Shown: one piece after another, positions 1 through 64,000 of the stretch
Layout: each line of letters opens with the position of its first letter
Position numbering within the stretch: the first letter of the stretch is position 1
Source of the DNA: Flavobacterium omnivorum
Lineage (GTDB): Bacteria; Bacteroidota; Bacteroidia; Flavobacteriales; Flavobacteriaceae
DNA: 64,000 bases
Reading direction: 5' to 3'
Assembly (NCBI RefSeq): GCF_900099915.1
Contig: NZ_FNDB01000006.1
Coordinates: forward strand, 62,001-126,000
The notes under the pieces: generated by a model
The model's database searches: none
What the model saw: the letters and a program-made list of their open reading frames with translations, nothing else
What the model was told of the DNA's origin: nothing
Program-made: the position numbers and the translations under genes

Positions 1-187
1 TATAAAGGCACTCTTAATATTTTGTATTTATAAACACATTTTTGGCCAATATTAATGTTGTTCGCAAAAATTTTTGCGAAAATATTCTATTCCTTTGCAA
101 AGCTTTTGCAAATAGCTTTGTAAAATAAATAACTCAAAATTAGATCTAGTGTTTTACAAAATACCAATTGCAAAAGTTTTATATTCC
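1..187. other. Non-coding palindrome-rich stretch downstream of the polymerase-like gene
   Basis: No gene is seen here. The stretch lies 3' of the minus-strand gene at 188-2584 and is dense in inverted repeats. A perfect 20-bp palindrome, TTCGCAAAAATTTTTGCGAA, spans 61-80. TTTGCAAAGCTTTTGCAAA follows near 94-112. TTTGTAAAA and TTTTACAAAA face each other across 117-162, and TTGCAAAAG lies near 169-177. It could hold a terminator, a replication origin or the approach to the element's other end. The sequence does not decide which. Confidence 0.5.
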
Positions 188-2584
188 TTAAAAATCAAGT
201 TCAAGGAAATTAAAAATTTCTTTGATTTTTCTTACTGGAATAATCTTTTCTTTAAAGTCGGTTTCAGCATGAAACTGTAAATATTCCTTAAAAAAAACTT
301 CACCTCTAAATGATGCTTCTTCAATAGTTAATTGATTGAAAATACTTTTATTCAAATCTGTATCAAAAGCATTTTCCAAATCTGTATTAGTCGGCACTTC
401 TTTCTTGATGTTTGTTTTAAATCGTTTATCAAACTCTATTGCTCCAGTTATAAAATCTGAAGGATCCTTTTTCTCAATCATCGCAATTAGATCTGCTTTC
501 AATTGGTTTTGAACGGTACTATTTTCAGAAATATTTAAATCTGATTTTTGTCTTGCCAAATCACAAATAATCAAGAATAATTGTTGCGCAATTTGTCTAT
601 TATTTATCAACCGGTTAAACTCTTTTAACTCTCGTTCATACTTTTTAACTCCTTTCTGAATAAATGCGTTTTGCTGTTGAGGCTTTAACGATAATGATTT
701 AAGAAATAACCCCTTTATCATTCTATCATAAAAAGGTTCATTCTTAACTGGTTTTCGTCTTTGTCTCAACAACCCTGTACACAACAAATTGAATTTTGTA
801 ATAATTGCATAATTCAATAAATTATTACGTCTATGTCCTTTAATTATGACTTGATCCAAATAACCGTAATCATCATTTATGATTCTTTCCTGCATTAAGC
901 AAAATAGGTCATAATAATTATTAGTAGTATTTACAATCTTTTCCGCTTCATTCCTTGCCAACAAAAAATCAAGTGTTTTCTTAAACACCATTAATTCAAT
1001 AGTTCCATAATTTCTTTCTTTAATCGTAACCAAACAAGGTGAGTTTTCAAATTTAATAACCCTTAAGGACAAAGCTTTCACATTAAAAACATACTGACTA
1101 TTTGCTCTAATATGTTGTAAAATGAGATATATGACTTCGGGTTTAGTTTGTTTTTTATTCAAAAACTTCAACGAACTTAACATTGTTTTTATTCTAAGAA
1201 GAAACGTGCTGTAATCCGCATTAAAATCATTTATATTAAAAACTGCATTAATATATTGATACATTTCTTTATAGAATATAAAACCATTTGCCACACCCTT
1301 AACTTCGGGTTTACTAGCTTCATGCGTCATAACCAAATTCAATCCCTTTGGAATACTGCTAACATATGCATACCTTAAACGTTTGTCAGACAAACTAAAA
1401 CTTTCTCTATAAACGGGTCGATTTAGTTCCTTACACCCGAAATCACAATTTGGATTCACTTTAAAAATCTGCGGCTTTATTTTATTGTCAATAAACAACA
1501 CTGCATCATGCAAACGTCCGCAACGCTTCAAATCATTAATAAAAATAAAATGCTCAATTGCCGCTCTTTCATACTCCGTCATAAACGAATAAAATTTTCT
1601 TTTCGGATTGTGTGTCAAAGTCAAAAGATGCTCACATTCAGTTCGAGTATATCCACAATCTACAAAGAATGCTTTAGTTTCTTCTTTGCTTTTGTACTTT
1701 CCGCTATTACAGACAGAAACAAATAATATTTTTGCTTTTCCCCTAGTTATTCCTTCAGACAACATCAAATTATTATAAATATGATCTTTTAATTTTGCGC
1801 CAGTTTCAATATCTAAAAATGTAGGGAACGCACTTTTTATATCACATTCAATAATTTTAAATGGCGCCAAACTCCTTAATTGTCGTGATGTTTTCGTGAT
1901 TGGATTAAATTCTCTATTATCACTCTGTGAAACAATAAAATGTGATACTGGCAATTGCAGTTCCTTACATACTAGAAATAAAATCCCATAATACCACTGA
2001 CTAACTAATGTAAAGCCATTAATAGGTAAGTTTTTGATCTTTGCTTTATCTATAGTATTGTACCTCTTATCTAGATAATCTTGATCGAAATTATATTGCT
2101 CAATTGGTAACTTTTCGCCTGTTGCTAAATAGTGATTTACATAGTCAATATGCTGATGGTGTCCAAAATACTCTGAATTAAAATACCAAGCACTCTGAAT
2201 AATTAACCAACAATGTCTGAATAAGGATGCATCGTTTAATTTATAAAATTTTACATCAATTTCGTGAATTGCGGTGTATGATGTTAGGTTGTTTGCATCT
2301 AAAAAACCTTTTACCATTTCTACTGAATAGTAACTATCCTTTATTTTATCCCTGAAAATATCTGAGTAAAAATAAGCCAATGCCAAACGTACTATTTGTG
2401 AAAAGTTTTCGCCCGTTCCCATATCTCCTTTAATACCGTTTAAAGCTTTTTTAAAGTCGCTTTCGATAGTAACTGAAATACGATTTTGTATATCGGTTTT
2501 TAAATTAGAATTATTATCGAAATCTAATTTAGTCCATTCAGGTATGTAGTTTTTTGGCAGGGCTATTGGTGTAGCCGAATTCAA
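188..2584 (-). CDS. Mobile-element protein with putative compact family-A-like DNA polymerase motifs
   Basis: A 798-aa protein with no signal peptide or membrane segment. Residues 242-256 read FKIIECDIKSAFPTF, like polymerase motif A with its metal-binding Asp (D248). Residues 278-297 contain R281 and K283 followed by SGKY, like the motif B helix of family A enzymes (R..K...YG). Residues 356-365 read GRLHDAVLFI, like motif C (H359, D360), preceded by a glutamate-containing helix as in phage-type polymerases. The A-B-C order fits family A, but the palm is compressed (about 112 residues from A to C) and no exonuclease domain is visible. About 430 C-terminal residues are unrecognised. The HTH gene lies 5 bp upstream on the same strand, so the two are probably co-transcribed. 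A replication role for the element is inferred from motifs by eye; an unrelated fold remains possible. Confidence 0.5.
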   Translation of the reverse strand: MNSATPIALPKNYIPEWTKLDFDNNSNLKTDIQNRISVTIESDFKKALNGIKGDMGTGENFSQIVRLALAYFYSDIFRDKIKDSYYSVEMVKGFLDANNLTSYTAIHEIDVKFYKLNDASLFRHCWLIIQSAWYFNSEYFGHHQHIDYVNHYLATGEKLPIEQYNFDQDYLDKRYNTIDKAKIKNLPINGFTLVSQWYYGILFLVCKELQLPVSHFIVSQSDNREFNPITKTSRQLRSLAPFKIIECDIKSAFPTFLDIETGAKLKDHIYNNLMLSEGITRGKAKILFVSVCNSGKYKSKEETKAFFVDCGYTRTECEHLLTLTHNPKRKFYSFMTEYERAAIEHFIFINDLKRCGRLHDAVLFIDNKIKPQIFKVNPNCDFGCKELNRPVYRESFSLSDKRLRYAYVSSIPKGLNLVMTHEASKPEVKGVANGFIFYKEMYQYINAVFNINDFNADYSTFLLRIKTMLSSLKFLNKKQTKPEVIYLILQHIRANSQYVFNVKALSLRVIKFENSPCLVTIKERNYGTIELMVFKKTLDFLLARNEAEKIVNTTNNYYDLFCLMQERIINDDYGYLDQVIIKGHRRNNLLNYAIITKFNLLCTGLLRQRRKPVKNEPFYDRMIKGLFLKSLSLKPQQQNAFIQKGVKKYERELKEFNRLINNRQIAQQLFLIICDLARQKSDLNISENSTVQNQLKADLIAMIEKKDPSDFITGAIEFDKRFKTNIKKEVPTNTDLENAFDTDLNKSIFNQLTIEEASFRGEVFFKEYLQFHAETDFKEKIIPVRKIKEIFNFLELDF

Positions 2585-2589
2585 AACCG

Positions 2590-2853
2590 TTAATGATTAA
2601 TTGGTCTAACGGCTTCCAAAACTTCATCCCGTTTGTAATATACGCGATTACCCAAGCCATAACTTTTCAGTTTACCACTCTTGGTATGCTTCCAGAGGGA
2701 TGTCCTTTTACAAGATAAAAGTTTACATACTTCTTCCGGTGTAAGTAAATCATTTGGTAATTGTGATTGTCCCGCTGGTTGAAGATTTAATTTTGGAGCG
2801 AGTGCTTCGGCTAACTGTTCAAGTGTAATGCCGTTTAAGAAAATTTGATTCAT
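2590..2853 (-). CDS. Excisionase-like helix-turn-helix DNA-binding protein
   Basis: An 87-aa protein whose C-terminal half (about residues 36-85) is a MerR/excisionase-type HTH_17 domain. It has the usual layout: LLTPEEVCKLL, then a recognition helix around TSLWKHTKSGKL, then the wing segment YYKRDEVLEAV. Such proteins act as excisionases or as regulators of element genes. It lies between the integrase side and the polymerase-like gene and ends 5 bp before the latter. Its upstream region carries four phased ATGGTAT repeats, a plausible binding site for this protein or for a replication initiator. Confidence 0.8.
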   Translation of the reverse strand: MNQIFLNGITLEQLAEALAPKLNLQPAGQSQLPNDLLTPEEVCKLLSCKRTSLWKHTKSGKLKSYGLGNRVYYKRDEVLEAVRPINH

Positions 2854-2918
2854 TGTGAATTCATTTTAAATGAATTACAATGATATCTTGTCACTTACGG
2901 AGGCTACAATGGATCAAA

Positions 2919-2956
2919 ATGGTATTTTTATGGTATAAAAATGGTATGTATGGTAT
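2919..2956. repeat. Four phased ATGGTAT heptamer repeats
   Basis: ATGGTAT occurs at 2919-2925, 2930-2936, 2941-2947 and 2950-2956, with start-to-start spacing 11, 11 and 9 bp, close to one helical turn. The block sits in the 114-bp gap upstream of the HTH gene. This fits an iteron or operator array bound on one face of the DNA. Which protein binds it is not known. Confidence 0.65.
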
Positions 2957-2967
2957 ATTGAATTATT

Positions 2968-3888
2968 TTAACTCTTTTTATTTCGAAAACTACTTTCAAG
3001 TGTGTTCAAAATAGACTTTTCATCGTCATGATATCGCTCCGATTTAGCAAATTTCTTTATTTCAATTTTAAATTTTGTTTTTATTATTTCCTTAAAATCA
3101 AGTTGCTTTATGTTGAAAATGTACAACTCCTTATTAGCATCATTTTTTAAATAGTGAAGTATGTTCACAAATTTTACGCTCGTTTTTTCATCAGGTCTAT
3201 AATATTGGATTAAAAAATCGAATAGTTCATTTGCCTTTTCGTTTGATGATTGCCCTAAATAATCATAAGTAGTTGTTGAATCGTTTAAATCTATTTCTTC
3301 TGAGTCAAAAACTTCTAGTTGTACATTTTTAACTATAATTTCTAATGGTTTTGGATATAATTTTGCATGCAATATCTTAAAATTCGGATAGTCCTCCAAA
3401 GCTAAATTCCCGTAAACTTTAATTTCAAACTTATCAAATTCGTTTAACTCATAAACCATTGCATGAAGTCTTTCATGATTTGAAAATAATCTTAGGATTT
3501 GCCGAACGGCTTCTATTAATGCAACTTCTTTAATAAATTGATGATATGTATAATTGGCTGGAAGGTCCGCCGTATTAATTTTATCAAATTCAATTTTTAT
3601 TTCATTTTTATAAATCTCTTGTACTTCATCAATGAAATAAATACTTCCACGTTTACCAAAAATCCGATATGCACATTCTAAATTTTCATTAGCGTATAAG
3701 TTATGCTTTTTAACAAAATCATTACTTAAATAATGGACCACCTCATTATATGAATTCCCAAACGTTTTTTTTTGGCTGTGTCTTTTGACTAAAAAATTTT
3801 TAATCAAAAATTCTACTTTAGAATAATATTTAAAATAATATCCCTCATATATACTCTCGTAATTCATTGTTGTATTGTTAATTTGCAT
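2968..3888 (-). CDS. Hypothetical mobile-element protein
   Basis: A 306-aa protein I do not recognise. It is rich in Lys, Glu, Asn and Tyr, with no signal peptide, no clear membrane helix and no catalytic motif visible by eye. A second in-frame Met at residue 8 is an alternative start. The C-terminal third is charged and probably helical (for example FKEIIKTKFKIEIKKFAKSE). It lies 14 bp downstream of the integrase on the same strand and so probably belongs to the integrase transcript. Its position between integrase and excisionase-like gene suggests a role in element maintenance or regulation, by context only. Confidence 0.7.
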   Translation of the reverse strand: MQINNTTMNYESIYEGYYFKYYSKVEFLIKNFLVKRHSQKKTFGNSYNEVVHYLSNDFVKKHNLYANENLECAYRIFGKRGSIYFIDEVQEIYKNEIKIEFDKINTADLPANYTYHQFIKEVALIEAVRQILRLFSNHERLHAMVYELNEFDKFEIKVYGNLALEDYPNFKILHAKLYPKPLEIIVKNVQLEVFDSEEIDLNDSTTTYDYLGQSSNEKANELFDFLIQYYRPDEKTSVKFVNILHYLKNDANKELYIFNIKQLDFKEIIKTKFKIEIKKFAKSERYHDDEKSILNTLESSFRNKKS

Positions 3889-3902
3889 AATAAATCAGTC
3901 CT

Positions 3903-5171
3903 TTAATTTGAGCTTTCAGTTACGGGTTTAAGTTTACTAAAATATTCTAACATTTGATACGCATTATCATAAGTAGATTTCCCGATATATGATAAAAACA
4001 TTTTCTCGGTGCTATGAGCAGTTATATTCATCAAAACTGATGTTGGAATTTTTCCATAAAAATTAGTTGCAAAAGACCGTCTGCAAACATGAGAACTTAT
4101 AACTTGCCATTTTTTATAATGTCCAGATGTTAAGGTTCTTTTATCATCGATACGCATCTTGCCTTTTACAATTGTATCAATTTCTGCAATTTCGCAAATA
4201 TCTTTACTGTATTTATTGAAATGTTCTAAACTAATTTTATAAGGCAATCCGTCTTCAATGATTTCGAGTGCTTCAGGCAATAAGGGAATTGCAACTAGTT
4301 TACCAGTTTTTTGTTGCTTTAATTCTATTATTTTAAAACCTTTTATATCTTTTAGATTTTTCACGGTTATATTCAACAAATCCCCAGCTCTTTGCCCAAT
4401 AAGACAACCAAGTAAAAGCCATTTCCGTGCGTTAATATGTGATTCACGTTTTAAGGTTGAATCTTTAATAAGCAACTGTTCAGCTTCAGTCAATACAATG
4501 ATCTCATCAGGATCTTTGAGTTCTTTAATCGCTTTTATTTGTTTAAACTGTGGATGTATGGGAATACCGCTTAATGAGGCCTTATTAACAACTGCTCTTA
4601 ATATTGAAATGTAAGTACCAACATAATTTATGGAACGTCCTTTACTCTTGTGATACTTTTTAAAAGCATCAATAAAATTTAAATCAATATTCCTAATCAG
4701 AACCTGCTTTCCATTCAAAGCATCGTTTTCATAGTTAACTATAAACTTTTTAAGATTGTCTAAGTTTTTTATCGAACCGCCCGTTAAATTATCGCCTTTA
4801 TCAATGTACGCATCTATGGAGTTGGTTAATATATCCAAGTCAATAACAATAATTTTATTATTGAATAAATCAATTTGAAGCTGTAACCAGTCAGCGGTAA
4901 ATTCTATTCCTGCGCTTATTCCATTATTATAAGCATCGTTAATGAAGACCGCTAATTTGTCTAGCTTGGATTTAATCGCTTTTAATTCTTCATTTCTCTG
5001 AATCGGTAGTGCTTTATCTTCACTCCAATCTTTTGGATTAATAACAAAACCTGTCTTACGTTTCCAAACTAAGTTTCTGTTTATTGAATAACGAACGTAA
5101 ATATTTGAATTATCATTTTTACTTTGAAGTAAGTATTTTACTGTGGCCATTATTTTGCTTATTTGAATCAT
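3903..5171 (-). CDS. Tyrosine recombinase (integrase) of a mobile element
   Basis: Site-specific recombinase that would integrate and excise the element. In the 422-aa reading an Arm-type DNA-binding domain lies at about residues 10-100, a SAM-like core-binding domain at about 115-210, and the catalytic domain at about 225-410. The catalytic set is visible: R261 in GQRAGD, K288 in QQKTGK, H361 and R364 in SSHVCRRSF, H386 in TAHSTEK, and the nucleophile Y395 in LSYIGK. All expected residues are present, so the enzyme looks intact. The upstream ATG overlaps a 17-bp palindrome; the ATG at 5150 (MATVKYLLQ) is the more typical start for this family. It is the last element gene before icmF, so one attachment site probably lies in 5172-5313. 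Confidence 0.93.
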   Translation of the reverse strand: MIQISKIMATVKYLLQSKNDNSNIYVRYSINRNLVWKRKTGFVINPKDWSEDKALPIQRNEELKAIKSKLDKLAVFINDAYNNGISAGIEFTADWLQLQIDLFNNKIIVIDLDILTNSIDAYIDKGDNLTGGSIKNLDNLKKFIVNYENDALNGKQVLIRNIDLNFIDAFKKYHKSKGRSINYVGTYISILRAVVNKASLSGIPIHPQFKQIKAIKELKDPDEIIVLTEAEQLLIKDSTLKRESHINARKWLLLGCLIGQRAGDLLNITVKNLKDIKGFKIIELKQQKTGKLVAIPLLPEALEIIEDGLPYKISLEHFNKYSKDICEIAEIDTIVKGKMRIDDKRTLTSGHYKKWQVISSHVCRRSFATNFYGKIPTSVLMNITAHSTEKMFLSYIGKSTYDNAYQMLEYFSKLKPVTESSN

Positions 5172-5177
5172 TCAAAT
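5161..5177. promoter_or_regulatory. 17-bp palindrome at the integrase start
   Basis: ATTTGAATCATTCAAAT is a perfect palindrome around a central C. It overlaps the upstream candidate start codon of the integrase. The core GAATCATTCAAA recurs in direct orientation at 5248-5259, 83 bp further upstream. A recombinase arm site or a repressor operator would both fit. Confidence 0.45.
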
Positions 5178-5247
5178 ATAAACAAAAATTAATTCTAGAC
5201 AACCATTAGTCAACCAACTGCGAAAAAGAATAAAAACAAATAAACAT

Positions 5248-5292
5248 GAATCATTCAAAAACCCAGTAAAATAAGGGGTTTATTGTTTTTCA
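5248..5292. other. Second GAATCATTC palindrome and short inverted repeat at the element/icmF junction
   Basis: GAATCATTCAAA (5248-5259) repeats the palindrome found at the integrase start. Just beyond it, AAACCC and GGGTTT (about 5258-5281) face each other across a short loop and are followed by T-rich sequence. This could be a weak terminator for icmF or element, or part of the attachment site. No duplicated att core was found in the window. Confidence 0.35.
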
Positions 5293-5313
5293 TGTTCATC
5301 TGTTTTCGTGTTT

Positions 5314-8300
5314 TTACATATTTCTTCTATATTGCCCACCTACTTCAAATAAAGCCGAAGTGATTTGCCCCAAAGAACAAACCTTAGTTGCTTCCATTAA
5401 ATGTTCAAATAAATTTTCATTTTTAATGGCAGCCTCTTGAAGCGTATTTAAATGTTCATTTACCAAATCCTGATTTGCCTGATGTAAATGACTCAACATA
5501 TCAATTTGATATTGTTTTTCTTCTTCTGTTGCACGAATTACCTCGGCTGGAATAACAGTTGGCGAACCTTTAGAGCTCAAGAATGTATTGACACCAATAA
5601 TTGGGAATTCACCTGAATGTTTCAAGGTTTCATAATACAAGCTTTCTTCTTGAATTTTACTTCTTTGATACATCGTTTCCATCGCACCAAGTACTCCGCC
5701 TCGTTCGGTTATTCGGTCGAATTCTAGTAAAACTGCAGCTTCGACCAAGTCTGTTAATTCTTCGATGATAAATGCACCTTGAATTGGATTTTCATTTTTG
5801 GCTAGACCTAATTCTTTATTGATAATCAGCTGAATCGCCATAGCACGACGAACAGATTCTTCGGTCGGTGTCGTAATTGCTTCATCATACGCATTAGTAT
5901 GCAATGAATTACAATTATCGTAAATAGCATATAAGGCTTGCAATGTGGTACGAATATCGTTGAAGTCGATTTCCTGTGCGTGCAAGGAACGTCCTGATGT
6001 TTGAATGTGGTATTTCAACATTTGCGCTCTTTCGTTAGCGCCATATTTATTCTTCATGGCTTTCGCCCAAATTTTACGTGCTACACGTCCAATAACTGCA
6101 TATTCTGGATCAACACCATTCGAGAAAAAGAACGATAAATTAGGTCCAAAATCATTGATGTTCATTCCACGACTCAAATAATATTCCACGTAAGTAAATC
6201 CATTTGAAAGTGTGAAAGCCAATTGCGTGATTGGATTTGCTCCTGCCTCAGCGATGTGATAACCAGAAATAGAAACCGAATAGAAGTTTCTAACATTCTT
6301 GGTAATGAAATATTCCTGAACGTCACCCATTAAGCGCAACGCAAATTCAGTAGAAAAAATACAGGTATTTTGTGCCTGATCTTCTTTCAAAATATCCGCT
6401 TGAACGGTTCCACGAACTTGTGATAAGGTTCTTGCTTTTATTTCATTATAGATTTCTAAAGGTAATACCTGATCTCCGGTAACGCCTAAAAGCAATAATC
6501 CCAATCCATTATTTCCTTCTGGCAAATCGCCTTGATAATGTGGTCTTTCGACTCCTTTTCCTTTATATATTTTATTTATTTTAGACTCTATTTCTTTTTC
6601 AAGATGCTGTTCTTTAATATAAAACTCACATTGTTGATCAATCGCCGCATTCATGAAAAAGCCTAATAACATAGGCGCAGGTCCATTAATAGTCATACTA
6701 ACCGAGGTCATAGCATGCACTAAATCGAAACCAGAATACAATTTTTTTGCATCGTCTAGACAACATATAGAAACTCCTGCATTACCAATTTTTCCATAAA
6801 TATCAGGACGTACATGTGGATCGTTTCCGTATAAAGTTACGCTATCAAAAGCCGTTGACAATCGTTTTGCAGGCAATCCTGCACTCACATAATGAAAGCG
6901 CTTGTTCGTTCTTTCTGGTCCACCTTCTCCTGCAAACATACGAGAAGGATCTTCTCCTTCACGTTTAAAAGGATACAAACCTGCCGTAAAAGGAAATTCT
7001 CCAGGAACGTTTTCCTGCAAACACCAACGTAAAATATCACCCCAAGCTTTATACTTTGGTAATGCTATTTTCGGAATTTGAGAATGCGAAAGCGACTCTG
7101 TATGCGTCGCCATTTTTATTTCTCTATCGCGAACTTTGAACGTGTAAACTGGATTTTTGTACTTATTTACTTTTTCGTCCCAAGTCAAAATAATTTCCCA
7201 ATTGTAGGGATCTAAATCCATCTTTACGTTATCGAATTGATTTAGTAAAAGATTGAGGAATATTCTATTTTCGGCTGCACCTGATTTTTCAGATTCTAAA
7301 GCGGTTGGTAAAATTGAATCGTCATCAATCCCAGTTTTATTGATTAAAGGTACTTTCCCCGAGACAGTTTCTAATGTTTTGAAAATCCCATATAATTTCT
7401 GAGCCACTTGTTCTTGACTTACCGCAGTAACATCATATTTTCGGTTGCTTTCGGCAATTTCAGACAAATAACGTGTTCTATGTGGTGGAATGACAAAAAT
7501 TTTCTCGCTCATTTCACGAGTGATTTTAAAAGTCGATTTCAAATCTGAATCAGTTTTTTCAACAATCTTATCCATGATCGATTTATACAACGTATTCATT
7601 CCCGGATCATTAAATTGAGAGGCAATAGTCCCGAAAACTGGCATGTCATCTGGACTTGCATCCCATAAATTATGATTGCGCTGGTATTGTTTTTTGACAT
7701 CACGAACGGCATCTAATGCACCACGTTTATCGAATTTATTTAAAGCGACCAAATCAGCAAAATCTAACATATCGATTTTTTCCAATTGAGTTGCTGCTCC
7801 AAATTCTGGTGTCATTACATACAAAGAAACATCAGAATGATCCATAATTTCGGTATCAGATTGACCAATTCCAGAAGTTTCAAGAATTATAATATCATAT
7901 TTTGCAGCTTTTAACACTTGAATCGCTTCGGCAACATATTTAGATAAAGCTAAATTTGATTGACGAGTTGCCAACGACCGCATATAAACTCTAGGATTAT
8001 TGATAGCATTCATTCGAATTCTATCTCCCAATAATGCTCCTCCTGTTTTACGTTTTGAAGGATCGACAGATATTAAACCAATGGTTTTTTCTGGAAAATC
8101 GATTAAGAAACGACGTACTAACTCATCTACTAATGATGATTTTCCTGAACCACCTGTTCCTGTAATTCCTAAAACTGGAATTTTTGAGGTTTCGTTATTT
8201 TTATGAATAGTTTCAAAAACTGGTTTTGCTATTTCAGGAAAGTTTTCTGCAGCAGAAATTAATCGAGCAATTGCTGTTGGATTTTTTTCTTCAATACGGG

Positions 8301-8766
8301 ATAATTCTCCGTTTAGTTTGTCTCCAATAGGATAATCCGATTGTTGCACTAAATCATTTATCATCCCCTGCAATCCCATGGCTCGACCATCATCTGGAGC
8401 ATAAATACGGGTAATCCCGTACGCTTGTAATTCTGCTATTTCTGTAGGTAAAATTACGCCGCCACCGCCTCCAAATATTTTAATTTGTCCCGCTCCCTTT
8501 TCTTGAAGCAAGTCGTACATATATTTAAAATATTCGTTGTGTCCACCTTGGTAAGAAGTTATTGCAATGGCATTTGCATCTTCTTGAATTGCAGTATTAA
8601 CTACTTCTTCAACGCTACGGTCGTGACCTAAATGAATTACCTCAACACCTGTAGATTGAATAATCCTACGCATAATGTTGATTGCGGCATCATGACCGTC
8701 AAAAAGTGCAGCTGCTGTAACAATTCTTACTTTATTGTTAGGGATATACGGTTTTTGTTGTTCCAT
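5314..8766 (-). CDS. icmF: Fused isobutyryl-CoA mutase, IcmF type (B12-dependent acyl-CoA mutase with built-in G-protein chaperone)
   Basis: A 1150-aa cytosolic enzyme for adenosylcobalamin-dependent carbon-skeleton rearrangement of acyl-CoA. The N-terminal B12-binding domain (about 10-140) has DGHDAAINI with D23 and the lower-axial-ligand H25, plus a Gly-rich loop near 99-104. A MeaB-type GTPase follows (about 195-430) with the P-loop at 203-211 (GTGGSGKSS) and an NKFD motif. The mutase TIM-barrel domain occupies about 560-1150. This domain order (B12, G protein, mutase) is diagnostic of IcmF rather than of separate MutA/MutB. The substrate-site segment [17 protein letters not shown] is the IcmF form, not the methylmalonyl-CoA mutase form. 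The physiological substrate is inferred; related IcmF enzymes also act on other branched acyl-CoAs. It is monocistronic here, with the mobile element beginning just past its stop. Confidence 0.93.
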
Positions 8767-9580
8767 TTTTATTTAAATGTCGATTTTAGGACTGCAATTT
8801 ACGAAAATAATAAAAATTAATTGTTGAAAATTTCAATTTTAAGACTGTATTTTTTGAATTTTATAACAGGCAACATAAATTATTTCTAATTTTTTTCAGC
8901 CCACTGGTTGCATCTGGTAGTCTGTTGCAATAAATCATATTATTTATCTGTACAACAGTTTAATTCCTCTTTTTAATTTAACACATAAATTAGATTTTTA
9001 ATTTATTACTTGTTCAAATAGTCCTCAACTTTTTACCAATAGAAAAGGCGAGTTGGTAGCTATTTATAGTACGCCAGCGAAGTGCTTTAATTTAAAAAAA
9101 CAACAAGGAAGTATTTCACGTAGCTCATTCTCATCCAATTCAAATTGGTATTCTTTAGAAAAAATAAGAGCAATAAGGTAAAAGAGAAATTTACGCACAT
9201 TTTAAATATTTTTTTGTAATTTTAATACAGATTGTGTAATTCCAGATAGGGTAGCAATAATAGTTACCTTGAAAAGTTATGCAGTTGGAAATAAACTAAT
9301 AATTGAAGTTAACAGGACTAATTTCTACAAAGTAATTTTTTATTTCTCAATTTAACTGATCCTATTTATCTAAGGAGTTATTTAGCTTAAGCGCAATTAT
9401 CATTGGAACTGGAGCACACTCATTCATACTTCAAGAAAGAAAATCCGATGATTAAATTTCATCACAATAGTTTTCTTTTAGATCAATTTAGAAATACAGG
9501 CTCACTAGAATTAAAAACTAATACGACTTTTCGTTACTTAAATACACAACGCTGAACTATTTCACTTTAAAAATGAATCT
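8767..9580. other. Gene-poor intergenic stretch
   Basis: About 810 bp between the divergent icmF and GH130 genes. A possible 35-codon frame runs from ATG 9448 to TGA 9555 on the plus strand (MIKFHHNSF...), 25 bp before the GH130 start. It resembles nothing I recognise and is not called as a gene. No RNA gene, riboswitch or strong hairpin is evident. Confidence 0.5.
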
Positions 9581-11047
9581 ATGCGAGTTCCTGTTATTCG
9601 AAAAAATATAAAATTTTTGCCTGATTGCAGTAGAGTCGTTGCCAGGTATTTTATGAATGGTGATTCTAGAACTCAAAAAATGGTAAGCCATATTATAGTT
9701 TTGAGCGAAAAACAAGTTCAAGAAACATTAGAGCATATATTGCGTCAGTTTGCTAGAAGACATCGAAACATTTCACAAACATTTTTTAGGCATTGCGAAA
9801 AAATTAGAGGTTTGATTGAGGCAATGCAAATTAATTATGACCAGTTATCCGATGAGCGAAAAATGCTTATTGGCTCCTATTGTACAATGGAGTATTCAAT
9901 AGAATCTGCCGCCTTTTTTAATCCTTCTATGGTTGAAGATTTTGACCAATCCGATCTTCAAAATGGAGAAAAACGAATTATTATATCGTTTCGTGCCACA
10001 GGAGAAGGACATATTTCCTCCATTGTTTTTAGAAGAGGAATTCTTGATAAAAATAATGATCTCCAAGTGATGAAAATTGGAAATAACATTGACAAAGCAG
10101 AGGTAGTCCATAAAACCTTATATAGCAAAGAGCGATTTCTCGTTAAATTAGCAGAAATGCATACGTCAGATCAATATTCTGCCCAAATCATGGGAGAGTT
10201 ACCGGATCAATTCGAGTATTTTGCCTTAAAAAACATACTCAATAAAGCCTTAAGCGATCAAAGAATCCTCCAAGAGAGAAGAACTGCACTCGAAGAAGTA
10301 CTCTGGTTGGCGGATTCATTTTATGATTTACAATTCAAACATGATTCTGATATTACAGAACGTGTTATATTTCCAATATCAGATTCTGAAAGTCGCGGCA
10401 TTGAAGATGCCCGTTTTGTGCGCTTTCTCGATGACGATGGGTCAGATAGAATAATTGCTACTTATACCGCTTACAACGGTCATGCAATATTACCAAAACT
10501 TATTTCTACGAAAGACTTTTACAACTTTCGCGTTGTACCTCTGTATGGAGCCGGTGCTCAAAATAAAAATCTAGCACTTTTTCCCAGAAAAATTAAGGGA
10601 AAGTATGCTATGCTTTCCCGGATTGATGGCGTTAATAATTACATCATGTATTCAGATCGCCGAACACAATGGGACAATCCAATTATTCTTCAAGAACCTC
10701 GTTTTTCTTGGGAATTTACCCAAATTGGTAATTGCGGATCACCACTTTGGACTAAAGAGGGCTGGTTAGTAATTACGCACGGCGTAGGTGCTATGAGACG
10801 GTATTGCTTAGGCGCTTCGTTGCTTGATCTTGAAGACCCTTCCAAGGAAATTGGAAGATTAAAAGAGCCCTTATTAGCACCACTCGAAGGGGAACGAGAA
10901 GGATATGTACCCAATGTAGTCTATTCTTGTGGTTCGATTATTCATAATAACAGTCTTATACTTCCCTATGCAGTGTCCGATTATTCATCTACTTACGGCG
11001 TGGTAGACCTGGAAGAATTACTAGATGCATTGAAGAAAAGCAAATAA
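9581..11047 (+). CDS. Glycoside hydrolase family 130 protein (mannoside phosphorylase/mannosidase type)
   Basis: A 488-aa protein. The C-terminal five-bladed beta-propeller (about 130-480) has GH130 signatures: RATGEGHISSIVFR (138-151), SRGIEDARF with the E275-D276 pair expected to carry the general acid, and later FTQIGNCGSPLWT and THGVGAMRRY. Family members phosphorolyse or hydrolyse beta-mannosidic linkages. The roughly 130-residue N-terminal extension is longer than in the classic phosphorylases, as in the Bacteroidota subgroup. No signal peptide is seen, so it is probably cytoplasmic. It stands alone, without a neighbouring transporter or glycosyltransferase. Phosphorylase versus hydrolase activity cannot be decided from the sequence alone. 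Confidence 0.85.
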   Translation: MRVPVIRKNIKFLPDCSRVVARYFMNGDSRTQKMVSHIIVLSEKQVQETLEHILRQFARRHRNISQTFFRHCEKIRGLIEAMQINYDQLSDERKMLIGSYCTMEYSIESAAFFNPSMVEDFDQSDLQNGEKRIIISFRATGEGHISSIVFRRGILDKNNDLQVMKIGNNIDKAEVVHKTLYSKERFLVKLAEMHTSDQYSAQIMGELPDQFEYFALKNILNKALSDQRILQERRTALEEVLWLADSFYDLQFKHDSDITERVIFPISDSESRGIEDARFVRFLDDDGSDRIIATYTAYNGHAILPKLISTKDFYNFRVVPLYGAGAQNKNLALFPRKIKGKYAMLSRIDGVNNYIMYSDRRTQWDNPIILQEPRFSWEFTQIGNCGSPLWTKEGWLVITHGVGAMRRYCLGASLLDLEDPSKEIGRLKEPLLAPLEGEREGYVPNVVYSCGSIIHNNSLILPYAVSDYSSTYGVVDLEELLDALKKSK

Positions 11048-11552
11048 TAAAAATCCACTTTTTTGAAAAATTCTTGTTTTAAAAATTAGGACACCATCTA
11101 CTTTCAATAATCTAAGCGGTTCATTTTTACTGTTTTTTTAAACTCTTTATCAATTAAATCCCCGATTATTCTTGAATAGCAATAAAATAGTTGCTACAAA
11201 CAATAGCACGCAATGCCTTCTATTTTTGCTCCGATCTTTTGACAACGTAAAAAAAATCACTACTGAAAAACTTTTAGCTAAAAATGATTGTAGCGCTGCT
11301 ATTTCCATCTATCTCATCCTCCCTTCCAGCCTTTCTTTTTGATCCTTATTTAAAAAATAGAGCGTGAAGACTAGATGGGTTTATAATAGGAATAAATCAC
11401 TAGCAGGAAACCACTATTGTTCTCTAAAACAAGGCATTTGCGCTCTTTTGAGTCTTTTAAAAAACGGCTTACTATTTTCTTGCGGAATATTTTTACTACT
11501 AAAAGGCATAGTGTTTGCTTATCTTTGAAAAAACGAATTAAATATTAAACTT
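11048..11552. other. Intergenic stretch
   Basis: About 500 bp without a recognisable gene. A TAnnTTTG-type -7 element, TATCTTTG, occurs at 11520-11527 just before the DUF4197 gene, but no TTG at the proper 19-bp distance was found. Nothing else is supported. Confidence 0.45.
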
Positions 11553-12260
11553 ATGAAAAAAATTGTACTGCTTTTAACTGCCTTTTCCTTATTTGGATGT
11601 GCTGAAATGCAACAAGTTTTAAATCAATTTCCACAAACGCCAGGAATTGGTGGTATTGATATTGCTGGCGGACTAAAAGAAGCGCTGAATAATGGAATTT
11701 CAAAACAAGTGACAAAATTGACCGCTACTGATGGTTTTTATAGAAATGAAGCGGTAAAAATTTTGCTGCCGGAAGAATTGAGAAAAGTAGATGCTGGATT
11801 GCGAAGAATAGGACTAAGTTCGTTAGCTGACGAAGGATTGAAAGTATTGAATCGTGCCGCGGAAGACGCAGTTAAAGAAGCGACACCAATATTTGTTGAT
11901 GCGGTCCGCAACATGACTTTTTACGATGCCAAAACAATTTTGATGGGTAATGAAAGTGCTGCTACTTCTTATTTACAAAATAGTACGTCGACTGCTTTGT
12001 ACGGAAAATTTAGTCCTGTGATTAAAAATTCTTTTACAAAAGTGGGAGCCGATAAAGTTTGGACAAACATCATTACGAAATACAACAGTATTCCATTAGT
12101 GAATAAAGTGAACCCTGACTTAACTGATTACGTTACCAATCAAGCATTGAATGGTGTATTTAAAATGGTTGCCGTGGAAGAAAAAAACATCAGAACGACT
12201 TTGAGTGCGAGAACCTCTATCTTATTGCAAAAAGTTTTTGCTTTGCAGGATAAAAACTAG
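11553..12260 (+). CDS. DUF4197 lipoprotein
   Basis: A 235-aa protein with a lipoprotein signal: MKKIVLLLTAFSLFGC, lipobox LFGC with C16. The mature part matches my knowledge of the DUF4197 family: mostly helical, with segments GLKEALNNGI, NEAVKILLPEEL, FVDAVRNMTFYDAKTIL and a Leu-rich tail. Such proteins are outer-membrane or periplasmic lipoproteins of unknown role. A TATCTTTG element 26 bp upstream may be its -7 promoter box. It precedes purU on the same strand, but the RNA-like repeat between them and the 226-bp gap argue for separate promoters. Confidence 0.88.
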   Translation: MKKIVLLLTAFSLFGCAEMQQVLNQFPQTPGIGGIDIAGGLKEALNNGISKQVTKLTATDGFYRNEAVKILLPEELRKVDAGLRRIGLSSLADEGLKVLNRAAEDAVKEATPIFVDAVRNMTFYDAKTILMGNESAATSYLQNSTSTALYGKFSPVIKNSFTKVGADKVWTNIITKYNSIPLVNKVNPDLTDYVTNQALNGVFKMVAVEEKNIRTTLSARTSILLQKVFALQDKN

Positions 12261-12360
12261 CTAGCAAGCATTTCTATTTTTAGAACATTAAACCGCTAAA
12301 TTCAATTTTTTTATAGAAAATATAAGGTTATTTTTGATAAATAGTATTGATAAACGCAAG

Positions 12361-12451
12361 GCCCTAGCCCTGATAGAAGCGATATCCTTTCCTTATCTCT
12401 TTTTTTGGAAAGAGATAAGGAAAGATTTAGCGGATAGCAGGAAACAGCTCC
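12361..12451 (+). ncRNA. Structured leader repeat, copy 1 (upstream of purU)
   Basis: Begins GCCCTAGCCCTGATAG and ends TAGCAGGAAACAGCTCC, with a long central hairpin in which CCTTATCTCTTT pairs with AAAGAGATAAGG. The same flanks with a different but still paired hairpin occur upstream of prfA and cysS. CCTG/CAGG and AGC/GCT can form an outer stem. The element ends 35 bp before the purU ATG at 12487 and is co-oriented with it. It may be the Flavobacteriia RNA motif called Flavo-1, but I cannot verify that. Confidence 0.6.
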
Positions 12452-12486
12452 TAAAATACATCAGGATAAAAACTAAAAATAGTAAT

Positions 12487-13341
12487 ATGCAAAAAATTAC
12501 AATCCTAATTCATTGCCAAGATCAAAAAGCAATTATTGCCTCGGTTACCAATTACATTGCTTCGATTGAAGGAAATATTATTTATTTAGACCAACATGTA
12601 GATGCAGACGAGAATGTTTTTTTTATGCGTTTAGAATGCGAGTTCAGCGCCCAAAACTGGGATATGGACACCATAAAAAAGGACTTTCAGACTCATTTAG
12701 CTGCGCCGTTTAAGATGTCTTGGGAAATTTACACGCAGGAATACAAACCTAAAATGGCTTTATTTGTTTCTAAATACGATCATTGTTTGTATGATATTTT
12801 AGGACGCTACAGCGCTGGTGAATTACAGCTTGAAATCCCACTTATAATTAGTAATCACGAAGATTTAAGAGCCGTGGCGGAACGTTTTTCGATTCCGTTT
12901 CATTATGTTCCTTTTAGCAAAGAAATTAAGATGGAAGGCGAACGGAAACAAATGGATTTACTAAAAGAATACAAGGTTGATTTTATTGTTTTGGCGCGGT
13001 ACATGCAAATTATAACTCCCGGATTAATTTCCCTTTATAAAAACAAAATCATCAACATTCATCATTCTTTTCTTCCCGCCTTTCCAGGAGCAAAACCGTA
13101 TCATTCCGCTTTTAAACGGGGTGTAAAAATAATTGGTGCCACAAGTCATTACGTGACCGAAGGATTAGATGAAGGTCCCATTATCGAACAGGATATTTCG
13201 AGAGTTTCGCACAGTCATTCTATAGAAGATTTTATTATAAAAGGACGAGATCTAGAACGCATGGTTTTGGCTAGAGCAATAAAGTTGCATGCAGAACGAA
13301 AAACTATGGTTTATAACAACAAAACGGTCGTATTTTCATAG
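12487..13341 (+). CDS. purU: Formyltetrahydrofolate deformylase
   Basis: Hydrolyses 10-formyl-THF to THF and formate, balancing the one-carbon pool and feeding formate to purine synthesis. The 284-aa protein has an N-terminal ACT regulatory domain (about 1-80, starting MQKITILIHC) and a C-terminal formyltransferase fold (about 95-284). The catalytic region reads INIHHSFLPAFPGAKPYHSA, followed by GATSHYVTEGLDEGPII; the Asn-His pair and the Asp fit the family triad. An in-frame reading extends upstream to 12334, but that part overlaps the structured repeat and has no homology-like content, so ATG 12487 is chosen. The repeat 35 bp upstream may act on its expression. Confidence 0.93.
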   Translation: MQKITILIHCQDQKAIIASVTNYIASIEGNIIYLDQHVDADENVFFMRLECEFSAQNWDMDTIKKDFQTHLAAPFKMSWEIYTQEYKPKMALFVSKYDHCLYDILGRYSAGELQLEIPLIISNHEDLRAVAERFSIPFHYVPFSKEIKMEGERKQMDLLKEYKVDFIVLARYMQIITPGLISLYKNKIINIHHSFLPAFPGAKPYHSAFKRGVKIIGATSHYVTEGLDEGPIIEQDISRVSHSHSIEDFIIKGRDLERMVLARAIKLHAERKTMVYNNKTVVFS

Positions 13342-13560
13342 GCAATAGAAACGGTTTGTGCGACATTCAGATTTTGCATCGCAGTTTTCTCTATTGGAGT
13401 TATTTATGCAAATTATTAAATTCAATGCTGACGGTTAAAAGTTAACTTATGTCCAACAAAGTAATAACAAAATCTTAACAGCACAAGGTCCGCTTAAGTG
13501 TGATCTTTGCAGAGTAATAAACTGGTTATTTATTATTTTGGTTTTGGTTAGTTAAAGAAT

Positions 13561-13590
13561 TGCCTGCATGTATAATGCGGGCATTTTTTT
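13561..13590. terminator. Terminator between purU and the hydrolase gene
   Basis: TGCCTGCAT pairs with ATGCGGGCA across a GTATA loop (13561-13583) and is followed by seven T residues. It serves purU on the plus strand and overlaps the 3' end of the converging hydrolase gene. Confidence 0.75.
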
Positions 13591-14374
13591 ATTTGGCAGT
13601 TTTTATAAAAGAAAGAACAGCGTCATTGAAAGCAATAGGTTGCTCTACATTAACTACATGCCCACAATTTTCTATTACAAAGAGTTTTGACGATTTATAA
13701 TGATTCTCCACTACTGTCCTAACGGATGGTAAAAACATATAATCTTCTTCACCCATCACGTACAGCGTAGGTATATTCAATTCAACTTGTCGGAACCACT
13801 TTAGGACGGGATTTATTTCAGCGGTTAGTTTAAACCATTTAATAAATTCTTTTTGGTATAATTTTTTAGCCTCATTGATAAAAAGTACGCGAGATTGCTT
13901 GTGACTTTTTTTTGGCATAATTACAAAAGCAAAAAACTTATATAAAACCAAATACGGCAAAACGTATTTAAACATATTCCCCAACCGCATTAATACTTGA
14001 GAGCGGAAATTCATTTTTAAGATTGCTCCACCTAGAATCATACTCTGAACCCGTTCTGGATACATTTCGGCCAACTGTCTTATCAAAATAGTCCCTAATG
14101 AAATGCCAACAAAATGCGATTTTTTAATTTTCAGAAAGTCTAAGACTTCCAGAATGTCATTGGCCAAAGCCGAAAAAGTATATTTCTGTTTGAATGCTGC
14201 TTTTAAAGTAGGTTTTGATTCCCCGTGACCTCGCAAATCCAATAACAATACATTATATTGTTTTTTAAAATCACGTATTTGTTTGAACCAAATAGAAGAA
14301 CTTCCACCGGCACCATGAACAAAAGTTACCCATTGATCGCTGTTTTTATTTTCGTAAATGGTATAATTGATCAC
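13589..14374 (-). CDS. Alpha/beta-fold hydrolase
   Basis: A 261-aa cytosolic hydrolase. The oxyanion region FVHGAGGSSSIWF (18-30), the turn DLRGHGES (46-53), the nucleophile elbow GISLG (S92), a likely acid in GEEDYMFLP, and the catalytic His near residue 239 (NCGHVVNVEQP) give a complete Ser-Asp-His set. A helical cap lies between about 120 and 200. This is the layout of AB-hydrolase esterases and lipases; substrate cannot be inferred. It is separated from the divergent small gene at 14471 by about 100 bp and shows no operon partner. Confidence 0.85.
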   Translation of the reverse strand: MINYTIYENKNSDQWVTFVHGAGGSSSIWFKQIRDFKKQYNVLLLDLRGHGESKPTLKAAFKQKYTFSALANDILEVLDFLKIKKSHFVGISLGTILIRQLAEMYPERVQSMILGGAILKMNFRSQVLMRLGNMFKYVLPYLVLYKFFAFVIMPKKSHKQSRVLFINEAKKLYQKEFIKWFKLTAEINPVLKWFRQVELNIPTLYVMGEEDYMFLPSVRTVVENHYKSSKLFVIENCGHVVNVEQPIAFNDAVLSFIKTAK

Positions 14375-14470
14375 TTGCTTTTTTTTGTAAAAATAGGTCT
14401 TTAATTTTAAATCCCAATCTTAACAAAAAATAATGCTCGATTTATAATTGTATGCCGTAAATTTGCACCC

Positions 14471-14620
14471 ATGAAAGGAATATTGAAAGAGAAAAGTGAA
14501 ATAGAAAAGCTTAAAAAAGAATACCAAATGTTCTCTGAGTTGAATTTCAACTTCGAAAAAGACGCAGAGCAGTCAAGCATTACAAAAGAAGAATTGATTT
14601 TAGAAGAATGCGAATTATAA
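14471..14620 (+). CDS. Small conserved-looking protein (49 aa)
   Basis: Reads MKGILKEKSEIEKLKKEYQ and on to ELILEECEL, strongly charged and probably a helical hairpin. A TAAATTTG box (about 14459-14466) matches the Bacteroidota -7 consensus and lies directly before the start, which would make the transcript nearly leaderless. The N-terminus resembles short flavobacterial proteins of the Lacal_2735 type (KKSEKEKL...QY), a weak comparison from memory. Its last 6 bases overlap the 3' end of the converging binding-protein gene. Confidence 0.6.
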   Translation: MKGILKEKSEIEKLKKEYQMFSELNFNFEKDAEQSSITKEELILEECEL

Positions 14621-15415
14621 TTTTTCGTGCATTTTTTTAAAATAATCAAACGCTTTTAGCAGCCTACTTCCATACCAAGAAAACATCTCGCCATCAACAA
14701 ATACTGTTTTGGCGTGATGCGTGTGTCTTCCAATCTCAAAGGCATCTTCCTCTGCAAAAGGATAGGGCTCTGAGGAAAGGAATACCAAATCGGGATCGCC
14801 TTCTAAACGCATTTTTTTGAGTTCGATTTCAGGGTAACGTCCTTTGTTTTGGTATATATTTTCAAAATGATTTAGTTTCAATAACTCATTAATAAAATTA
14901 TCCGAACCAGCTACCATAAAAGGTTTTTTCCAAATGAAATAGGCTACTTTCTTAATTTCTTTGTCTTGGATATAATTTTTAAAATCGGTCAAGGCAAATG
15001 CTAATTTATCATTCCATTTTTGCGATTCGGTTCTACAATTGAATAGCTGACCAAAGTCGGTTATCATCTGAAAATTATCTTCAATAGTTGCGATATTAGT
15101 CACCCAAACTGGGCAAATTTTTCGCAACTGCTCCACCATTTCCAATGTATTTTCCTCCTTATTACAAATGATAATATCCGGCTGTAGCAATCTGATTTTC
15201 TCAAAATGTACTTTTTTGGTTCCACCAACACTTTTCTTAGTTGATTTAAAATGATACGGATGCACACAGAATTTAGTAATTCCGATGATTTTATCCTCAA
15301 GACCTAAATCATATAATAATTCCGTTTGTGAAGGAACAAGTGAAATGATCCGGCTAGGCGAAGTTTCAAAAGTATGTGTTGTTCCGATTTGATCGATAAG
15401 TGTTTTTTGTTTCAA
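14615..15415 (-). CDS. BtuF-like helical-backbone metal/cobalamin-binding protein
   Basis: A 266-aa protein of the class III periplasmic-binding-protein fold. It starts with the family signature SRIISLVPSQTELLYDLGL (about 21-39), followed by a GGTKKVHFEKIRLLQPDII segment, and ends with a Trp/Tyr-rich lobe (FSWYGSRLLKAFDYF). Relatives bind vitamin B12 or iron-siderophore complexes for ABC import. No signal peptide or lipobox is visible at the N-terminus (MKQKTLIDQIG), so export is doubtful, which is unusual for this fold. No permease or ATPase gene is nearby. B12 would suit the B12-dependent icmF in the same window, but that link is only inference. Confidence 0.8.
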   Translation of the reverse strand: MKQKTLIDQIGTTHTFETSPSRIISLVPSQTELLYDLGLEDKIIGITKFCVHPYHFKSTKKSVGGTKKVHFEKIRLLQPDIIICNKEENTLEMVEQLRKICPVWVTNIATIEDNFQMITDFGQLFNCRTESQKWNDKLAFALTDFKNYIQDKEIKKVAYFIWKKPFMVAGSDNFINELLKLNHFENIYQNKGRYPEIELKKMRLEGDPDLVFLSSEPYPFAEEDAFEIGRHTHHAKTVFVDGEMFSWYGSRLLKAFDYFKKMHEKL

Positions 15416-15731
15416 GTTGAAAGTTTAAAGTGTTAAAGCATCAATTGACCGCTTTTTTACCATTAAAAAATTAAGAAAAATTTAGTTTTACAAATAAGAA
15501 CATTCTGAAAAAATAAATTGTTAAACATAATAGTCATTTAAGTTTTTAATTCACAATTAATTTATGCAGTCAAATAGTTCATTTAAGAAAGTCATAGCTT
15601 TATAAAGAACGCTTTTAACTTATATGCCTTCTTAAGTACTATTTAGCAAGCTAACAATCTTGCACTTACATGACTTATATGTTTCATAATTAAAGGCTGT
15701 ATGCTTTATGTTTTGGTTACAACCTGAAACG
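15416..15731. other. Intergenic stretch occupied by an inverted-terminus repeat
   Basis: 316 bp between two minus-strand genes. About half is copy A of the repeat family listed at 15523-15684. The rest is AT-rich with no gene or clear terminator. Confidence 0.5.
15523..15684. repeat. Inverted-terminus intergenic repeat, copy A
   Basis: Starts AAACATAATAGTCATTTAAG and ends CTTACATGACTTATATGTTT; the reverse complement of the end (AAACATATAAGTCATGTAAG) matches the start. The same ends bound copies at 27055-27149 and 55449-55612. The interior differs in length and carries no open frame, as in a non-coding miniature element or a paired RNA. Confidence 0.65.
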
Positions 15732-16574
15732 TTAAACTTTAAAATTCAAATTCATTATTTCTTCCATTTCCTGTTGCATTTTAAACGCTTCGGCTCTTGC
15801 TTTTTGAGCAAAATCAGTTCCATTTGAAGCATAAATAATTGCTCTGGAGGAATTTACAAGCAAACCTACATTTGCATTCATTCCATATTTACAAACTTCA
15901 GCCAAGCTTCCGCCTTGAGCGCCCACACCAGGAACCAGCAAGAAACTAAGTGGAACTATTTTCCGAATTTCGGTGAAATATTCGGCTTTAGTAGCACCAA
16001 CAACGTACATCAAGTTTTTACTATTTTTCCAAGATTTAGACGTCTCCAAAACTTGTTTGTACAATTCTTTTCCTCCCGCTACTTCTGGATTCGTAATTAA
16101 GGTCTGAAAATCAAAAGCGCCTTCGTTTGACGTCAAAGCCAACATGATGGTATGTTTATTTTTGAATGCTAAAAAGGGTTCCACCGAATCTTTTCCCATG
16201 TAAGGAGCAACAGTTACGCTGTCAAAATTCAAATCTTCAAAAAAAGCTTTGGCGTACATCGAAGATGTATTTCCAATATCTCCTCTTTTTGCATCAGCAA
16301 TTGTGAAAATTTCAGGATAATTTTCGTTCAGATAATTAATTGTTTTTTGGAGTGACATCCAGCCTTTTATCCCATAAGCCTCATAAAAAGCAGTATTGGG
16401 TTTATAAGAAACCGCCACGTCATGAGTGGCGTCAATTATGGCTTTGTTGAATTCAAAAATAGGATCTTCAAGTGCTAATAAATGGCTTGGAATTTTTTCT
16501 AAATCAACATCTAGTCCTATAGTTAGAAATGATTTCTTGATTTTGATTTGGTCAATTAATTGCTGTGTTGTCAT
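15732..16574 (-). CDS. pyrF: Orotidine-5'-phosphate decarboxylase
   Basis: Last step of UMP synthesis, OMP to UMP. From ATG 16574 ([11 protein letters not shown]) the protein is 280 aa, the long PyrF type. Visible signatures are [25 protein letters not shown], the catalytic segment [26 protein letters not shown] and the phosphate-binding [11 protein letters not shown]. An in-frame Met 11 codons upstream ([11 protein letters not shown]) is less likely, because family members begin near the TTQQL segment. No terminator is obvious after it. Confidence 0.94.
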
Positions 16575-17118
16575 TTTTATGTAGTTATGCGACAAAATTA
16601 CAAACATACAATTGATAACAGTTATGATAATACAATAAAATTTGAATATTTATAGTATGAAATCGTACTATAAATATCCTGTATTGTATGTCAAAAAAAA
16701 ACAATAGTAATCTTCCGTCTACAAATGAACCCCGAAAAAAGAATTATAAAAAAGAGAAAGCCAAACTGAAAAATTAGTGTTTTATTCTGCATTAAACCAC
16801 CAGCGACTTCGCAATTCTCGCATTCAATTCGGATTCAAAGAAGAAATTAAAAACTGCTGTCGGTGTTAAAATAATTATAAAATTAACGATTGTAGAGTCT
16901 TTAGAATACATGTTAATCTATTAAATTTTAAAAATATAGGCTATAAAAAAAACTCTTACAAGCTTAAAAATCAAAAGATATCATTTCGGAAGGGCTTGAA
17001 AATATGTTAAAAGTTCTTAGCTTTACGACGTCAATCAATAAAAATATTTTTTCATAACACTAATTGAAGTGCATTTAAAAAATACATTTTTATATCTTTA
17101 CTATTAAACAAAAGTCTT
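16575..17118. other. Intergenic stretch
   Basis: About 540 bp between the divergent pyrF and regulator genes. A 29-codon plus-strand frame (16688-16777, MSKKNNSNLPST..., very Lys/Asn-rich) is present but too short to call. A TATCTTTA box near 17092 may belong to the regulator's promoter. Confidence 0.4.
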
Positions 17119-17682
17119 ATGAAGGTGTATTTAAAGTTTGATTATACTCAACTGACAAAAAAAATTGTTGAGGAAAAGTTATCCGAATTAGGATATAAAT
17201 ATAATAGTATCGGGTTTGGTGAATTTAATTTTTTAGAAAAAGTACCTTCAAAAAAAATAGAAGAAATAACTGGAATTTTTAGAGAATACGGAATCGAAAT
17301 AGTTGAAAATCAGAAAAGTGTTCTAGTTCAGAAAATAAAAGATGCTATTGTTGAAATGGTCAATAGTGACATTCCTTTAAATATAAAAAGTTCAGTTTTT
17401 ATTGCAGAAAAATTGAACCTGAGTTACGCCTATTTGTCTAATGTATTTTCAGAAGTCACCTATACTTCTATAGAAAATTTTATTATTATTCAAAAAATAG
17501 AATTAGCGAAACAATTGATGATCAACACGCCACTTAATTTGACTGAAATTTCTATTCAATTGAATTATTCCAGTGTTGCACATTTGAGCACGCAATTCAA
17601 GCATACAACTGGAATGACGCCTTCTGCTTTCCAGCGCATTATTTCCAAAAGAAGAGAATTATCCCATAAAAACAACACTTAA
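17119..17682 (+). CDS. Short AraC-family transcriptional regulator
   Basis: A 187-aa protein. The C-terminal half (about 85-182) is an AraC/XylS double HTH: first helix pair FIAEKLNLSYAYLSNVF, linker IENFIIIQKIELAKQLM, second HTH LTEISIQLNYSSVAHLSTQF, and the family end signature KHTTGMTPSAFQRI. The N-terminal 80 residues form a small alpha/beta domain rather than a cupin, as in short AraC proteins of Bacteroidota. It is followed after 11 bp by a response regulator and then a histidine kinase, so the three form an operon and may act in one signalling path. Confidence 0.88.
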   Translation: MKVYLKFDYTQLTKKIVEEKLSELGYKYNSIGFGEFNFLEKVPSKKIEEITGIFREYGIEIVENQKSVLVQKIKDAIVEMVNSDIPLNIKSSVFIAEKLNLSYAYLSNVFSEVTYTSIENFIIIQKIELAKQLMINTPLNLTEISIQLNYSSVAHLSTQFKHTTGMTPSAFQRIISKRRELSHKNNT

Positions 17683-17693
17683 ACCACTAGTAT

Positions 17694-18140
17694 ATGACTA
17701 CTGATTTTATAAATATTTGCCTTGCAGACGATGACGAAGATGACAGATTGTTTTTTAAGGATGCATTTGATGAATTAAAAATAAACACCAAAGTAAGTAC
17801 CTTCAACGATGGTGTTGAGTTAATGGATTTCCTGAACCATGAAGATTCTGTTTTGCCACACGTATTGTTTCTGGATTTGAACATGCCCAAAAAGAATGGC
17901 GTTGAATGTTTATTGGAAATAAAAAAAAATGAAAGACTCAACAATATAGCAATTGCCATCTATTCAACCTCATCATCGGAGGAACATATAGAAGAGACTT
18001 TTATAAACGGAGCCAATATCTACATTAAAAAGCCGAGCGATTTTGAGAATTTAAAAAAAATACTTTCAGAAGTAGTAACCATAAATTGGCAATACCACAC
18101 TTCTGGTTTAAACAAAGATAATTTTTTAATGAGATTGTAA
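17694..18140 (+). CDS. Single-domain response regulator
   Basis: A 148-aa CheY-like receiver with no output domain. The acidic pocket is ADDDEDD (11-17), the phosphoacceptor D61 lies in LFLDLNMPKKNG, the switch Ser is near 91 (YSTSSS) and the conserved Lys is K113 (IKKPSD). The histidine kinase starts one base after its stop, so coupled expression and direct phosphotransfer are likely. The extended DDEDDR motif is typical of the Rcp-like receivers common in Bacteroidota. Confidence 0.9.
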   Translation: MTTDFINICLADDDEDDRLFFKDAFDELKINTKVSTFNDGVELMDFLNHEDSVLPHVLFLDLNMPKKNGVECLLEIKKNERLNNIAIAIYSTSSSEEHIEETFINGANIYIKKPSDFENLKKILSEVVTINWQYHTSGLNKDNFLMRL

Positions 18141-18141
18141 A

Positions 18142-19926
18142 ATGAAATACGTTCCACTTCATAAATCACCGCTGTTTTTAAAAATAATTTTTATCGTTTC
18201 GGTAGCAATTATTTTTTTTATTGGCGGAATTACGTTTAAGCATATTACGGTTTTAAAAAAATCGTCGGATTACGTTAATAACAGTTATGAAGTAAATATT
18301 GAACTTGAGCGCCTAATTTCGTATATTAAAGATGCCGAAACTGGGCAAAGAGGTTATATACTAAGTAAAGATAAAATTTTTCTTAAACCGTATTACAATT
18401 CCAAAACCTTGGTCAAAAAATCTTTTAAAAGAGTTTCTGCACTGACGGCAAATAGTAGAACACAACAAAGCAATTTGAAAAAACTGCTGTACTTCATCAA
18501 TAAAAAGCAAAACGGCCTTTCTAAAACACTGTATCTTCATGAATTGGGAATCAACAACGAAGAAACATTTAAAAGTAATTTAATTGTAGGTAGGCAAACA
18601 ATGGATTCTATTCGGCTTAAAATAGAAGACATGATTAATACGCAGAAAAACTTGTTACAAAACAGGCAACAGGATTATAAAGCAACGATGAATTACACAC
18701 CTTTACTCATCTATTTAACCCTAATAGTTACCTTAATTTTAATTACGATTGCATTTATTAAAATGAATCGGGATTTAGTACTCTTAAGAAAAACAATTAA
18801 TACGCTCTCTGTCGCAAACGAAGCCAATAATCTTGCTGAAATAGTAGGTGGTTTTGGAAGTTGGCAATTAAATTTAGAAACAAACCAGTATAAATTCTCT
18901 GATAACGAATACCGATTAATAGGTTGTGATCCTCAATCTTTTGAGGCTAGTAGAGCGACTTTTTTGAAATTTGTACATCCTGATGATTTAGAATTTGTAA
19001 AACAAAACACCAGTAACATATTAAATGACAACGACCTTCCTCCTTTTACGTATCGAATTATCAGAAAAGACAGTGAGATTCGCTATTTTAGAAGCTTAGG
19101 TCGCATTGTTAATATAGCTTCCGGAAACAAGACCTTTATAGGTACTACTAGTGATGTAACCGAAGAAGTTTATGCTAAAAACCTTGTCGAAGAGCGGAAC
19201 AGAGAGTTAGAAAGTAGTAATAAAGAACTAACTGCTTTCAACTACATTGCAAGCCACGACTTACAAGAACCTTTGCGTAAAATTGAAATTTTTATGTCAA
19301 GATTAGTTAGTAAGGATTACGCCAATTTATCCGCAGCTGGGCAACAATATGTTGGGAGTATTCAATCCTCTGCAAACCGAATGCGGGTTCTTATTAAAGA
19401 TTTATTGCATTTTTCAAGAATAAATAAAGCAGAAAAGATTTTTGAAGAAGCCGATTTAAATTATCTGCTTGAAACTGCAAAACACGAATTAGCACCCACC
19501 ATTGAAGACAAAAAAGCACGTATTGAAAGTAATAAATTGCCAACTTTAAACGTAATCCCATTCCAAATTCAGCAATTATTCATCAATTTAATAAGCAACT
19601 CATTAAAATATAGTAAAGAAAATAGCAGTCCAATTATTGAAATTAATTGCGAAATGATTGATGCTAATGAAGTAGAAATATTACCTGACAACAACATCAA
19701 ATACTATAAGATTACGTTTAAAGACAATGGAATTGGTTTTGAGCAAGAATATGCCACCAAGATTTTTATACTCTTTAATAGACTCCACAACAAAAACGAG
19801 TACCAAGGAACCGGGATTGGCTTGGCTATATGCCAAAAAATAGTAGAAAACCATAAGGGATTCATTGTTGCAAAAGGAGAACTTAATGTAGGTTCAACGT
19901 TTACCGTTTACCTCCCTACTGAATAA
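18142..19926 (+). CDS. CHASE3/PAS sensor histidine kinase
   Basis: A 594-aa membrane kinase. TM1 is at about 12-33. A CHASE3-type extracytoplasmic domain (about 40-180) has the signature KDAETGQRGYILS. TM2 is at about 186-206. A PAS_3-type domain (about 230-340) follows, then a short coiled coil. The H-box FNYIASHDLQEPLRKIE has the phosphoacceptor H372. The ATPase domain has an N-box around INLISNSLKYS and G-boxes in DNGIGF and GTGIGLAICQ. All catalytic boxes are present. It is the third gene of the operon with the AraC-type regulator and the receiver protein. The signal is unknown. Confidence 0.92.
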   Translation: MKYVPLHKSPLFLKIIFIVSVAIIFFIGGITFKHITVLKKSSDYVNNSYEVNIELERLISYIKDAETGQRGYILSKDKIFLKPYYNSKTLVKKSFKRVSALTANSRTQQSNLKKLLYFINKKQNGLSKTLYLHELGINNEETFKSNLIVGRQTMDSIRLKIEDMINTQKNLLQNRQQDYKATMNYTPLLIYLTLIVTLILITIAFIKMNRDLVLLRKTINTLSVANEANNLAEIVGGFGSWQLNLETNQYKFSDNEYRLIGCDPQSFEASRATFLKFVHPDDLEFVKQNTSNILNDNDLPPFTYRIIRKDSEIRYFRSLGRIVNIASGNKTFIGTTSDVTEEVYAKNLVEERNRELESSNKELTAFNYIASHDLQEPLRKIEIFMSRLVSKDYANLSAAGQQYVGSIQSSANRMRVLIKDLLHFSRINKAEKIFEEADLNYLLETAKHELAPTIEDKKARIESNKLPTLNVIPFQIQQLFINLISNSLKYSKENSSPIIEINCEMIDANEVEILPDNNIKYYKITFKDNGIGFEQEYATKIFILFNRLHNKNEYQGTGIGLAICQKIVENHKGFIVAKGELNVGSTFTVYLPTE

Positions 19927-20542
19927 AAACATCCGTTTTTTAGGATCAAATTTCTGATCCGCTACTTCCTTCTTTTTTTAATATGCGAAACTTAGGATGC
20001 GGTCTTACGGCAGGCATTATACAACAATGAAAGGATTTCCTTTTGTTTCTAGTCACACAGTATTTATAAATTACGATCGACACTCCAAAAAATGATGCCC
20101 ATCTTTAAATTCTGTAATATAATTCGAAATTGATGTAACAGAAAACCACTAAGAGCTTTGCACCTTTGTCAAATAAGAAAAAAGAGTACAACATCGTAAA
20201 AATGAAACGCAAAAGATATAGTAGAACCATTCCGTTTTAAAGTTCGCTGTCAAAAATTTACAGCACAAAATATTTTTTGGAATTCTACTCCTATTTATTT
20301 TCAGAATTATAAGCATGTAAACGTCCAACAAACGATAGGGAATCTAATTTACGAAAAACAATTCGGAACACCGCTATTACAGAAAAAGACCAATTACACT
20401 ATGGTTTGAATCCCATGCTAGCGAAACCAAAAAGCGCACTTTGCTCTTCATTTTGAATGGAGTACGTTTCACTAACGAACTAAAAAATTACATATAACAC
20501 TCAAAATTATTTTTTGAAATTTAAAGAAAACACAAATAAATC
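19927..20542. other. Intergenic stretch
   Basis: About 615 bp with no gene recognised. Directly after the kinase stop, GGATCA and TGATCC (19943-19960) can pair, followed within about 10 bp by a T-rich run, a possible terminator. The remainder is AT-rich and featureless to me. Confidence 0.45.
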
Positions 20543-20686
20543 ATGCACAATTTACTATACCTAATGGCCGCGGTCTTAGTACTCCTCTGGACAATAGGCT
20601 ATTTTTATTATAACGCAAACAGCATCATTCACTTTTTATTAGTGATAGCCGTACTCGTCATTTTAGTGCCTGTCATAAAGGAATAA
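20543..20686 (+). CDS. Small membrane protein of the lmo0937 type
   Basis: A 47-aa protein, MHNLLYLMAAVLVLLWTIGY and on to PVIKE. It has two hydrophobic segments (about 3-20 and 27-45) separated by FYYNANSIIH. This is the pattern of the lmo0937/DUF5670 family of tiny inner-membrane proteins, often found in stress-related clusters. A YtxH-type gene follows 27 bp later on the same strand, consistent with a small envelope-stress operon. Confidence 0.8.
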   Translation: MHNLLYLMAAVLVLLWTIGYFYYNANSIIHFLLVIAVLVILVPVIKE

Positions 20687-20713
20687 AACAGTAAAAAAAT
20701 TAAAAAAACAAGA

Positions 20714-21016
20714 ATGAAAGAGAGCAATTTAGCAATAACAATACTTGGTAGCATAGCAGTAGGAGCAATTTTAGGAGTATTTTTCGCCCCAGCAAAAGGT
20801 TGTAAAACAAGAAGAGTAATCCGTGACAAAAGCACTGCTATTAAAAACAACCTTTTGAATTCATCTGAAAAAATAGCGAATGTCATTTCTCCAATTATAA
20901 GCGACCTCAAAAATGAATCCCGACAAATTAGTAGAAACAGCAAAGGGATCAACAAAGATGCAAAAATCAATTTAAATAATTTAAAAGACATCAATGAGGC
21001 TACAATTTTTGAATAA
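20714..21016 (+). CDS. YtxH domain protein
   Basis: A 100-aa protein with one N-terminal membrane helix (about 7-25, ITILGSIAVGAILGVFFAP), followed by the YtxH-type APAKGCKTRR segment and an amphipathic, Lys/Asn-rich helical tail. YtxH proteins are general-stress membrane proteins of unknown mechanism. It lies between the lmo0937-type gene and a beta-barrel gene on the same strand, probably as one transcript. Confidence 0.85.
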   Translation: MKESNLAITILGSIAVGAILGVFFAPAKGCKTRRVIRDKSTAIKNNLLNSSEKIANVISPIISDLKNESRQISRNSKGINKDAKINLNNLKDINEATIFE

Positions 21017-21093
21017 AATCACTTTAAAAATTGCCCTTTTAATAGGATATAATGTCGCAATCTATATTAGATAGTAATCCAAACAAAAACAAT

Positions 21094-21630
21094 ATGAAAA
21101 ACTCCTTCAACAGCAAAGTAATACTTGTGATAGCAGCTGTAGCATTAGGAATTACAACGACCAACGCACAAGAAGTGAAAAATTATGATCAAGGATTTCG
21201 TCTTGGATTTGGTATAAACGGAGGACTTCCACTTGACAGTCCTTATGACTACAATTTGGGTGCCGATGCAAGAATCCAATATGATTTATCCAAAAAATAT
21301 TCCATAACAGCTACCACAGGATTTAGTAATATGTTTGTGTCTGGTAAGGACAATGATCTTGGTTACATCCCTGCAAAAGTTGGTTTCAAAGCATTTGTTC
21401 TAAAAGATCAGTTGTATTTAATGGGAGAAGCAGGCGCCGCTTTTGCTGTAACAAATGGATACAACAAAACTTCTTTATTATTGAGTCCAGCCATTGGATA
21501 TGCCACTGATAAAATTGACATTAGCTTGAGATACGAACATTTCAATGACTTTCAAGTATTAAAAAATGAAGTACTTAAAGACGGTTTAGGCCAAATATCC
21601 TTGCGATTAGCCTACGGATTTAAATTATAA
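21094..21630 (+). CDS. Small outer-membrane beta-barrel-like protein
   Basis: From ATG 21094 the product is 178 aa, with a signal peptide MKNSFNSKVILVIAAVALGI ending near TTNAQ. The mature part alternates hydrophobic and polar residues in strand-like segments and ends in GQISLRLAYGFKL, with aromatic and hydrophobic residues as in porin-like barrels. An in-frame ATG at 21052 would put 14 polar residues before the signal peptide and is therefore rejected. Function unknown. It is 10 bp upstream of a lipoprotein gene. Confidence 0.75.
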   Translation: MKNSFNSKVILVIAAVALGITTTNAQEVKNYDQGFRLGFGINGGLPLDSPYDYNLGADARIQYDLSKKYSITATTGFSNMFVSGKDNDLGYIPAKVGFKAFVLKDQLYLMGEAGAAFAVTNGYNKTSLLLSPAIGYATDKIDISLRYEHFNDFQVLKNEVLKDGLGQISLRLAYGFKL

Positions 21631-21640
21631 CACAAATAAT

Positions 21641-21976
21641 ATGATAAAGTTCAAATACTTAGTAGGAATTCTTGTTATCGCCACTGCGCTTAATTCTTGT
21701 AAAAGCAATAAAGAAAAAAGAGCTGAAGTAGTTACAAATAATTATATTCGTTTTATTGATTCCGTTACAACCAACGGTACAATTGATGCGCTGACCAATT
21801 GGAATGCAATTCAGAAATGTTATGAGCAAAAATCAAACGAACTCAATCTTCAAATTGACATGCTGGAAGACAATACAATATTTGATGAAAAAATTAATGC
21901 TGCCACCTCAAAATATGAGACTTTCAGAAACCTAATTGTGGAAAAAAAATTGAAACCAGAGGCAGGCAGTTTTTAA
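21641..21976 (+). CDS. Small lipoprotein, function unknown
   Basis: A 111-aa protein with signal MIKFKYLVGILVIATALNSC and lipobox LNSC (C20). The mature part is charged and helical, with segments IDSVTTNGTIDALTNWNAIQ and NLQIDMLEDN that could form a coiled coil. No family is recognised. It is the last gene of the 20.5-22.0 kb envelope cluster and ends just before a strong bidirectional terminator. Confidence 0.72.
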   Translation: MIKFKYLVGILVIATALNSCKSNKEKRAEVVTNNYIRFIDSVTTNGTIDALTNWNAIQKCYEQKSNELNLQIDMLEDNTIFDEKINAATSKYETFRNLIVEKKLKPEAGSF

Positions 21977-22011
21977 TCTAAAAAAAAGATTGCTTCTTAG
22001 AATTATATAAA

Positions 22012-22043
22012 AAAACCAGCGGAAAATTATTTTCGCTGGTTTT
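22012..22043. terminator. Bidirectional terminator between the envelope cluster and prfA
   Basis: AAACCAGCG (22013-22021) pairs with CGCTGGTTT (22034-22042). The interior GAAAATTATTTT can pair further. A/T runs flank both sides, serving the plus-strand lipoprotein gene and the minus-strand prfA. Confidence 0.8.
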
Positions 22044-22071
22044 GTGTATTTATTAGATTCTATTTTACTTT

Positions 22072-23148
22072 TTAGAAAGCCTCACTCGCTTCTTTCAGTT
22101 TCTCCATATTGTTGACCAATTGAAGTTCATCAATCAATTTTTGAATTTTACCATTCATTACGCCGTCCATATCAAAAACATCCATTCCTACCCTATGATC
22201 AGTAACACGACCTTGAGCATAATTATAGGTACGAATTTTTGCTGAACGGTCACCAGAACTTACTTGTGAGGTACGTTTTGTTGCATCTTCGGCTTGCTTT
22301 TTAGCTAATTCTTGTTCGTACAAACGGGAACGCAAAACACCAAAAGCTTTGTCTTTATTTTTGTGTTGTGATTTCTGATCCTGACATTGTGCCACCAATC
22401 CGGTAGGAATGTGGGTCAAACGCACCGCCGATTTCGTAGTATTCACCGATTGTCCACCAGGTCCTGACGAACAGAAGAAATCCACACGAACATCGTTCAT
22501 ATCAATTTGAACATCGAATTCCTCCGCTTCCGGAAGCACCATAACTGTCGCTGCTGATGTGTGTACACGTCCTTGCGTTTCCGTTTGTGGTACCCGTTGC
22601 ACACGGTGAACACCAGCCTCAAACTTCAAAGTTCCGTAAACATCTTCGCCCGTAACTTCAAAAATTACCTCTTTGAAACCACCCGAAGTACCTTCATTCA
22701 TATCTACCACTGAAGTTCTCCAACCTCTGTTTTCACAATATTTGGTGTACATACGGAACAAATCTCCGGCAAAAATACTGGCTTCATCCCCACCGGTTCC
22801 GGCGCGAATCTCGACCATCACGTTCTTAGCATCTTCCTCGTCTTTCGGAATCAACATAAACTTGATTTCATCCTCTAGTTCCGGCAATCTTCCCTTGGCT
22901 TCGTCGAGTTGCATTTTGGCCATTTCGGTCATATCTGCATCACTGTTATCAGCAATTATTTCGTTTGCTTCTTCGATATTCGCCATCAAAATAACGTATT
23001 CATCGCGTTTTTCAGCCAAAGCTTTTAAACTTTTGTACTCTTGATTCAATTGCACATAACGCTTCTGATCCGAGATCACATCCGGCTGAATGATCAAATC
23101 CGAAATCTCATCGAAACGTTGTTTTACTATTTGAAGTCTATCTAACAT
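22072..23148 (-). CDS. prfA: Peptide chain release factor 1
   Basis: A 358-aa class I release factor that reads UAA and UAG. The GGQ catalytic loop is at 231-233 in [12 protein letters not shown]. The codon-recognition segment [14 protein letters not shown] (185-198) has the RF1-type P-x-T in place of RF2's SPF. The N-terminal helical domain and the C-terminal [14 protein letters not shown] segment are complete. About 190 bp upstream, on the same strand, lies a structured repeat also found before purU and cysS. Confidence 0.96.
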
Positions 23149-23632
23149 TTTCTTAGTCCTTTATTTAGAATGCAAAATTACGAAAAAAGTATCCAGTTTG
23201 CAAGATTCGTTTTTGGTGTATTCTCTATCAACTGAAAACTTCCCGAAGACAAAGCCATCAGTAACACAAATAGTACTATTGTAGAAACTTTAAACAGTAA
23301 ACTTTTAAACATTTAAACATTTAAAGTCTTTTTAGGAGCTATTTCCTGCTATGCGCTGCAATCTTTTTTTCGGCAAAAAAAGCCTTAAAAAAGGATTTTC
23401 ACTGCTATCAGGGCTAGAGAATTTGAATAATTAAAGGTCGTTTGCGGTTTTCCGTAAAGTTCTTGAATGAAAAGGAATTAGTTTTGTTGAAGATGATTTT
23501 TTATAAGTTTTTTCAGATTTAAATTATATATTTGTGAAGGACTACTGACCTTTATAATTTTCAAATTATAGACGACACTTAAAATTGAGTGATATAAAAA
23601 CATCAGACTTTTACTAAAAAATAGACTTATTT
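23149..23632. other. Intergenic stretch with a structured repeat
   Basis: About 480 bp between the divergent prfA and the gene at 23633. It holds the structured repeat at 23335-23417 (minus strand) and a TATATTTG -7-like box at 23527-23534 facing the plus-strand gene about 100 bp downstream. No TTG at the right distance was found for that box. Confidence 0.5.
23335..23417 (-). ncRNA. Structured leader repeat, copy 2 (upstream of prfA)
   Basis: On the minus strand it reads CTAGCCCTGATAGCAGTG, then a hairpin whose arms (TTTTTTT..GGC and GCC.AAAAAAA) differ from copy 1 but still pair, then GCATAGCAGGAAATAGCTCC. It is co-oriented with prfA, which starts about 190 bp downstream. Confidence 0.6.
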
Positions 23633-24298
23633 ATGAAACTATTGACTTATTTATTTTGTCTTTTCGCATTACAAACCTTGTACTCTCAGCAAGTTTATAA
23701 ATTTGATTGTGAAGTTATTTACCAATTCTATTATAAGCACAAAAACTTAAGAGATACTAGATCCTATCTAGTCAATTCCAAGGACAATAGCTATTATGCT
23801 CTAAAAATACCGGTAGGTAAAAGAAAGTACAGAATAAAACTAATGGATTATAATGGTTTAGTTGCAAATCAAGTTTTTAAGAAAGAAGAATTAGAAAAGC
23901 AAAGTGTGCTTATAGCGCTATTTAACGCCAACTCGTACATTAATCCGCACAAGTATCAGATTAACAATTATGATTTTCAAAAACAAAGTGACACCCTAGT
24001 TGATGGTAAGCTATTTAAAAAAATCAAATTAGAGACCACTAATGAAGAATTGAAGAAAAATAAAAACATTGGTCACAATTTATATATTGTGGACCAAAGT
24101 TTCAATTTTTTACCAACATTCGATTTTGCAACCGCTTATGAAATTTGGAAAGCTCGCAAAAATTTTCCAAATGGATTACTAACTCAATTTTATATGTACA
24201 ACAGCAAGAACGAGGTTGTACATGAACTACAATTTAAAGAGATTGTATATCGGGACTTCAAAATTTCATATTTTAATTACACACCGCAAAAACCATAA
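23633..24298 (+). CDS. Exported protein of unknown function
   Basis: A 221-aa protein with signal peptide MKLLTYLFCLFALQTLYSQ, probably cleaved after YSQ. The mature part is rich in Lys, Asn, Tyr and Phe with beta-like stretches (DCEVIYQFYYKHK, YYALKIPVGKRKYRIKLMDY) and contains no lipobox or catalytic motif. I do not recognise a family. It is monocistronic. Confidence 0.7.
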   Translation: MKLLTYLFCLFALQTLYSQQVYKFDCEVIYQFYYKHKNLRDTRSYLVNSKDNSYYALKIPVGKRKYRIKLMDYNGLVANQVFKKEELEKQSVLIALFNANSYINPHKYQINNYDFQKQSDTLVDGKLFKKIKLETTNEELKKNKNIGHNLYIVDQSFNFLPTFDFATAYEIWKARKNFPNGLLTQFYMYNSKNEVVHELQFKEIVYRDFKISYFNYTPQKP

Positions 24299-24528
24299 AA
24301 AACAATTTAAAACATCGGCTTATTAGGATGATTGGTTTAAAAAAAAATTGAGAAAGACCAGCAATAAAAATAACTATATCCCAATCTCACAGTTATGCAA
24401 AAATGCGCTTTTTAAAAAATTTTGATTCCTGCTTAAATTGTATAAATTTACTCATCACATAACACGTTCCTATAATTAGCTTAATAAGGTCATTAGGCAT
24501 TTTATGAAAACAAAAATTAGAATTGATT

Positions 24529-25752
24529 ATGAAAAAAAAATTACTATTACTTTTACTTACTATCTTAACTTTTGATGCGTCGTCACAAATTTCCTTTGAA
24601 AAAGGATACTTTATTACAAATGATGGAGAAAAAATTGATTGTCTCATCAAAAATATCGATTGGAAAAACAATCCCGTGGATTTTGAATATCAGCTGGTAC
24701 AAAACGGTACTTTGATAAATGAAAATATCAAATCCGTACAAGAATTTGGAATTTACAACAACTCAAAATACATTAGGAGGACCGTTAAAATAGATAAATC
24801 TGGAAATAATATTAACAATTTTAGCGATGACAAAAATCCAATATTTATTGAAGAACAACTTTTTTTAAAAGCATTAATTGAAGGCAAATCTAATTTATAC
24901 CAATATGAAAATAAAAACTTACGACGATTCTTCTACAATAAAGATAATGGGATTATTGAACAGTTAGTTTTTAAAAATTTTAAGAATTATGAAAACAAAA
25001 CAGGGGAAAACAATCAATTTAGACAGCAGTTATGGAATGATCTAAAATGTCCTAGTTTTACACTTAATAAAATGACAAATTTAAAGTACCAAAAAAATAG
25101 TCTAATTGCTTTTTTTACGGAGTACAATAAATGCAACAATTCAGAATTCATAAACTATGAAAATAAAGTTAAAAAAGATTTATTTAATTTATCCATTAGA
25201 CCGCGGTTGAACAACTCCTCTTTCTTTGTAGAGGATCTTGTTTCTAATTCTCCTGATATAGATTTTGGAAATAAATTAGGATTTGGCCTTGGTATTGAAG
25301 CGGAATTTATACTACCCTTCAATAGGAATAAATGGGCTATAACGATTGAACCAACTTATCAGAATTTCAAATCCGAAAAAGAAGTTAATGGAAGCTTCTT
25401 TTCTAGTGGAGAACAAATTGTAACTGCTAACTATAATTACATTGAGATTCCAATAAGTGTAAGACATTACTTTTTTCTCAATAAAGATAGTAAGGTCTTT
25501 ATCAATGCATCATACATAATCGCTATCAGTTCAAATTCATCATTAGAATTTACAAGTCCTCCCTATATCTTTTCAAAATCTGTAGAACTTATAACTCGAC
25601 GCAATTTTGGTTTGGGTGTAGGATATAAATTTAAGAATAAATACAGCTTGGAAATGCGTTTACAAACTAGCAAAAACATTATGGCAAATTATAGTTATTG
25701 GGATTCAAATTATAAAACATCATCATTAATATTTGGATATACCCTGTTTTAA
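24529..25752 (+). CDS. Outer-membrane beta-barrel protein
   Basis: From ATG 24529 a 407-aa protein with signal peptide MKKKLLLLLLTILTFDASSQ. The N-terminal half (about 20-210) starts FEKGYFITNDGEKIDCLIKN, a module I know from many flavobacterial exported proteins of unknown role. The C-terminal part (about 240-407) has amphipathic strands (LGFGLGIEAEFILPF, NYNYIEIPISVRHYFF, FGLGVGYKFKNKYSLEMRL) and a terminal aromatic, SLIFGYTLF, as in a PorT-like barrel. A TTG start at 24523 is less likely. Function unknown. Confidence 0.75.
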   Translation: MKKKLLLLLLTILTFDASSQISFEKGYFITNDGEKIDCLIKNIDWKNNPVDFEYQLVQNGTLINENIKSVQEFGIYNNSKYIRRTVKIDKSGNNINNFSDDKNPIFIEEQLFLKALIEGKSNLYQYENKNLRRFFYNKDNGIIEQLVFKNFKNYENKTGENNQFRQQLWNDLKCPSFTLNKMTNLKYQKNSLIAFFTEYNKCNNSEFINYENKVKKDLFNLSIRPRLNNSSFFVEDLVSNSPDIDFGNKLGFGLGIEAEFILPFNRNKWAITIEPTYQNFKSEKEVNGSFFSSGEQIVTANYNYIEIPISVRHYFFLNKDSKVFINASYIIAISSNSSLEFTSPPYIFSKSVELITRRNFGLGVGYKFKNKYSLEMRLQTSKNIMANYSYWDSNYKTSSLIFGYTLF

Positions 25753-25796
25753 AAATTACCAGATCGCTCAGATAGACCTAATCCCCACTAGCACTA

Positions 25797-25863
25797 GCGT
25801 CCCGCTCGTGAACACAAACAAAAGCAAATACATTATAAATTGTAATTAGCACGAGCGGGACGC
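25797..25863. repeat. Long-loop inverted repeat, GCGTCCCGCTCGTG arms
   Basis: GCGTCCCGCTCGTG (25797-25810) and CACGAGCGGGACGC (25850-25863) are perfect 14-bp inverted repeats around a 39-bp AT-rich centre. They are GC-rich islands in AT-rich DNA, as in REP-type intergenic repeats. The element lies 44 bp before the DoxX-like gene. Confidence 0.7.
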
Positions 25864-25907
25864 TCGCATTAGCCTTTGCGTAACAAGCTACAAAAGAAAC
25901 ACGAAGA

Positions 25908-26447
25908 ATGAAATTCGACAGAAAAGATAAAATAGAGATTTTTGAAAATGCAATTAGTTGGATTGTAGTATTTGCACTGTTTGTTTATGGTGGAGGTAAA
26001 ATAGTACAATTTGATGGAGCTTCTGAAATTAACAAAAGTGTTTCAGACTTGACTGGAATGGAATTGATGTGGGCTTTTTATGGTTACTCCAAATCATATG
26101 CATTAACTTTAGGACTTTTTGAAATAATTGGAGGAACATTAATTTTAATGAAAAGAACTAGAATTATTGGTTGTTTGTTTACATCCACTATACTTGTAAA
26201 TGTGATTTTACAAGACATATATTTTGAAGTGCATCTTGGAGCTTTGAAAGCAGCGATTCTATACCAAGTATTACTTCTAATAATTTTGTGGTTAAATAAA
26301 GATAAAGTTATTCAAAGCATAAAGGCTTTAATCAATTTCAATACATCTCAACAACCAAAATATAAATTTATAATCAAATTAGGCATTGCTTTTGTTTGTT
26401 TTGTACTACTGAGAATAACAGAATACTATATAACCATTAAATTATAA
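25908..26447 (+). CDS. DoxX-like integral membrane protein
   Basis: A 179-aa protein with four to five membrane helices: about 14-32 (AISWIVVFALFVYGGGKIV), 62-85, 88-108, 115-130 and 152-170. The order of helices and the YGGGKIVQF segment after helix 1 fit the DoxX/DoxX-like superfamily of inner-membrane proteins. The role is not known; some relatives are linked to redox or oxidative-stress functions. It is monocistronic and sits between two blocks of intergenic repeats. Confidence 0.7.
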   Translation: MKFDRKDKIEIFENAISWIVVFALFVYGGGKIVQFDGASEINKSVSDLTGMELMWAFYGYSKSYALTLGLFEIIGGTLILMKRTRIIGCLFTSTILVNVILQDIYFEVHLGALKAAILYQVLLLIILWLNKDKVIQSIKALINFNTSQQPKYKFIIKLGIAFVCFVLLRITEYYITIKL

Positions 26448-26538
26448 AACCCAATCGCTCCGACATCCACAATCGTTAGCACAGTTTTGCAAACTGCGCC
26501 CACAAAGAGAAGCAAATAAAATAATAGCCAAACTGGAT

Positions 26539-26564
26539 GGGATTGCTTCGTTCCTCGCAATGAC
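26539..26564. repeat. Interspersed repeat GTCATTGCGAGGAACGAAGC type
   Basis: Read on the minus strand it begins GTCATTGCGAGGAACGAAGC and continues AATCCC. ATTGC and GCAAT can pair around the centre. I know this short sequence as a recurrent intergenic palindrome in unrelated bacterial genomes. Only one copy is in the window. Confidence 0.55.
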
Positions 26565-27054
26565 ACAACCCAGCTCTGCGAAGTGTAAACAAGACGAACG
26601 CTTAAATACAATTGGAATTGCGCCGCGAAGTAAGGAGACTTCGTACCAAACTCGCACGAGCTTTACAAATTAAACAGTTCACGTATCAATAACAAAGAAC
26701 ATTATATTTGAGCAAAAAAAATTACTTGATACTAATATTAAATAAAAAGTTTCCTTTTTTAAAACACCAACAATACAGTACAACCAAACATATGAAATTA
26801 CTACTTCCTATAAATAGCGTTTGCTGTGCGAAATCCTAATTCAAAAAAGCATTCTATCTTGGAAATTGTACGTGGAGAGGGTATTCTACTAGCTCAGTAC
26901 CTTATTGAAGAAACTGTAAATCATCATCTATAATACTCAATAAAAACAGCCTTTCAGGAAACAAAAAGCAACACAAAGCCCCTGAAAAATACAGAACCAA
27001 AATTTAATTTGACTAAACTAAGCAATAAGAATAAAACAATGTTACATTTTTTTT

Positions 27055-27149
27055 ACCATATAAGTCATTTAAGTTTCATTTGTTAGGCTCGTATAACTTA
27101 AACAACAATAAGGACATTTAAGGTTTAATGCTTATATGACTCCTATGTT
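27055..27149. repeat. Inverted-terminus intergenic repeat, copy B
   Basis: Starts ACCATATAAGTCATTTAAG and ends CTTATATGACTCCTATGTT, which match the ends of copies A and C. At 95 bp it is the shortest copy. Non-coding. Confidence 0.62.
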
Positions 27150-27485
27150 AAATAGTATTTCACTCATTTTATAGTACGACATTAAATAGGTTCAACTGCT
27201 TATAAAAGCAAATAGTAACAGTTACCGTGTTAAAAGATATCACTACACTTCTAGTACATACTAGATGTACTTTCGAAAAAGAGATAATAAAAAAGAAGGT
27301 GATATGATATTTTAAGCCATCCTACTAAGCATCGTGAGCTGCTACTTACTCTGTTTTTGTAGTTGAATTTAATTACCTATTTAAAACCACATTCCCCATA
27401 AAAGGTTACCGATAATATATGCGTTACTTTCGATCTTTTTTATAAATTTGTATTGCTGTCACTACGCACCTTAAAAGAAACTATT

Positions 27486-27965
27486 ATGAAAAATACAATA
27501 AGCTTGGGCTGTTTAATTTTGGTGCTAGCTTCCTGCAAAGAAGATAAATCACGAACATACGAAAAGATCAATGCTGCTAATTGGCTCCTGGGCAATTGGG
27601 AAAGCAAGTCTTTTGAAGGAAACCTAACCGAATCTTGGAAAAAAGCAAACGACAGCACTTTTCAAGCAACTTCCTACTTCATAAAAGAAAAAGACACGCT
27701 ACATTTTGAAACGATTATCTTGGAACAAAAAGGAGAAAAGGTAACCTATTATGCTACGGTGCAAGGGCAAAATGAGGACAAACCGATTGCGTTTAAATTA
27801 AAGACAGCATCCGAGAAAGAATTACTATTCGAAAATCTACAACACGATTACCCGCAAATAATTAATTATACTCCAATTACTGCAGACAGTTTAGTTGTAA
27901 AAATTTCCGGAATGCAACAGGGGAAACCTAGCTCAGAGCAGTTCTCAATGAAAAGAATCAAGTAA
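27486..27965 (+). CDS. DUF6265-like lipoprotein
   Basis: From ATG 27486 a 159-aa protein with signal MKNTISLGCLILVLASC and lipobox LASC (C17). The mature part has the NWLLGNWESKSFEGNLTESW motif and a lipocalin-like series of strands ending SEQFSMKRIK, as in DUF6265. Such proteins are small periplasmic or membrane-anchored beta-barrels of unknown role. The upstream TTG at 27453 would put 11 residues before the signal peptide. A strong terminator follows. Confidence 0.75.
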   Translation: MKNTISLGCLILVLASCKEDKSRTYEKINAANWLLGNWESKSFEGNLTESWKKANDSTFQATSYFIKEKDTLHFETIILEQKGEKVTYYATVQGQNEDKPIAFKLKTASEKELLFENLQHDYPQIINYTPITADSLVVKISGMQQGKPSSEQFSMKRIK

Positions 27966-27991
27966 AAACTAATTTCTCGACTTCATAAACA

Positions 27992-28020
27992 GCCTTACTC
28001 CATAAAAGTAAGGTTTTTTT
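27992..28020 (+). terminator. Rho-independent terminator
   Basis: CCTTACT (27993-27999) pairs with AGTAAGG (28007-28013) and is followed by seven T residues. It ends the lipoprotein transcript. Confidence 0.85.
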
Positions 28021-28078
28021 ATGCTCATAAAATACTGTTTTTCAAATTACTATATAATAACTTTAAAATACTATTCAT

Positions 28079-28091
28079 ATTTAGTCTAAAT
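28079..28091. promoter_or_regulatory. Putative iron-repressor operator, site 1
   Basis: ATTTAGTCTAAAT is a perfect 13-bp palindrome around a central T, 5 bp upstream of the -33 TTG of the first siderophore-receptor promoter. The identical sequence occupies nearly the same place before the second receptor (31602-31614). A DtxR/IdeR- or Fur-type repressor would fit; the protein is not identified. Confidence 0.65.
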
Positions 28092-28096
28092 AAGTT

Positions 28097-28126
28097 TTGT
28101 TAATAACAAAAGCAATCTTATATTTG
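28097..28126 (+). promoter_or_regulatory. Bacteroidota promoter of the first siderophore receptor
   Basis: TTG at 28097-28099, a 19-bp spacer, then TATATTTG at 28119-28126, an exact match to the TTG-N19-TAnnTTTG consensus. The gene starts 27 bp further on. Confidence 0.85.
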
Positions 28127-28153
28127 CGACTTATTTTTAATTAATCTAAATAA

Positions 28154-30313
28154 ATGAATAAGATACCTACCCTCTACCTGTTAGTTTTACTTTTTGGAAT
28201 AACTGTTACTGCTCAAGAAAAAAAAGAGCAAGAAAAAGATTCCTTAAAAACACTGAAAGAAGTAATCGTTAACACCAACCAATACAAGTACAAAAGAGAA
28301 AAAAGCACTACAGTCTCAAAGATGCCTTTGAATAACATAGAAAATCCTCAGGTATACAATACCGTTACCAGTGAGTTAATGAAAGAGCAAGTGGTTACTA
28401 ATTTTAGTGATGCATTAAAAAATGCAACTGGAATCACCCGCCTTTGGGAATCAACTGGGCGTGGCGGAGATGGCGCTGAATTTTTTACAATGAGAGGTTT
28501 TTCTGTTCAGCCAACTATGATCAATGGACTTCCCGGAATCAACAATGGAAGTATTGATCCTGCCAACGTGGATAACATTGAAATAATCAAAGGACCTTCA
28601 GGAACTTTATTTGGCAGCAGTTTAATTTCATACGGCGGCTTGATAAACATTGTGACTAAAAAGCCCTATTCAAGATTTGGCGGTGAAATTAGTTATAATG
28701 CAGGATCGTATGGTATGGATCGCCTTACTGCAGATGTGAATATTCCACTAAACACGGATGTTTCTGTAAGAATCAATACAGCCTACCAAAAAGAAAATTC
28801 GTTTCAGGATGCCGGTTTTGGAAAATCCTTTTTCTTTGCTCCTTCCTTGAGTTATAAAGTTAGTGATAAACTTTCGTTCTTGGTTAATACCGAATTCACC
28901 AACAGAAATTCAGCAAATGCCCCAATGCTTTTCTTGAGTAGATATGCGCCTCTTTCATTTAATTCAATGGAGTTATTCGAAAAAAACTATAAAAAATCAT
29001 TCACCTCAAACGAGCTGTCCATCAGCAATCCTACTTATAATTTACAAGCTCAAATGTTTTATAAAATATCGGATCAATGGACTTCACAAACGGTACTATC
29101 CAGAAGCAGCAGCAGCACAAATGGGTATTATTCCTATTTATTTGATGCATCAAACGGAAATGATTTTACTCGATTTATCTCTAAAAGAAACGGAGAAACA
29201 TTAGCAAATGATATTCAACAAAATTTTATTGGAGACTTTAAAATAGGAAAATTAAGAAACCGATTGGTCGTAGGGGTTGATTATTATAAATCCGATATTC
29301 AAAATGGAAGCAGCGGTTGGCGCGGAAACGGTGTTGTTTCTCTGACTGATGGATCGGATACCGGAGATTTAACTCAAGCTGGTGTTGACAATTTATTAGT
29401 GGGCTCATTCGAAGGAAATACAATAGCAGAAACGAAAGTTCTAAGTGCTTATATTTCGGATGTATTAAATATTACCGATAAACTTTCGGTTATGGGAAGT
29501 CTGCGTATAGATAATTTTGAAGGAAGTATTAATTATTGGTCAACAGACAAAATTAAAAGTCAAACCTCTTTTTCTCCAAAATTTGGTGTAGTTTATCAAA
29601 TAATTGAAAATAAAGTTTCTGTTTTTACAAATTATATGAATGGTTTTATTAATAAGGCACCAGTATCCGTTTCAGATGTTGATGGTACAAATTCCAGATT
29701 GCAAATTTTTGACCCAGAGCAGGCCAATCAATATGAATTTGGTCTAAAAACTAACTTATACAAAGACATTATTTCGGCATCGATCAGTTACTACAATATT
29801 GATGTGAAAAATCGATTAATGACAGATCCCAACAATATCAACAATGCAATTCAGGGTGGTGAAGTCAACAGCAAAGGAGTGGAAGTTAGTTTTACGGCTA
29901 ATCCAATGAAAGGATTCAATGTGATTGCCGGATTCAGTAATAACAAAAGTGAAGTTACAAAAGACAATCCCGGTGATGGTTATTTAGGCTTAAGACCTGA
30001 GGAAGCCGGACCGGAAACCCTAGTCAATTTTTGGGCAAATTACACCTTGACTTCTGGGAAATTAAAAGGATTTGGTCTTGGATTTGGTGGAAACTATGCC
30101 AGTGAATACAAAACCTTGAATAGAGCGAATATCGGAACGTTTGCTTTACCAAGTTATACAATTTTAAATTCGGCTTTGTCCTATTCAAATGATAAATTCA
30201 ATCTTGCTTTGAAATTGAATAACGTATTAAACGAAAAATATTATTCTGGTTGGTCCACTGTAACTCCTCAACGATTGAGCAGTCTAACAGCAGGTTTGAC
30301 CTATAAATTTTAA
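28154..30313 (+). CDS. TonB-dependent siderophore receptor
   Basis: A 719-aa outer-membrane receptor for energy-dependent uptake, most likely of ferric siderophores. Signal peptide at about 1-20 (ending VTAQ). A TonB-box-like segment EVIVNTNQ follows near 36-43. The plug domain (about 70-180) has FSDALKNATGI, FFTMRGFSVQP and VDNIEIIKGPSGTLFG. A 22-strand-type barrel reaches the C-terminal RLSSLTAGLTYKF, which ends in Phe. It is followed by a PepSY-TM gene and preceded by a consensus promoter and a palindromic operator, so repression by iron is likely. Confidence 0.93.
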   Translation: MNKIPTLYLLVLLFGITVTAQEKKEQEKDSLKTLKEVIVNTNQYKYKREKSTTVSKMPLNNIENPQVYNTVTSELMKEQVVTNFSDALKNATGITRLWESTGRGGDGAEFFTMRGFSVQPTMINGLPGINNGSIDPANVDNIEIIKGPSGTLFGSSLISYGGLINIVTKKPYSRFGGEISYNAGSYGMDRLTADVNIPLNTDVSVRINTAYQKENSFQDAGFGKSFFFAPSLSYKVSDKLSFLVNTEFTNRNSANAPMLFLSRYAPLSFNSMELFEKNYKKSFTSNELSISNPTYNLQAQMFYKISDQWTSQTVLSRSSSSTNGYYSYLFDASNGNDFTRFISKRNGETLANDIQQNFIGDFKIGKLRNRLVVGVDYYKSDIQNGSSGWRGNGVVSLTDGSDTGDLTQAGVDNLLVGSFEGNTIAETKVLSAYISDVLNITDKLSVMGSLRIDNFEGSINYWSTDKIKSQTSFSPKFGVVYQIIENKVSVFTNYMNGFINKAPVSVSDVDGTNSRLQIFDPEQANQYEFGLKTNLYKDIISASISYYNIDVKNRLMTDPNNINNAIQGGEVNSKGVEVSFTANPMKGFNVIAGFSNNKSEVTKDNPGDGYLGLRPEEAGPETLVNFWANYTLTSGKLKGFGLGFGGNYASEYKTLNRANIGTFALPSYTILNSALSYSNDKFNLALKLNNVLNEKYYSGWSTVTPQRLSSLTAGLTYKF

Positions 30314-30338
30314 GATTCTTAATTCGTTTTATTTAACT

Positions 30339-30363
30339 AAACTCCTCCTTAGTGGGGAGTTTT
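30339..30363 (+). terminator. Hairpin between receptor 1 and the PepSY gene
   Basis: AACTCCTCC can pair with GGGGAGTT across TTAGT, followed by a short T run. It may reduce read-through from the receptor into the next gene. Confidence 0.5.
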
Positions 30364-30374
30364 ATCCATTTTTA

Positions 30375-31502
30375 ATGAAAAATAACACCCTAAAAAAAGC
30401 AATCCTAAAAATCCATCTTTGGCTTGGATTGTCCTCTGGAATACTTGTTTTCATAATTGCAATCACGGGATCCTTATATGCCTTTCAGGAAGAAATACAA
30501 GATTATACCGATGAATACAGGTTTGTAATAAAACAAGAAAAGCCATTTCTATTCCCAACACAATTAGAAGAAATTGCCCGAAAGGAAATACCAAACAAAG
30601 TACTTCATGCTATAAAATACAATGGTTCAACGAAATCAGCGGAAGCCATCTTTTTTCATTACGAACCTTCCTATCATTATATTGTATACCTCAATCCATA
30701 TACAGGGGAAGTCCTTGAAAAAACCAATATGGAAGATGGTTTTTTTAACTTTATTCTTGATGGTCATTTTTACCTTTGGTTGCCCCATGAAATTGGACAA
30801 ACCATTACAGCATCGGCAACATTGGTATTTTTGATCCTACTGATTACTGGCTTTATTCTTTGGTATCCAAAAAATAAAAATGCCGCAAAACAACGGTTTT
30901 GGTTTAAATGGAAAAAAGGATTAAAATGGAAACGCAAAAACTACGACTTGCATAATATTACTGGCTTATACGTGCTTATAATTGCCATAATTTTTGCAAT
31001 TACGGGTTTAGTCTGGGGTTTCCAATGGTTCGCTAATTCTTATTATACTGTTCTTGGCGGCGAAAAATCTTTAGTTTATGAAGATCCAATTTCGACTATA
31101 AAAAGCAAAACAGTAGATAAACCGCTGGATCAAATTTGGACTTTGATGCAAAACGAATATCCAGAAGCAAAATCTATAGAAGTGCATCCCCCGGAAAGTG
31201 CCAGCTCTTCTATTGCGGCAAATGCAAATCCTGAGGAAGGTACCTATTGGAAAATAGACTACCGTTATTTTGACCAATATGACTTAGAAGAACAAAAAGT
31301 AGAGCATCTTTACGGAAGGTATAAAGAAGCTAAAATTGCCGACAAACTGATGCTCTTGAATTACGACATACATACGGGTGCCGTTTTTGGAATAGCCGGA
31401 AAAATATTTGCTTTTTTAATCAGTTTACTTATTGCGAGTCTTCCTATAACTGGATTCTACATCTGGTGGGGAAGAAACCGAAAATCAAAAGTTAAAATTT
31501 AA
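30375..31502 (+). CDS. PepSY-TM membrane protein, iron-uptake associated
   Basis: A 375-aa inner-membrane protein of the PepSY-associated TM family. Helix 1 is at about 15-36 (LWLGLSSGILVFIIAITGSL) with His residues in the IHLWLGL turn. Further helices are at about 135-158, 195-215 and 345-365, and the loops carry the PepSY-type GEVLEKTNMEDGFFNFILDGHFYLWLP segment. Members of this family sit next to siderophore receptors and are thought to act in reduction or transport of the ferric complex. It starts 61 bp after the receptor. A terminator follows. Confidence 0.88.
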   Translation: MKNNTLKKAILKIHLWLGLSSGILVFIIAITGSLYAFQEEIQDYTDEYRFVIKQEKPFLFPTQLEEIARKEIPNKVLHAIKYNGSTKSAEAIFFHYEPSYHYIVYLNPYTGEVLEKTNMEDGFFNFILDGHFYLWLPHEIGQTITASATLVFLILLITGFILWYPKNKNAAKQRFWFKWKKGLKWKRKNYDLHNITGLYVLIIAIIFAITGLVWGFQWFANSYYTVLGGEKSLVYEDPISTIKSKTVDKPLDQIWTLMQNEYPEAKSIEVHPPESASSSIAANANPEEGTYWKIDYRYFDQYDLEEQKVEHLYGRYKEAKIADKLMLLNYDIHTGAVFGIAGKIFAFLISLLIASLPITGFYIWWGRNRKSKVKI

Positions 31503-31520
31503 CATTTAACGCTAAAATCA

Positions 31521-31551
31521 AAAATCCTTGTCTAAAAGCAAGGATTTTTTG
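31521..31551 (+). terminator. Rho-independent terminator
   Basis: AAAATCCTTG (31521-31530) pairs with CAAGGATTTT (31539-31548) and the T run continues. It closes the first receptor/PepSY unit. Confidence 0.85.
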
Positions 31552-31601
31552 GTTATAACATTAAATTTCAATACATTAAAAATGTTAAAATTGTTATCAA
31601 T

Positions 31602-31614
31602 ATTTAGTCTAAAT
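31602..31614. promoter_or_regulatory. Putative iron-repressor operator, site 2
   Basis: ATTTAGTCTAAAT, identical to site 1, 4 bp upstream of the -33 TTG of the second receptor promoter. The flanking bases (a leading TAT-type context and a trailing AA, then TTTTGTTAA) are also shared. Confidence 0.65.
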
Positions 31615-31618
31615 AATT

Positions 31619-31648
31619 TTGTTAAATCAGATTCAGATTATATATTTG
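31619..31648 (+). promoter_or_regulatory. Bacteroidota promoter of the second siderophore receptor
   Basis: TTG at 31619-31621, a 19-bp spacer, then TATATTTG at 31641-31648, an exact consensus match. It lies upstream of ATG 31682, which supports that start, since an upstream in-frame start at 31619 would overlap the promoter. Confidence 0.85.
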
Positions 31649-31681
31649 CACCGTTATTTTTATTCAATCCAAATAAACAAA

Positions 31682-33889
31682 ATGAAATATAGTTTAACAG
31701 TCCCATTTGCATTATTATTTTGTCTCTCTGGACAAGCTCAAGAAACAGCGAACGCCTCAGAAAACCCAACTACTTTAGAAACATTTGATTCAGTTTCCGA
31801 TACTGTTAGAAATAAAAAAGGAGGTATTCTTAAAGAAATTATAATCACACCAAATCAACACAAAAAACCAGTTTCTGCCATTCGATCCGGCTTGAAACCA
31901 ATGGACGTTCCACAAAGCATTCAAATCATAGGGAGCGAGATAATTGAACAACAACAAGCCATTCGCTTAAGTGAGGTTGTAAAAAACATTAATGGTGTGT
32001 ATGTAGGATCTGCTCGCGGTGGTGCTCAGGAATCCTTTTTTTCACGTGGCTATGATATGTCAGCCAACAATATGTTTAAGAATGGATTTCGTTTTAGCGG
32101 TGGTTCGATTCCCGAAGTCTCTTCCTTAGAAAAAGTTGAAGTGCTCAAAGGAAGTGCCGCTCTACTCTACGGAAATGTTGCTCCCGGAGGAATATTAAAC
32201 ATGGTTACGAAAACTCCTTCGTTCAAAAAAGGCGGCGAAATAGCCATGCAAATGGGTAGCTATTCTTTTTACAAACCATCTATTGATATTTATGGTCCAT
32301 TGAATGATATTATCGCTTACCGCTTCACGGGTTCCTATGAAAATTCTAAAAGTTTTAGAGATAATGTATCCAAAGAAAGATATTATATAAACCCTTCTTT
32401 TCTTTTTAAAGTAAGTAACAAAACTGAAATTATACTGCAAGGAGATTACCTAAAGGACGATTGGACACCCGATTTTGGATCAGGAATAATCGGAAAAGAA
32501 ATCCTGGCGCTACCTATAAGCACCTATTTAGGGGCCAATTGGTCTACTGGAGAAACTAAACAAGCTACTGTTTCAGGATTAGTAAACCATAATTTCAATA
32601 AAGACTGGACATTAAACTTTAATACTTCTTTTCAAAATTTTGATAGAACATCAAAAGGAACAGAACGAATTCAACCCGCAGCCAATGGAGATTGGAAAAG
32701 ACCATTGGGACAAAATAAAAACCAAGAACAAATTATTGCTGAACAATTAAGCATTCAAGGAAAATTCAAAACAGGGCAACTAAAACATCAATTATTTACA
32801 GGTGTTGATTTGGAAAACTCCTTTACAGAAGCCAATACCTTCACCTTTAGCCCTTCAACATACGGTAGTGGAAACGTTTTTGATTTCGAGAATTTTGATC
32901 AAGGTGGCGCTATACCAAACGCAACAAATACCCGAATTGTAAAAACAGATACCAATCGTTTTGGTATTTATGCCCAAGATTTAATTTCGCTTACCGAAAA
33001 ATTTAAAGTTTTGGCAGGAATTCGTTGGTCATGGCAAGAAGCTCTGGTAGAAACAACTGATTTAGTTAAAAATACAATTACAGAAGGTCAGAAACGTAAA
33101 GACCAAGCTTTCACTCCAAAATTGGGACTCGTCTATCAACCGACAAAAGACATGTCCTTGTTTGCCAGCTACTCGAACTCGTTTACACCAAATACAGGAA
33201 CAACAGTGGATTTAAAGGCGATTAAACCTTCCATTATTGACCAGTACGAAGTGGGAATAAAAAAAGATTTTTGGAGAGGAATACTAAGTACAAATGTTAC
33301 GGTATACCAAATTACAAATAGTAATTTAGCACAAACAGCCGAATTTAAAGCAGATGGATCAAGCAATACAGATACTTCTCTAAAAATTCTAAGCGGAGAA
33401 ACCACAAGTAAAGGCGTAGAATTTGATATTGTTGCAAAACCTATAAAAGGTTTAAATATTATTGCTGGATACAGCTACAATGATATGCGCTACACAAAAA
33501 CTTCTGGTTTAAAAGGAAGCTTTATAGAAGGGGATCGTTTGGCAAGAACTCCAGCAAAAACTGCTAATTTAAGCTTTTTCTACACCTTGCCATCCGGGGC
33601 GTTACAAGGAGTTTCAGTAGGAGCTTTAGGAAATTATATCGGTAAAAGAGTAGGTGGATGGAACAATCAAATTGATGCCTCACTACCTAACGGAATATAT
33701 GACCGAGAAATTCCTTTAGAAGGTTACACTACAATAGATGCGTCAGTAGGTTACAGTTGGAAACAATTCTCCATTTTATGCAGAGTTTCAAATATTACGA
33801 ACGTTTTAAATTATACTGTTCATGAAAACTACAGTGTAAACCCAATTGCACCGCGTCAAGTAATGACGAGTTTAAAATACAAATTCTAA
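31682..33889 (+). CDS. TonB-dependent siderophore receptor
   Basis: From ATG 31682 a 735-aa outer-membrane receptor. Signal peptide MKYSLTVPFALLFCLSGQAQ. A TonB-box-like ILKEIIITPNQ precedes the plug domain, which has MDVPQSIQIIGSEIIEQQ, a VVKNINGVYVGSARGG segment, FFSRGYDM and VEVLKGSAALLYGNVAPGG. These are hallmarks of FhuA/FoxA-type siderophore receptors. The C-terminus APRQVMTSLKYKF ends in Phe. The start is set by the signal peptide and by the promoter at 31619-31648. It forms a unit with the PepSY gene 58 bp downstream and shares its operator with the first receptor. Confidence 0.94.
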   Translation: MKYSLTVPFALLFCLSGQAQETANASENPTTLETFDSVSDTVRNKKGGILKEIIITPNQHKKPVSAIRSGLKPMDVPQSIQIIGSEIIEQQQAIRLSEVVKNINGVYVGSARGGAQESFFSRGYDMSANNMFKNGFRFSGGSIPEVSSLEKVEVLKGSAALLYGNVAPGGILNMVTKTPSFKKGGEIAMQMGSYSFYKPSIDIYGPLNDIIAYRFTGSYENSKSFRDNVSKERYYINPSFLFKVSNKTEIILQGDYLKDDWTPDFGSGIIGKEILALPISTYLGANWSTGETKQATVSGLVNHNFNKDWTLNFNTSFQNFDRTSKGTERIQPAANGDWKRPLGQNKNQEQIIAEQLSIQGKFKTGQLKHQLFTGVDLENSFTEANTFTFSPSTYGSGNVFDFENFDQGGAIPNATNTRIVKTDTNRFGIYAQDLISLTEKFKVLAGIRWSWQEALVETTDLVKNTITEGQKRKDQAFTPKLGLVYQPTKDMSLFASYSNSFTPNTGTTVDLKAIKPSIIDQYEVGIKKDFWRGILSTNVTVYQITNSNLAQTAEFKADGSSNTDTSLKILSGETTSKGVEFDIVAKPIKGLNIIAGYSYNDMRYTKTSGLKGSFIEGDRLARTPAKTANLSFFYTLPSGALQGVSVGALGNYIGKRVGGWNNQIDASLPNGIYDREIPLEGYTTIDASVGYSWKQFSILCRVSNITNVLNYTVHENYSVNPIAPRQVMTSLKYKF

Positions 33890-33947
33890 TTAAACCTTTT
33901 GTCAAATAAATCATCTGATTTATAATTAATTTCACAAAATTCCAACC

Positions 33948-34496
33948 ATGAAAAAAATAAAAGCAAGAAATTTACACCGTGATTTAGGATATTTCTATAT
34001 CGGATTAATTGTTTCGTTCGCCTTCTCAGGCCTTATGATGAATCATAGAGATTCTTGGCATCCGGAAAAATACACTACCGAAACAAAAGTCATTCAAGTA
34101 AAACTGCCTGCTGAAAGTGAAATTAATGAAAAATTTGCTGAAGATTTAGGAAAACAATTGGGCATCGATGATAAAATGAGACGTCAAATGGTAAAAAAAG
34201 GAACCTTTAAGATTTCTTTTGAAAAGCACGATCTCGAAATTGACATGAAAACTGGAAAAGGAGAACTTGTTTCTTTCTTTAAAACGCCTATTATCAGTCA
34301 ATCCATGAGCTTACACAAAAACACTTCCAATTTCTGGATTTATTATTCTGATATTTTTGCGATAAGTTTAATCATTATAGCATTAACAGGAACGGTAATG
34401 ATCAAAGCCGGAAAATTTAGTTGGAGGAACAGAGGTTGGAAACTGGCCGTTGCTGGAATTATATTTCCGTTGATCTTCTTGTTTTTGTTGGGATAA
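33948..34496 (+). CDS. Small PepSY-TM membrane protein
   Basis: A 182-aa protein. A first helix is at about 14-30 (YFYIGLIVSFAFSGLMMNHR), preceded by NLHRDLG with a conserved-type His. A soluble PepSY-like segment follows (about 50-115), then two more helices at about 130-150 and 160-180. It is a reduced relative of the 375-aa protein next to the first receptor. Its place 58 bp behind the second siderophore receptor suggests the same iron-uptake role. Confidence 0.82.
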   Translation: MKKIKARNLHRDLGYFYIGLIVSFAFSGLMMNHRDSWHPEKYTTETKVIQVKLPAESEINEKFAEDLGKQLGIDDKMRRQMVKKGTFKISFEKHDLEIDMKTGKGELVSFFKTPIISQSMSLHKNTSNFWIYYSDIFAISLIIIALTGTVMIKAGKFSWRNRGWKLAVAGIIFPLIFLFLLG

Positions 34497-34523
34497 TATC
34501 TAATCTTCAAAAGAAAACAGTAC

Positions 34524-34552
34524 CCTCGTTTAGAAATAAACGAGGTTTTTTA
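34524..34552 (+). terminator. Rho-independent terminator with GAAA loop
   Basis: CCTCGTTTA (34524-34532) pairs with TAAACGAGG (34537-34545) across a GAAA tetraloop, followed by a T run. It closes the iron-uptake block. Confidence 0.88.
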
Positions 34553-34630
34553 TTTTGACAAATAAAATCACGTTTTTTACATATATTTGACTTAACAATT
34601 GATTTATAAATACTTACTAAATTTTTTACA

Positions 34631-36541
34631 ATGAAAAAACCACTATTATTATTTGGGACATTTTTATTACTGATAATTACTTCTTCTTGTAAAGATGAAA
34701 AAAAGGATGAAAAGGCACGAATTCCAGAACAATATGCTTTAGAGGATTTGTACAACACGAAAGACGTAAGTGCATCAGGATTTAATGTTGATGAGACAAA
34801 AATACTGATAACGAATAACGCAACGGGAATCTATAACGCCTATGAGTTAAACATTTCAGATACTACAACAATCACGTTGACAAAATCGACAAATGAAAGC
34901 ATTTTTACAATAGATTATTTACCTGGAAGTTCTAAATTTATTTATTCTGCTGATGAAGGTGGAAATGAGAATTCCCATCTGTTTTTAATGGATCGCAATA
35001 ACTCTATTCCAAAAGATATTACTCCGTGGGAAAATAGTGCCAATAGTTTTTTTGGCTGGAGCCAAGATAAAAAAAACATGTATATCTCTAGCAACAAAAG
35101 AGATGTGAAATATTTTGATTTATTAAAACTAGACACTATTTCTTGGAGACCAACTGTTTTATACCAGACAAATTCTGACTTATCGCCTTCCTTAATAAGC
35201 AAATCCGAAAGATACATTGCATTAAACAAGTCAATTACGACGGATAAAAACGAAATGTATTTGTATGATCGAAAAAACAAAACAACAAAACGAATCAGTA
35301 CTGATAAAGAAGCCAACTGGAACCCAATGGCTTTTGAGAAAAATGATAGTATTATGTATTATTCGAGTAATGAGGATACAGAATTCAGCTATTTAGTTAA
35401 GTACAATATCAATACTGGAAAATCAGAAAAAATATTCGAAGACAAATGGGATATCAATTATATGTATTTAAGTAAAAATGAAAAATACCATGCTATATTC
35501 ATTAACAATGACGGAAAAAACAAAGTCTTACTTTTTGACCATGTCACTGGAAAACAAATTAATCTCCCTGCATTTAATGATGGGGATGTTACTAATATAA
35601 TAATTTCTAATAGCGAAAACAAACTATTGCTCACCGTAGGCAGTAGCACGAGTCCTGCAAACCTTTATTTTTATGATATTCCTTCTAAAAAACTGAAACA
35701 ACTCACCTCTGTTTTAAACAAAAAAATAAACCAAAACGATTTAGTAACAGCACAAGTAGTTCGTTTTAAATCTTTTGATGGGAAAGAAATCCCTGCTATT
35801 TATTACAAACCAATACAAGCATCCAAAGACAATAAAGTACCCGCATTAATATGGGTACACGGTGGTCCTGGAGGGCAAAGTCGCATTGGGTATTCAAACA
35901 GTATTCAATATTTAGTAAATCGCGGCTATGCCGTTTTAGCTGTAAATAATCGCGGAAGTAGTGGCTATGGAAGAACTTTTTACAAAATGGACAACAAAGA
36001 CCATAGCAATGGAGATTTAAAAGACTGTATTTGGGGTAAAAAATGGCTTGTAGAACAAGATTATATTGACTCAAATGCCATAGGTCTCTATGGAGGAAGT
36101 TATGGAGGATCTATGGTTCTTGGCGCATTAGCATTTCATCCAGAAGAATTTAAAGTAGGTGTTGATTTATTTGGTGTTGCCAATTGGCCGCGAACACTAA
36201 AAAGCATCCCTCCATTTTGGGAATCTTTTAGAAAAGCGTTGTATGATGAAATGGGAGATCCTTATACTTCAGATAGTATTAGACTAAAAAAGATTTCACC
36301 CCTTTATAATTATGATAAAATAAATAAACCGCTACTGGTTTTTCAAGGCTCAAATGATGTCAGAGTACTTCCTATTGAAAGTAATGAAATCGTAGCCGGT
36401 GTAAAGAAAAACGGAGTTCCCGTGGAATATATCGTGTTTCCAGATGAAGGGCACGGTTTCCAGAAAAATGAAAATCAAATTACTACCACAAAAACAACTT
36501 TAGCTTTTTTAGAAAAATATTTAAAAACGCCTAAAAAGTAA
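34631..36541 (+). CDS. S9-family prolyl oligopeptidase-like lipoprotein
   Basis: A 636-aa serine peptidase with signal MKKPLLLFGTFLLLIITSSC (lipobox SSC, C20), so membrane-anchored. An N-terminal beta-propeller (about 40-370) gates the C-terminal alpha/beta hydrolase domain (about 385-636). HGGPGG forms the oxyanion region, GLYGGSYGGS holds the nucleophile S490, FQGSNDVRV the Asp and PDEGHGF the His. The catalytic triad is complete. Such enzymes act on short oligopeptides or as acyl-aminoacyl peptidases; specificity is not readable. It is monocistronic. Confidence 0.92.
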   Translation: MKKPLLLFGTFLLLIITSSCKDEKKDEKARIPEQYALEDLYNTKDVSASGFNVDETKILITNNATGIYNAYELNISDTTTITLTKSTNESIFTIDYLPGSSKFIYSADEGGNENSHLFLMDRNNSIPKDITPWENSANSFFGWSQDKKNMYISSNKRDVKYFDLLKLDTISWRPTVLYQTNSDLSPSLISKSERYIALNKSITTDKNEMYLYDRKNKTTKRISTDKEANWNPMAFEKNDSIMYYSSNEDTEFSYLVKYNINTGKSEKIFEDKWDINYMYLSKNEKYHAIFINNDGKNKVLLFDHVTGKQINLPAFNDGDVTNIIISNSENKLLLTVGSSTSPANLYFYDIPSKKLKQLTSVLNKKINQNDLVTAQVVRFKSFDGKEIPAIYYKPIQASKDNKVPALIWVHGGPGGQSRIGYSNSIQYLVNRGYAVLAVNNRGSSGYGRTFYKMDNKDHSNGDLKDCIWGKKWLVEQDYIDSNAIGLYGGSYGGSMVLGALAFHPEEFKVGVDLFGVANWPRTLKSIPPFWESFRKALYDEMGDPYTSDSIRLKKISPLYNYDKINKPLLVFQGSNDVRVLPIESNEIVAGVKKNGVPVEYIVFPDEGHGFQKNENQITTTKTTLAFLEKYLKTPKK

Positions 36542-36558
36542 TCGATATCTAAAAGAAA

Positions 36559-36590
36559 AATCCCATCTCAATTTACATCGAGATGGGATT
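36559..36590. terminator. Bidirectional terminator between the peptidase gene and valS
   Basis: AATCCCATCTC (36559-36569) and GAGATGGGATT (36580-36590) form a perfect 11-bp stem with A/T-rich flanks, between converging genes. Confidence 0.75.
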
Positions 36591-36616
36591 ATCTATTTTA
36601 AAAAGCAATTGGCACT

Positions 36617-39250
36617 TTATTTTAAACCCGACAAACTGTGCTCGATAGTTTCAATTTTTGCCAAAGCATCCGCTTCTTTTTGTCTTTCGTTAGCCAGTAC
36701 TTTCTCTGGCGCACCAGCCACAAATTTCTCATTTGCTAGTTTGTTTTGAACGGATTTCAAAAAACCTTGCGTGTAAATTAGCTCCGCAGTCAATTTAGAA
36801 ACCTCTTCTTCCACGTCAATATTTCCAGTTATTGGGATAAAATATTCATTCGATTTTACCCTAAAAGACAAGGCACCATCCACTTTATCCGAAACATATT
36901 CTAACGAAGTGATATTCCCTAATTTGGTTACAACCGAATCAAAATAAGTAGAAGCTGAATCGTTATTAATCGCTTTCAATTCGATCGCATCTTTGAATGG
37001 AATATTTTTGTCCTTACGAATCGTTCTAATTCCGGAGATCACTTCAATTGTGTTTTCGAAATCAGCAATTAAAGCTGCGTTAAACGGTTTCATCTCTGGC
37101 CAAGTCGAAACAATTAAGGCTTCTTCTGGAGATCTTTCTGCTAAAATTTGCCAAATTTCCTCCGTTAAAAAAGGCATAAATGGATGCAATAATTTCATGT
37201 TATTTTCGAGCATTTCTATAGCTTTCGCCAAAGTAACGCTGTCGATTGGTTGCTGATAAGCTGGTTTTATCATTTCCAAAAACCAAGAACAGAAATCGTC
37301 CCAAACCAATTTGTAAATTGCCATCAACGCATCAGAAATTCTATACTTTTCGAAATTATCTTCAATTTCTAGAAGTGTTTGCTGCAACTTCGCTTCATAC
37401 CATTCTATTGCCACTTTAGACGATTCCGGTTGTGAAATAGCATCTGAAACTTCCCATCCTTTGATTAGTTTAAAAGCATTCCATATTTTATTAGTAAATC
37501 CTTTTCCTTGATTACATAATTCTTCATCAAACATAATATCGTTCCCTGCAGAAGCGCTCAATAGCAAGCCTACTCGAACTCCGTCGGCACCAAATTTTTC
37601 AATCAAATCTAGTGGATCAGGTGAATTTCCTAGTGATTTAGACATTTTACGTCGCTGTTTGTCACGAACTAAACCGGTTAAATAGACATTTGTAAATGGT
37701 TTTTTTCCGGTGTATTCATATCCTGCAATTATCATTCTGGCTACCCAAAAGAATAAAATATCTGGACCTGTAACTAAATCATTCGTAGGATAATAGTATT
37801 TGAAATCTTCACTTTCTGGATCCATAATTCCACCAAAAACAGACATCGGCCAAAGCCAAGAGGAAAACCAAGTGTCTAAAGCATCTACATCCTGTCTAAG
37901 GTCTGAAGCAAGAAGGGAAAAGTTAGAAGTTTTTTCTTTGGCTAAAGCCAAAGCATCCTCAATATTTTCAGCAACTACAAAATCTTCTTTTCCATCACCA
38001 TAGAAATAAGCAGGAATTTGTTGTCCCCACCACAATTGACGCGAAATATTCCAATCTCGAATATTGTTTAACCAATGGGCATAGGTATTATTAAATCGAG
38101 CAGGATGTAATTTAATATCGCCATCAACCAATACCGATTGGATCGCTGGTTTTACTAAATCTTCCATTTTCAAGAACCATTGATCTGATAATCGTGGTTC
38201 AATTACGGCCTTTGTTCTTTCAGATGTTCCTACTTTATTAAGGTGAATTTCTGTTTTTGCTAAAGCTCCAATAGTTTCTAATTCTTTGGCAATCGCCTCC
38301 CGAACCACAAAACGATCTTTTCCTTGGTAGTGCAATCCAAAGCTATTTAAAGTGGCATCTTCATTGAAAATATCAATAATTTCAAGATTGTGTTTCTCAC
38401 CTAATGCTTTATCATTCATATCGTGCGCCGGAGTGACTTTTAAACACCCTGTTCCAAATTCAACATCTACATAATCATCTTCGATAATAGGAATCACGCG
38501 ACCGCAAATAGGAACAATGGCACTCTTCCCTTTCAAGTAAGCAAAACGTTCATCATTTGGATTGATACAAATCGCGCTATCTCCAAAAATTGTTTCTGGA
38601 CGCGTAGTAGCAATGGTCAGAAAATCTTCACTTCCTTCTATTTTATATTTTAGGAAATATAATTTTCCTTGTTGTTCTTCATAAATTACTTCTTCGTCTG
38701 ACAAAGTTGTTTTCGCTTCAGGATCCCAGTTCACCATTCGGTATCCTCTATAAATCAGTCCTTTGTTGTATAAATCTACAAAAGAACGAATTACAGATGC
38801 CGACATATCTGGATCCATTGTAAATTTAGTTCTTTCCCAATCGCAAGAGGCACCTAGTTTTTTTAATTGGTCTAGAATAACCCCACCATATTTGTCTGTC
38901 CATTCCCATGCATGGGCTAAAAACTCTTCGCGGGTCAAATCATTTTTATTTATTCCTTCGGCTTTTAATTTGGCTACCACTTTAGCTTCAGTTGCAATCG
39001 AAGCATGATCGGTTCCCGGAACCCAACAAGCGTTGAATCCTTTCAATCGCGCTCTTCTTATTAAGACATCCTGAATAGTGTTATTTAACATGTGACCCAT
39101 GTGCAGAACTCCCGTCACATTGGGTGGCGGAATTACTATGGTGTAGGGTGTTCTATGGTCTGGTTCTGAGTGAAAATAATTATTTTTCATCCAGTAGTCA
39201 TACCACTTATTTTCAATAGTTTGAGCGTCAAATTGTGCAGGAATCGTCAT
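36617..39250 (-). CDS. valS: Valyl-tRNA synthetase
   Basis: An 877-aa class I synthetase charging tRNA-Val. The HIGH motif is HMGH (50-53) in PPPNVTGVLHMGHM. The KMSKS motif lies in RRKMSKSLGNSPDP. The editing (CP1) domain with TTRPETIFGD is present. The C-terminal coiled-coil tRNA-binding arm (about 810-877, starting IDVEEEVSKLTAEL) is complete. Length is normal for bacterial ValS. It is monocistronic on the minus strand. Confidence 0.97.
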   Translation of the reverse strand: MTIPAQFDAQTIENKWYDYWMKNNYFHSEPDHRTPYTIVIPPPNVTGVLHMGHMLNNTIQDVLIRRARLKGFNACWVPGTDHASIATEAKVVAKLKAEGINKNDLTREEFLAHAWEWTDKYGGVILDQLKKLGASCDWERTKFTMDPDMSASVIRSFVDLYNKGLIYRGYRMVNWDPEAKTTLSDEEVIYEEQQGKLYFLKYKIEGSEDFLTIATTRPETIFGDSAICINPNDERFAYLKGKSAIVPICGRVIPIIEDDYVDVEFGTGCLKVTPAHDMNDKALGEKHNLEIIDIFNEDATLNSFGLHYQGKDRFVVREAIAKELETIGALAKTEIHLNKVGTSERTKAVIEPRLSDQWFLKMEDLVKPAIQSVLVDGDIKLHPARFNNTYAHWLNNIRDWNISRQLWWGQQIPAYFYGDGKEDFVVAENIEDALALAKEKTSNFSLLASDLRQDVDALDTWFSSWLWPMSVFGGIMDPESEDFKYYYPTNDLVTGPDILFFWVARMIIAGYEYTGKKPFTNVYLTGLVRDKQRRKMSKSLGNSPDPLDLIEKFGADGVRVGLLLSASAGNDIMFDEELCNQGKGFTNKIWNAFKLIKGWEVSDAISQPESSKVAIEWYEAKLQQTLLEIEDNFEKYRISDALMAIYKLVWDDFCSWFLEMIKPAYQQPIDSVTLAKAIEMLENNMKLLHPFMPFLTEEIWQILAERSPEEALIVSTWPEMKPFNAALIADFENTIEVISGIRTIRKDKNIPFKDAIELKAINNDSASTYFDSVVTKLGNITSLEYVSDKVDGALSFRVKSNEYFIPITGNIDVEEEVSKLTAELIYTQGFLKSVQNKLANEKFVAGAPEKVLANERQKEADALAKIETIEHSLSGLK

Positions 39251-39460
39251 TTTATTTTGGATTTTAAGATAGGCTAACTAGGTTCATCGATTCAATACGA
39301 AATCCACTCCACAGCTTGCCGTAAATCTTTGGTCTGATATTTGTAATTGATATTGAGAACAAAAGTAAATAATTAAGTACACTATAAAAAGAGAAATAAA
39401 TATTTGTGCGTTAATTAAAACGAAGTATATTTACTTTAATGATTAAAAATAAAAATAAAA

Positions 39461-39847
39461 ATGAAAAAAACTATAATTCTATTCGCATTCGCATTGATCA
39501 GTAGTATCGGTTTTGCTCAAAACGGACCTAAAATCGTATTTTCTGCTAAGGACAATACCATCGATTATGGACGGGTTACTAAGAATGAAGATGGCAGTCG
39601 CGATTTTACCTTTACCAACACCGGTAATGCACCACTAATAATCACTAATGTATTATCAACTTGTGGCTGTACCGTTCCTACAAAACCAAATGAACCAATT
39701 ATGCCAGGAAAAACAGGAAAAATTACAGTGAAATACAACATGGCTCCAGGACCTATCCGAAAAACAATAACTGTGGAATCGAATGCAGTAAATTATGAAG
39801 GCGGAAGAGTCGCTCTGAAAATTAAAGGAGAAGTAATTTCCAATTAA
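39461..39847 (+). CDS. DUF1573 exported protein
   Basis: A 128-aa protein with signal MKKTIILFAFALISSIGFAQ. The mature part is a single Ig-like DUF1573 domain: DYGRVTKNEDGSRDFTFTNTG, then LIITNVLSTCGCTVPTKPNEP with the typical CGC pair, then PGKTGKITVKYN and a strand-rich end. The family is widespread in Bacteroidota envelopes and of unknown function. A strong terminator follows, shared with the converging protease gene. Confidence 0.9.
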   Translation: MKKTIILFAFALISSIGFAQNGPKIVFSAKDNTIDYGRVTKNEDGSRDFTFTNTGNAPLIITNVLSTCGCTVPTKPNEPIMPGKTGKITVKYNMAPGPIRKTITVESNAVNYEGGRVALKIKGEVISN

Positions 39848-39867
39848 TACATTATTTATCAAACTAA

Positions 39868-39902
39868 AATGCTTCTGAACTATTTTTCAGAAGCATTTTT
39901 TT
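39868..39902. terminator. Bidirectional terminator
   Basis: AATGCTTCTGAA (39868-39879) pairs perfectly with TTCAGAAGCATT (39886-39897) and a T run follows, between the DUF1573 gene and the converging protease gene. Confidence 0.88.
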
Positions 39903-41231
39903 TTACAAAATATCATCTAATTGAAAACTGAACTTCAAAATTTGTTTTTGACGTTCTACTTCTAAAGTAATCCACTTCTGGTCTATCGATTTAAAAAGGG
40001 TATTAATTTCTTGCAACGTATACTTGTAAGGAACGATAGTATTAATGCTAATAATTAAATCCCCTTTTTGTAACCCTGCTATAGCGGCTGGAGAATTTAT
40101 CCTAACATTAGCAATTTCAAAAATAGGCTTTAGTTTAAATTTATATTTAAAATCCGTCTTTGGTCCTATGCCTCCAGACTCGCCATATTTACTAGCTAAC
40201 GGAACTGTTTCCATTCGCACAGTTTCCTGAATCCATTGCAAGCCATTGTGTTGAATCTCTACACCACTTTTATTATAACTAAAAGGAGTTGAAAATTCAC
40301 TGTTCTTTTTCAAATGCAATCGTTGGTTTTGATAATCAAAAACCACATTAAATCTTTTCATGATTTCGCCACCTACAGATCCCATTCGATCAGGCACCAT
40401 CGTTACATTTCTGATCGAAACAGAGTCTGGAAAAGCCGCAACTGGAGCACTAAATTCAAAATCAGCCATCTTAAATTTTTGAAGTCGCCCTCTTTTACCT
40501 TCAACGTCCCCGCTAAATCCCCTTCCTAAAAAATCATCAAAATTTTTCACGGGAACTTTTATAAAAGCGGAACGATCTTGAAACAACCAAACAGCATCAC
40601 TGTTACCAATGTCAATCAACAACTTTACCGCAACTTCATGATTATTTAGCGTAACGGTGCTATTTACATAAGGCTTGAATTTTTCAATAGTGATGGGAAT
40701 CGTGTTAAATTTCTTTTCAAATTTAGTACGGTTTCTTTCATTGTTCTGGTGAATTATAATCCTTTTTTTGTGGTAATTCACTTCGACTAAATTATTTCGA
40801 AAAAACTGATAACCAATAATCCCGTTCACAGGAATCCCAATATGAGAAGATAAATTAAACTCAGGATCCAAAACAATATAAAGCATGTGATTCTTAATCA
40901 TTAAATCACTAAATTCTAACGTATTATTCGTAGACTTTAATCCTTCGACAGCGGCTTGATTTCCTAAACCTTTTAGTAATACCTTTTCAGCATTAAAAAA
41001 ACGGACTTCTTTTTTTTCTTCTAAACTAAACAATATAGTCTCAGCGACTCCTGTATCTAACAAAAAATTTAGTTCAATTCCATTGACTTTGATAGGTACA
41101 AAAACTAAATTATTAATCAATTTAAAAGGTACGCTGGTTTTATATACCCCTTTTTCGAACTGAAATCCTTCTTGTGCAAAAACAGACACAACATACAGAT
41201 AGGTAAATAGTAAAAATAGTACTTTTTTCAT
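39903..41231 (-). CDS. Retropepsin-like aspartyl protease with C-terminal PDZ domain
   Basis: A 442-aa exported protein with signal MKKVLFLLFTYLYVVSVFAQ. There are two aspartyl-protease-like repeats: the first has NFLLDTGVAETIL (catalytic-type DTG) and the second KLLIDIGNSDAVWL, where DIG replaces the usual DTG or DSG. A PDZ-like domain at about 350-440 carries INSPAAIAGLQKGDLIISIN. This matches the gag-polyprotein-type aspartate protease plus PDZ proteins of Bacteroidota. The altered second motif may reduce or change activity. It is monocistronic. Confidence 0.85.
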   Translation of the reverse strand: MKKVLFLLFTYLYVVSVFAQEGFQFEKGVYKTSVPFKLINNLVFVPIKVNGIELNFLLDTGVAETILFSLEEKKEVRFFNAEKVLLKGLGNQAAVEGLKSTNNTLEFSDLMIKNHMLYIVLDPEFNLSSHIGIPVNGIIGYQFFRNNLVEVNYHKKRIIIHQNNERNRTKFEKKFNTIPITIEKFKPYVNSTVTLNNHEVAVKLLIDIGNSDAVWLFQDRSAFIKVPVKNFDDFLGRGFSGDVEGKRGRLQKFKMADFEFSAPVAAFPDSVSIRNVTMVPDRMGSVGGEIMKRFNVVFDYQNQRLHLKKNSEFSTPFSYNKSGVEIQHNGLQWIQETVRMETVPLASKYGESGGIGPKTDFKYKFKLKPIFEIANVRINSPAAIAGLQKGDLIISINTIVPYKYTLQEINTLFKSIDQKWITLEVERQKQILKFSFQLDDIL

Positions 41232-41357
41232 TACAATAGTTTACATAAAAATACTAAATTAATTCAATCAAAAATGCAGATTTAACACTATATACGTCTA
41301 ATGATTGTAATAAATTCGAAAAAAAAATCGCAAATTTGCAATTCAATAATTAAGACT

Positions 41358-42563
41358 ATGCCAAAAATATCAAACAAAGGCAAACAAATGCCTGAATCAC
41401 CAATACGAAAATTGGTGCCATACTCTGAAATAGCTAAGAAAAAAGGACATAAAGTATATCATTTGAACATTGGTCAACCCGATATAAAAACACCGGAAGT
41501 TGCTATGAATGCGGTTAAAAATATTGATTTAACCATTCTGGAATACAGCCATTCTGCAGGAAACGAAAGTTACAGAAAAAAACTAGCCAACTACTATACA
41601 AATCAAGGTATTTCCGTAAATATTGAAGACATCATTATCACAACAGGAGGATCTGAAGCGTTAATGTTTGCCATGGGAAGCACGATGGATCAAGGTGATG
41701 AAATTATTATTCCAGAACCCTTTTATGCAAATTATAACGGATTTTCAACGGCGTCTGGCGTGAACGTTATTCCTGTTATCTCCACTATCGAAACGGGTTT
41801 TGCGCTTCCAGCAGTGGCCGATTTTGAAAAACTGATTACTCCAAAAACAAAAGCTATTCTTATTTGTAATCCAGGAAATCCTACTGGATATTTATACTCC
41901 AAAGAAGAAATCATGCAGTTAGCAGCTCTGGTTAAAAAACATGATTTATTCTTAATATCTGATGAGGTGTATCGCGAATTCACTTATGACGGCGACATAC
42001 ATTATTCTGTTATGAGCGTTCCTGGACTTGAAGAACATGCCATTATGATCGATTCGGTTTCAAAAAGATATAGCATGTGTGGTGCGAGAATAGGGTGTAT
42101 TGTTTCTAAAAATAAGGAAGTGATGACTACAGCGATGAAATTTGCGCAAGCAAGATTGAGTCCTCCTACTATTGAACAAATTGCAAGTGAAGCAGCACTG
42201 GACACACCGCAAAGTTATTTTGACGAAGTAATTTCAGAATATAGAGAACGTAGAGATACTTTAATTGAAGAATTAAACAAAATAGATGGTGTAATTGTGA
42301 GCAAACCTAAAGGTGCTTTTTATTGCATTGCGCAATTGCCAGTGAACAACGCCGACGCTTTCGCTCAATGGCTTTTAGAAAGTTATGACTTAGATGGCGA
42401 AACCATAATGGTTGCACCAGCAGCAGGTTTTTACTCTACCCCAGGAATGGGATTGAATCAGGTTCGAATTGCTTATGTTTTAAAGAAAGATGATCTGATT
42501 AGTGCAGTTCGCATTTTAAAAGCAGCAATTCCAGTTTACAATGCAACACAAAATCAAGCATAA
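41358..42563 (+). CDS. PLP-dependent class I/II aminotransferase
   Basis: From ATG 41358 (MPKISNKGKQ) a 401-aa fold-type I aminotransferase. Visible parts are the N-terminal VYHLNIGQPDIKTP, the PLP-binding TTGGSEALMFAMG, NPGNPTGYLYS, the SDEVYREF segment with its cofactor Asp, the Schiff-base Lys in DSVSKRYSMCG, and ARIGCIVS. Overall it looks like an aspartate- or aromatic-type aminotransferase. The substrate is not set by the motifs. An upstream in-frame start at 41301 adds a Lys/Ile-rich stretch unlike the family. Confidence 0.9.
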   Translation: MPKISNKGKQMPESPIRKLVPYSEIAKKKGHKVYHLNIGQPDIKTPEVAMNAVKNIDLTILEYSHSAGNESYRKKLANYYTNQGISVNIEDIIITTGGSEALMFAMGSTMDQGDEIIIPEPFYANYNGFSTASGVNVIPVISTIETGFALPAVADFEKLITPKTKAILICNPGNPTGYLYSKEEIMQLAALVKKHDLFLISDEVYREFTYDGDIHYSVMSVPGLEEHAIMIDSVSKRYSMCGARIGCIVSKNKEVMTTAMKFAQARLSPPTIEQIASEAALDTPQSYFDEVISEYRERRDTLIEELNKIDGVIVSKPKGAFYCIAQLPVNNADAFAQWLLESYDLDGETIMVAPAAGFYSTPGMGLNQVRIAYVLKKDDLISAVRILKAAIPVYNATQNQA

Positions 42564-42614
42564 GCAACTAAATTCTTCAGATTTAAAACTGGACTAAACT
42601 GGATTTAATATAAA

Positions 42615-42650
42615 AAAGGCAATAGCGAACTCGTTATTGCCTTTCTTTTT
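42615..42650 (+). terminator. Rho-independent terminator
   Basis: AAAGGCAATA (42615-42624) pairs with TATTGCCTTT (42635-42644) and a T-rich run follows, after the aminotransferase gene. Confidence 0.85.
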
Positions 42651-42787
42651 AGGCCTAAAAAAGAAACAAAAACACCTTGAAGAAGCGATAAAGTGCGTTT
42701 AAATAGTAGGAGCGATAGAAATTCTTTAATTTTTATTATTTATCTTTACCCCTTAAATAATTACACCCACTATAATAGTTGCTTTTA

Positions 42788-43459
42788 ATGATAAATAAAG
42801 AAGAATTTCAAGACGAAATAGGAGACAATCATATTAGTTTATCCGCAAAGAATCCAATTAGAGATGACGCTTTCACCATTTCTGATGATGATAAAATCGA
42901 AAAAATAAAAAAAGACGTTGAGAACATCCTGCTTACACTTGGAATGGACTTGACTGATGATAGTTTAAAAGGCACACCCAATCGTGTGGCTAAAATGTTT
43001 GTAAAAGAAATTTTTGGAGGTTTAAATCCTGCAAAAAAACCAAAAGCATCCACTTTTGACAACAATTACAAATATGGTGAAATGTTAGTTGAGAAAAATA
43101 TCATCGTCTATTCTACTTGTGAACACCATTTATTACCCATTATAGGAAGAGCTCACGTAGGTTATATTTCTAACGGAAGAGTTATTGGTTTATCTAAAAT
43201 GAACCGCATCGTAGAATATTATGCCAAAAGACCTCAGGTACAAGAACGCTTAACGATGCAAATTGTGCAAGAATTACAAATTGCTTTAGGCACTGAAGAT
43301 GTTGCTTGTGTGATAGATGCTAAACACCTTTGTGTTAATTCTAGAGGAATCAGTGATATCGAAAGTAGCACTGTAACATCCGAGTTTGGAGGAAAATTTA
43401 AAGACAGCGTTACTCGCAGAGAATTCTTAGATTATATCAAACTAGAAACAAAGTTCTAA
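42788..43459 (+). CDS. folE: GTP cyclohydrolase I
   Basis: Converts GTP to dihydroneopterin triphosphate, the first step of folate and pterin synthesis. From ATG 42788 the protein is 223 aa. Zinc ligands lie in STCEHHLLP and in the later HLCVNSRGI. The substrate segment GLSKMNRIVEYYAKRPQVQERLT is canonical. The N-terminal 45 residues are acidic and variable, as usual. A TTG codon 9 bp upstream is a less likely start. A TATCTTTA box about 38 bp upstream resembles a -7 element. Confidence 0.96.
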   Translation: MINKEEFQDEIGDNHISLSAKNPIRDDAFTISDDDKIEKIKKDVENILLTLGMDLTDDSLKGTPNRVAKMFVKEIFGGLNPAKKPKASTFDNNYKYGEMLVEKNIIVYSTCEHHLLPIIGRAHVGYISNGRVIGLSKMNRIVEYYAKRPQVQERLTMQIVQELQIALGTEDVACVIDAKHLCVNSRGISDIESSTVTSEFGGKFKDSVTRREFLDYIKLETKF

Positions 43460-43535
43460 ATCTTATTCACCCGCAGTGCGGCACGAAATAAGAAGGATAT
43501 TGAACAATAAAATTACATTTTTTTAATGCAGAAAT

Positions 43536-43617
43536 GCCCTAGCCCTGATTGAAGTGAAAATCCTTTTTATCGCCCTTGCGAATAAAAAGATTGAAGCGGA
43601 AAGCAGGAAGCAGCTCC
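43536..43617 (+). ncRNA. Structured leader repeat, copy 3 (upstream of cysS)
   Basis: Begins GCCCTAGCCCTGATTGAAGTG and, after a central hairpin in which CCTTTTTATCG pairs with CGAATAAAAAG-type sequence, ends GAAAGCAGGAAGCAGCTCC. It finishes 16 bp before the cysS ATG, so it would lie in the leader or just before the translation start. Flanks match copies 1 and 2, while the stem sequence differs and stays paired. Confidence 0.6.
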
Positions 43618-43633
43618 AAAAAAAACAATTGAA

Positions 43634-45112
43634 ATGCCTTTATACAAGAGTCAGACTTTAAAAATATACAATTCACTTTCGGGAGAGAAAGAAACATTTA
43701 CACCTATTCATGAAGGAAATGTGGGAATGTATGTTTGCGGACCAACTGTTTACAGCAATGTGCATCTTGGAAATGTGCGAACATTCATGTCTTTTGACGT
43801 GATTTTTAGGTATTTTTTGCATTTGGACTACAAGGTTCGCTACGTTCGTAATATTACTGATGTAGGTCATATTGTGGATGATGTAGATGAAGGTGAAGAT
43901 AAAATTGCAAAAAAAGCACGCTTAGAGCAGCTAGAACCCATGGAAGTGGTGCAACGATATACCGTAGATTTTCACGATATTTTGAATGCTTTCAACTTTT
44001 TACCGCCTAGTATTGAGCCAACGGCAACGGGTCATATTATTGAACAGATTGAAATTATCAAGACCATTATTGATAAAGGAATAGGTTACGAAGCCAATGG
44101 ATCAGTTTATTTTGATGTAGTTAAATTCAATAAAACAAATCATTACGGGCGATTAAGTGGTCGAAATATCGAAGATATGCTTACCAATACGCGAGATTTA
44201 GACGGTCAAACTGATAAAAGAAATCCCCAGGATTTTGCGCTTTGGAAAAAAGCAGAAACACAGCACATCATGCGCTGGCCTTCGCCATGGAGTGATGGAT
44301 TTCCGGGTTGGCACGTAGAATGTACCGCAATGAGTACTAAATACTTAGGCAATCATTTTGATATTCACGGTGGAGGAATGGACTTAAAATTCCCGCATCA
44401 TGAGTGTGAAATTGCTCAAAACGAGGCTTGCACGGGTCAAACTCCGGTTAATTATTGGCTACATGCCAATATGTTAACTTTGAACGGTAAAAAAATGGCT
44501 AAATCTACCGGAAATAATATTTTACCCCGAGAAATATTAACAGGTGAAAATACTGTTTTAAGTAAAGCTTTCTCAGCATCTGTAGCCCGATTTTTTATGT
44601 TGCAAGCGCATTACCGCAGTATTCTTGACTTTTCAGATGACGCGATTGTTGCTTCTGAAAAAGGATATAAGCGATTGATGGAAGCAATAAATTCGTTAAA
44701 AGAGATCACTGTCGCTGCAAAAAGCACTATTAATATTCCAGCATGGAAGCAATTGTGTTATGATGCAATGAATGATGATTTTAATACGCCTATCCTAATA
44801 GCACAGTTGTTTGAAGGCGTTCGCTTTATCAATTTGCTAAAAGAGGAGAAAGAGAGTTTGGATGCAGAAGACTTAGATTGTTTTGCAAAAACAATGAATG
44901 CATTTGTTTTTGATGTGCTAGGACTAGAAGAAGAGAAAATTTCTGACAGCACTAACGATAAATTACAAGGAACAGTAAATATGTTAATCGAAATGAGAAA
45001 ACAGGCTAGAGAAAACAAGAATTTTGCTTTGTCTGATCAAATTAGAGACCAGTTGATCACATTAGGAATCCAACTTAAAGATGGCAAAGAAGGTACTACT
45101 TTCTCGATTTAA
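43634..45112 (+). CDS. cysS: Cysteinyl-tRNA synthetase
   Basis: A 492-aa class I synthetase charging tRNA-Cys. The N-terminal [16 protein letters not shown] has the zinc-ligand Cys and the HIGH-type motif HLGN (44-47). Further zinc ligands lie in HVECTAMS and [10 protein letters not shown]. The KMSKS motif appears as KKMAKSTGN. The DALR-type C-terminal helical domain is present. Length is normal. The structured repeat ends 16 bp before the start. Confidence 0.97.
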
Positions 45113-45210
45113 TTTCAATGCAAGTTCGATGCTTCTTAACTCTATCAAAAAAAAAGACCTCAAAAAAGGAATTAATGATATTTTAAGCTTTATAATTCCC
45201 AAGTGAAACT

Positions 45211-45450
45211 ATGAAAATAACTGCACCATTTATCATTTTAGTTCGGTTTTATCAAGTAGCGATTTCACCGTTCACACCTTCAGCTTGTCGATTTGAGCCC
45301 ACTTGCTCCTCTTACATGATTGAAGCGCTGCAAACTCATGGGTTATTTTATGGAGGATATCTGGGAACAAAACGAATTTTAAGTTGTCATCCTTGGGGGA
45401 AAACAGGATATGATCCTGTGCCTAAAAAATCTTGCCTTCATAAACATTAG
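45211..45450 (+). CDS. yidD: Membrane protein insertion efficiency factor YidD
   Basis: A 79-aa protein with an N-terminal amphipathic or membrane helix ([15 protein letters not shown]) and the family core [19 protein letters not shown], then [20 protein letters not shown]. It assists YidC and Sec insertion of inner-membrane proteins. It lies between cysS and lgt on the same strand, about 100 and 63 bp away. Confidence 0.95.
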
Positions 45451-45513
45451 TTTTTATAGTACAAATTTTACTTTTAATCTTTATTTTTACCTAAAATAAC
45501 AAAATTACAATAC

Positions 45514-46467
45514 ATGACACATGCTTTAAACATTGTTTGGAACCCATCAGAAGGAATTGATTTAGGCTTTTTTATAATTCGGTATTACAGTTTAATGTTT
45601 GTCATTGCTTTTGGATTAGGCTGGTATATCATGAAAAATATTTTCGATCGCGAAGGAGAATCGATAGAAAAATTAGACTCTTTATTTATCTGGACTGTAT
45701 TGGCGACTTTGATTGGTGCTCGTTTAGGACATGTTTTCTTTTACGATTGGGAGTATTACCGCAATCACCGACTGGAGATATTCTTACCTATAAGAGAAAA
45801 TCCAAACGAAGCTCTATTTAGCATTATTAAAGGCTGGGAATTTACTGGTTTTCAAGGATTAGCAAGTCACGGAGCTGCAATTTCTATCATTATTGCTATG
45901 TACTTCTACAGTAAAAATATATTAAAAAAACCGCAGTTATGGATTTTGGATCGCGTGGTTATTCCTGTTGCGAGCGGTGCTATTTTCGTCAGATTGGGTA
46001 ACTTTTTCAATTCGGAAATCATAGGTCATGAAACGACTTCTCCCTTTGGAATAAAATTCATAAAAGACCACTTTAGTCCTATGGATGCTGTAAATGCTAC
46101 TCAGATACCTAATCCTAAAGAAGCTTACACCGCCATTGCAACAGACCCTAAATTTGCTGTATTATTAGAGCAAGTGCCAGTAAGACATCCTACACAATTG
46201 TACGAAGCAATTTGTTATATTTTTGTATTTGCAGTCTTATTTTTCTTGTATTGGAAAACTGAAAAAAGAAAATATACAGGATTTATTTTCGGAATGTTTC
46301 TAGTGTTGTTGTTTACGGTACGTTTTATCGTAGAATCCGTTAAGGAAAGCCAAGGCGGTTTTGAAAGTGCTCTCGGTTTGTTTTCAACAGGACAATGGCT
46401 TAGTATTCCTTTTGTACTTATAGGATTGTATTTTATATTTACTGCTGAAAGAGAAATTACGAATTAA
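45514..46467 (+). CDS. lgt: Prolipoprotein diacylglyceryl transferase
   Basis: A 317-aa polytopic inner-membrane enzyme that transfers diacylglycerol from phosphatidylglycerol to the lipobox Cys of prolipoproteins. Seven membrane segments can be traced. Signature parts are LIGARLGHVFFYDW, GLASHGAAISI, the Lgt signature RLGNFFNSEIIG, and RHPTQLYEA. A loop insert (about 185-215, DAVNATQIPNPKEAY) is typical of Bacteroidota. It serves the many lipoproteins in this window. A strong terminator follows. Confidence 0.96.
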   Translation: MTHALNIVWNPSEGIDLGFFIIRYYSLMFVIAFGLGWYIMKNIFDREGESIEKLDSLFIWTVLATLIGARLGHVFFYDWEYYRNHRLEIFLPIRENPNEALFSIIKGWEFTGFQGLASHGAAISIIIAMYFYSKNILKKPQLWILDRVVIPVASGAIFVRLGNFFNSEIIGHETTSPFGIKFIKDHFSPMDAVNATQIPNPKEAYTAIATDPKFAVLLEQVPVRHPTQLYEAICYIFVFAVLFFLYWKTEKRKYTGFIFGMFLVLLFTVRFIVESVKESQGGFESALGLFSTGQWLSIPFVLIGLYFIFTAEREITN

Positions 46468-46490
46468 AAAAAATAATTTGAAAGCAAAAA

Positions 46491-46528
46491 AAAGCGTTAT
46501 CTGAATCAAAACAGGTGACGCTTTTTTT
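46491..46528. terminator. Terminator after lgt
   Basis: AAAGCGTTATCTG (46491-46503) pairs along its whole length with CAGGTGACGCTTT (46512-46524), using two G-U pairs, and seven T residues follow. It overlaps the 3' end of the converging pagL-like pseudogene. Confidence 0.88.
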
Positions 46529-47141
46529 ATAATGCAAACAATAATCCAAAGTCGATATTTTTAGTAGTGTAACCCGAATTCTTATTTTGTAACCCGGCGT
46601 TAGATACGTGCCGGATACTTGGCCTAAAATCAATCGTTATTCGATTCATTTTAAAAGTAACTCCTAAAGCAATAACGTCAGCAAAGGCAAAACCTTTAGA
46701 TAAGCGCTCTGTTTCTGTATCGGTAATCATTGGTCCCACACTACCCAAAGCATAGAGACTGGCTTGATTAGAGAGTGGTTTCCGGACCAAAAATCCTAAA
46801 TTCAAGACGTACTCTTTTATATCCTTTAACTTTGTGTATCGTTCTCGTTTTTCTATGTAATCCGGTTCGTCCGGTTCAATAAAAAACAAATTCAAGAGTT
46901 GATGCGTTGCAAAATTAAGTTCTGGCTGGACAAGGATTTGATAGCTGACTTTTTTTGATTCTTTTACTCCAAAATAAAATTGCAACTAATAATAATGATT
47001 TGTGTAAGAGTAATTTTTATTTTTAAATTCAGCACCTAACCCATAAGCAAAACCCACTTGGACTTCCCTGTTTTTGACTTGAGCAAAAGACAGCATTGAA
47101 GGATAACAAATAAACAAAATAAAAAAAACACTCTTAAACAT
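46527..47141 (-). pseudogene. PagL-type lipid A 3-O-deacylase / acyloxyacyl hydrolase gene, broken by an in-frame amber codon
   Basis: Reading from ATG 47141 gives a signal peptide (MFKSVFFILFICYPSMLSFA), then QVKNREVQVGFAYGLGAEF, then NHYY followed by TAG as codon 52 (46986-46988). The same frame continues directly as LQFYFGVKESKKVSYQILV and on to the stop at 46527. The C-terminal part has the PagL catalytic motif IRHVSNAGL with the His-x-Ser pair, and barrel-like strands. Without the stop it would be a normal, about 204-aa outer-membrane lipid A deacylase. A single base change explains the break; amber read-through or a sequencing error cannot be ruled out. Confidence 0.82.
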
Positions 47142-47223
47142 AACTATTAATTTAAAAACAGACTATAATTTTTGAAACTCTTTGTTACTTTACTAAAAAA
47201 AGTATTGGAATTCAGGTAAAAAA

Positions 47224-47258
47224 AAAGAGATTCAACTTTCGCTGAATCTCTTTTTGTA
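47224..47258 (-). terminator. Terminator after secDF
   Basis: AAAGAGATTCA (47224-47234) pairs perfectly with TGAATCTCTTT (47243-47253), flanked by an A run that gives U residues on the minus-strand transcript. Confidence 0.85.
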
Positions 47259-47277
47259 AAATTATATAAAAGCTCTT

Positions 47278-50250
47278 TTAACTTTCTTGATGTGCTTTTT
47301 CTACCTTGTTTTTATCTTCTTTTGAAATTGTATCAACCAATACTGGTGTGGCAATAAACAATGAAGAATAGGTTCCTACTATAATACCAACCAACATTGC
47401 AAAGATAAATCCTCTAATAGATTCTCCACCAAAAACGAACATGATTAATAAAACAACAATCATAGTTAATGATGTATTGATTGTTCTAGACATCGTTGTA
47501 TTAATAGATTGATTTACAATTTCAGCAAAAGTACCCTTAGTTTTACCGGCTAAATACTCTCGAACTCTATCAAATACAATAACTGTATCATTCATAGAAT
47601 ATCCAATAACCGTTAAGATTGCAGCGATAAAATGCTGATCGATCTCCATACCAAAAGGCATGAATTTATAACACAAAGAGTAGATTCCTAATACAAAAAT
47701 AACATCGTGCGCAACTGCAGCAATCGCACCTAAACTATATTGCCATTTTCGGTAACTAATCATTAAGTATAAGAAAACAATGGCCATTGCTCCAAGTACT
47801 GCCCAATAAGCGTTAGTTTTAATATCTTCCGCTACTGTTGGTCCCACTTTAGAAGCTTGTAGAATTCCTACTTTCTTTCCTTCATAAGCGTTTACAAATT
47901 TATCGTACGTAATGTCTGACGAATAATGCTTTTTCAAGGTGCTAAACAATAATTTATTCACCTCTTCATCAGCTTTAATTCCTGACTCTTGCACCTTATA
48001 TTTCGTTGTAATTTTCAATTGGTTAGTATTACCAAATACTTTTACTTCGGCACTACCTTCAAAAACTTGCGCTAATTCTGCTTTAACAGTTTCTGTCTCT
48101 ATTGGTTTTTCGAAACGCACTTGGAATGTTCTTCCTCCTACAAAATCAACTCCCTGATCTAGACCATTTGTTGCTAAAGAAACAACGCTGATGATAACCA
48201 CAATACTAGAGAACAAATACGTCCATTTTTTCATCCCTAAGAAATCAAAATGAAAGTTGTTAAACATATTCTTAGAGAAGTTAGTAACAAACGTCAAATT
48301 ATTCTTTTTGCTAATGTTCCAATCAATAAAGATTCGCGCAATAAAAATAGAAGTAAATAATGAAGTTATAATACCAATTAACAATGTAGTGGCAAATCCT
48401 TTAATTGGTCCTGAACCAAAAATAAATAAAACGGCACCAGTTAAAATGTGCGTAACATTCGCATCTGTAATTGATGACATAGCACCCCTCCAACTATACG
48501 ATGTCTTAACAGCTTCTTCTAGCGTTTTACCTGCTCTTAATTCCTCTTTTGCTCTTTCATAGATAATAATATTCGCATCTACCGCGGTACCCATTGTCAA
48601 AACGATACCGGCAATACCAGGTAAAGTAAGAACAGCTCCAAGACTTGCTAAAATTCCAAATAAGAATAGTAAATTTATGGCTAGTGCAATATTAGCATAC
48701 CAACCCGCTTTACCATAATAGATCATCATCCAAAGGGATACAATAAGCAATCCTATCAAAGCGGAGCTAGTACCGTGATCAATTGCTTCCTGACCTAAGG
48801 ATGGCCCAACAACTTCTGACTGAACAATATCAGCAGTAGCTGGCAATTTACCTGCTCTTAAAACATTAGCTAAATCTTTAGTCTGTGTTACATCAAAAGC
48901 TCCTGAAATTTCAGATCTACCACCTGAAATTGGGCCACTTGAAACACCTGGCGCAGAGTAAACTACATCATCAAGAACAATAGCGATATTGCTTTTTTGA
49001 GTATAAGCTCTACCTGTTAATTCTTCCCAAGATTTTGCTCCTTGACCATTCATTTGCATAGAAACTGCTGGCTTACCTGATTGATCAAAAGTATCTTTTG
49101 CATCAGTAATAACACCACCAGCCATTGCAGGTACATTATCTCTATTTCCTTTTAAAGCATATAATTCTAAAACTTCAACATCTTTAGCTTTAGCATCTTT
49201 AATAGTAGTTGGTATACCCCAAACAAATCTGGCATAACGTTGCTCAGCTGGCAAAAGAATTCGGATGTCAGCTCTTTTCAGGTAACCATTAATTGTTGCC
49301 GTATCTTTTGGAGAGAAAAGCCCTAAAACTGGACCTCCACCTTGACCAACAATTTTATCAAATAAAGGATTTTCCCCTTTTTTTGCAGCTGTAGAATCTT
49401 TTGAATCTGTAAGTAAAGCACTTAAAGAATCCTTTACCACTGGTTTAACCTCAGTAATTTTGATTTCTGTTTTTTTCAATGACTCATTAGCCGCCATTAA
49501 GAAATTACCAATTTCCTCGATTTTGTATGTTTCCCAAAACTGCAATTGAGCAGTGCTTGATAATAATTTCTTAGCACGATCTACATCTTTTGCACCTGGA
49601 AGTTCAACAAGAATTTGACCTGAATTTCCTAATTTTTGAATATTAGGCTGTGTTACACCAAATTGATCGATACGTTTTCTTAAAACGCCAAAAGCACTTT
49701 CTACCGATTCATCAACTTTTCTTTTGATAATTTTTTGAACCTCTGAGTCGGTCATTTGAAAATCAACACCACCTTCACCTTGCAAACTTCTATTTGCAAA
49801 AATATCTGGAGATGCTAATTTTACAGTTCCTTTTGAATTAGCTTCAAAAGCATCAAAAAACTTGTCTAAATATGGTTTATTCCCTTGCAAATCAGCAGTT
49901 GCATCAGCCAAAGACTTATTAAAAACTGGATTTTTAGAATTATTCGATAATCCTTTTAAAATATCTTTAACAGATATTTGAAGTATAACATTAATACCAC
50001 CTTCTAAGTCAAGACCCTTGTTGATTTGCTTATCACTTACTTCATTAAAAGTAAAATTGGTAAAACCAAGGTTAAATACTTTTTCTTTACCGATTGAATC
50101 TAAATATTTTGCTTCTTTTTCAGGATTTCCACCAGCAAAAGATTTGGCATCGCTTTTTACTTTACTTGCGACAAAAGTGAAAGAAAGTTGGTAAATACTT
50201 ACCAATGCAAATAGAATTGCGAAAAATTTAATAAGTCCTTTATTCTGCAT
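47278..50250 (-). CDS. secDF: SecDF protein translocase subunit (fused SecD-SecF)
   Basis: A 990-aa inner-membrane protein that uses the proton gradient to help pull secreted proteins through SecYEG. The SecD half starts with a TM helix and has NKGLDLEGGINVILQISV, the P1 periplasmic domain (about 90-500) and TM2-6. The SecF half (about 650-990) has LDQGVDFVGGRTFQVRFEKP and its own six helices, with the IGYSMNDTVIVFDRVRE motif. The single fused chain is the usual Bacteroidota form. The periplasmic region is longer than in E. coli. It is monocistronic. Confidence 0.96.
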   Translation of the reverse strand: MQNKGLIKFFAILFALVSIYQLSFTFVASKVKSDAKSFAGGNPEKEAKYLDSIGKEKVFNLGFTNFTFNEVSDKQINKGLDLEGGINVILQISVKDILKGLSNNSKNPVFNKSLADATADLQGNKPYLDKFFDAFEANSKGTVKLASPDIFANRSLQGEGGVDFQMTDSEVQKIIKRKVDESVESAFGVLRKRIDQFGVTQPNIQKLGNSGQILVELPGAKDVDRAKKLLSSTAQLQFWETYKIEEIGNFLMAANESLKKTEIKITEVKPVVKDSLSALLTDSKDSTAAKKGENPLFDKIVGQGGGPVLGLFSPKDTATINGYLKRADIRILLPAEQRYARFVWGIPTTIKDAKAKDVEVLELYALKGNRDNVPAMAGGVITDAKDTFDQSGKPAVSMQMNGQGAKSWEELTGRAYTQKSNIAIVLDDVVYSAPGVSSGPISGGRSEISGAFDVTQTKDLANVLRAGKLPATADIVQSEVVGPSLGQEAIDHGTSSALIGLLIVSLWMMIYYGKAGWYANIALAINLLFLFGILASLGAVLTLPGIAGIVLTMGTAVDANIIIYERAKEELRAGKTLEEAVKTSYSWRGAMSSITDANVTHILTGAVLFIFGSGPIKGFATTLLIGIITSLFTSIFIARIFIDWNISKKNNLTFVTNFSKNMFNNFHFDFLGMKKWTYLFSSIVVIISVVSLATNGLDQGVDFVGGRTFQVRFEKPIETETVKAELAQVFEGSAEVKVFGNTNQLKITTKYKVQESGIKADEEVNKLLFSTLKKHYSSDITYDKFVNAYEGKKVGILQASKVGPTVAEDIKTNAYWAVLGAMAIVFLYLMISYRKWQYSLGAIAAVAHDVIFVLGIYSLCYKFMPFGMEIDQHFIAAILTVIGYSMNDTVIVFDRVREYLAGKTKGTFAEIVNQSINTTMSRTINTSLTMIVVLLIMFVFGGESIRGFIFAMLVGIIVGTYSSLFIATPVLVDTISKEDKNKVEKAHQES

Positions 50251-50433
50251 TATTACTAAAAATTAATTATTTTTTATTTATTTATTTTTGCTTTAAACCT
50301 TATAGAATAACACTTTACATTCATTTTTAACATTAAAAAAGAATATTTCGGGCTACCTCATTTTTTTTAAACCGAGCAAATATATAATTAACGTTAAGAT
50401 TAACCAATTTATTTATAGATTAATCTCAAGAAA

Positions 50434-50455
50434 AAGACTGCAATGATGCAGTCTT
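50434..50455 (-). terminator. Terminator after mdh
   Basis: AAGACTGCA (50434-50442) pairs with TGCAGTCTT (50447-50455) around an ATGA loop, with an A run on the downstream side of the minus-strand transcript. Confidence 0.85.
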
Positions 50456-50475
50456 ATCTTTTTATATGTGAATTT

Positions 50476-51411
50476 TTATACCAAAATCGATTTTAAAGCG
50501 TCATTCATTTGTCTGACAGCATCTGCACTTTTAGCAAATAAGGCCTTTTCAGCATCATTCAGTTTAATATCAAGAATTTCTTCTACTCCATTTTTACCAA
50601 TAATGCATGGAACACCAATACAGATGTCATTTTGTCCATATTCTCCCTCAACGAAAACAGAACATGCAATCATTTTCTTTTGGTCATTCAAAATACTGTC
50701 CACCAAGAAAGCAACGGAAGCTCCAGGAGCATACCAAGCTGATGTTCCAAGAAGCCCTGTAAGTGTCGCTCCTCCAACCATAGTATCTGCAGCGACTTTT
50801 TGCAATTCTTCTTCCGATAAAAATTGAGAAACTGGGATTCCGTTATAAGAAGCTAATCTTGTCAAAGGAATCATCGTTGTATCACCATGTCCACCAATAA
50901 CCATAGCTGAAATATCATTAGCCGGTTTGTCTAAAGCCAAAGACAAATACGTTCTGAAACGAGAACTGTCTAACGCTCCACCCATACCAATAATTCTGTT
51001 TTTTGGTAATCCAGTAGATTTCAATGCCAAATAGGTCATGGTATCCATCGGATTAGAAACCACAACAATAATAGTTTCTGGTGAATGTTTCAATACATTT
51101 TCAACAACCGTTTTCACGATTCCTGCATTGATTCCTATTAATTCTTCACGAGTCATTCCTGGTTTTCTTGGAATTCCTGATGTAATCACCACCACATCAC
51201 TTCCTGCTGTTTTGGAATAATCATTAGTAACGCCTGATACTTTGGTATTAAAACCTGTATTAGTAGCACATTGCATGATATCTAATGCTTTACCTTCAGC
51301 AAAACCTTCTCTAATATCCAATAATACTACTTCACTGGCAATTCCTCTATAAGAAATCACATCGGCACATGTCGCTCCTACATTTCCTGCTCCTACAATG
51401 GTAACTTTCAT
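50476..51411 (-). CDS. mdh: Malate dehydrogenase
   Basis: A 311-aa NAD-dependent enzyme of the LDH-like MDH group, TCA cycle, cytosolic. The Rossmann motif is VGAGNVGATCAD (5-16). The substrate loop IPRKPGMTREELI has the Arg residues for a dicarboxylate. VVSNPMDTMTYLA and the catalytic-His segment GGHGDTTMIPL are present. The PRKPGM pattern marks malate rather than lactate specificity. Length is normal. It is monocistronic. Confidence 0.96.
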   Translation of the reverse strand: MKVTIVGAGNVGATCADVISYRGIASEVVLLDIREGFAEGKALDIMQCATNTGFNTKVSGVTNDYSKTAGSDVVVITSGIPRKPGMTREELIGINAGIVKTVVENVLKHSPETIIVVVSNPMDTMTYLALKSTGLPKNRIIGMGGALDSSRFRTYLSLALDKPANDISAMVIGGHGDTTMIPLTRLASYNGIPVSQFLSEEELQKVAADTMVGGATLTGLLGTSAWYAPGASVAFLVDSILNDQKKMIACSVFVEGEYGQNDICIGVPCIIGKNGVEEILDIKLNDAEKALFAKSADAVRQMNDALKSILV

Positions 51412-51497
51412 ATTTTAAAGTTTATTCGGTTAATTGTTAATTTGGTTACTTGTTATTGTGTTAATCTATTCCAATGAAAACGAATGATTACATTAAG

Positions 51498-53501
<2,004 letters not shown>

Positions 53502-53569
53502 TTATATAACCGTTAAAATCCCTTTTTAAGCCCTTAAGTTATTAACATTTGTTCATATAAATACAAAAA

Positions 53570-53593
53570 AACGCTCCCAAAATTGAGAGCGTT
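53570..53593 (-). terminator. Terminator after the first asnB
   Basis: AACGCTC (53570-53576) pairs with GAGCGTT (53587-53593), followed on the minus strand by a U run. Its core resembles the terminator after the second asnB. Confidence 0.8.
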
Positions 53594-53623
53594 CTTCATT
53601 TATAAAAAATTCAAATTTTTGCC

Positions 53624-55240
53624 TCAAACTACAACTCCTGTTTTAGCAATTGCAGTATCGGCTTTAACGTGAGCTGCATTAGCTCTTCCGCTTGGATCAA
53701 GGTTTTCTTGCCATTTCGGAATCCACTTCCTAACCGTTTGTGCCGCACTTATTTGTGGATAATATTTATTAAATATCGATCTGTAAAAATAAGCTTCTTT
53801 AGTGGCTGGTGCATTATAAGGAAATTCCTTTGCAGCTCCGGCTAATTGCTCATCCGTAACTTGTGTCGCACAATAATCAATCAATTCATCGATCCAATTG
53901 TATCCTACTCCATCCGAAAACTGTTCTTTTTGTCTCCACAAAACTTCTTCTGGAAGATAAGGGTTTTCAGGTGTATCAAATGCTTTTCTTAAAATGTATT
54001 TTTCTTTTCCATCGTACGTTTTAGGCATTTTTTCTTCTGCTTTGATACGAACGGCCATGTCTAAGAACGCTTTATCCAAAAACGGAACTCTGGTCTCTAA
54101 ACCATGCGCCATCGTTGATTTATCCGCTCTTAACAAATCGGCAGTAAATAATTTTTGCACTCTTTCGATGGTTTCCTTTTGGAAATCCACTGCCGAAGGC
54201 GCATTTCTAAAATACAAATATCCACCAAAGATTTCATCAGCTCCTTCACCTGAAAGTACCACTTTTACACCCAAATCCGTTATCGCTTTCGATAAGAAAT
54301 ACATTGGTGTACTTGCTCTTATTGAAGTCACGTCATATGTTTCCAGATGCCAAATTAGTTTCTCTAAAATTTCAATTCCTTCTTCGACAGTAAAGTGAAT
54401 TTCATGATGTTCTGTGCCTAAATACTCCGCAACTTTTCTGGCTGCCGCAGCATCTGGCGCATCAGCGTTCAAACCAATTGAAAATGATTGTAATTTTTTA
54501 CCGCTTTCCGCCAATAATCTAGAAGCAATTGCTGAAGTCAAGGAAGAATCCAAACCTCCCGAAAGCAATACTCCAATAGGAACATCGCTCATTAATCTTT
54601 TACGAGTCGCTTCGGTCAACGTTTCTCTGATCAACTCCAAATCTAATTCTTGATCTGCTTTTAAATAATCTTCATATTCCGGTTTGTAATATTTTACAAA
54701 ACCTGTTTTTGCAGTATAATAATGTCCCGGAGGAAAAGTAGAAAATGTTTTACATTGATCTGCAATAGGTTTCATTTCAGAGGAGAAATAGATTCTTCCT
54801 CTTTCATCCAGTCCATAATACAGCGGCTTTACTCCCATTGGGTCTCTACCGGCAATAAAATCATCACCATCCACCACCACAAAAGCCCAATCTCCGTCCA
54901 GCATATTGCAAAAATCATATCCAAACTCTTCATACAAATGCACAATAACCTCTGAATCTGATTTGGTTCTAAAAGTATGCCCTTTCAAAACTCCATCTCT
55001 CAATTCCTGATGATTGTATATTTCGCCATTATGAACCATGTAGGCCGTTCTCGTGCCTTGTATCGGTTGTTTTCCGGAATGTAAATCAATTATCGACAGC
55101 CTTTCATGACTTAGAATATGCCCTTTTTCAGTAACATGTAAATCACTTTCATCCGGACCACGATGCGTCATTCTTTTTGAAAGTGCTCCAAACAATTGTT
55201 CCTCTTTTCCTCTTCCGATAATTGCTAATATTCCGCACAT
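53624..55240 (-). CDS. asnB: Asparagine synthase B, glutamine-hydrolysing (paralogue 1)
   Basis: A 538-aa enzyme making Asn from Asp, ATP and Gln. The N-terminal Ntn glutaminase has the nucleophile C2 (MCGILAIIG) and RLSIIDLHSGKQP, NGEIYNH. The C-terminal synthetase domain (about 210-530) has the ATP-binding SGGLDSS and LSGEGADEIFGGYLYF, GLETRVPFLDKAFLD. Both active sites look intact. A second, clearly related gene lies at 57480-59156 with the same domain order. A CATATTTG box lies upstream of the start on the minus strand. Confidence 0.95.
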   Translation of the reverse strand: MCGILAIIGRGKEEQLFGALSKRMTHRGPDESDLHVTEKGHILSHERLSIIDLHSGKQPIQGTRTAYMVHNGEIYNHQELRDGVLKGHTFRTKSDSEVIVHLYEEFGYDFCNMLDGDWAFVVVDGDDFIAGRDPMGVKPLYYGLDERGRIYFSSEMKPIADQCKTFSTFPPGHYYTAKTGFVKYYKPEYEDYLKADQELDLELIRETLTEATRKRLMSDVPIGVLLSGGLDSSLTSAIASRLLAESGKKLQSFSIGLNADAPDAAAARKVAEYLGTEHHEIHFTVEEGIEILEKLIWHLETYDVTSIRASTPMYFLSKAITDLGVKVVLSGEGADEIFGGYLYFRNAPSAVDFQKETIERVQKLFTADLLRADKSTMAHGLETRVPFLDKAFLDMAVRIKAEEKMPKTYDGKEKYILRKAFDTPENPYLPEEVLWRQKEQFSDGVGYNWIDELIDYCATQVTDEQLAGAAKEFPYNAPATKEAYFYRSIFNKYYPQISAAQTVRKWIPKWQENLDPSGRANAAHVKADTAIAKTGVVV

Positions 55241-55682
55241 AACGCTGTATTTTTATTTTTTTCCAATTCTAAGTCGACAAATATGCAATAGCAGTTACAA
55301 ATACAGAACACAATTATGATATTTAGTTACTATTTAAAACAAAAAGATGCATTTTGTCTTAAAAATGTAATTCAAATACCAATAAATTAAAATATTCTAT
55401 TACATCTGTAAATTATCGCTACGTTATAAAATAAACAGCATTGATTTTAAACATATAAGTCATGTAAGTTTAAATAAGTCAGTTTCTCAAATCGTTATTA
55501 AAAGGAAAATAAGTTAAAAAAGTTCTTTGCAATTCTATGTGACTTTACTTAAATGAACTTTTAGTTTTATTTGATTTCATTCAAATTAAAAACTTATATG
55601 ACTCATATGTTTTAACAATGTATTCTACAAAATGCCGTTGTTTGCAGAATTAATCGTAAATCATAAAAGGCTGACAATTCAA
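55241..55682. other. Intergenic stretch with inverted-terminus repeat
   Basis: About 440 bp between the first asnB and the amidohydrolase gene, both on the minus strand. It contains a CATATTTG -7-like box for asnB and copy C of the repeat family at 55449-55612. No gene is seen. Confidence 0.5.
55449..55612. repeat. Inverted-terminus intergenic repeat, copy C
   Basis: Starts AAACATATAAGTCATGTAAG and ends CTTATATGACTCATATGTTT. The reverse complement of the end differs from the start at only two positions, the best-preserved termini of the three copies. Length 164 bp, close to copy A (162 bp). Non-coding. Confidence 0.68.
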
Positions 55683-57308
55683 TTACTTCACTTTCTGACC
55701 TTTTAAATAGGTGTTGGTAGGTTTCATTTTCACTATTTTATTTTCTTCCACTTTCATTAAATCCTGATCGTACATTACAAAATCAGCCCATTTTCCCACT
55801 TCAAGACTTCCTTTTTCTTTTTCTTCAAAATTAGAAAAAGCAGCCCAGATAGTCATTCCTCTTAAAGTTTCGGCTCGGGTTAATGCATTTTCCATTTGAT
55901 AGCCTCCTTTTGGATATTCCTTACTGTCTTTTCTCGCAACTGCAGCATGAAAAGTTAGCATCGGATTTACTTCCTCTACAGGAAAATCAGTTCCGAGAGC
56001 TATCATTCCTGCTTTTTGAAGTAATTTTTTATACGCATAGGCATTTTTAAGCCTTTCTTTCCCCAATCTGTCTTCCGCCCAATACATATCTGATGTAGCA
56101 TGAGTGGGTTGAACTGAAGGAATAATTCCAAATCTGAAATAATCAAAATCGGCTTCCCGTAAAACTTGAGCGTGCTCAATCTTCCATCTTCTATCCTTTG
56201 TATCGGTTAGCACTTCTTTGTATATTTTTAAAATTACCGTATTGGCTGAATCGCCAATCGCATGTGTATTGAGTTGAAAATTAGAAGCTGCAATTTGTCT
56301 AGCAACATCTTTTAATCCCGAAATAGGCGCCAACAAAGCACCGTATTGGTCCGGCTTATCTGAATACGGCTTGTGCATGCAAGCGCCGCGAGAACCGAGA
56401 GCACCATCGCCGTACATTTTAAAGGAACGTACATTGAGATTATCCGTTTTATAAATTCCTTTTTTTAAGTAATAATCTATATTTTTTTGATTTGCTGTAA
56501 CCATAGCATATACGTTAAGCGTCATCACTTTTGCTTTTTGCAAACTATCTATCAAATGAATCACATCAGGATCTAAACCCGCATCATTTACTGTTGTCAA
56601 CCCATAATCAAACATCACTTTTTCAGCATCTAATAGAGCCGCAATTTGTATTTTACGCGTTGGTTTTGGAATTATTTTGAACACTAATTCCATTGGATTA
56701 TCAACTAAAATTCCTGTTGGCTCTCCATTTGCAATTTCAATTTGACCACCAACAGCTTTTGTATCTTTGGTGATTCCTGCTAATTTCAATGCTTTACTAT
56801 TAACGATAATCGCATGCCCGTCAACTCTATTCAATACCACAGGAATATCAGGAAAAGCAACATCTAATTCTGCTTTGGTAGGATACTTTTTTACTTTCCA
56901 ATCGTTTTGATCCCAACCATTACCCACAATAAACGTTGAATTCTTCTCTTTTTGAAAAGCCTTTAAACGAGTGATTATTTCGTCCATACTTTTGGTACCA
57001 CGTAAATCAGCTTCTTGTAAACTCAATCCATAGCTATAAAAATGGCAGTGTGCATCAAACAATCCGGGATAGATGAATTTCCCTTCAGCATCAACCGTAT
57101 TCTTCGATTCATATTGTTTCGTAATTTCACTATTTGTACCTATTGCTACAATTTTTCCTTCTTCGATCGCCATAGCCGAAGCTATTCCAAAAGCGTTATC
57201 TACGGAATAAATCGTTGCATCTGTAATAATCGTATCAACGGAAATTTTAGTTTTTTGACTACAGGAAATCAATAAAAATAAAGCAAGAAAAAGTGAAATG
57301 AATCTCAT
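55683..57308 (-). CDS. YtcJ-like amidohydrolase lipoprotein
   Basis: From ATG 57308 a 541-aa protein with signal MRFISLFLALFLLISC (lipobox LISC). It is a metal-dependent amidohydrolase of the Amidohydro_3/YtcJ type. The first metal motif is FDAHCHFYSYG. HAIGDSANTV and KIEHAQVL carry further His residues, GTDFPVEEVNP the Asp. The C-terminal composite beta-domain ends in GKWADFVMYDQDL. Substrate unknown. It lies between two asnB genes on the same strand, but intergenic gaps and terminators make an operon unlikely. Confidence 0.88.
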   Translation of the reverse strand: MRFISLFLALFLLISCSQKTKISVDTIITDATIYSVDNAFGIASAMAIEEGKIVAIGTNSEITKQYESKNTVDAEGKFIYPGLFDAHCHFYSYGLSLQEADLRGTKSMDEIITRLKAFQKEKNSTFIVGNGWDQNDWKVKKYPTKAELDVAFPDIPVVLNRVDGHAIIVNSKALKLAGITKDTKAVGGQIEIANGEPTGILVDNPMELVFKIIPKPTRKIQIAALLDAEKVMFDYGLTTVNDAGLDPDVIHLIDSLQKAKVMTLNVYAMVTANQKNIDYYLKKGIYKTDNLNVRSFKMYGDGALGSRGACMHKPYSDKPDQYGALLAPISGLKDVARQIAASNFQLNTHAIGDSANTVILKIYKEVLTDTKDRRWKIEHAQVLREADFDYFRFGIIPSVQPTHATSDMYWAEDRLGKERLKNAYAYKKLLQKAGMIALGTDFPVEEVNPMLTFHAAVARKDSKEYPKGGYQMENALTRAETLRGMTIWAAFSNFEEKEKGSLEVGKWADFVMYDQDLMKVEENKIVKMKPTNTYLKGQKVK

Positions 57309-57423
57309 AATTAACAATTTAGTTATGCTAATATAAAAAAACTATGTCTAATTATTTTAGACAATGCACAAATAAAACGTTTTTTCAAGTGATATACTTC
57401 TTCAAAAATATATTCCCATAAAA

Positions 57424-57449
57424 AAACGCTCTCGAAAAAGAGAGCGTTT
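57424..57449 (-). terminator. Terminator after the second asnB
   Basis: AAACGCTCTC (57424-57433) pairs perfectly with GAGAGCGTTT (57440-57449) around GAAAAA, with an A run downstream for the minus-strand transcript. Confidence 0.85.
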
Positions 57450-57479
57450 GTGTATTTGTAAAATCTTAATTAATTGTAT

Positions 57480-59156
57480 TTATGCTTTTGCATAAGCATC
57501 ATCATGCACACTAGCTACTGCTCTACCTGATGGATCATTCATATTCTTGAATGCTTCATCCCATTCCAATGCAATTTTTGTACTACACGCAACGCTTGCT
57601 TCTTGAGGAACACACAAAGCAGCTGCATCACTTGGAAAATGCTCATGAAAAATAGAACGATAATAATATTCCTCTTTAGAAGTTGGCGTTTGCAAAGGGA
57701 ACTTGTATTTAGCATTTGCTAATTGTTCATCTGAAATTTCAACAGCCACTACTTCTTTCAAAGTATCAATCCAACCGTATCCTACACCATCACTAAACTG
57801 TTCTTTTTGTCTCCAAGCAACACTTGGCGGTAACATTTCCTCAAAAGCTTTACGAAGTACCCATTTTTCCATTGGATGTTCTTTGTTGATCATTTTATCT
57901 TGTGGATTAACTCGCATCGCTACATCCATAAATTCTTTATCTAAAAACGGTACACGACCTTCAATTCCCCATGCGGCTAAACTTTTATTCGCACGCAAAC
58001 AGTCATACATGTGCAATTTACCTAATTTACGTACATTTTCTTCGTGGAATTCTCTTGCGTTTGGCGCTTTGTGAAAGTATAAATATCCTCCAAAAAGTTC
58101 ATCTGCTCCTTCACCCGACAATACCATTTTGATTCCCATTGATTTAATAACTCTCGCCATTAACCACATAGGTGTTGATGCTCTAATCGTAGTCACATCA
58201 TACGTTTCCAAGTTGTAAATCACATCCTTAACTGCATCCAAACCTTCTTGAATAGTGAATTTAATTTCGTGGTGAATCGTTCCTATATGATCAGCCACGA
58301 TTTGAGCTGCAGCTAAATCTGGAGAACCTTCTAATCCTACCGAAAAAGAATGCAATTGCGGATACCAAGCATCGGCAACATCACCGGATTCAATACGTTT
58401 TTGCGCATATTTTTTGGCCACAGCCGAAGTAATAGAAGAATCTAAACCTCCAGAAAGCAAAACACCGTAAGGCACATCGCTCATTAACTGTCTGTGAACC
58501 GCAGCTTCTAAAGCCACTTTAATTTCGTCAATACTAGTTACGTTGTCTTTTACGGCATCATAATCAACCCATTCTCTTTTGTACCATTGTACAAATTCAC
58601 CGTCTTTGCTTGTCATGTAATGTCCCGGAGGAAACAATTGTATTTTTGTACAATAGCCTTCTAAGGCTTTCAATTCTGAAGCTACATAAAAAGTTCCGTG
58701 CTCATCCCAACCTATGTATAATGGAATAATTCCCATGTGATCACGAGCAACAAAATATTCGTCTTTTTCTACATCATAAATAGCAAATCCAAAAATTCCG
58801 TTCATTTCATCTATAAAATGAGGTCCTTTTTCTTTGTAAAGTGCCAGAATTACTTCACAGTCACTTTCTGTTTGAAAGTTGTATTTTCCTTCAAATTGTT
58901 TGCGCAATTCTCTGTGGTTATAAATTTCACCATTTGCGGCTAAAACAAGTTGTTTATCTTCACTGAACAACGGTTGTTTTCCTGAAGCAGGATCCACAAT
59001 TGCCAAACGTTCGTGAGACAAAATGGCTTTTTCATTACTAAAAATTCCACTCCAATCCGGTCCACGATGACGGATAATTTTAGACATTTCTAGTACTTGC
59101 GGTCTTAAAACTTCCGCTTTTTGTTTTAGGTCAAAGGCACATACTATTCCGCACAT
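57480..59156 (-). CDS. asnB: Asparagine synthase B, glutamine-hydrolysing (paralogue 2)
   Basis: A 558-aa enzyme with the nucleophile C2 (MCGIVCAFD), RLAIVDPASGKQPLFS, NGEIYNHRELR, then the synthetase domain with GVLLSGGLDSS, LSGEGADELFGGYLYF and GIEGRVPFLDKEF. It is closely related to paralogue 1 but about 20 residues longer, with differences in the inter-domain and C-terminal parts (NMNDPSGRAVASVHDDAYAKA). Both copies look active, suggesting an old tandem duplication with possible division of roles. A CATCTTTG box lies just upstream. Confidence 0.95.
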   Translation of the reverse strand: MCGIVCAFDLKQKAEVLRPQVLEMSKIIRHRGPDWSGIFSNEKAILSHERLAIVDPASGKQPLFSEDKQLVLAANGEIYNHRELRKQFEGKYNFQTESDCEVILALYKEKGPHFIDEMNGIFGFAIYDVEKDEYFVARDHMGIIPLYIGWDEHGTFYVASELKALEGYCTKIQLFPPGHYMTSKDGEFVQWYKREWVDYDAVKDNVTSIDEIKVALEAAVHRQLMSDVPYGVLLSGGLDSSITSAVAKKYAQKRIESGDVADAWYPQLHSFSVGLEGSPDLAAAQIVADHIGTIHHEIKFTIQEGLDAVKDVIYNLETYDVTTIRASTPMWLMARVIKSMGIKMVLSGEGADELFGGYLYFHKAPNAREFHEENVRKLGKLHMYDCLRANKSLAAWGIEGRVPFLDKEFMDVAMRVNPQDKMINKEHPMEKWVLRKAFEEMLPPSVAWRQKEQFSDGVGYGWIDTLKEVVAVEISDEQLANAKYKFPLQTPTSKEEYYYRSIFHEHFPSDAAALCVPQEASVACSTKIALEWDEAFKNMNDPSGRAVASVHDDAYAKA

Positions 59157-59347
59157 AACTATATATTTTAAATGTTTTGTTTATTTTGATAAGGCAAAGA
59201 TGGAGTTATTGTTCTAATTGAAAAACACAAATGCTATTTTTAGTTATAAATGACAACCAAAAATAGCAATTAACACATAATATAAAAGAAAAAGAGGCAC
59301 TAGATCCCAGAAAGCAGTAACACAACCCTTTGAAAGCAAAGAATCCA

Positions 59348-59734
59348 TTACATTAAATCATTGAGAAAATCTATAGTGAACGGTTTAGTAAAGTATTTTT
59401 TTACAACTGGATATTCTAAAGCGCGTTTAATATCCTTCGGGTCATTTGAAGAAGTGAGCATAAAAACGGCAGTTTCCTCAATTATATCTTTAGAAAATTT
59501 GGAATATTCATCAAGAAATCCAAAGCCATCCATATCAGGCATATTAATGTCAAGGAAAATAACCTCAGGGAATTTTTCATGATCATTTTTTAGTGTTTCT
59601 AAATATTCTAATGCTTCAATTGGGGAACTAAATATATTAATATTTTCGGCTAAATTGCTTTCTTTAATAATAAATTTTGAAATGTAATTGTCCATTTTGG
59701 AATCATCAATGAGTACAATATTTTTCATTTTCAT
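59348..59734 (-). CDS. Single-domain response regulator
   Basis: A 128-aa CheY-like receiver with DDSKMDN as the acidic pocket, phosphoacceptor D62 in VIFLDINMPDMDG, the switch Thr/Ser in FMLTSSNDP, and Lys in YFTKPF. No output domain. ATG at codon 3 is an equally good start. It follows the disrupted histidine kinase by 17 bp on the same strand, so it is the probable partner of that kinase. Confidence 0.9.
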   Translation of the reverse strand: MKMKNIVLIDDSKMDNYISKFIIKESNLAENINIFSSPIEALEYLETLKNDHEKFPEVIFLDINMPDMDGFGFLDEYSKFSKDIIEETAVFMLTSSNDPKDIKRALEYPVVKKYFTKPFTIDFLNDLM

Positions 59735-59751
59735 ATCTGTAAATAATTTGA

Positions 59752-62272
59752 TTAATTGGTTTGGTTTGGAATTTGTATACTGAACTTTGTTCCTTTATTC
59801 AAGCTAGATTCCAAAGTAATTATTCCATCTAATTTTTCTAATGTTTCTTTAACAATATACATACCAAGACCAGAACCGTTGGAGAGTTTAGTGGCGCGAT
59901 AAAACATGTCGAATACTTTTTCCTGCTTATCATCGGCAATACCAATACCATTATCCTCGATAGTTATGACTGCCTTTTTACTATCGCATTCAACAAAAAC
60001 GCTTACAAAAGATTCCTCTTTAGAAGTATCTCTGTATTTAATGGCGTTGGATATTATATTATTCAAAATTACAATTATCCTTTTTTTGTCTGAAATAAAT
60101 TTTTCTTTCTGAATTATTTCTACTAGAGGTTTTAATTTATTAGCTCCTTCCATAAACTTATGACCGTTTCTTATTTCCTCTAGAATCTCTTCAAAATTGA
60201 TTTCTTCCATAACGACACCCATTCGGGTATTGCGGGAATAATTCAATATATCTTCAATAAAACTATCTAATTTAATCACACTATCGTTGAGCATCTCTAG
60301 CCTTGTCTTTTGATCTGTGTTGTTGGGATCTTCACTGCTCATTACAATACCTATCAAACCCAGCATTGATTTTAGGGGGGGCACGCAAATCGTGCGAAGC
60401 ACTGTAAACAAAACGGTCTAACTCAGAATTGCTTTTATATAATTCTTCTACTTTTGCCTCTAGTTCTCTTCGTTTTTCTACTAATTTTTCTTCTACTTCT
60501 TTGAGTACGGTTGTGTCAGTATTTGTCCCAAACCATCGGATCATTTTGCCGTGAGCGTCAAGAACAGGTACAGCCCGTGAAAGAAACCATCGGTAATGGC
60601 CGTCAGCACCGCGCAAGGGAAAACTATCTTCCCATACTTCACCCGAGTCGAAATACTCTTTTATCTTGTTTACAACACGCTCCAAATGGTCGGGATGGTG
60701 TACTTTAGTCCAGCCCCAACCTTTCATTTCTTCTATTGTGGTGCCCGAGTAATCAAACCAGCGCTGATTATACCAAAATATAGAACCATCTGCATCAGCC
60801 ATCCATACCAGTTGTGACATATTATTGGCAAGGGTGAGGAAATTTTCTTCGACCTGTTTTCGCTCAGTAATCTCTGAACGAATAGCAATATATTGATATG
60901 GTTTACCTTTATCATTCAAAAATGGAACTATAGTAGTATCTACCCAGTATAAAGATCCATCTTTCTTTCTGTTTTTGACTTCTCCCTTCCAAATCTCCCC
61001 ATTAGCTATCGTTGTCCACAATTCATGCATAAATTCTTTGGAATGATAACCAGAATTAATAATTCGATGATCTCGTCCTATTAATTCCTCACGACTGTAT
61101 TTCGAGACCTTGCAAAAATTATCATTGGTGTAAGTAATACTTCCCTTCTGGTTGGTGATGACAACCATGGCTGATTCATCTATAGCATATTTATAATCCT
61201 TGGTCTCCTTTAAGCTATTGAGCAGCGCTAATTGCACTTCTTTATCTTTGGAAACATCTCTGAAGACAAGGACACTACCTACCAACTCTTTATTATGACT
61301 ATGAATAGGAGCTACACTACCATCAATATATATTTTACTATCGTCTTTTCGTTTTAAGACAGCATGATTGCCAAGCCACATCACCTTATTTTCCTGCATT
61401 ACTTTTGTCAAGGGATTCATTACTATCGATTCGGTCTCTTCATTGCGTATTTCTAATACATTTTCAACAATTTTATCTATCAATTTCACCTCATTACTCC
61501 CCGTTAATTCTTGTGCCACACGATTAATAAATGTTATAACACCAGTAATATCAACAGAAACTACTCCCCAACCCAAACTTCCCATTAACTGGTTATACCA
61601 TTCATTCTTTGCTAACAAAACATCTCTTATTTTTTCTTTCTCCTTCATATTATACCTCACAAGAAAAAACATAAAAATCATCAACACTATTACAAAACTC
61701 AACAAGAGATAAAATGAAAAATAAAAGGCACTACTACTATCAATATAAGCCTGCTGCCGGAACTTGAGCAATCGAGATTCCTCTAGCTGAATCTTTACAA
61801 CAACCGCTTTTACTTCATTTAAGTAGCCTATGGTGTTATCCAAAAACTCCAAGTTTCGTGAAAGTTCAATTCCTTTTTTATATTGCAGTTGATTGCCTTC
61901 TTTTAAAAATAAGATTCGCTTGTCAACCAGTTTGTTTAAATATTTAATGCGTACTATTTGTTTGTCATTGTCACTTATCAATATACTGAGTCCGTCTAAT
62001 TGCTTTTTTACCTCATTGTATGTTAATTGCGGATCGCGTATAAAAAGCGGATCGCCGCTAATTCTATACCCATAATTGGCCAATATATTATACTGAATGG
62101 TTGATTCCAAAAGACTCGACTTAGCAAATACTTGGTGCGTATGTTCTACCCACTTATTGCTTTTTTGCATTCCTAATTTGTTCTTTTCAGTAATAATAAA
62201 AACTGAAACAAAAATCCCAAGAATGACGATGAAAAATAGAAGGATAATTTTCTTACTCAAAGGGGATTTCAT
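59752..62272 (-). pseudogene. Multi-PAS sensor histidine kinase split by a +1 frameshift in a C7 tract
   Basis: The first part (62272 to about 60382) encodes TM1 at about 8-27, a CHASE3-like periplasmic domain, TM2 at about 180-205, three PAS domains (about 220-340, 350-470, 475-590) and the H-box start FVYSASHDLRAP with H627. The frame then runs off at seven Gs on the plus strand (60375-60381). With six, GCC CCC CTA AAA would continue as PLKSMLGLIGIVMSSEDP, exactly the following frame, which carries the rest of the HisKA and an intact ATPase domain (NNIISNAIKYRD, DNGIGIAD, GLGMYIVKETLEKLDG). Corrected length is about 839 aa. Slippage, true inactivation and sequencing error are all possible. 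Confidence 0.85.
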
Positions 62273-62566
62273 TTATAAGATTAGTAAGCTTACACTAAGG
62301 TAGATAATAAATCTATACGTTACCAAAAGAAACACTTTTTATTACGAAATTTTTTATAATCAGATACAGTAAGCAATTTCAAAACAAACAAGAACCGTTT
62401 TGAATTAGTAATAAAATAGAACCCTTTGAGGCGGGTCCCAAAAAATAGAATTAGAGTAAAAATGTCAATTATTTAGTGATTTGAGAGAACCCTTTATTTA
62501 CCAGAAAATTAAAACGAACTATTACGATAAGAGAAAATTATTTTGTAGTTGTCAGAAAACGATAAA

Positions 62567-63016
62567 TCAATAAATACCTTCCACCAAATATTTAGTACCA
62601 TTAATCTCAAAAGTAAAACCTTCTTGATTCCCCAAGAGTTTATTCCCCAAAGGCGATTGTGGTGATAAGGCAATAATATTGATTCCTTCGATGTTAATTT
62701 TAGGGAGTGCTACACTCAGATACAAATAGATTCCGTTCGCTTTTACCAAGCTCCCAACAATAATAGTCTCAGCAATTGTCGTAACGTCAATTTTATCCAA
62801 AATTGTTTTTTGATCCAATACTTCTCTCAATTTACGATTGAGTTTTTCCTGTTCAATATGCATCATGGATAGCGCCGTTTCATGTTTGTCTCCAGCAGAA
62901 CCTTTAGCATCGTTCTTAGAATCTTCGGTAAGGGCCAAAATCATGTCTTTGAAAACATCGATTCGATCCTGAACTAATTGCAGGTAATGAGTATGTATTT
63001 TTTGTTTGAAAGTCAT
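62567..63016 (-). CDS. GreA/GreB-like C-terminal domain protein
   Basis: A 149-aa protein. An N-terminal helical or coiled segment (about 1-80) carries charged residues (DSKNDAKGSAGDKHETALSMMH). The C-terminal part (about 85-149) has the FKBP-like fold of GreA/GreB: IVGSLVKANGIYLYLSVALP, then the signature ALSPQSPLGNKLLGNQEGFTFE. It may bind RNA polymerase near the secondary channel, as other Gre-like proteins do, but it is not a standard GreA. Databases often label relatives as 3-oxoacyl-ACP synthase, which the sequence does not support. Confidence 0.75.
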   Translation of the reverse strand: MTFKQKIHTHYLQLVQDRIDVFKDMILALTEDSKNDAKGSAGDKHETALSMMHIEQEKLNRKLREVLDQKTILDKIDVTTIAETIIVGSLVKANGIYLYLSVALPKINIEGINIIALSPQSPLGNKLLGNQEGFTFEINGTKYLVEGIY

Positions 63017-63025
63017 TTGAAGAGT

Positions 63026-63178
63026 TTAACCGCAAAGTAAGCAAAGTTTTTCGCAAGGTTCGCAAAGTAATTTTGTAAAATCGATTGTAGCTAAAACATT
63101 TATATTCTAATTATGTAAAACTTCCAAAAAATAAAATCTTCCTATTCTATGCGATAACCTTTGCGCACTTTGCGGTAA
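63026..63178. repeat. Inverted repeat of the ACCGCAAAGT/ACTTTGCGGT type
   Basis: TTAACCGCAAAGTAAGCAAAG (63026-63046) faces CTTTGCGCACTTTGCGGTAA (63159-63178); the arms match at most positions. Inside the left arm the CGCAAAG unit is repeated (63031, 63061). It occupies nearly the whole gap between the Gre-like gene and the receptor gene. Confidence 0.6.
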
Positions 63179-63184
63179 AGAAAA

Positions 63185-64000
63185 CTAAAAATCAAATTTA
63201 TAATTCGCTCCTAAAATCACTTGAAATCCTTGAACTGGATAATTCAACCATTTTTGATAGGCATTATTGGTAATATTATTCGCTCTTGCAAAAGCAGTCA
63301 ATCGGTCGCTGTATTTGAATCCTACATTGGCATTGACATCAAAATAAGATTTTAAAGTTACTGGGGTAGCATTAGTTACAATAGCAGTATTCATTTGAAA
63401 ATCTTTTCGCTCGCCTACGTAAAACACATTGGCACCAGCAAACCATTTTTCTGTAATATTAAAATCCAAACTGGAGTTTATTTTTATTGCTGGCAAATTC
63501 CACGCTTCTTGCTGAAAATTATTTGTAAAACTGCTAAAACTTCCATTAACTCCGAAAGTGATATTTTCAGAGAAATCTGCTTTTAATTCTCCATAAAAGT
63601 TTAAGGTTCTCATATCATCGTACACGACTTGAAAAGAATTTCCAAAGGCGTAATCGGCGTTCCCGGCATTCTCATCATAACTATTGCTTTTAAACAATGC
63701 TTTATTTCTCTCATTTAGGTAAGAACCTCTCAGGTTGTAACTCACTGAATTGGTCAATTTCCCTTTCATTCCAGCAAAAACATCATATTGTTGATCCGTA
63801 GGTGCAATAGCTAATGTTGGGGATAAAAATGGATTACTATCTACCAAATCCTGATATGAATTTTGTCTTAAATCACCTTCGGCACCCGCATAGAAAATCA
63901 TCAAATCACCAACCACCTTATAAGAGACATTGAATTTTGGATAGACATAAAAGGTATTGCTACTATTTTGATTGTCCCTACTATAAAAAACTGCAGCACC
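63185..64000 (-). CDS. TonB-dependent receptor, C-terminal part (runs off the window)
   Basis: The frame is open from the window's right edge (64000) to the stop at 63185, giving at least 271 residues. It holds the end of an outer-membrane barrel: repeated amphipathic strands (NTFYVYPKFNVSYKVVGDLM, LNFYGELKADFSENITFGVNG), the motif RLTAFARANNITNNAYQKW typical of the last strands, and a C-terminal Phe in VILGANYKFDF. The start, signal peptide and plug are beyond the window, so substrate class cannot be assigned. Confidence 0.85.
   Translation of the reverse strand, partial: GAAVFYSRDNQNSSNTFYVYPKFNVSYKVVGDLMIFYAGAEGDLRQNSYQDLVDSNPFLSPTLAIAPTDQQYDVFAGMKGKLTNSVSYNLRGSYLNERNKALFKSNSYDENAGNADYAFGNSFQVVYDDMRTLNFYGELKADFSENITFGVNGSFSSFTNNFQQEAWNLPAIKINSSLDFNITEKWFAGANVFYVGERKDFQMNTAIVTNATPVTLKSYFDVNANVGFKYSDRLTAFARANNITNNAYQKWLNYPVQGFQVILGANYKFDF

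Follow-up and report, generated by a model that had tools for sequence, protein, structure and literature searches.

Introduction

Flavo-1 was described by Weinberg et al. (2010) as a likely RNA that is not cis-regulatory (PMC2864571), and in RNA-seq data from F. psychrophilum its matches lie sense or antisense to transcribed regions without distinction, with many falling outside them (PMC9723704). Rfam types the family (RF01705) as Gene; sRNA. Despite the 2010 description and the existence of an Rfam family, we found no function assigned to Flavo-1 in the literature.

Several well-studied systems invite comparison. REP/REPIN repeats, with their RAYT (TnpA_REP, Y1) transposases, resemble Flavo-1 in being high-copy, intergenic imperfect hairpins that are patchily distributed, indifferent to orientation and strand-asymmetric. 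In the REP/RAYT system a Y1 transposase is expected where the repeat is abundant, whereas several genomes rich in Flavo-1 copies do not have it; moreover, a length of 80-100 nt, GNA/GNA loops and exchange of tips, all seen in Flavo-1, are not known as REP traits. Integron attC sites fold from a single strand into imperfect hairpins, whose outer parts are conserved and whose terminal stem varies yet stays paired. Flavo-1 likewise combines a conserved outer part with a variable paired tip, but it is dispersed rather than arranged in cassette arrays, and shows no excess of synteny breaks. Regulators in 5′ leaders, such as riboswitches and attenuators, are also structured and covarying, and some Flavo-1 copies do lie just upstream of genes; Flavo-1, however, displays neither co-orientation nor a gene theme, and is mostly situated on the far side of promoter-like motifs.

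Here we examine three copies contained in a 64,000-nucleotide stretch of the Flavobacterium omnivorum genome (hereafter, the window), together with their relatives elsewhere, and add to the known family its genome-wide placement, its conservation at orthologous sites, the replacement of its tips, and a strand-specific wobble signature.

Results

Identity of the window copies

The preliminary description of the window had noted three structured repeat copies upstream of purU, prfA and cysS, and had listed Flavo-1 among the options for their identity. That option was correct: Rfam Flavo-1 matches at 12362-12448 (+), 23338-23419 (-) and 43537-43614 (+), with E-values of 3e-14, 4e-14 and 1.8e-13, respectively, confirm the copies where they had been placed; the model aligns with each of them from end to end and scores 70-73 bits, the gathering score being 42 (Table 1). 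The shared flanks, TAGCCCTGAT and AGCAGGAA..AGCTCC, were found in all three. The window copies are ordinary members of this already known family, the same in sequence, structure and taxon, with nothing to distinguish them.

Table 1. Flavo-1 copies, neighbouring genes and putative promoter elements in the window
Feature	Position	Strand	Support
Flavo-1 copy 1, full element with GCTCC 3′ end, 5′ of purU	12362..12454	+	own model R1 73.6 bits; RF01705 73.4 bits
Flavo-1 copy 2, divergent spacer 5′ of prfA	23332..23419	-	R1 93.2 bits; RF01705 72.9 bits
Flavo-1 copy 3, folE-cysS spacer	43537..43620	+	R1 83.5 bits; RF01705 70.5 bits
purU, formyltetrahydrofolate deformylase	12487..13341	+	TIGR00655 385.8 bits
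prfA, peptide chain release factor 1	22072..23148	-	NF001859 504.5 bits; TIGR00019 488.8 bits
cysS, cysteine--tRNA ligase	43634..45112	+	TIGR00435 455.5 bits
folE, GTP cyclohydrolase I, gene 5′ of copy 3	42779..43459	+	NF006824 255.7 bits
DUF4197 gene, gene 5′ of copy 1	11553..12260	+	PF13852 262.3 bits
Putative prfA promoter (TTG-N20-TAATTTTG), between copy 2 and prfA	23173..23203	-	sequence and 9-species comparison
Putative purU -7 box TATTTTTG, 5′ of copy 1	12329..12336	+	sequence comparison

Fold, covariation and strand

The element is laid out as YYY-TAGCC-(imperfect hairpin)-GGA-N4-5-GCTCC-A-tract, with GCTCC and the A-tract forming its 3′ end. Its outer stem carries purine internal loops, GNA opposite GNA, which flank a two-base-pair step, plus a bulged C, and its tip is a long, variable stem; aligned to the Rfam consensus, the window copies match this imperfect hairpin. 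The GNA/GNA loop motif stacks well both as RNA and as DNA. It had been claimed that the central stems differ between copies while their arms remain complementary, which holds perfectly for copy 1 and less so for copy 2, which has an interior mismatch, and copy 3, which has a small asymmetry. RNA folding z-scores were -4.2, -0.8 and -1.6 for copies 1, 2 and 3, respectively, and folding energy was discarded as proof of structure for the latter two, for which it is weak.

The structure of copies 2 and 3 was accepted instead on the basis of covariation across 20 copies. In this set, 95.3% of hairpin cells were paired, as opposed to 81.9% after shuffling, and 54 two-sided changes were observed, as opposed to 12.1 in the shuffle, which bears out the claim that the stem is maintained by paired changes. 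The signal was lost when the partner was slid by 1-3 columns, a control biased in favour of the structure, as the 20 copies had been selected from a single sub-form and the structure was a modified version of the Rfam one. At seven outer pairs, counted over all copies in two species, G.U occupies 29 cells and A.C 6, the two species having many sites in common and the cells not being independent. This preference points to the plus strand as the one that folds, rather than to both strands of a cruciform, and it fits RNA and single-stranded DNA alike. The preliminary description had regarded a changing but paired stem as the mark of selection on RNA; the paired changes are there, while the inference to RNA is weakened, since entire tips are often exchanged while the site itself stays put, and single-stranded DNA would give the same signature. 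No conserved sequence that might serve as a built-in promoter was found upstream of Flavo-1, every position before the YYY triplet carrying at most 0.18 bits.

Some copies show variations on this layout. A second sub-form (TTGCGTGAGGGAT...AGCCCGACCC...GGGTCACGCCC) has the Flavo-1 core but differs in its outer stem and extends further at the 3′ end; it includes copies 44, 46, 49 and 54-58 of this genome and others (L052, L056, L061, L062, L063), with copies 54, 56 and 57 being near-identical and located within about 6 kb. In copies 87 and 90 (L107 3001-3126, L110 2995-3125), AAAAGA is separated from the right arm by an additional stretch (TTCACTAAACTT..GGAGTTCAGTGAACTTCGTT). This sequence also makes up the outer portion, on the 5′ side, of copies 67, 71, 92 and 93, which represent a third sub-form, and its recurrence suggests that sub-forms may have exchanged sequence. 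Certain tips, e.g. those of copies 45, 70 and 77, mimic the core in miniature (GTA-GC-GATA-GC-GGA), with GNA/GNA loops around two base pairs and a GNNA loop as a cap.

Genome-wide placement

At a threshold of E <= 0.001, this genome yielded 94 Flavo-1 matches, the majority above the cut-off, and 93 of the 94 are intergenic according to ORF calls around every copy. Written relative to the element strand (left gene, E, right gene), their contexts are -E- 34, -E+ 24, +E+ 23 and +E- 12, as obtained from longest-ORF heuristics that may misjudge individual contexts. The 3′ neighbour is co-oriented with the element in 47 cases and opposed in 46; on the 5′ side a divergent gene is somewhat commoner (58 vs 35). 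Placement is therefore indifferent to the direction of neighbouring genes, and the co-orientation with the downstream gene that had been remarked upon at purU, prfA and cysS is true of these three copies and does not extend to the genome. Random placement relative to gene orientation had been named in advance as an outcome that would speak against the initial reading, jointly with a lack of covariation beyond the three copies; the former is what we find, whereas covariation does extend beyond them.

Nor do the neighbours genome-wide show the one-carbon or translation theme initially noted for the three window copies. The ten classified co-oriented neighbours (a nucleotidase, TyrA, AsnS, a phosphohexomutase-type enzyme, NuoI, RimO, FabG, PorX, KdsA and GcvT) share no functional theme, and a neighbour gene family common to Flavo-1 copies was looked for and not found. 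The placement data agree with the earlier reports in revealing no cis-regulatory pattern (PMC2864571; PMC9723704). Copies 7 and 32 occupy one 352-bp spacer upstream of asnS in opposite orientations (L040 2764-3081).

Position relative to promoter-like motifs

Promoters of the Bacteroidota type follow the pattern TTG-N18-21-TAnnTTTG. A cis-regulatory leader is expected to lie on the same strand as the gene it regulates, and between its promoter and start codon, but Flavo-1 is co-oriented and opposed about equally often, and at gene starts genome-wide the strict promoter-like motif was seen 13 times between element and start codon and 0 times beyond the element, all of these being motif matches rather than mapped promoters, with most gene starts having no strict match. 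The looser TAnnTTTG box alone occurs 42 times on the gene side of the element vs 12 times on the far side. With such counts, the leader RNA considered as an option in the preliminary description does not stand as a general rule.

At prfA, the -7 box (TAATTTTG or TATTTTTG) is kept in nine of nine species, always between element and gene, so that a transcript beginning at this box would not include copy 2. The putative purU box is located 5′ of copy 1, which would place this copy in the purU 5′ UTR; the box is kept in G293, where the site is filled, and a similar box, TAGTTTTG, is present in G243, where it is empty. Syntenic purU has no Flavo-1 at that site in either G243 or G179 (PurU protein identity is 90% for G293, 88% for G243 and 76% for G179). 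In the latter two genomes, a Flavo-1 copy is found one gene further upstream, before the DUF4197 gene (L251, about 4409-4514, and L201, 10373-10447, respectively), a position at which the window genome has no copy. Copy 3 stops 13 nt short of the cysS ATG, and its site contains the element in the same orientation in all ten relatives whose syntenic block was read.

Conservation in place and tip replacement

In G243, which shows about 84% DNA identity at the cysS locus, a copy adjoins the orthologous gene for at least 55 of the 94 sites, a number close to a floor, as sites without a recovered orthologue may be empty, missing or not retrieved. Orientation is the same in 53 of the 55; of the two flips, one is artefactual and arises from the double site formed by copies 7 and 32. 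Sharing is independent of gene orientation context (-E- 21/34, +E+ 15/23, -E+ 13/24, +E- 6/12). Flavo-1 sites are mostly inherited in place over long times.

Among 43 comparable orthologous pairs, median identity is 86% in the outer arms, 68% and 80% in the flanks, and 67% in the tips, and the latter range from near-identical to unrelated (13 pairs above 85%, 13 below 60%). Direct reading of orthologous pairs shows whole tip stems swapped with the outer bases unchanged. Derivation of the tips from other repeats in the genome was rejected, since in the part of the genome searched their matches outside the family are no commoner than those of reversed tips. Outer variable pairs at orthologous sites display 40 two-sided changes vs about 14 expected if the sides were independent, a covariation part of which could be mimicked by whole-element replacement at one site, and their one-sided Watson-Crick/wobble changes comprise 11 G.U vs 1 A.C. 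The outer stem is kept by paired changes, and in a strand-asymmetric manner.

Distribution and mobility

Copy number is 94, 103 and 86 in three species, the first being that of this genome. Within the genus, Flavo-1 was found in 58 of 61 sampled genomes, ranging from 0 (G018, G020, G058), with at most 1 in G024 and G033, to at least 64 copies per genome; across the phylum it was found in 22 of 158 genomes and 14 of 86 genera, some distant genomes having 20 or more copies, and in none of 14 control genomes. The distribution is patchy. Individual sites also differ: at the site of copy 6, 8 of 15 relatives have the element and 7 do not, with the genes almost touching in four of the 7, while in G179 the neighbouring spacer is kept and the element is absent. 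Comparison of filled and empty sites revealed neither clean ends or excisions nor target-site duplications.

A Y1/RAYT transposase was rejected as the driver, as Y1_Tnp genes do not track copy number; no match to Y1_Tnp (PF01797) was found in the copy-rich G004, G030, G053 and G054. Phage carriage was likewise dismissed, in that 31 exact viral-contig matches to the 3′ end included one convincing full element, the rest being weak or none. This element (L166 471-563, 60.9 bits) lies on a viral contig that stems from the genome of an isolate, and is possibly host DNA at a prophage edge. Nor is orientation linked to replichores, as there is no strand switch between them in the complete genome G045. 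Its chromosome (G045:C1) has 58 of 86 copies on the plus strand, a bias without a replichore pattern. A role in cassettes or synteny breaks was discarded as well, with neighbours kept in 81% of the checks with the element and in 75% without it, i.e. with no excess of breaks.

Discussion

We tentatively regard Flavo-1, with a probability of roughly 45%, as a REP-like dispersed hairpin that is recognised as a single plus strand, more probably of DNA than of RNA. A trans-acting factor would bind the plus strand when it is single-stranded and folded into its hairpin, and, by comparison with REP hairpins, the folded strand is more likely to be DNA. Copies may owe their dispersal to a recombinase or transposase that recognises hairpins and belongs to a type other than Y1/RAYT, and may now be maintained by the same enzyme or by a protein of the host that binds hairpins. 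Paired changes and tip swaps could result from arm-to-arm or copy-to-copy copying during replication or repair, with the recognition loops presumably being held by selection. A more specific version is doubtful. In it, a candidate hairpin-recognising, non-RAYT enzyme of Bacteroidota would have spread the copies of a single-stranded DNA hairpin family and would exchange entire tips at fixed chromosomal sites, and a protein that reads the paired GNA/GNA loops would retain the copies whichever way the genes run.

The REP-like hairpin is favoured by the family identity, copy number, orientation indifference and the 13:0 position of promoter-like motifs, as well as by context-independent site sharing, better-kept outer arms and paired changes in place. 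It also agrees with the G.U excess, the lack of upstream promoter sequence, the filled and empty sites, the patchiness, and the F. psychrophilum RNA-seq data (PMC9723704). Against it, no partner protein was found, and Y1/RAYT is absent from copy-rich genomes; lagging-strand processing of DNA predicts a replichore strand switch, and there is none in G045; and the empty sites are not clean excisions and have no target-site duplication. The excess of G.U over A.C and the GNA/GNA loops fit RNA equally well, and the conservation of outer arms in place points to a post-insertion function that the model leaves vague.

If each copy were instead transcribed on the plus strand from its own promoter, as an sRNA or a protein-binding RNA, the covariation, the plus-strand G.U preference, the independence from gene orientation and the Rfam typing would all be accommodated; such independent sRNAs are nevertheless unlikely, given about 90 copies per genome, no conserved promoter sequence upstream, and a transcript mapping in which many matches fall outside transcribed regions with no sense preference (PMC9723704). 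Less probable still is control of the downstream gene, by translation or attenuation, from copies within 5′ UTRs, e.g. at purU and cysS. The short distance between copy 3 and the cysS ATG, its fixed orientation in the relatives read, and the apparent location of copy 1 in the purU 5′ UTR argue for such a leader, but co-orientation is absent genome-wide, conservation is about as frequent for opposed as for co-oriented copies, promoter-like motifs lie mostly between element and gene, syntenic purU genes in two relatives do without the element, and the neighbours have no theme in common.

On a par with the leader in its low probability is the notion that the copies are inert remains of an extinct non-autonomous mobile element, in which pairing persists through self-correction of the hairpin by template switching at replication. 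It would account for the presence/absence differences, the patchy distribution and the block replacement of tips, and is in line with our co-occurrence check for Y1/RAYT, in which no living transposase was identified. Templated correction, however, would erase the internal loops and the bulge, which are kept, and does not predict the G.U excess, and the outer arms are better conserved than the flanks. A double-stranded DNA site that binds protein or organises the nucleoid without folding would suit dispersed, intergenic, orientation-indifferent copies, but a function confined to the duplex leaves no room for covariation or for strand-asymmetric wobble, making this the most improbable of the explanations considered.

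With these results, the question shifts from the gene that is regulated to the reader of a hairpin that may flank any gene on either side. Congeneric species with 0 vs at least 60 copies, the filled and empty sites, and the strand and loop signature offer usable handles on it.
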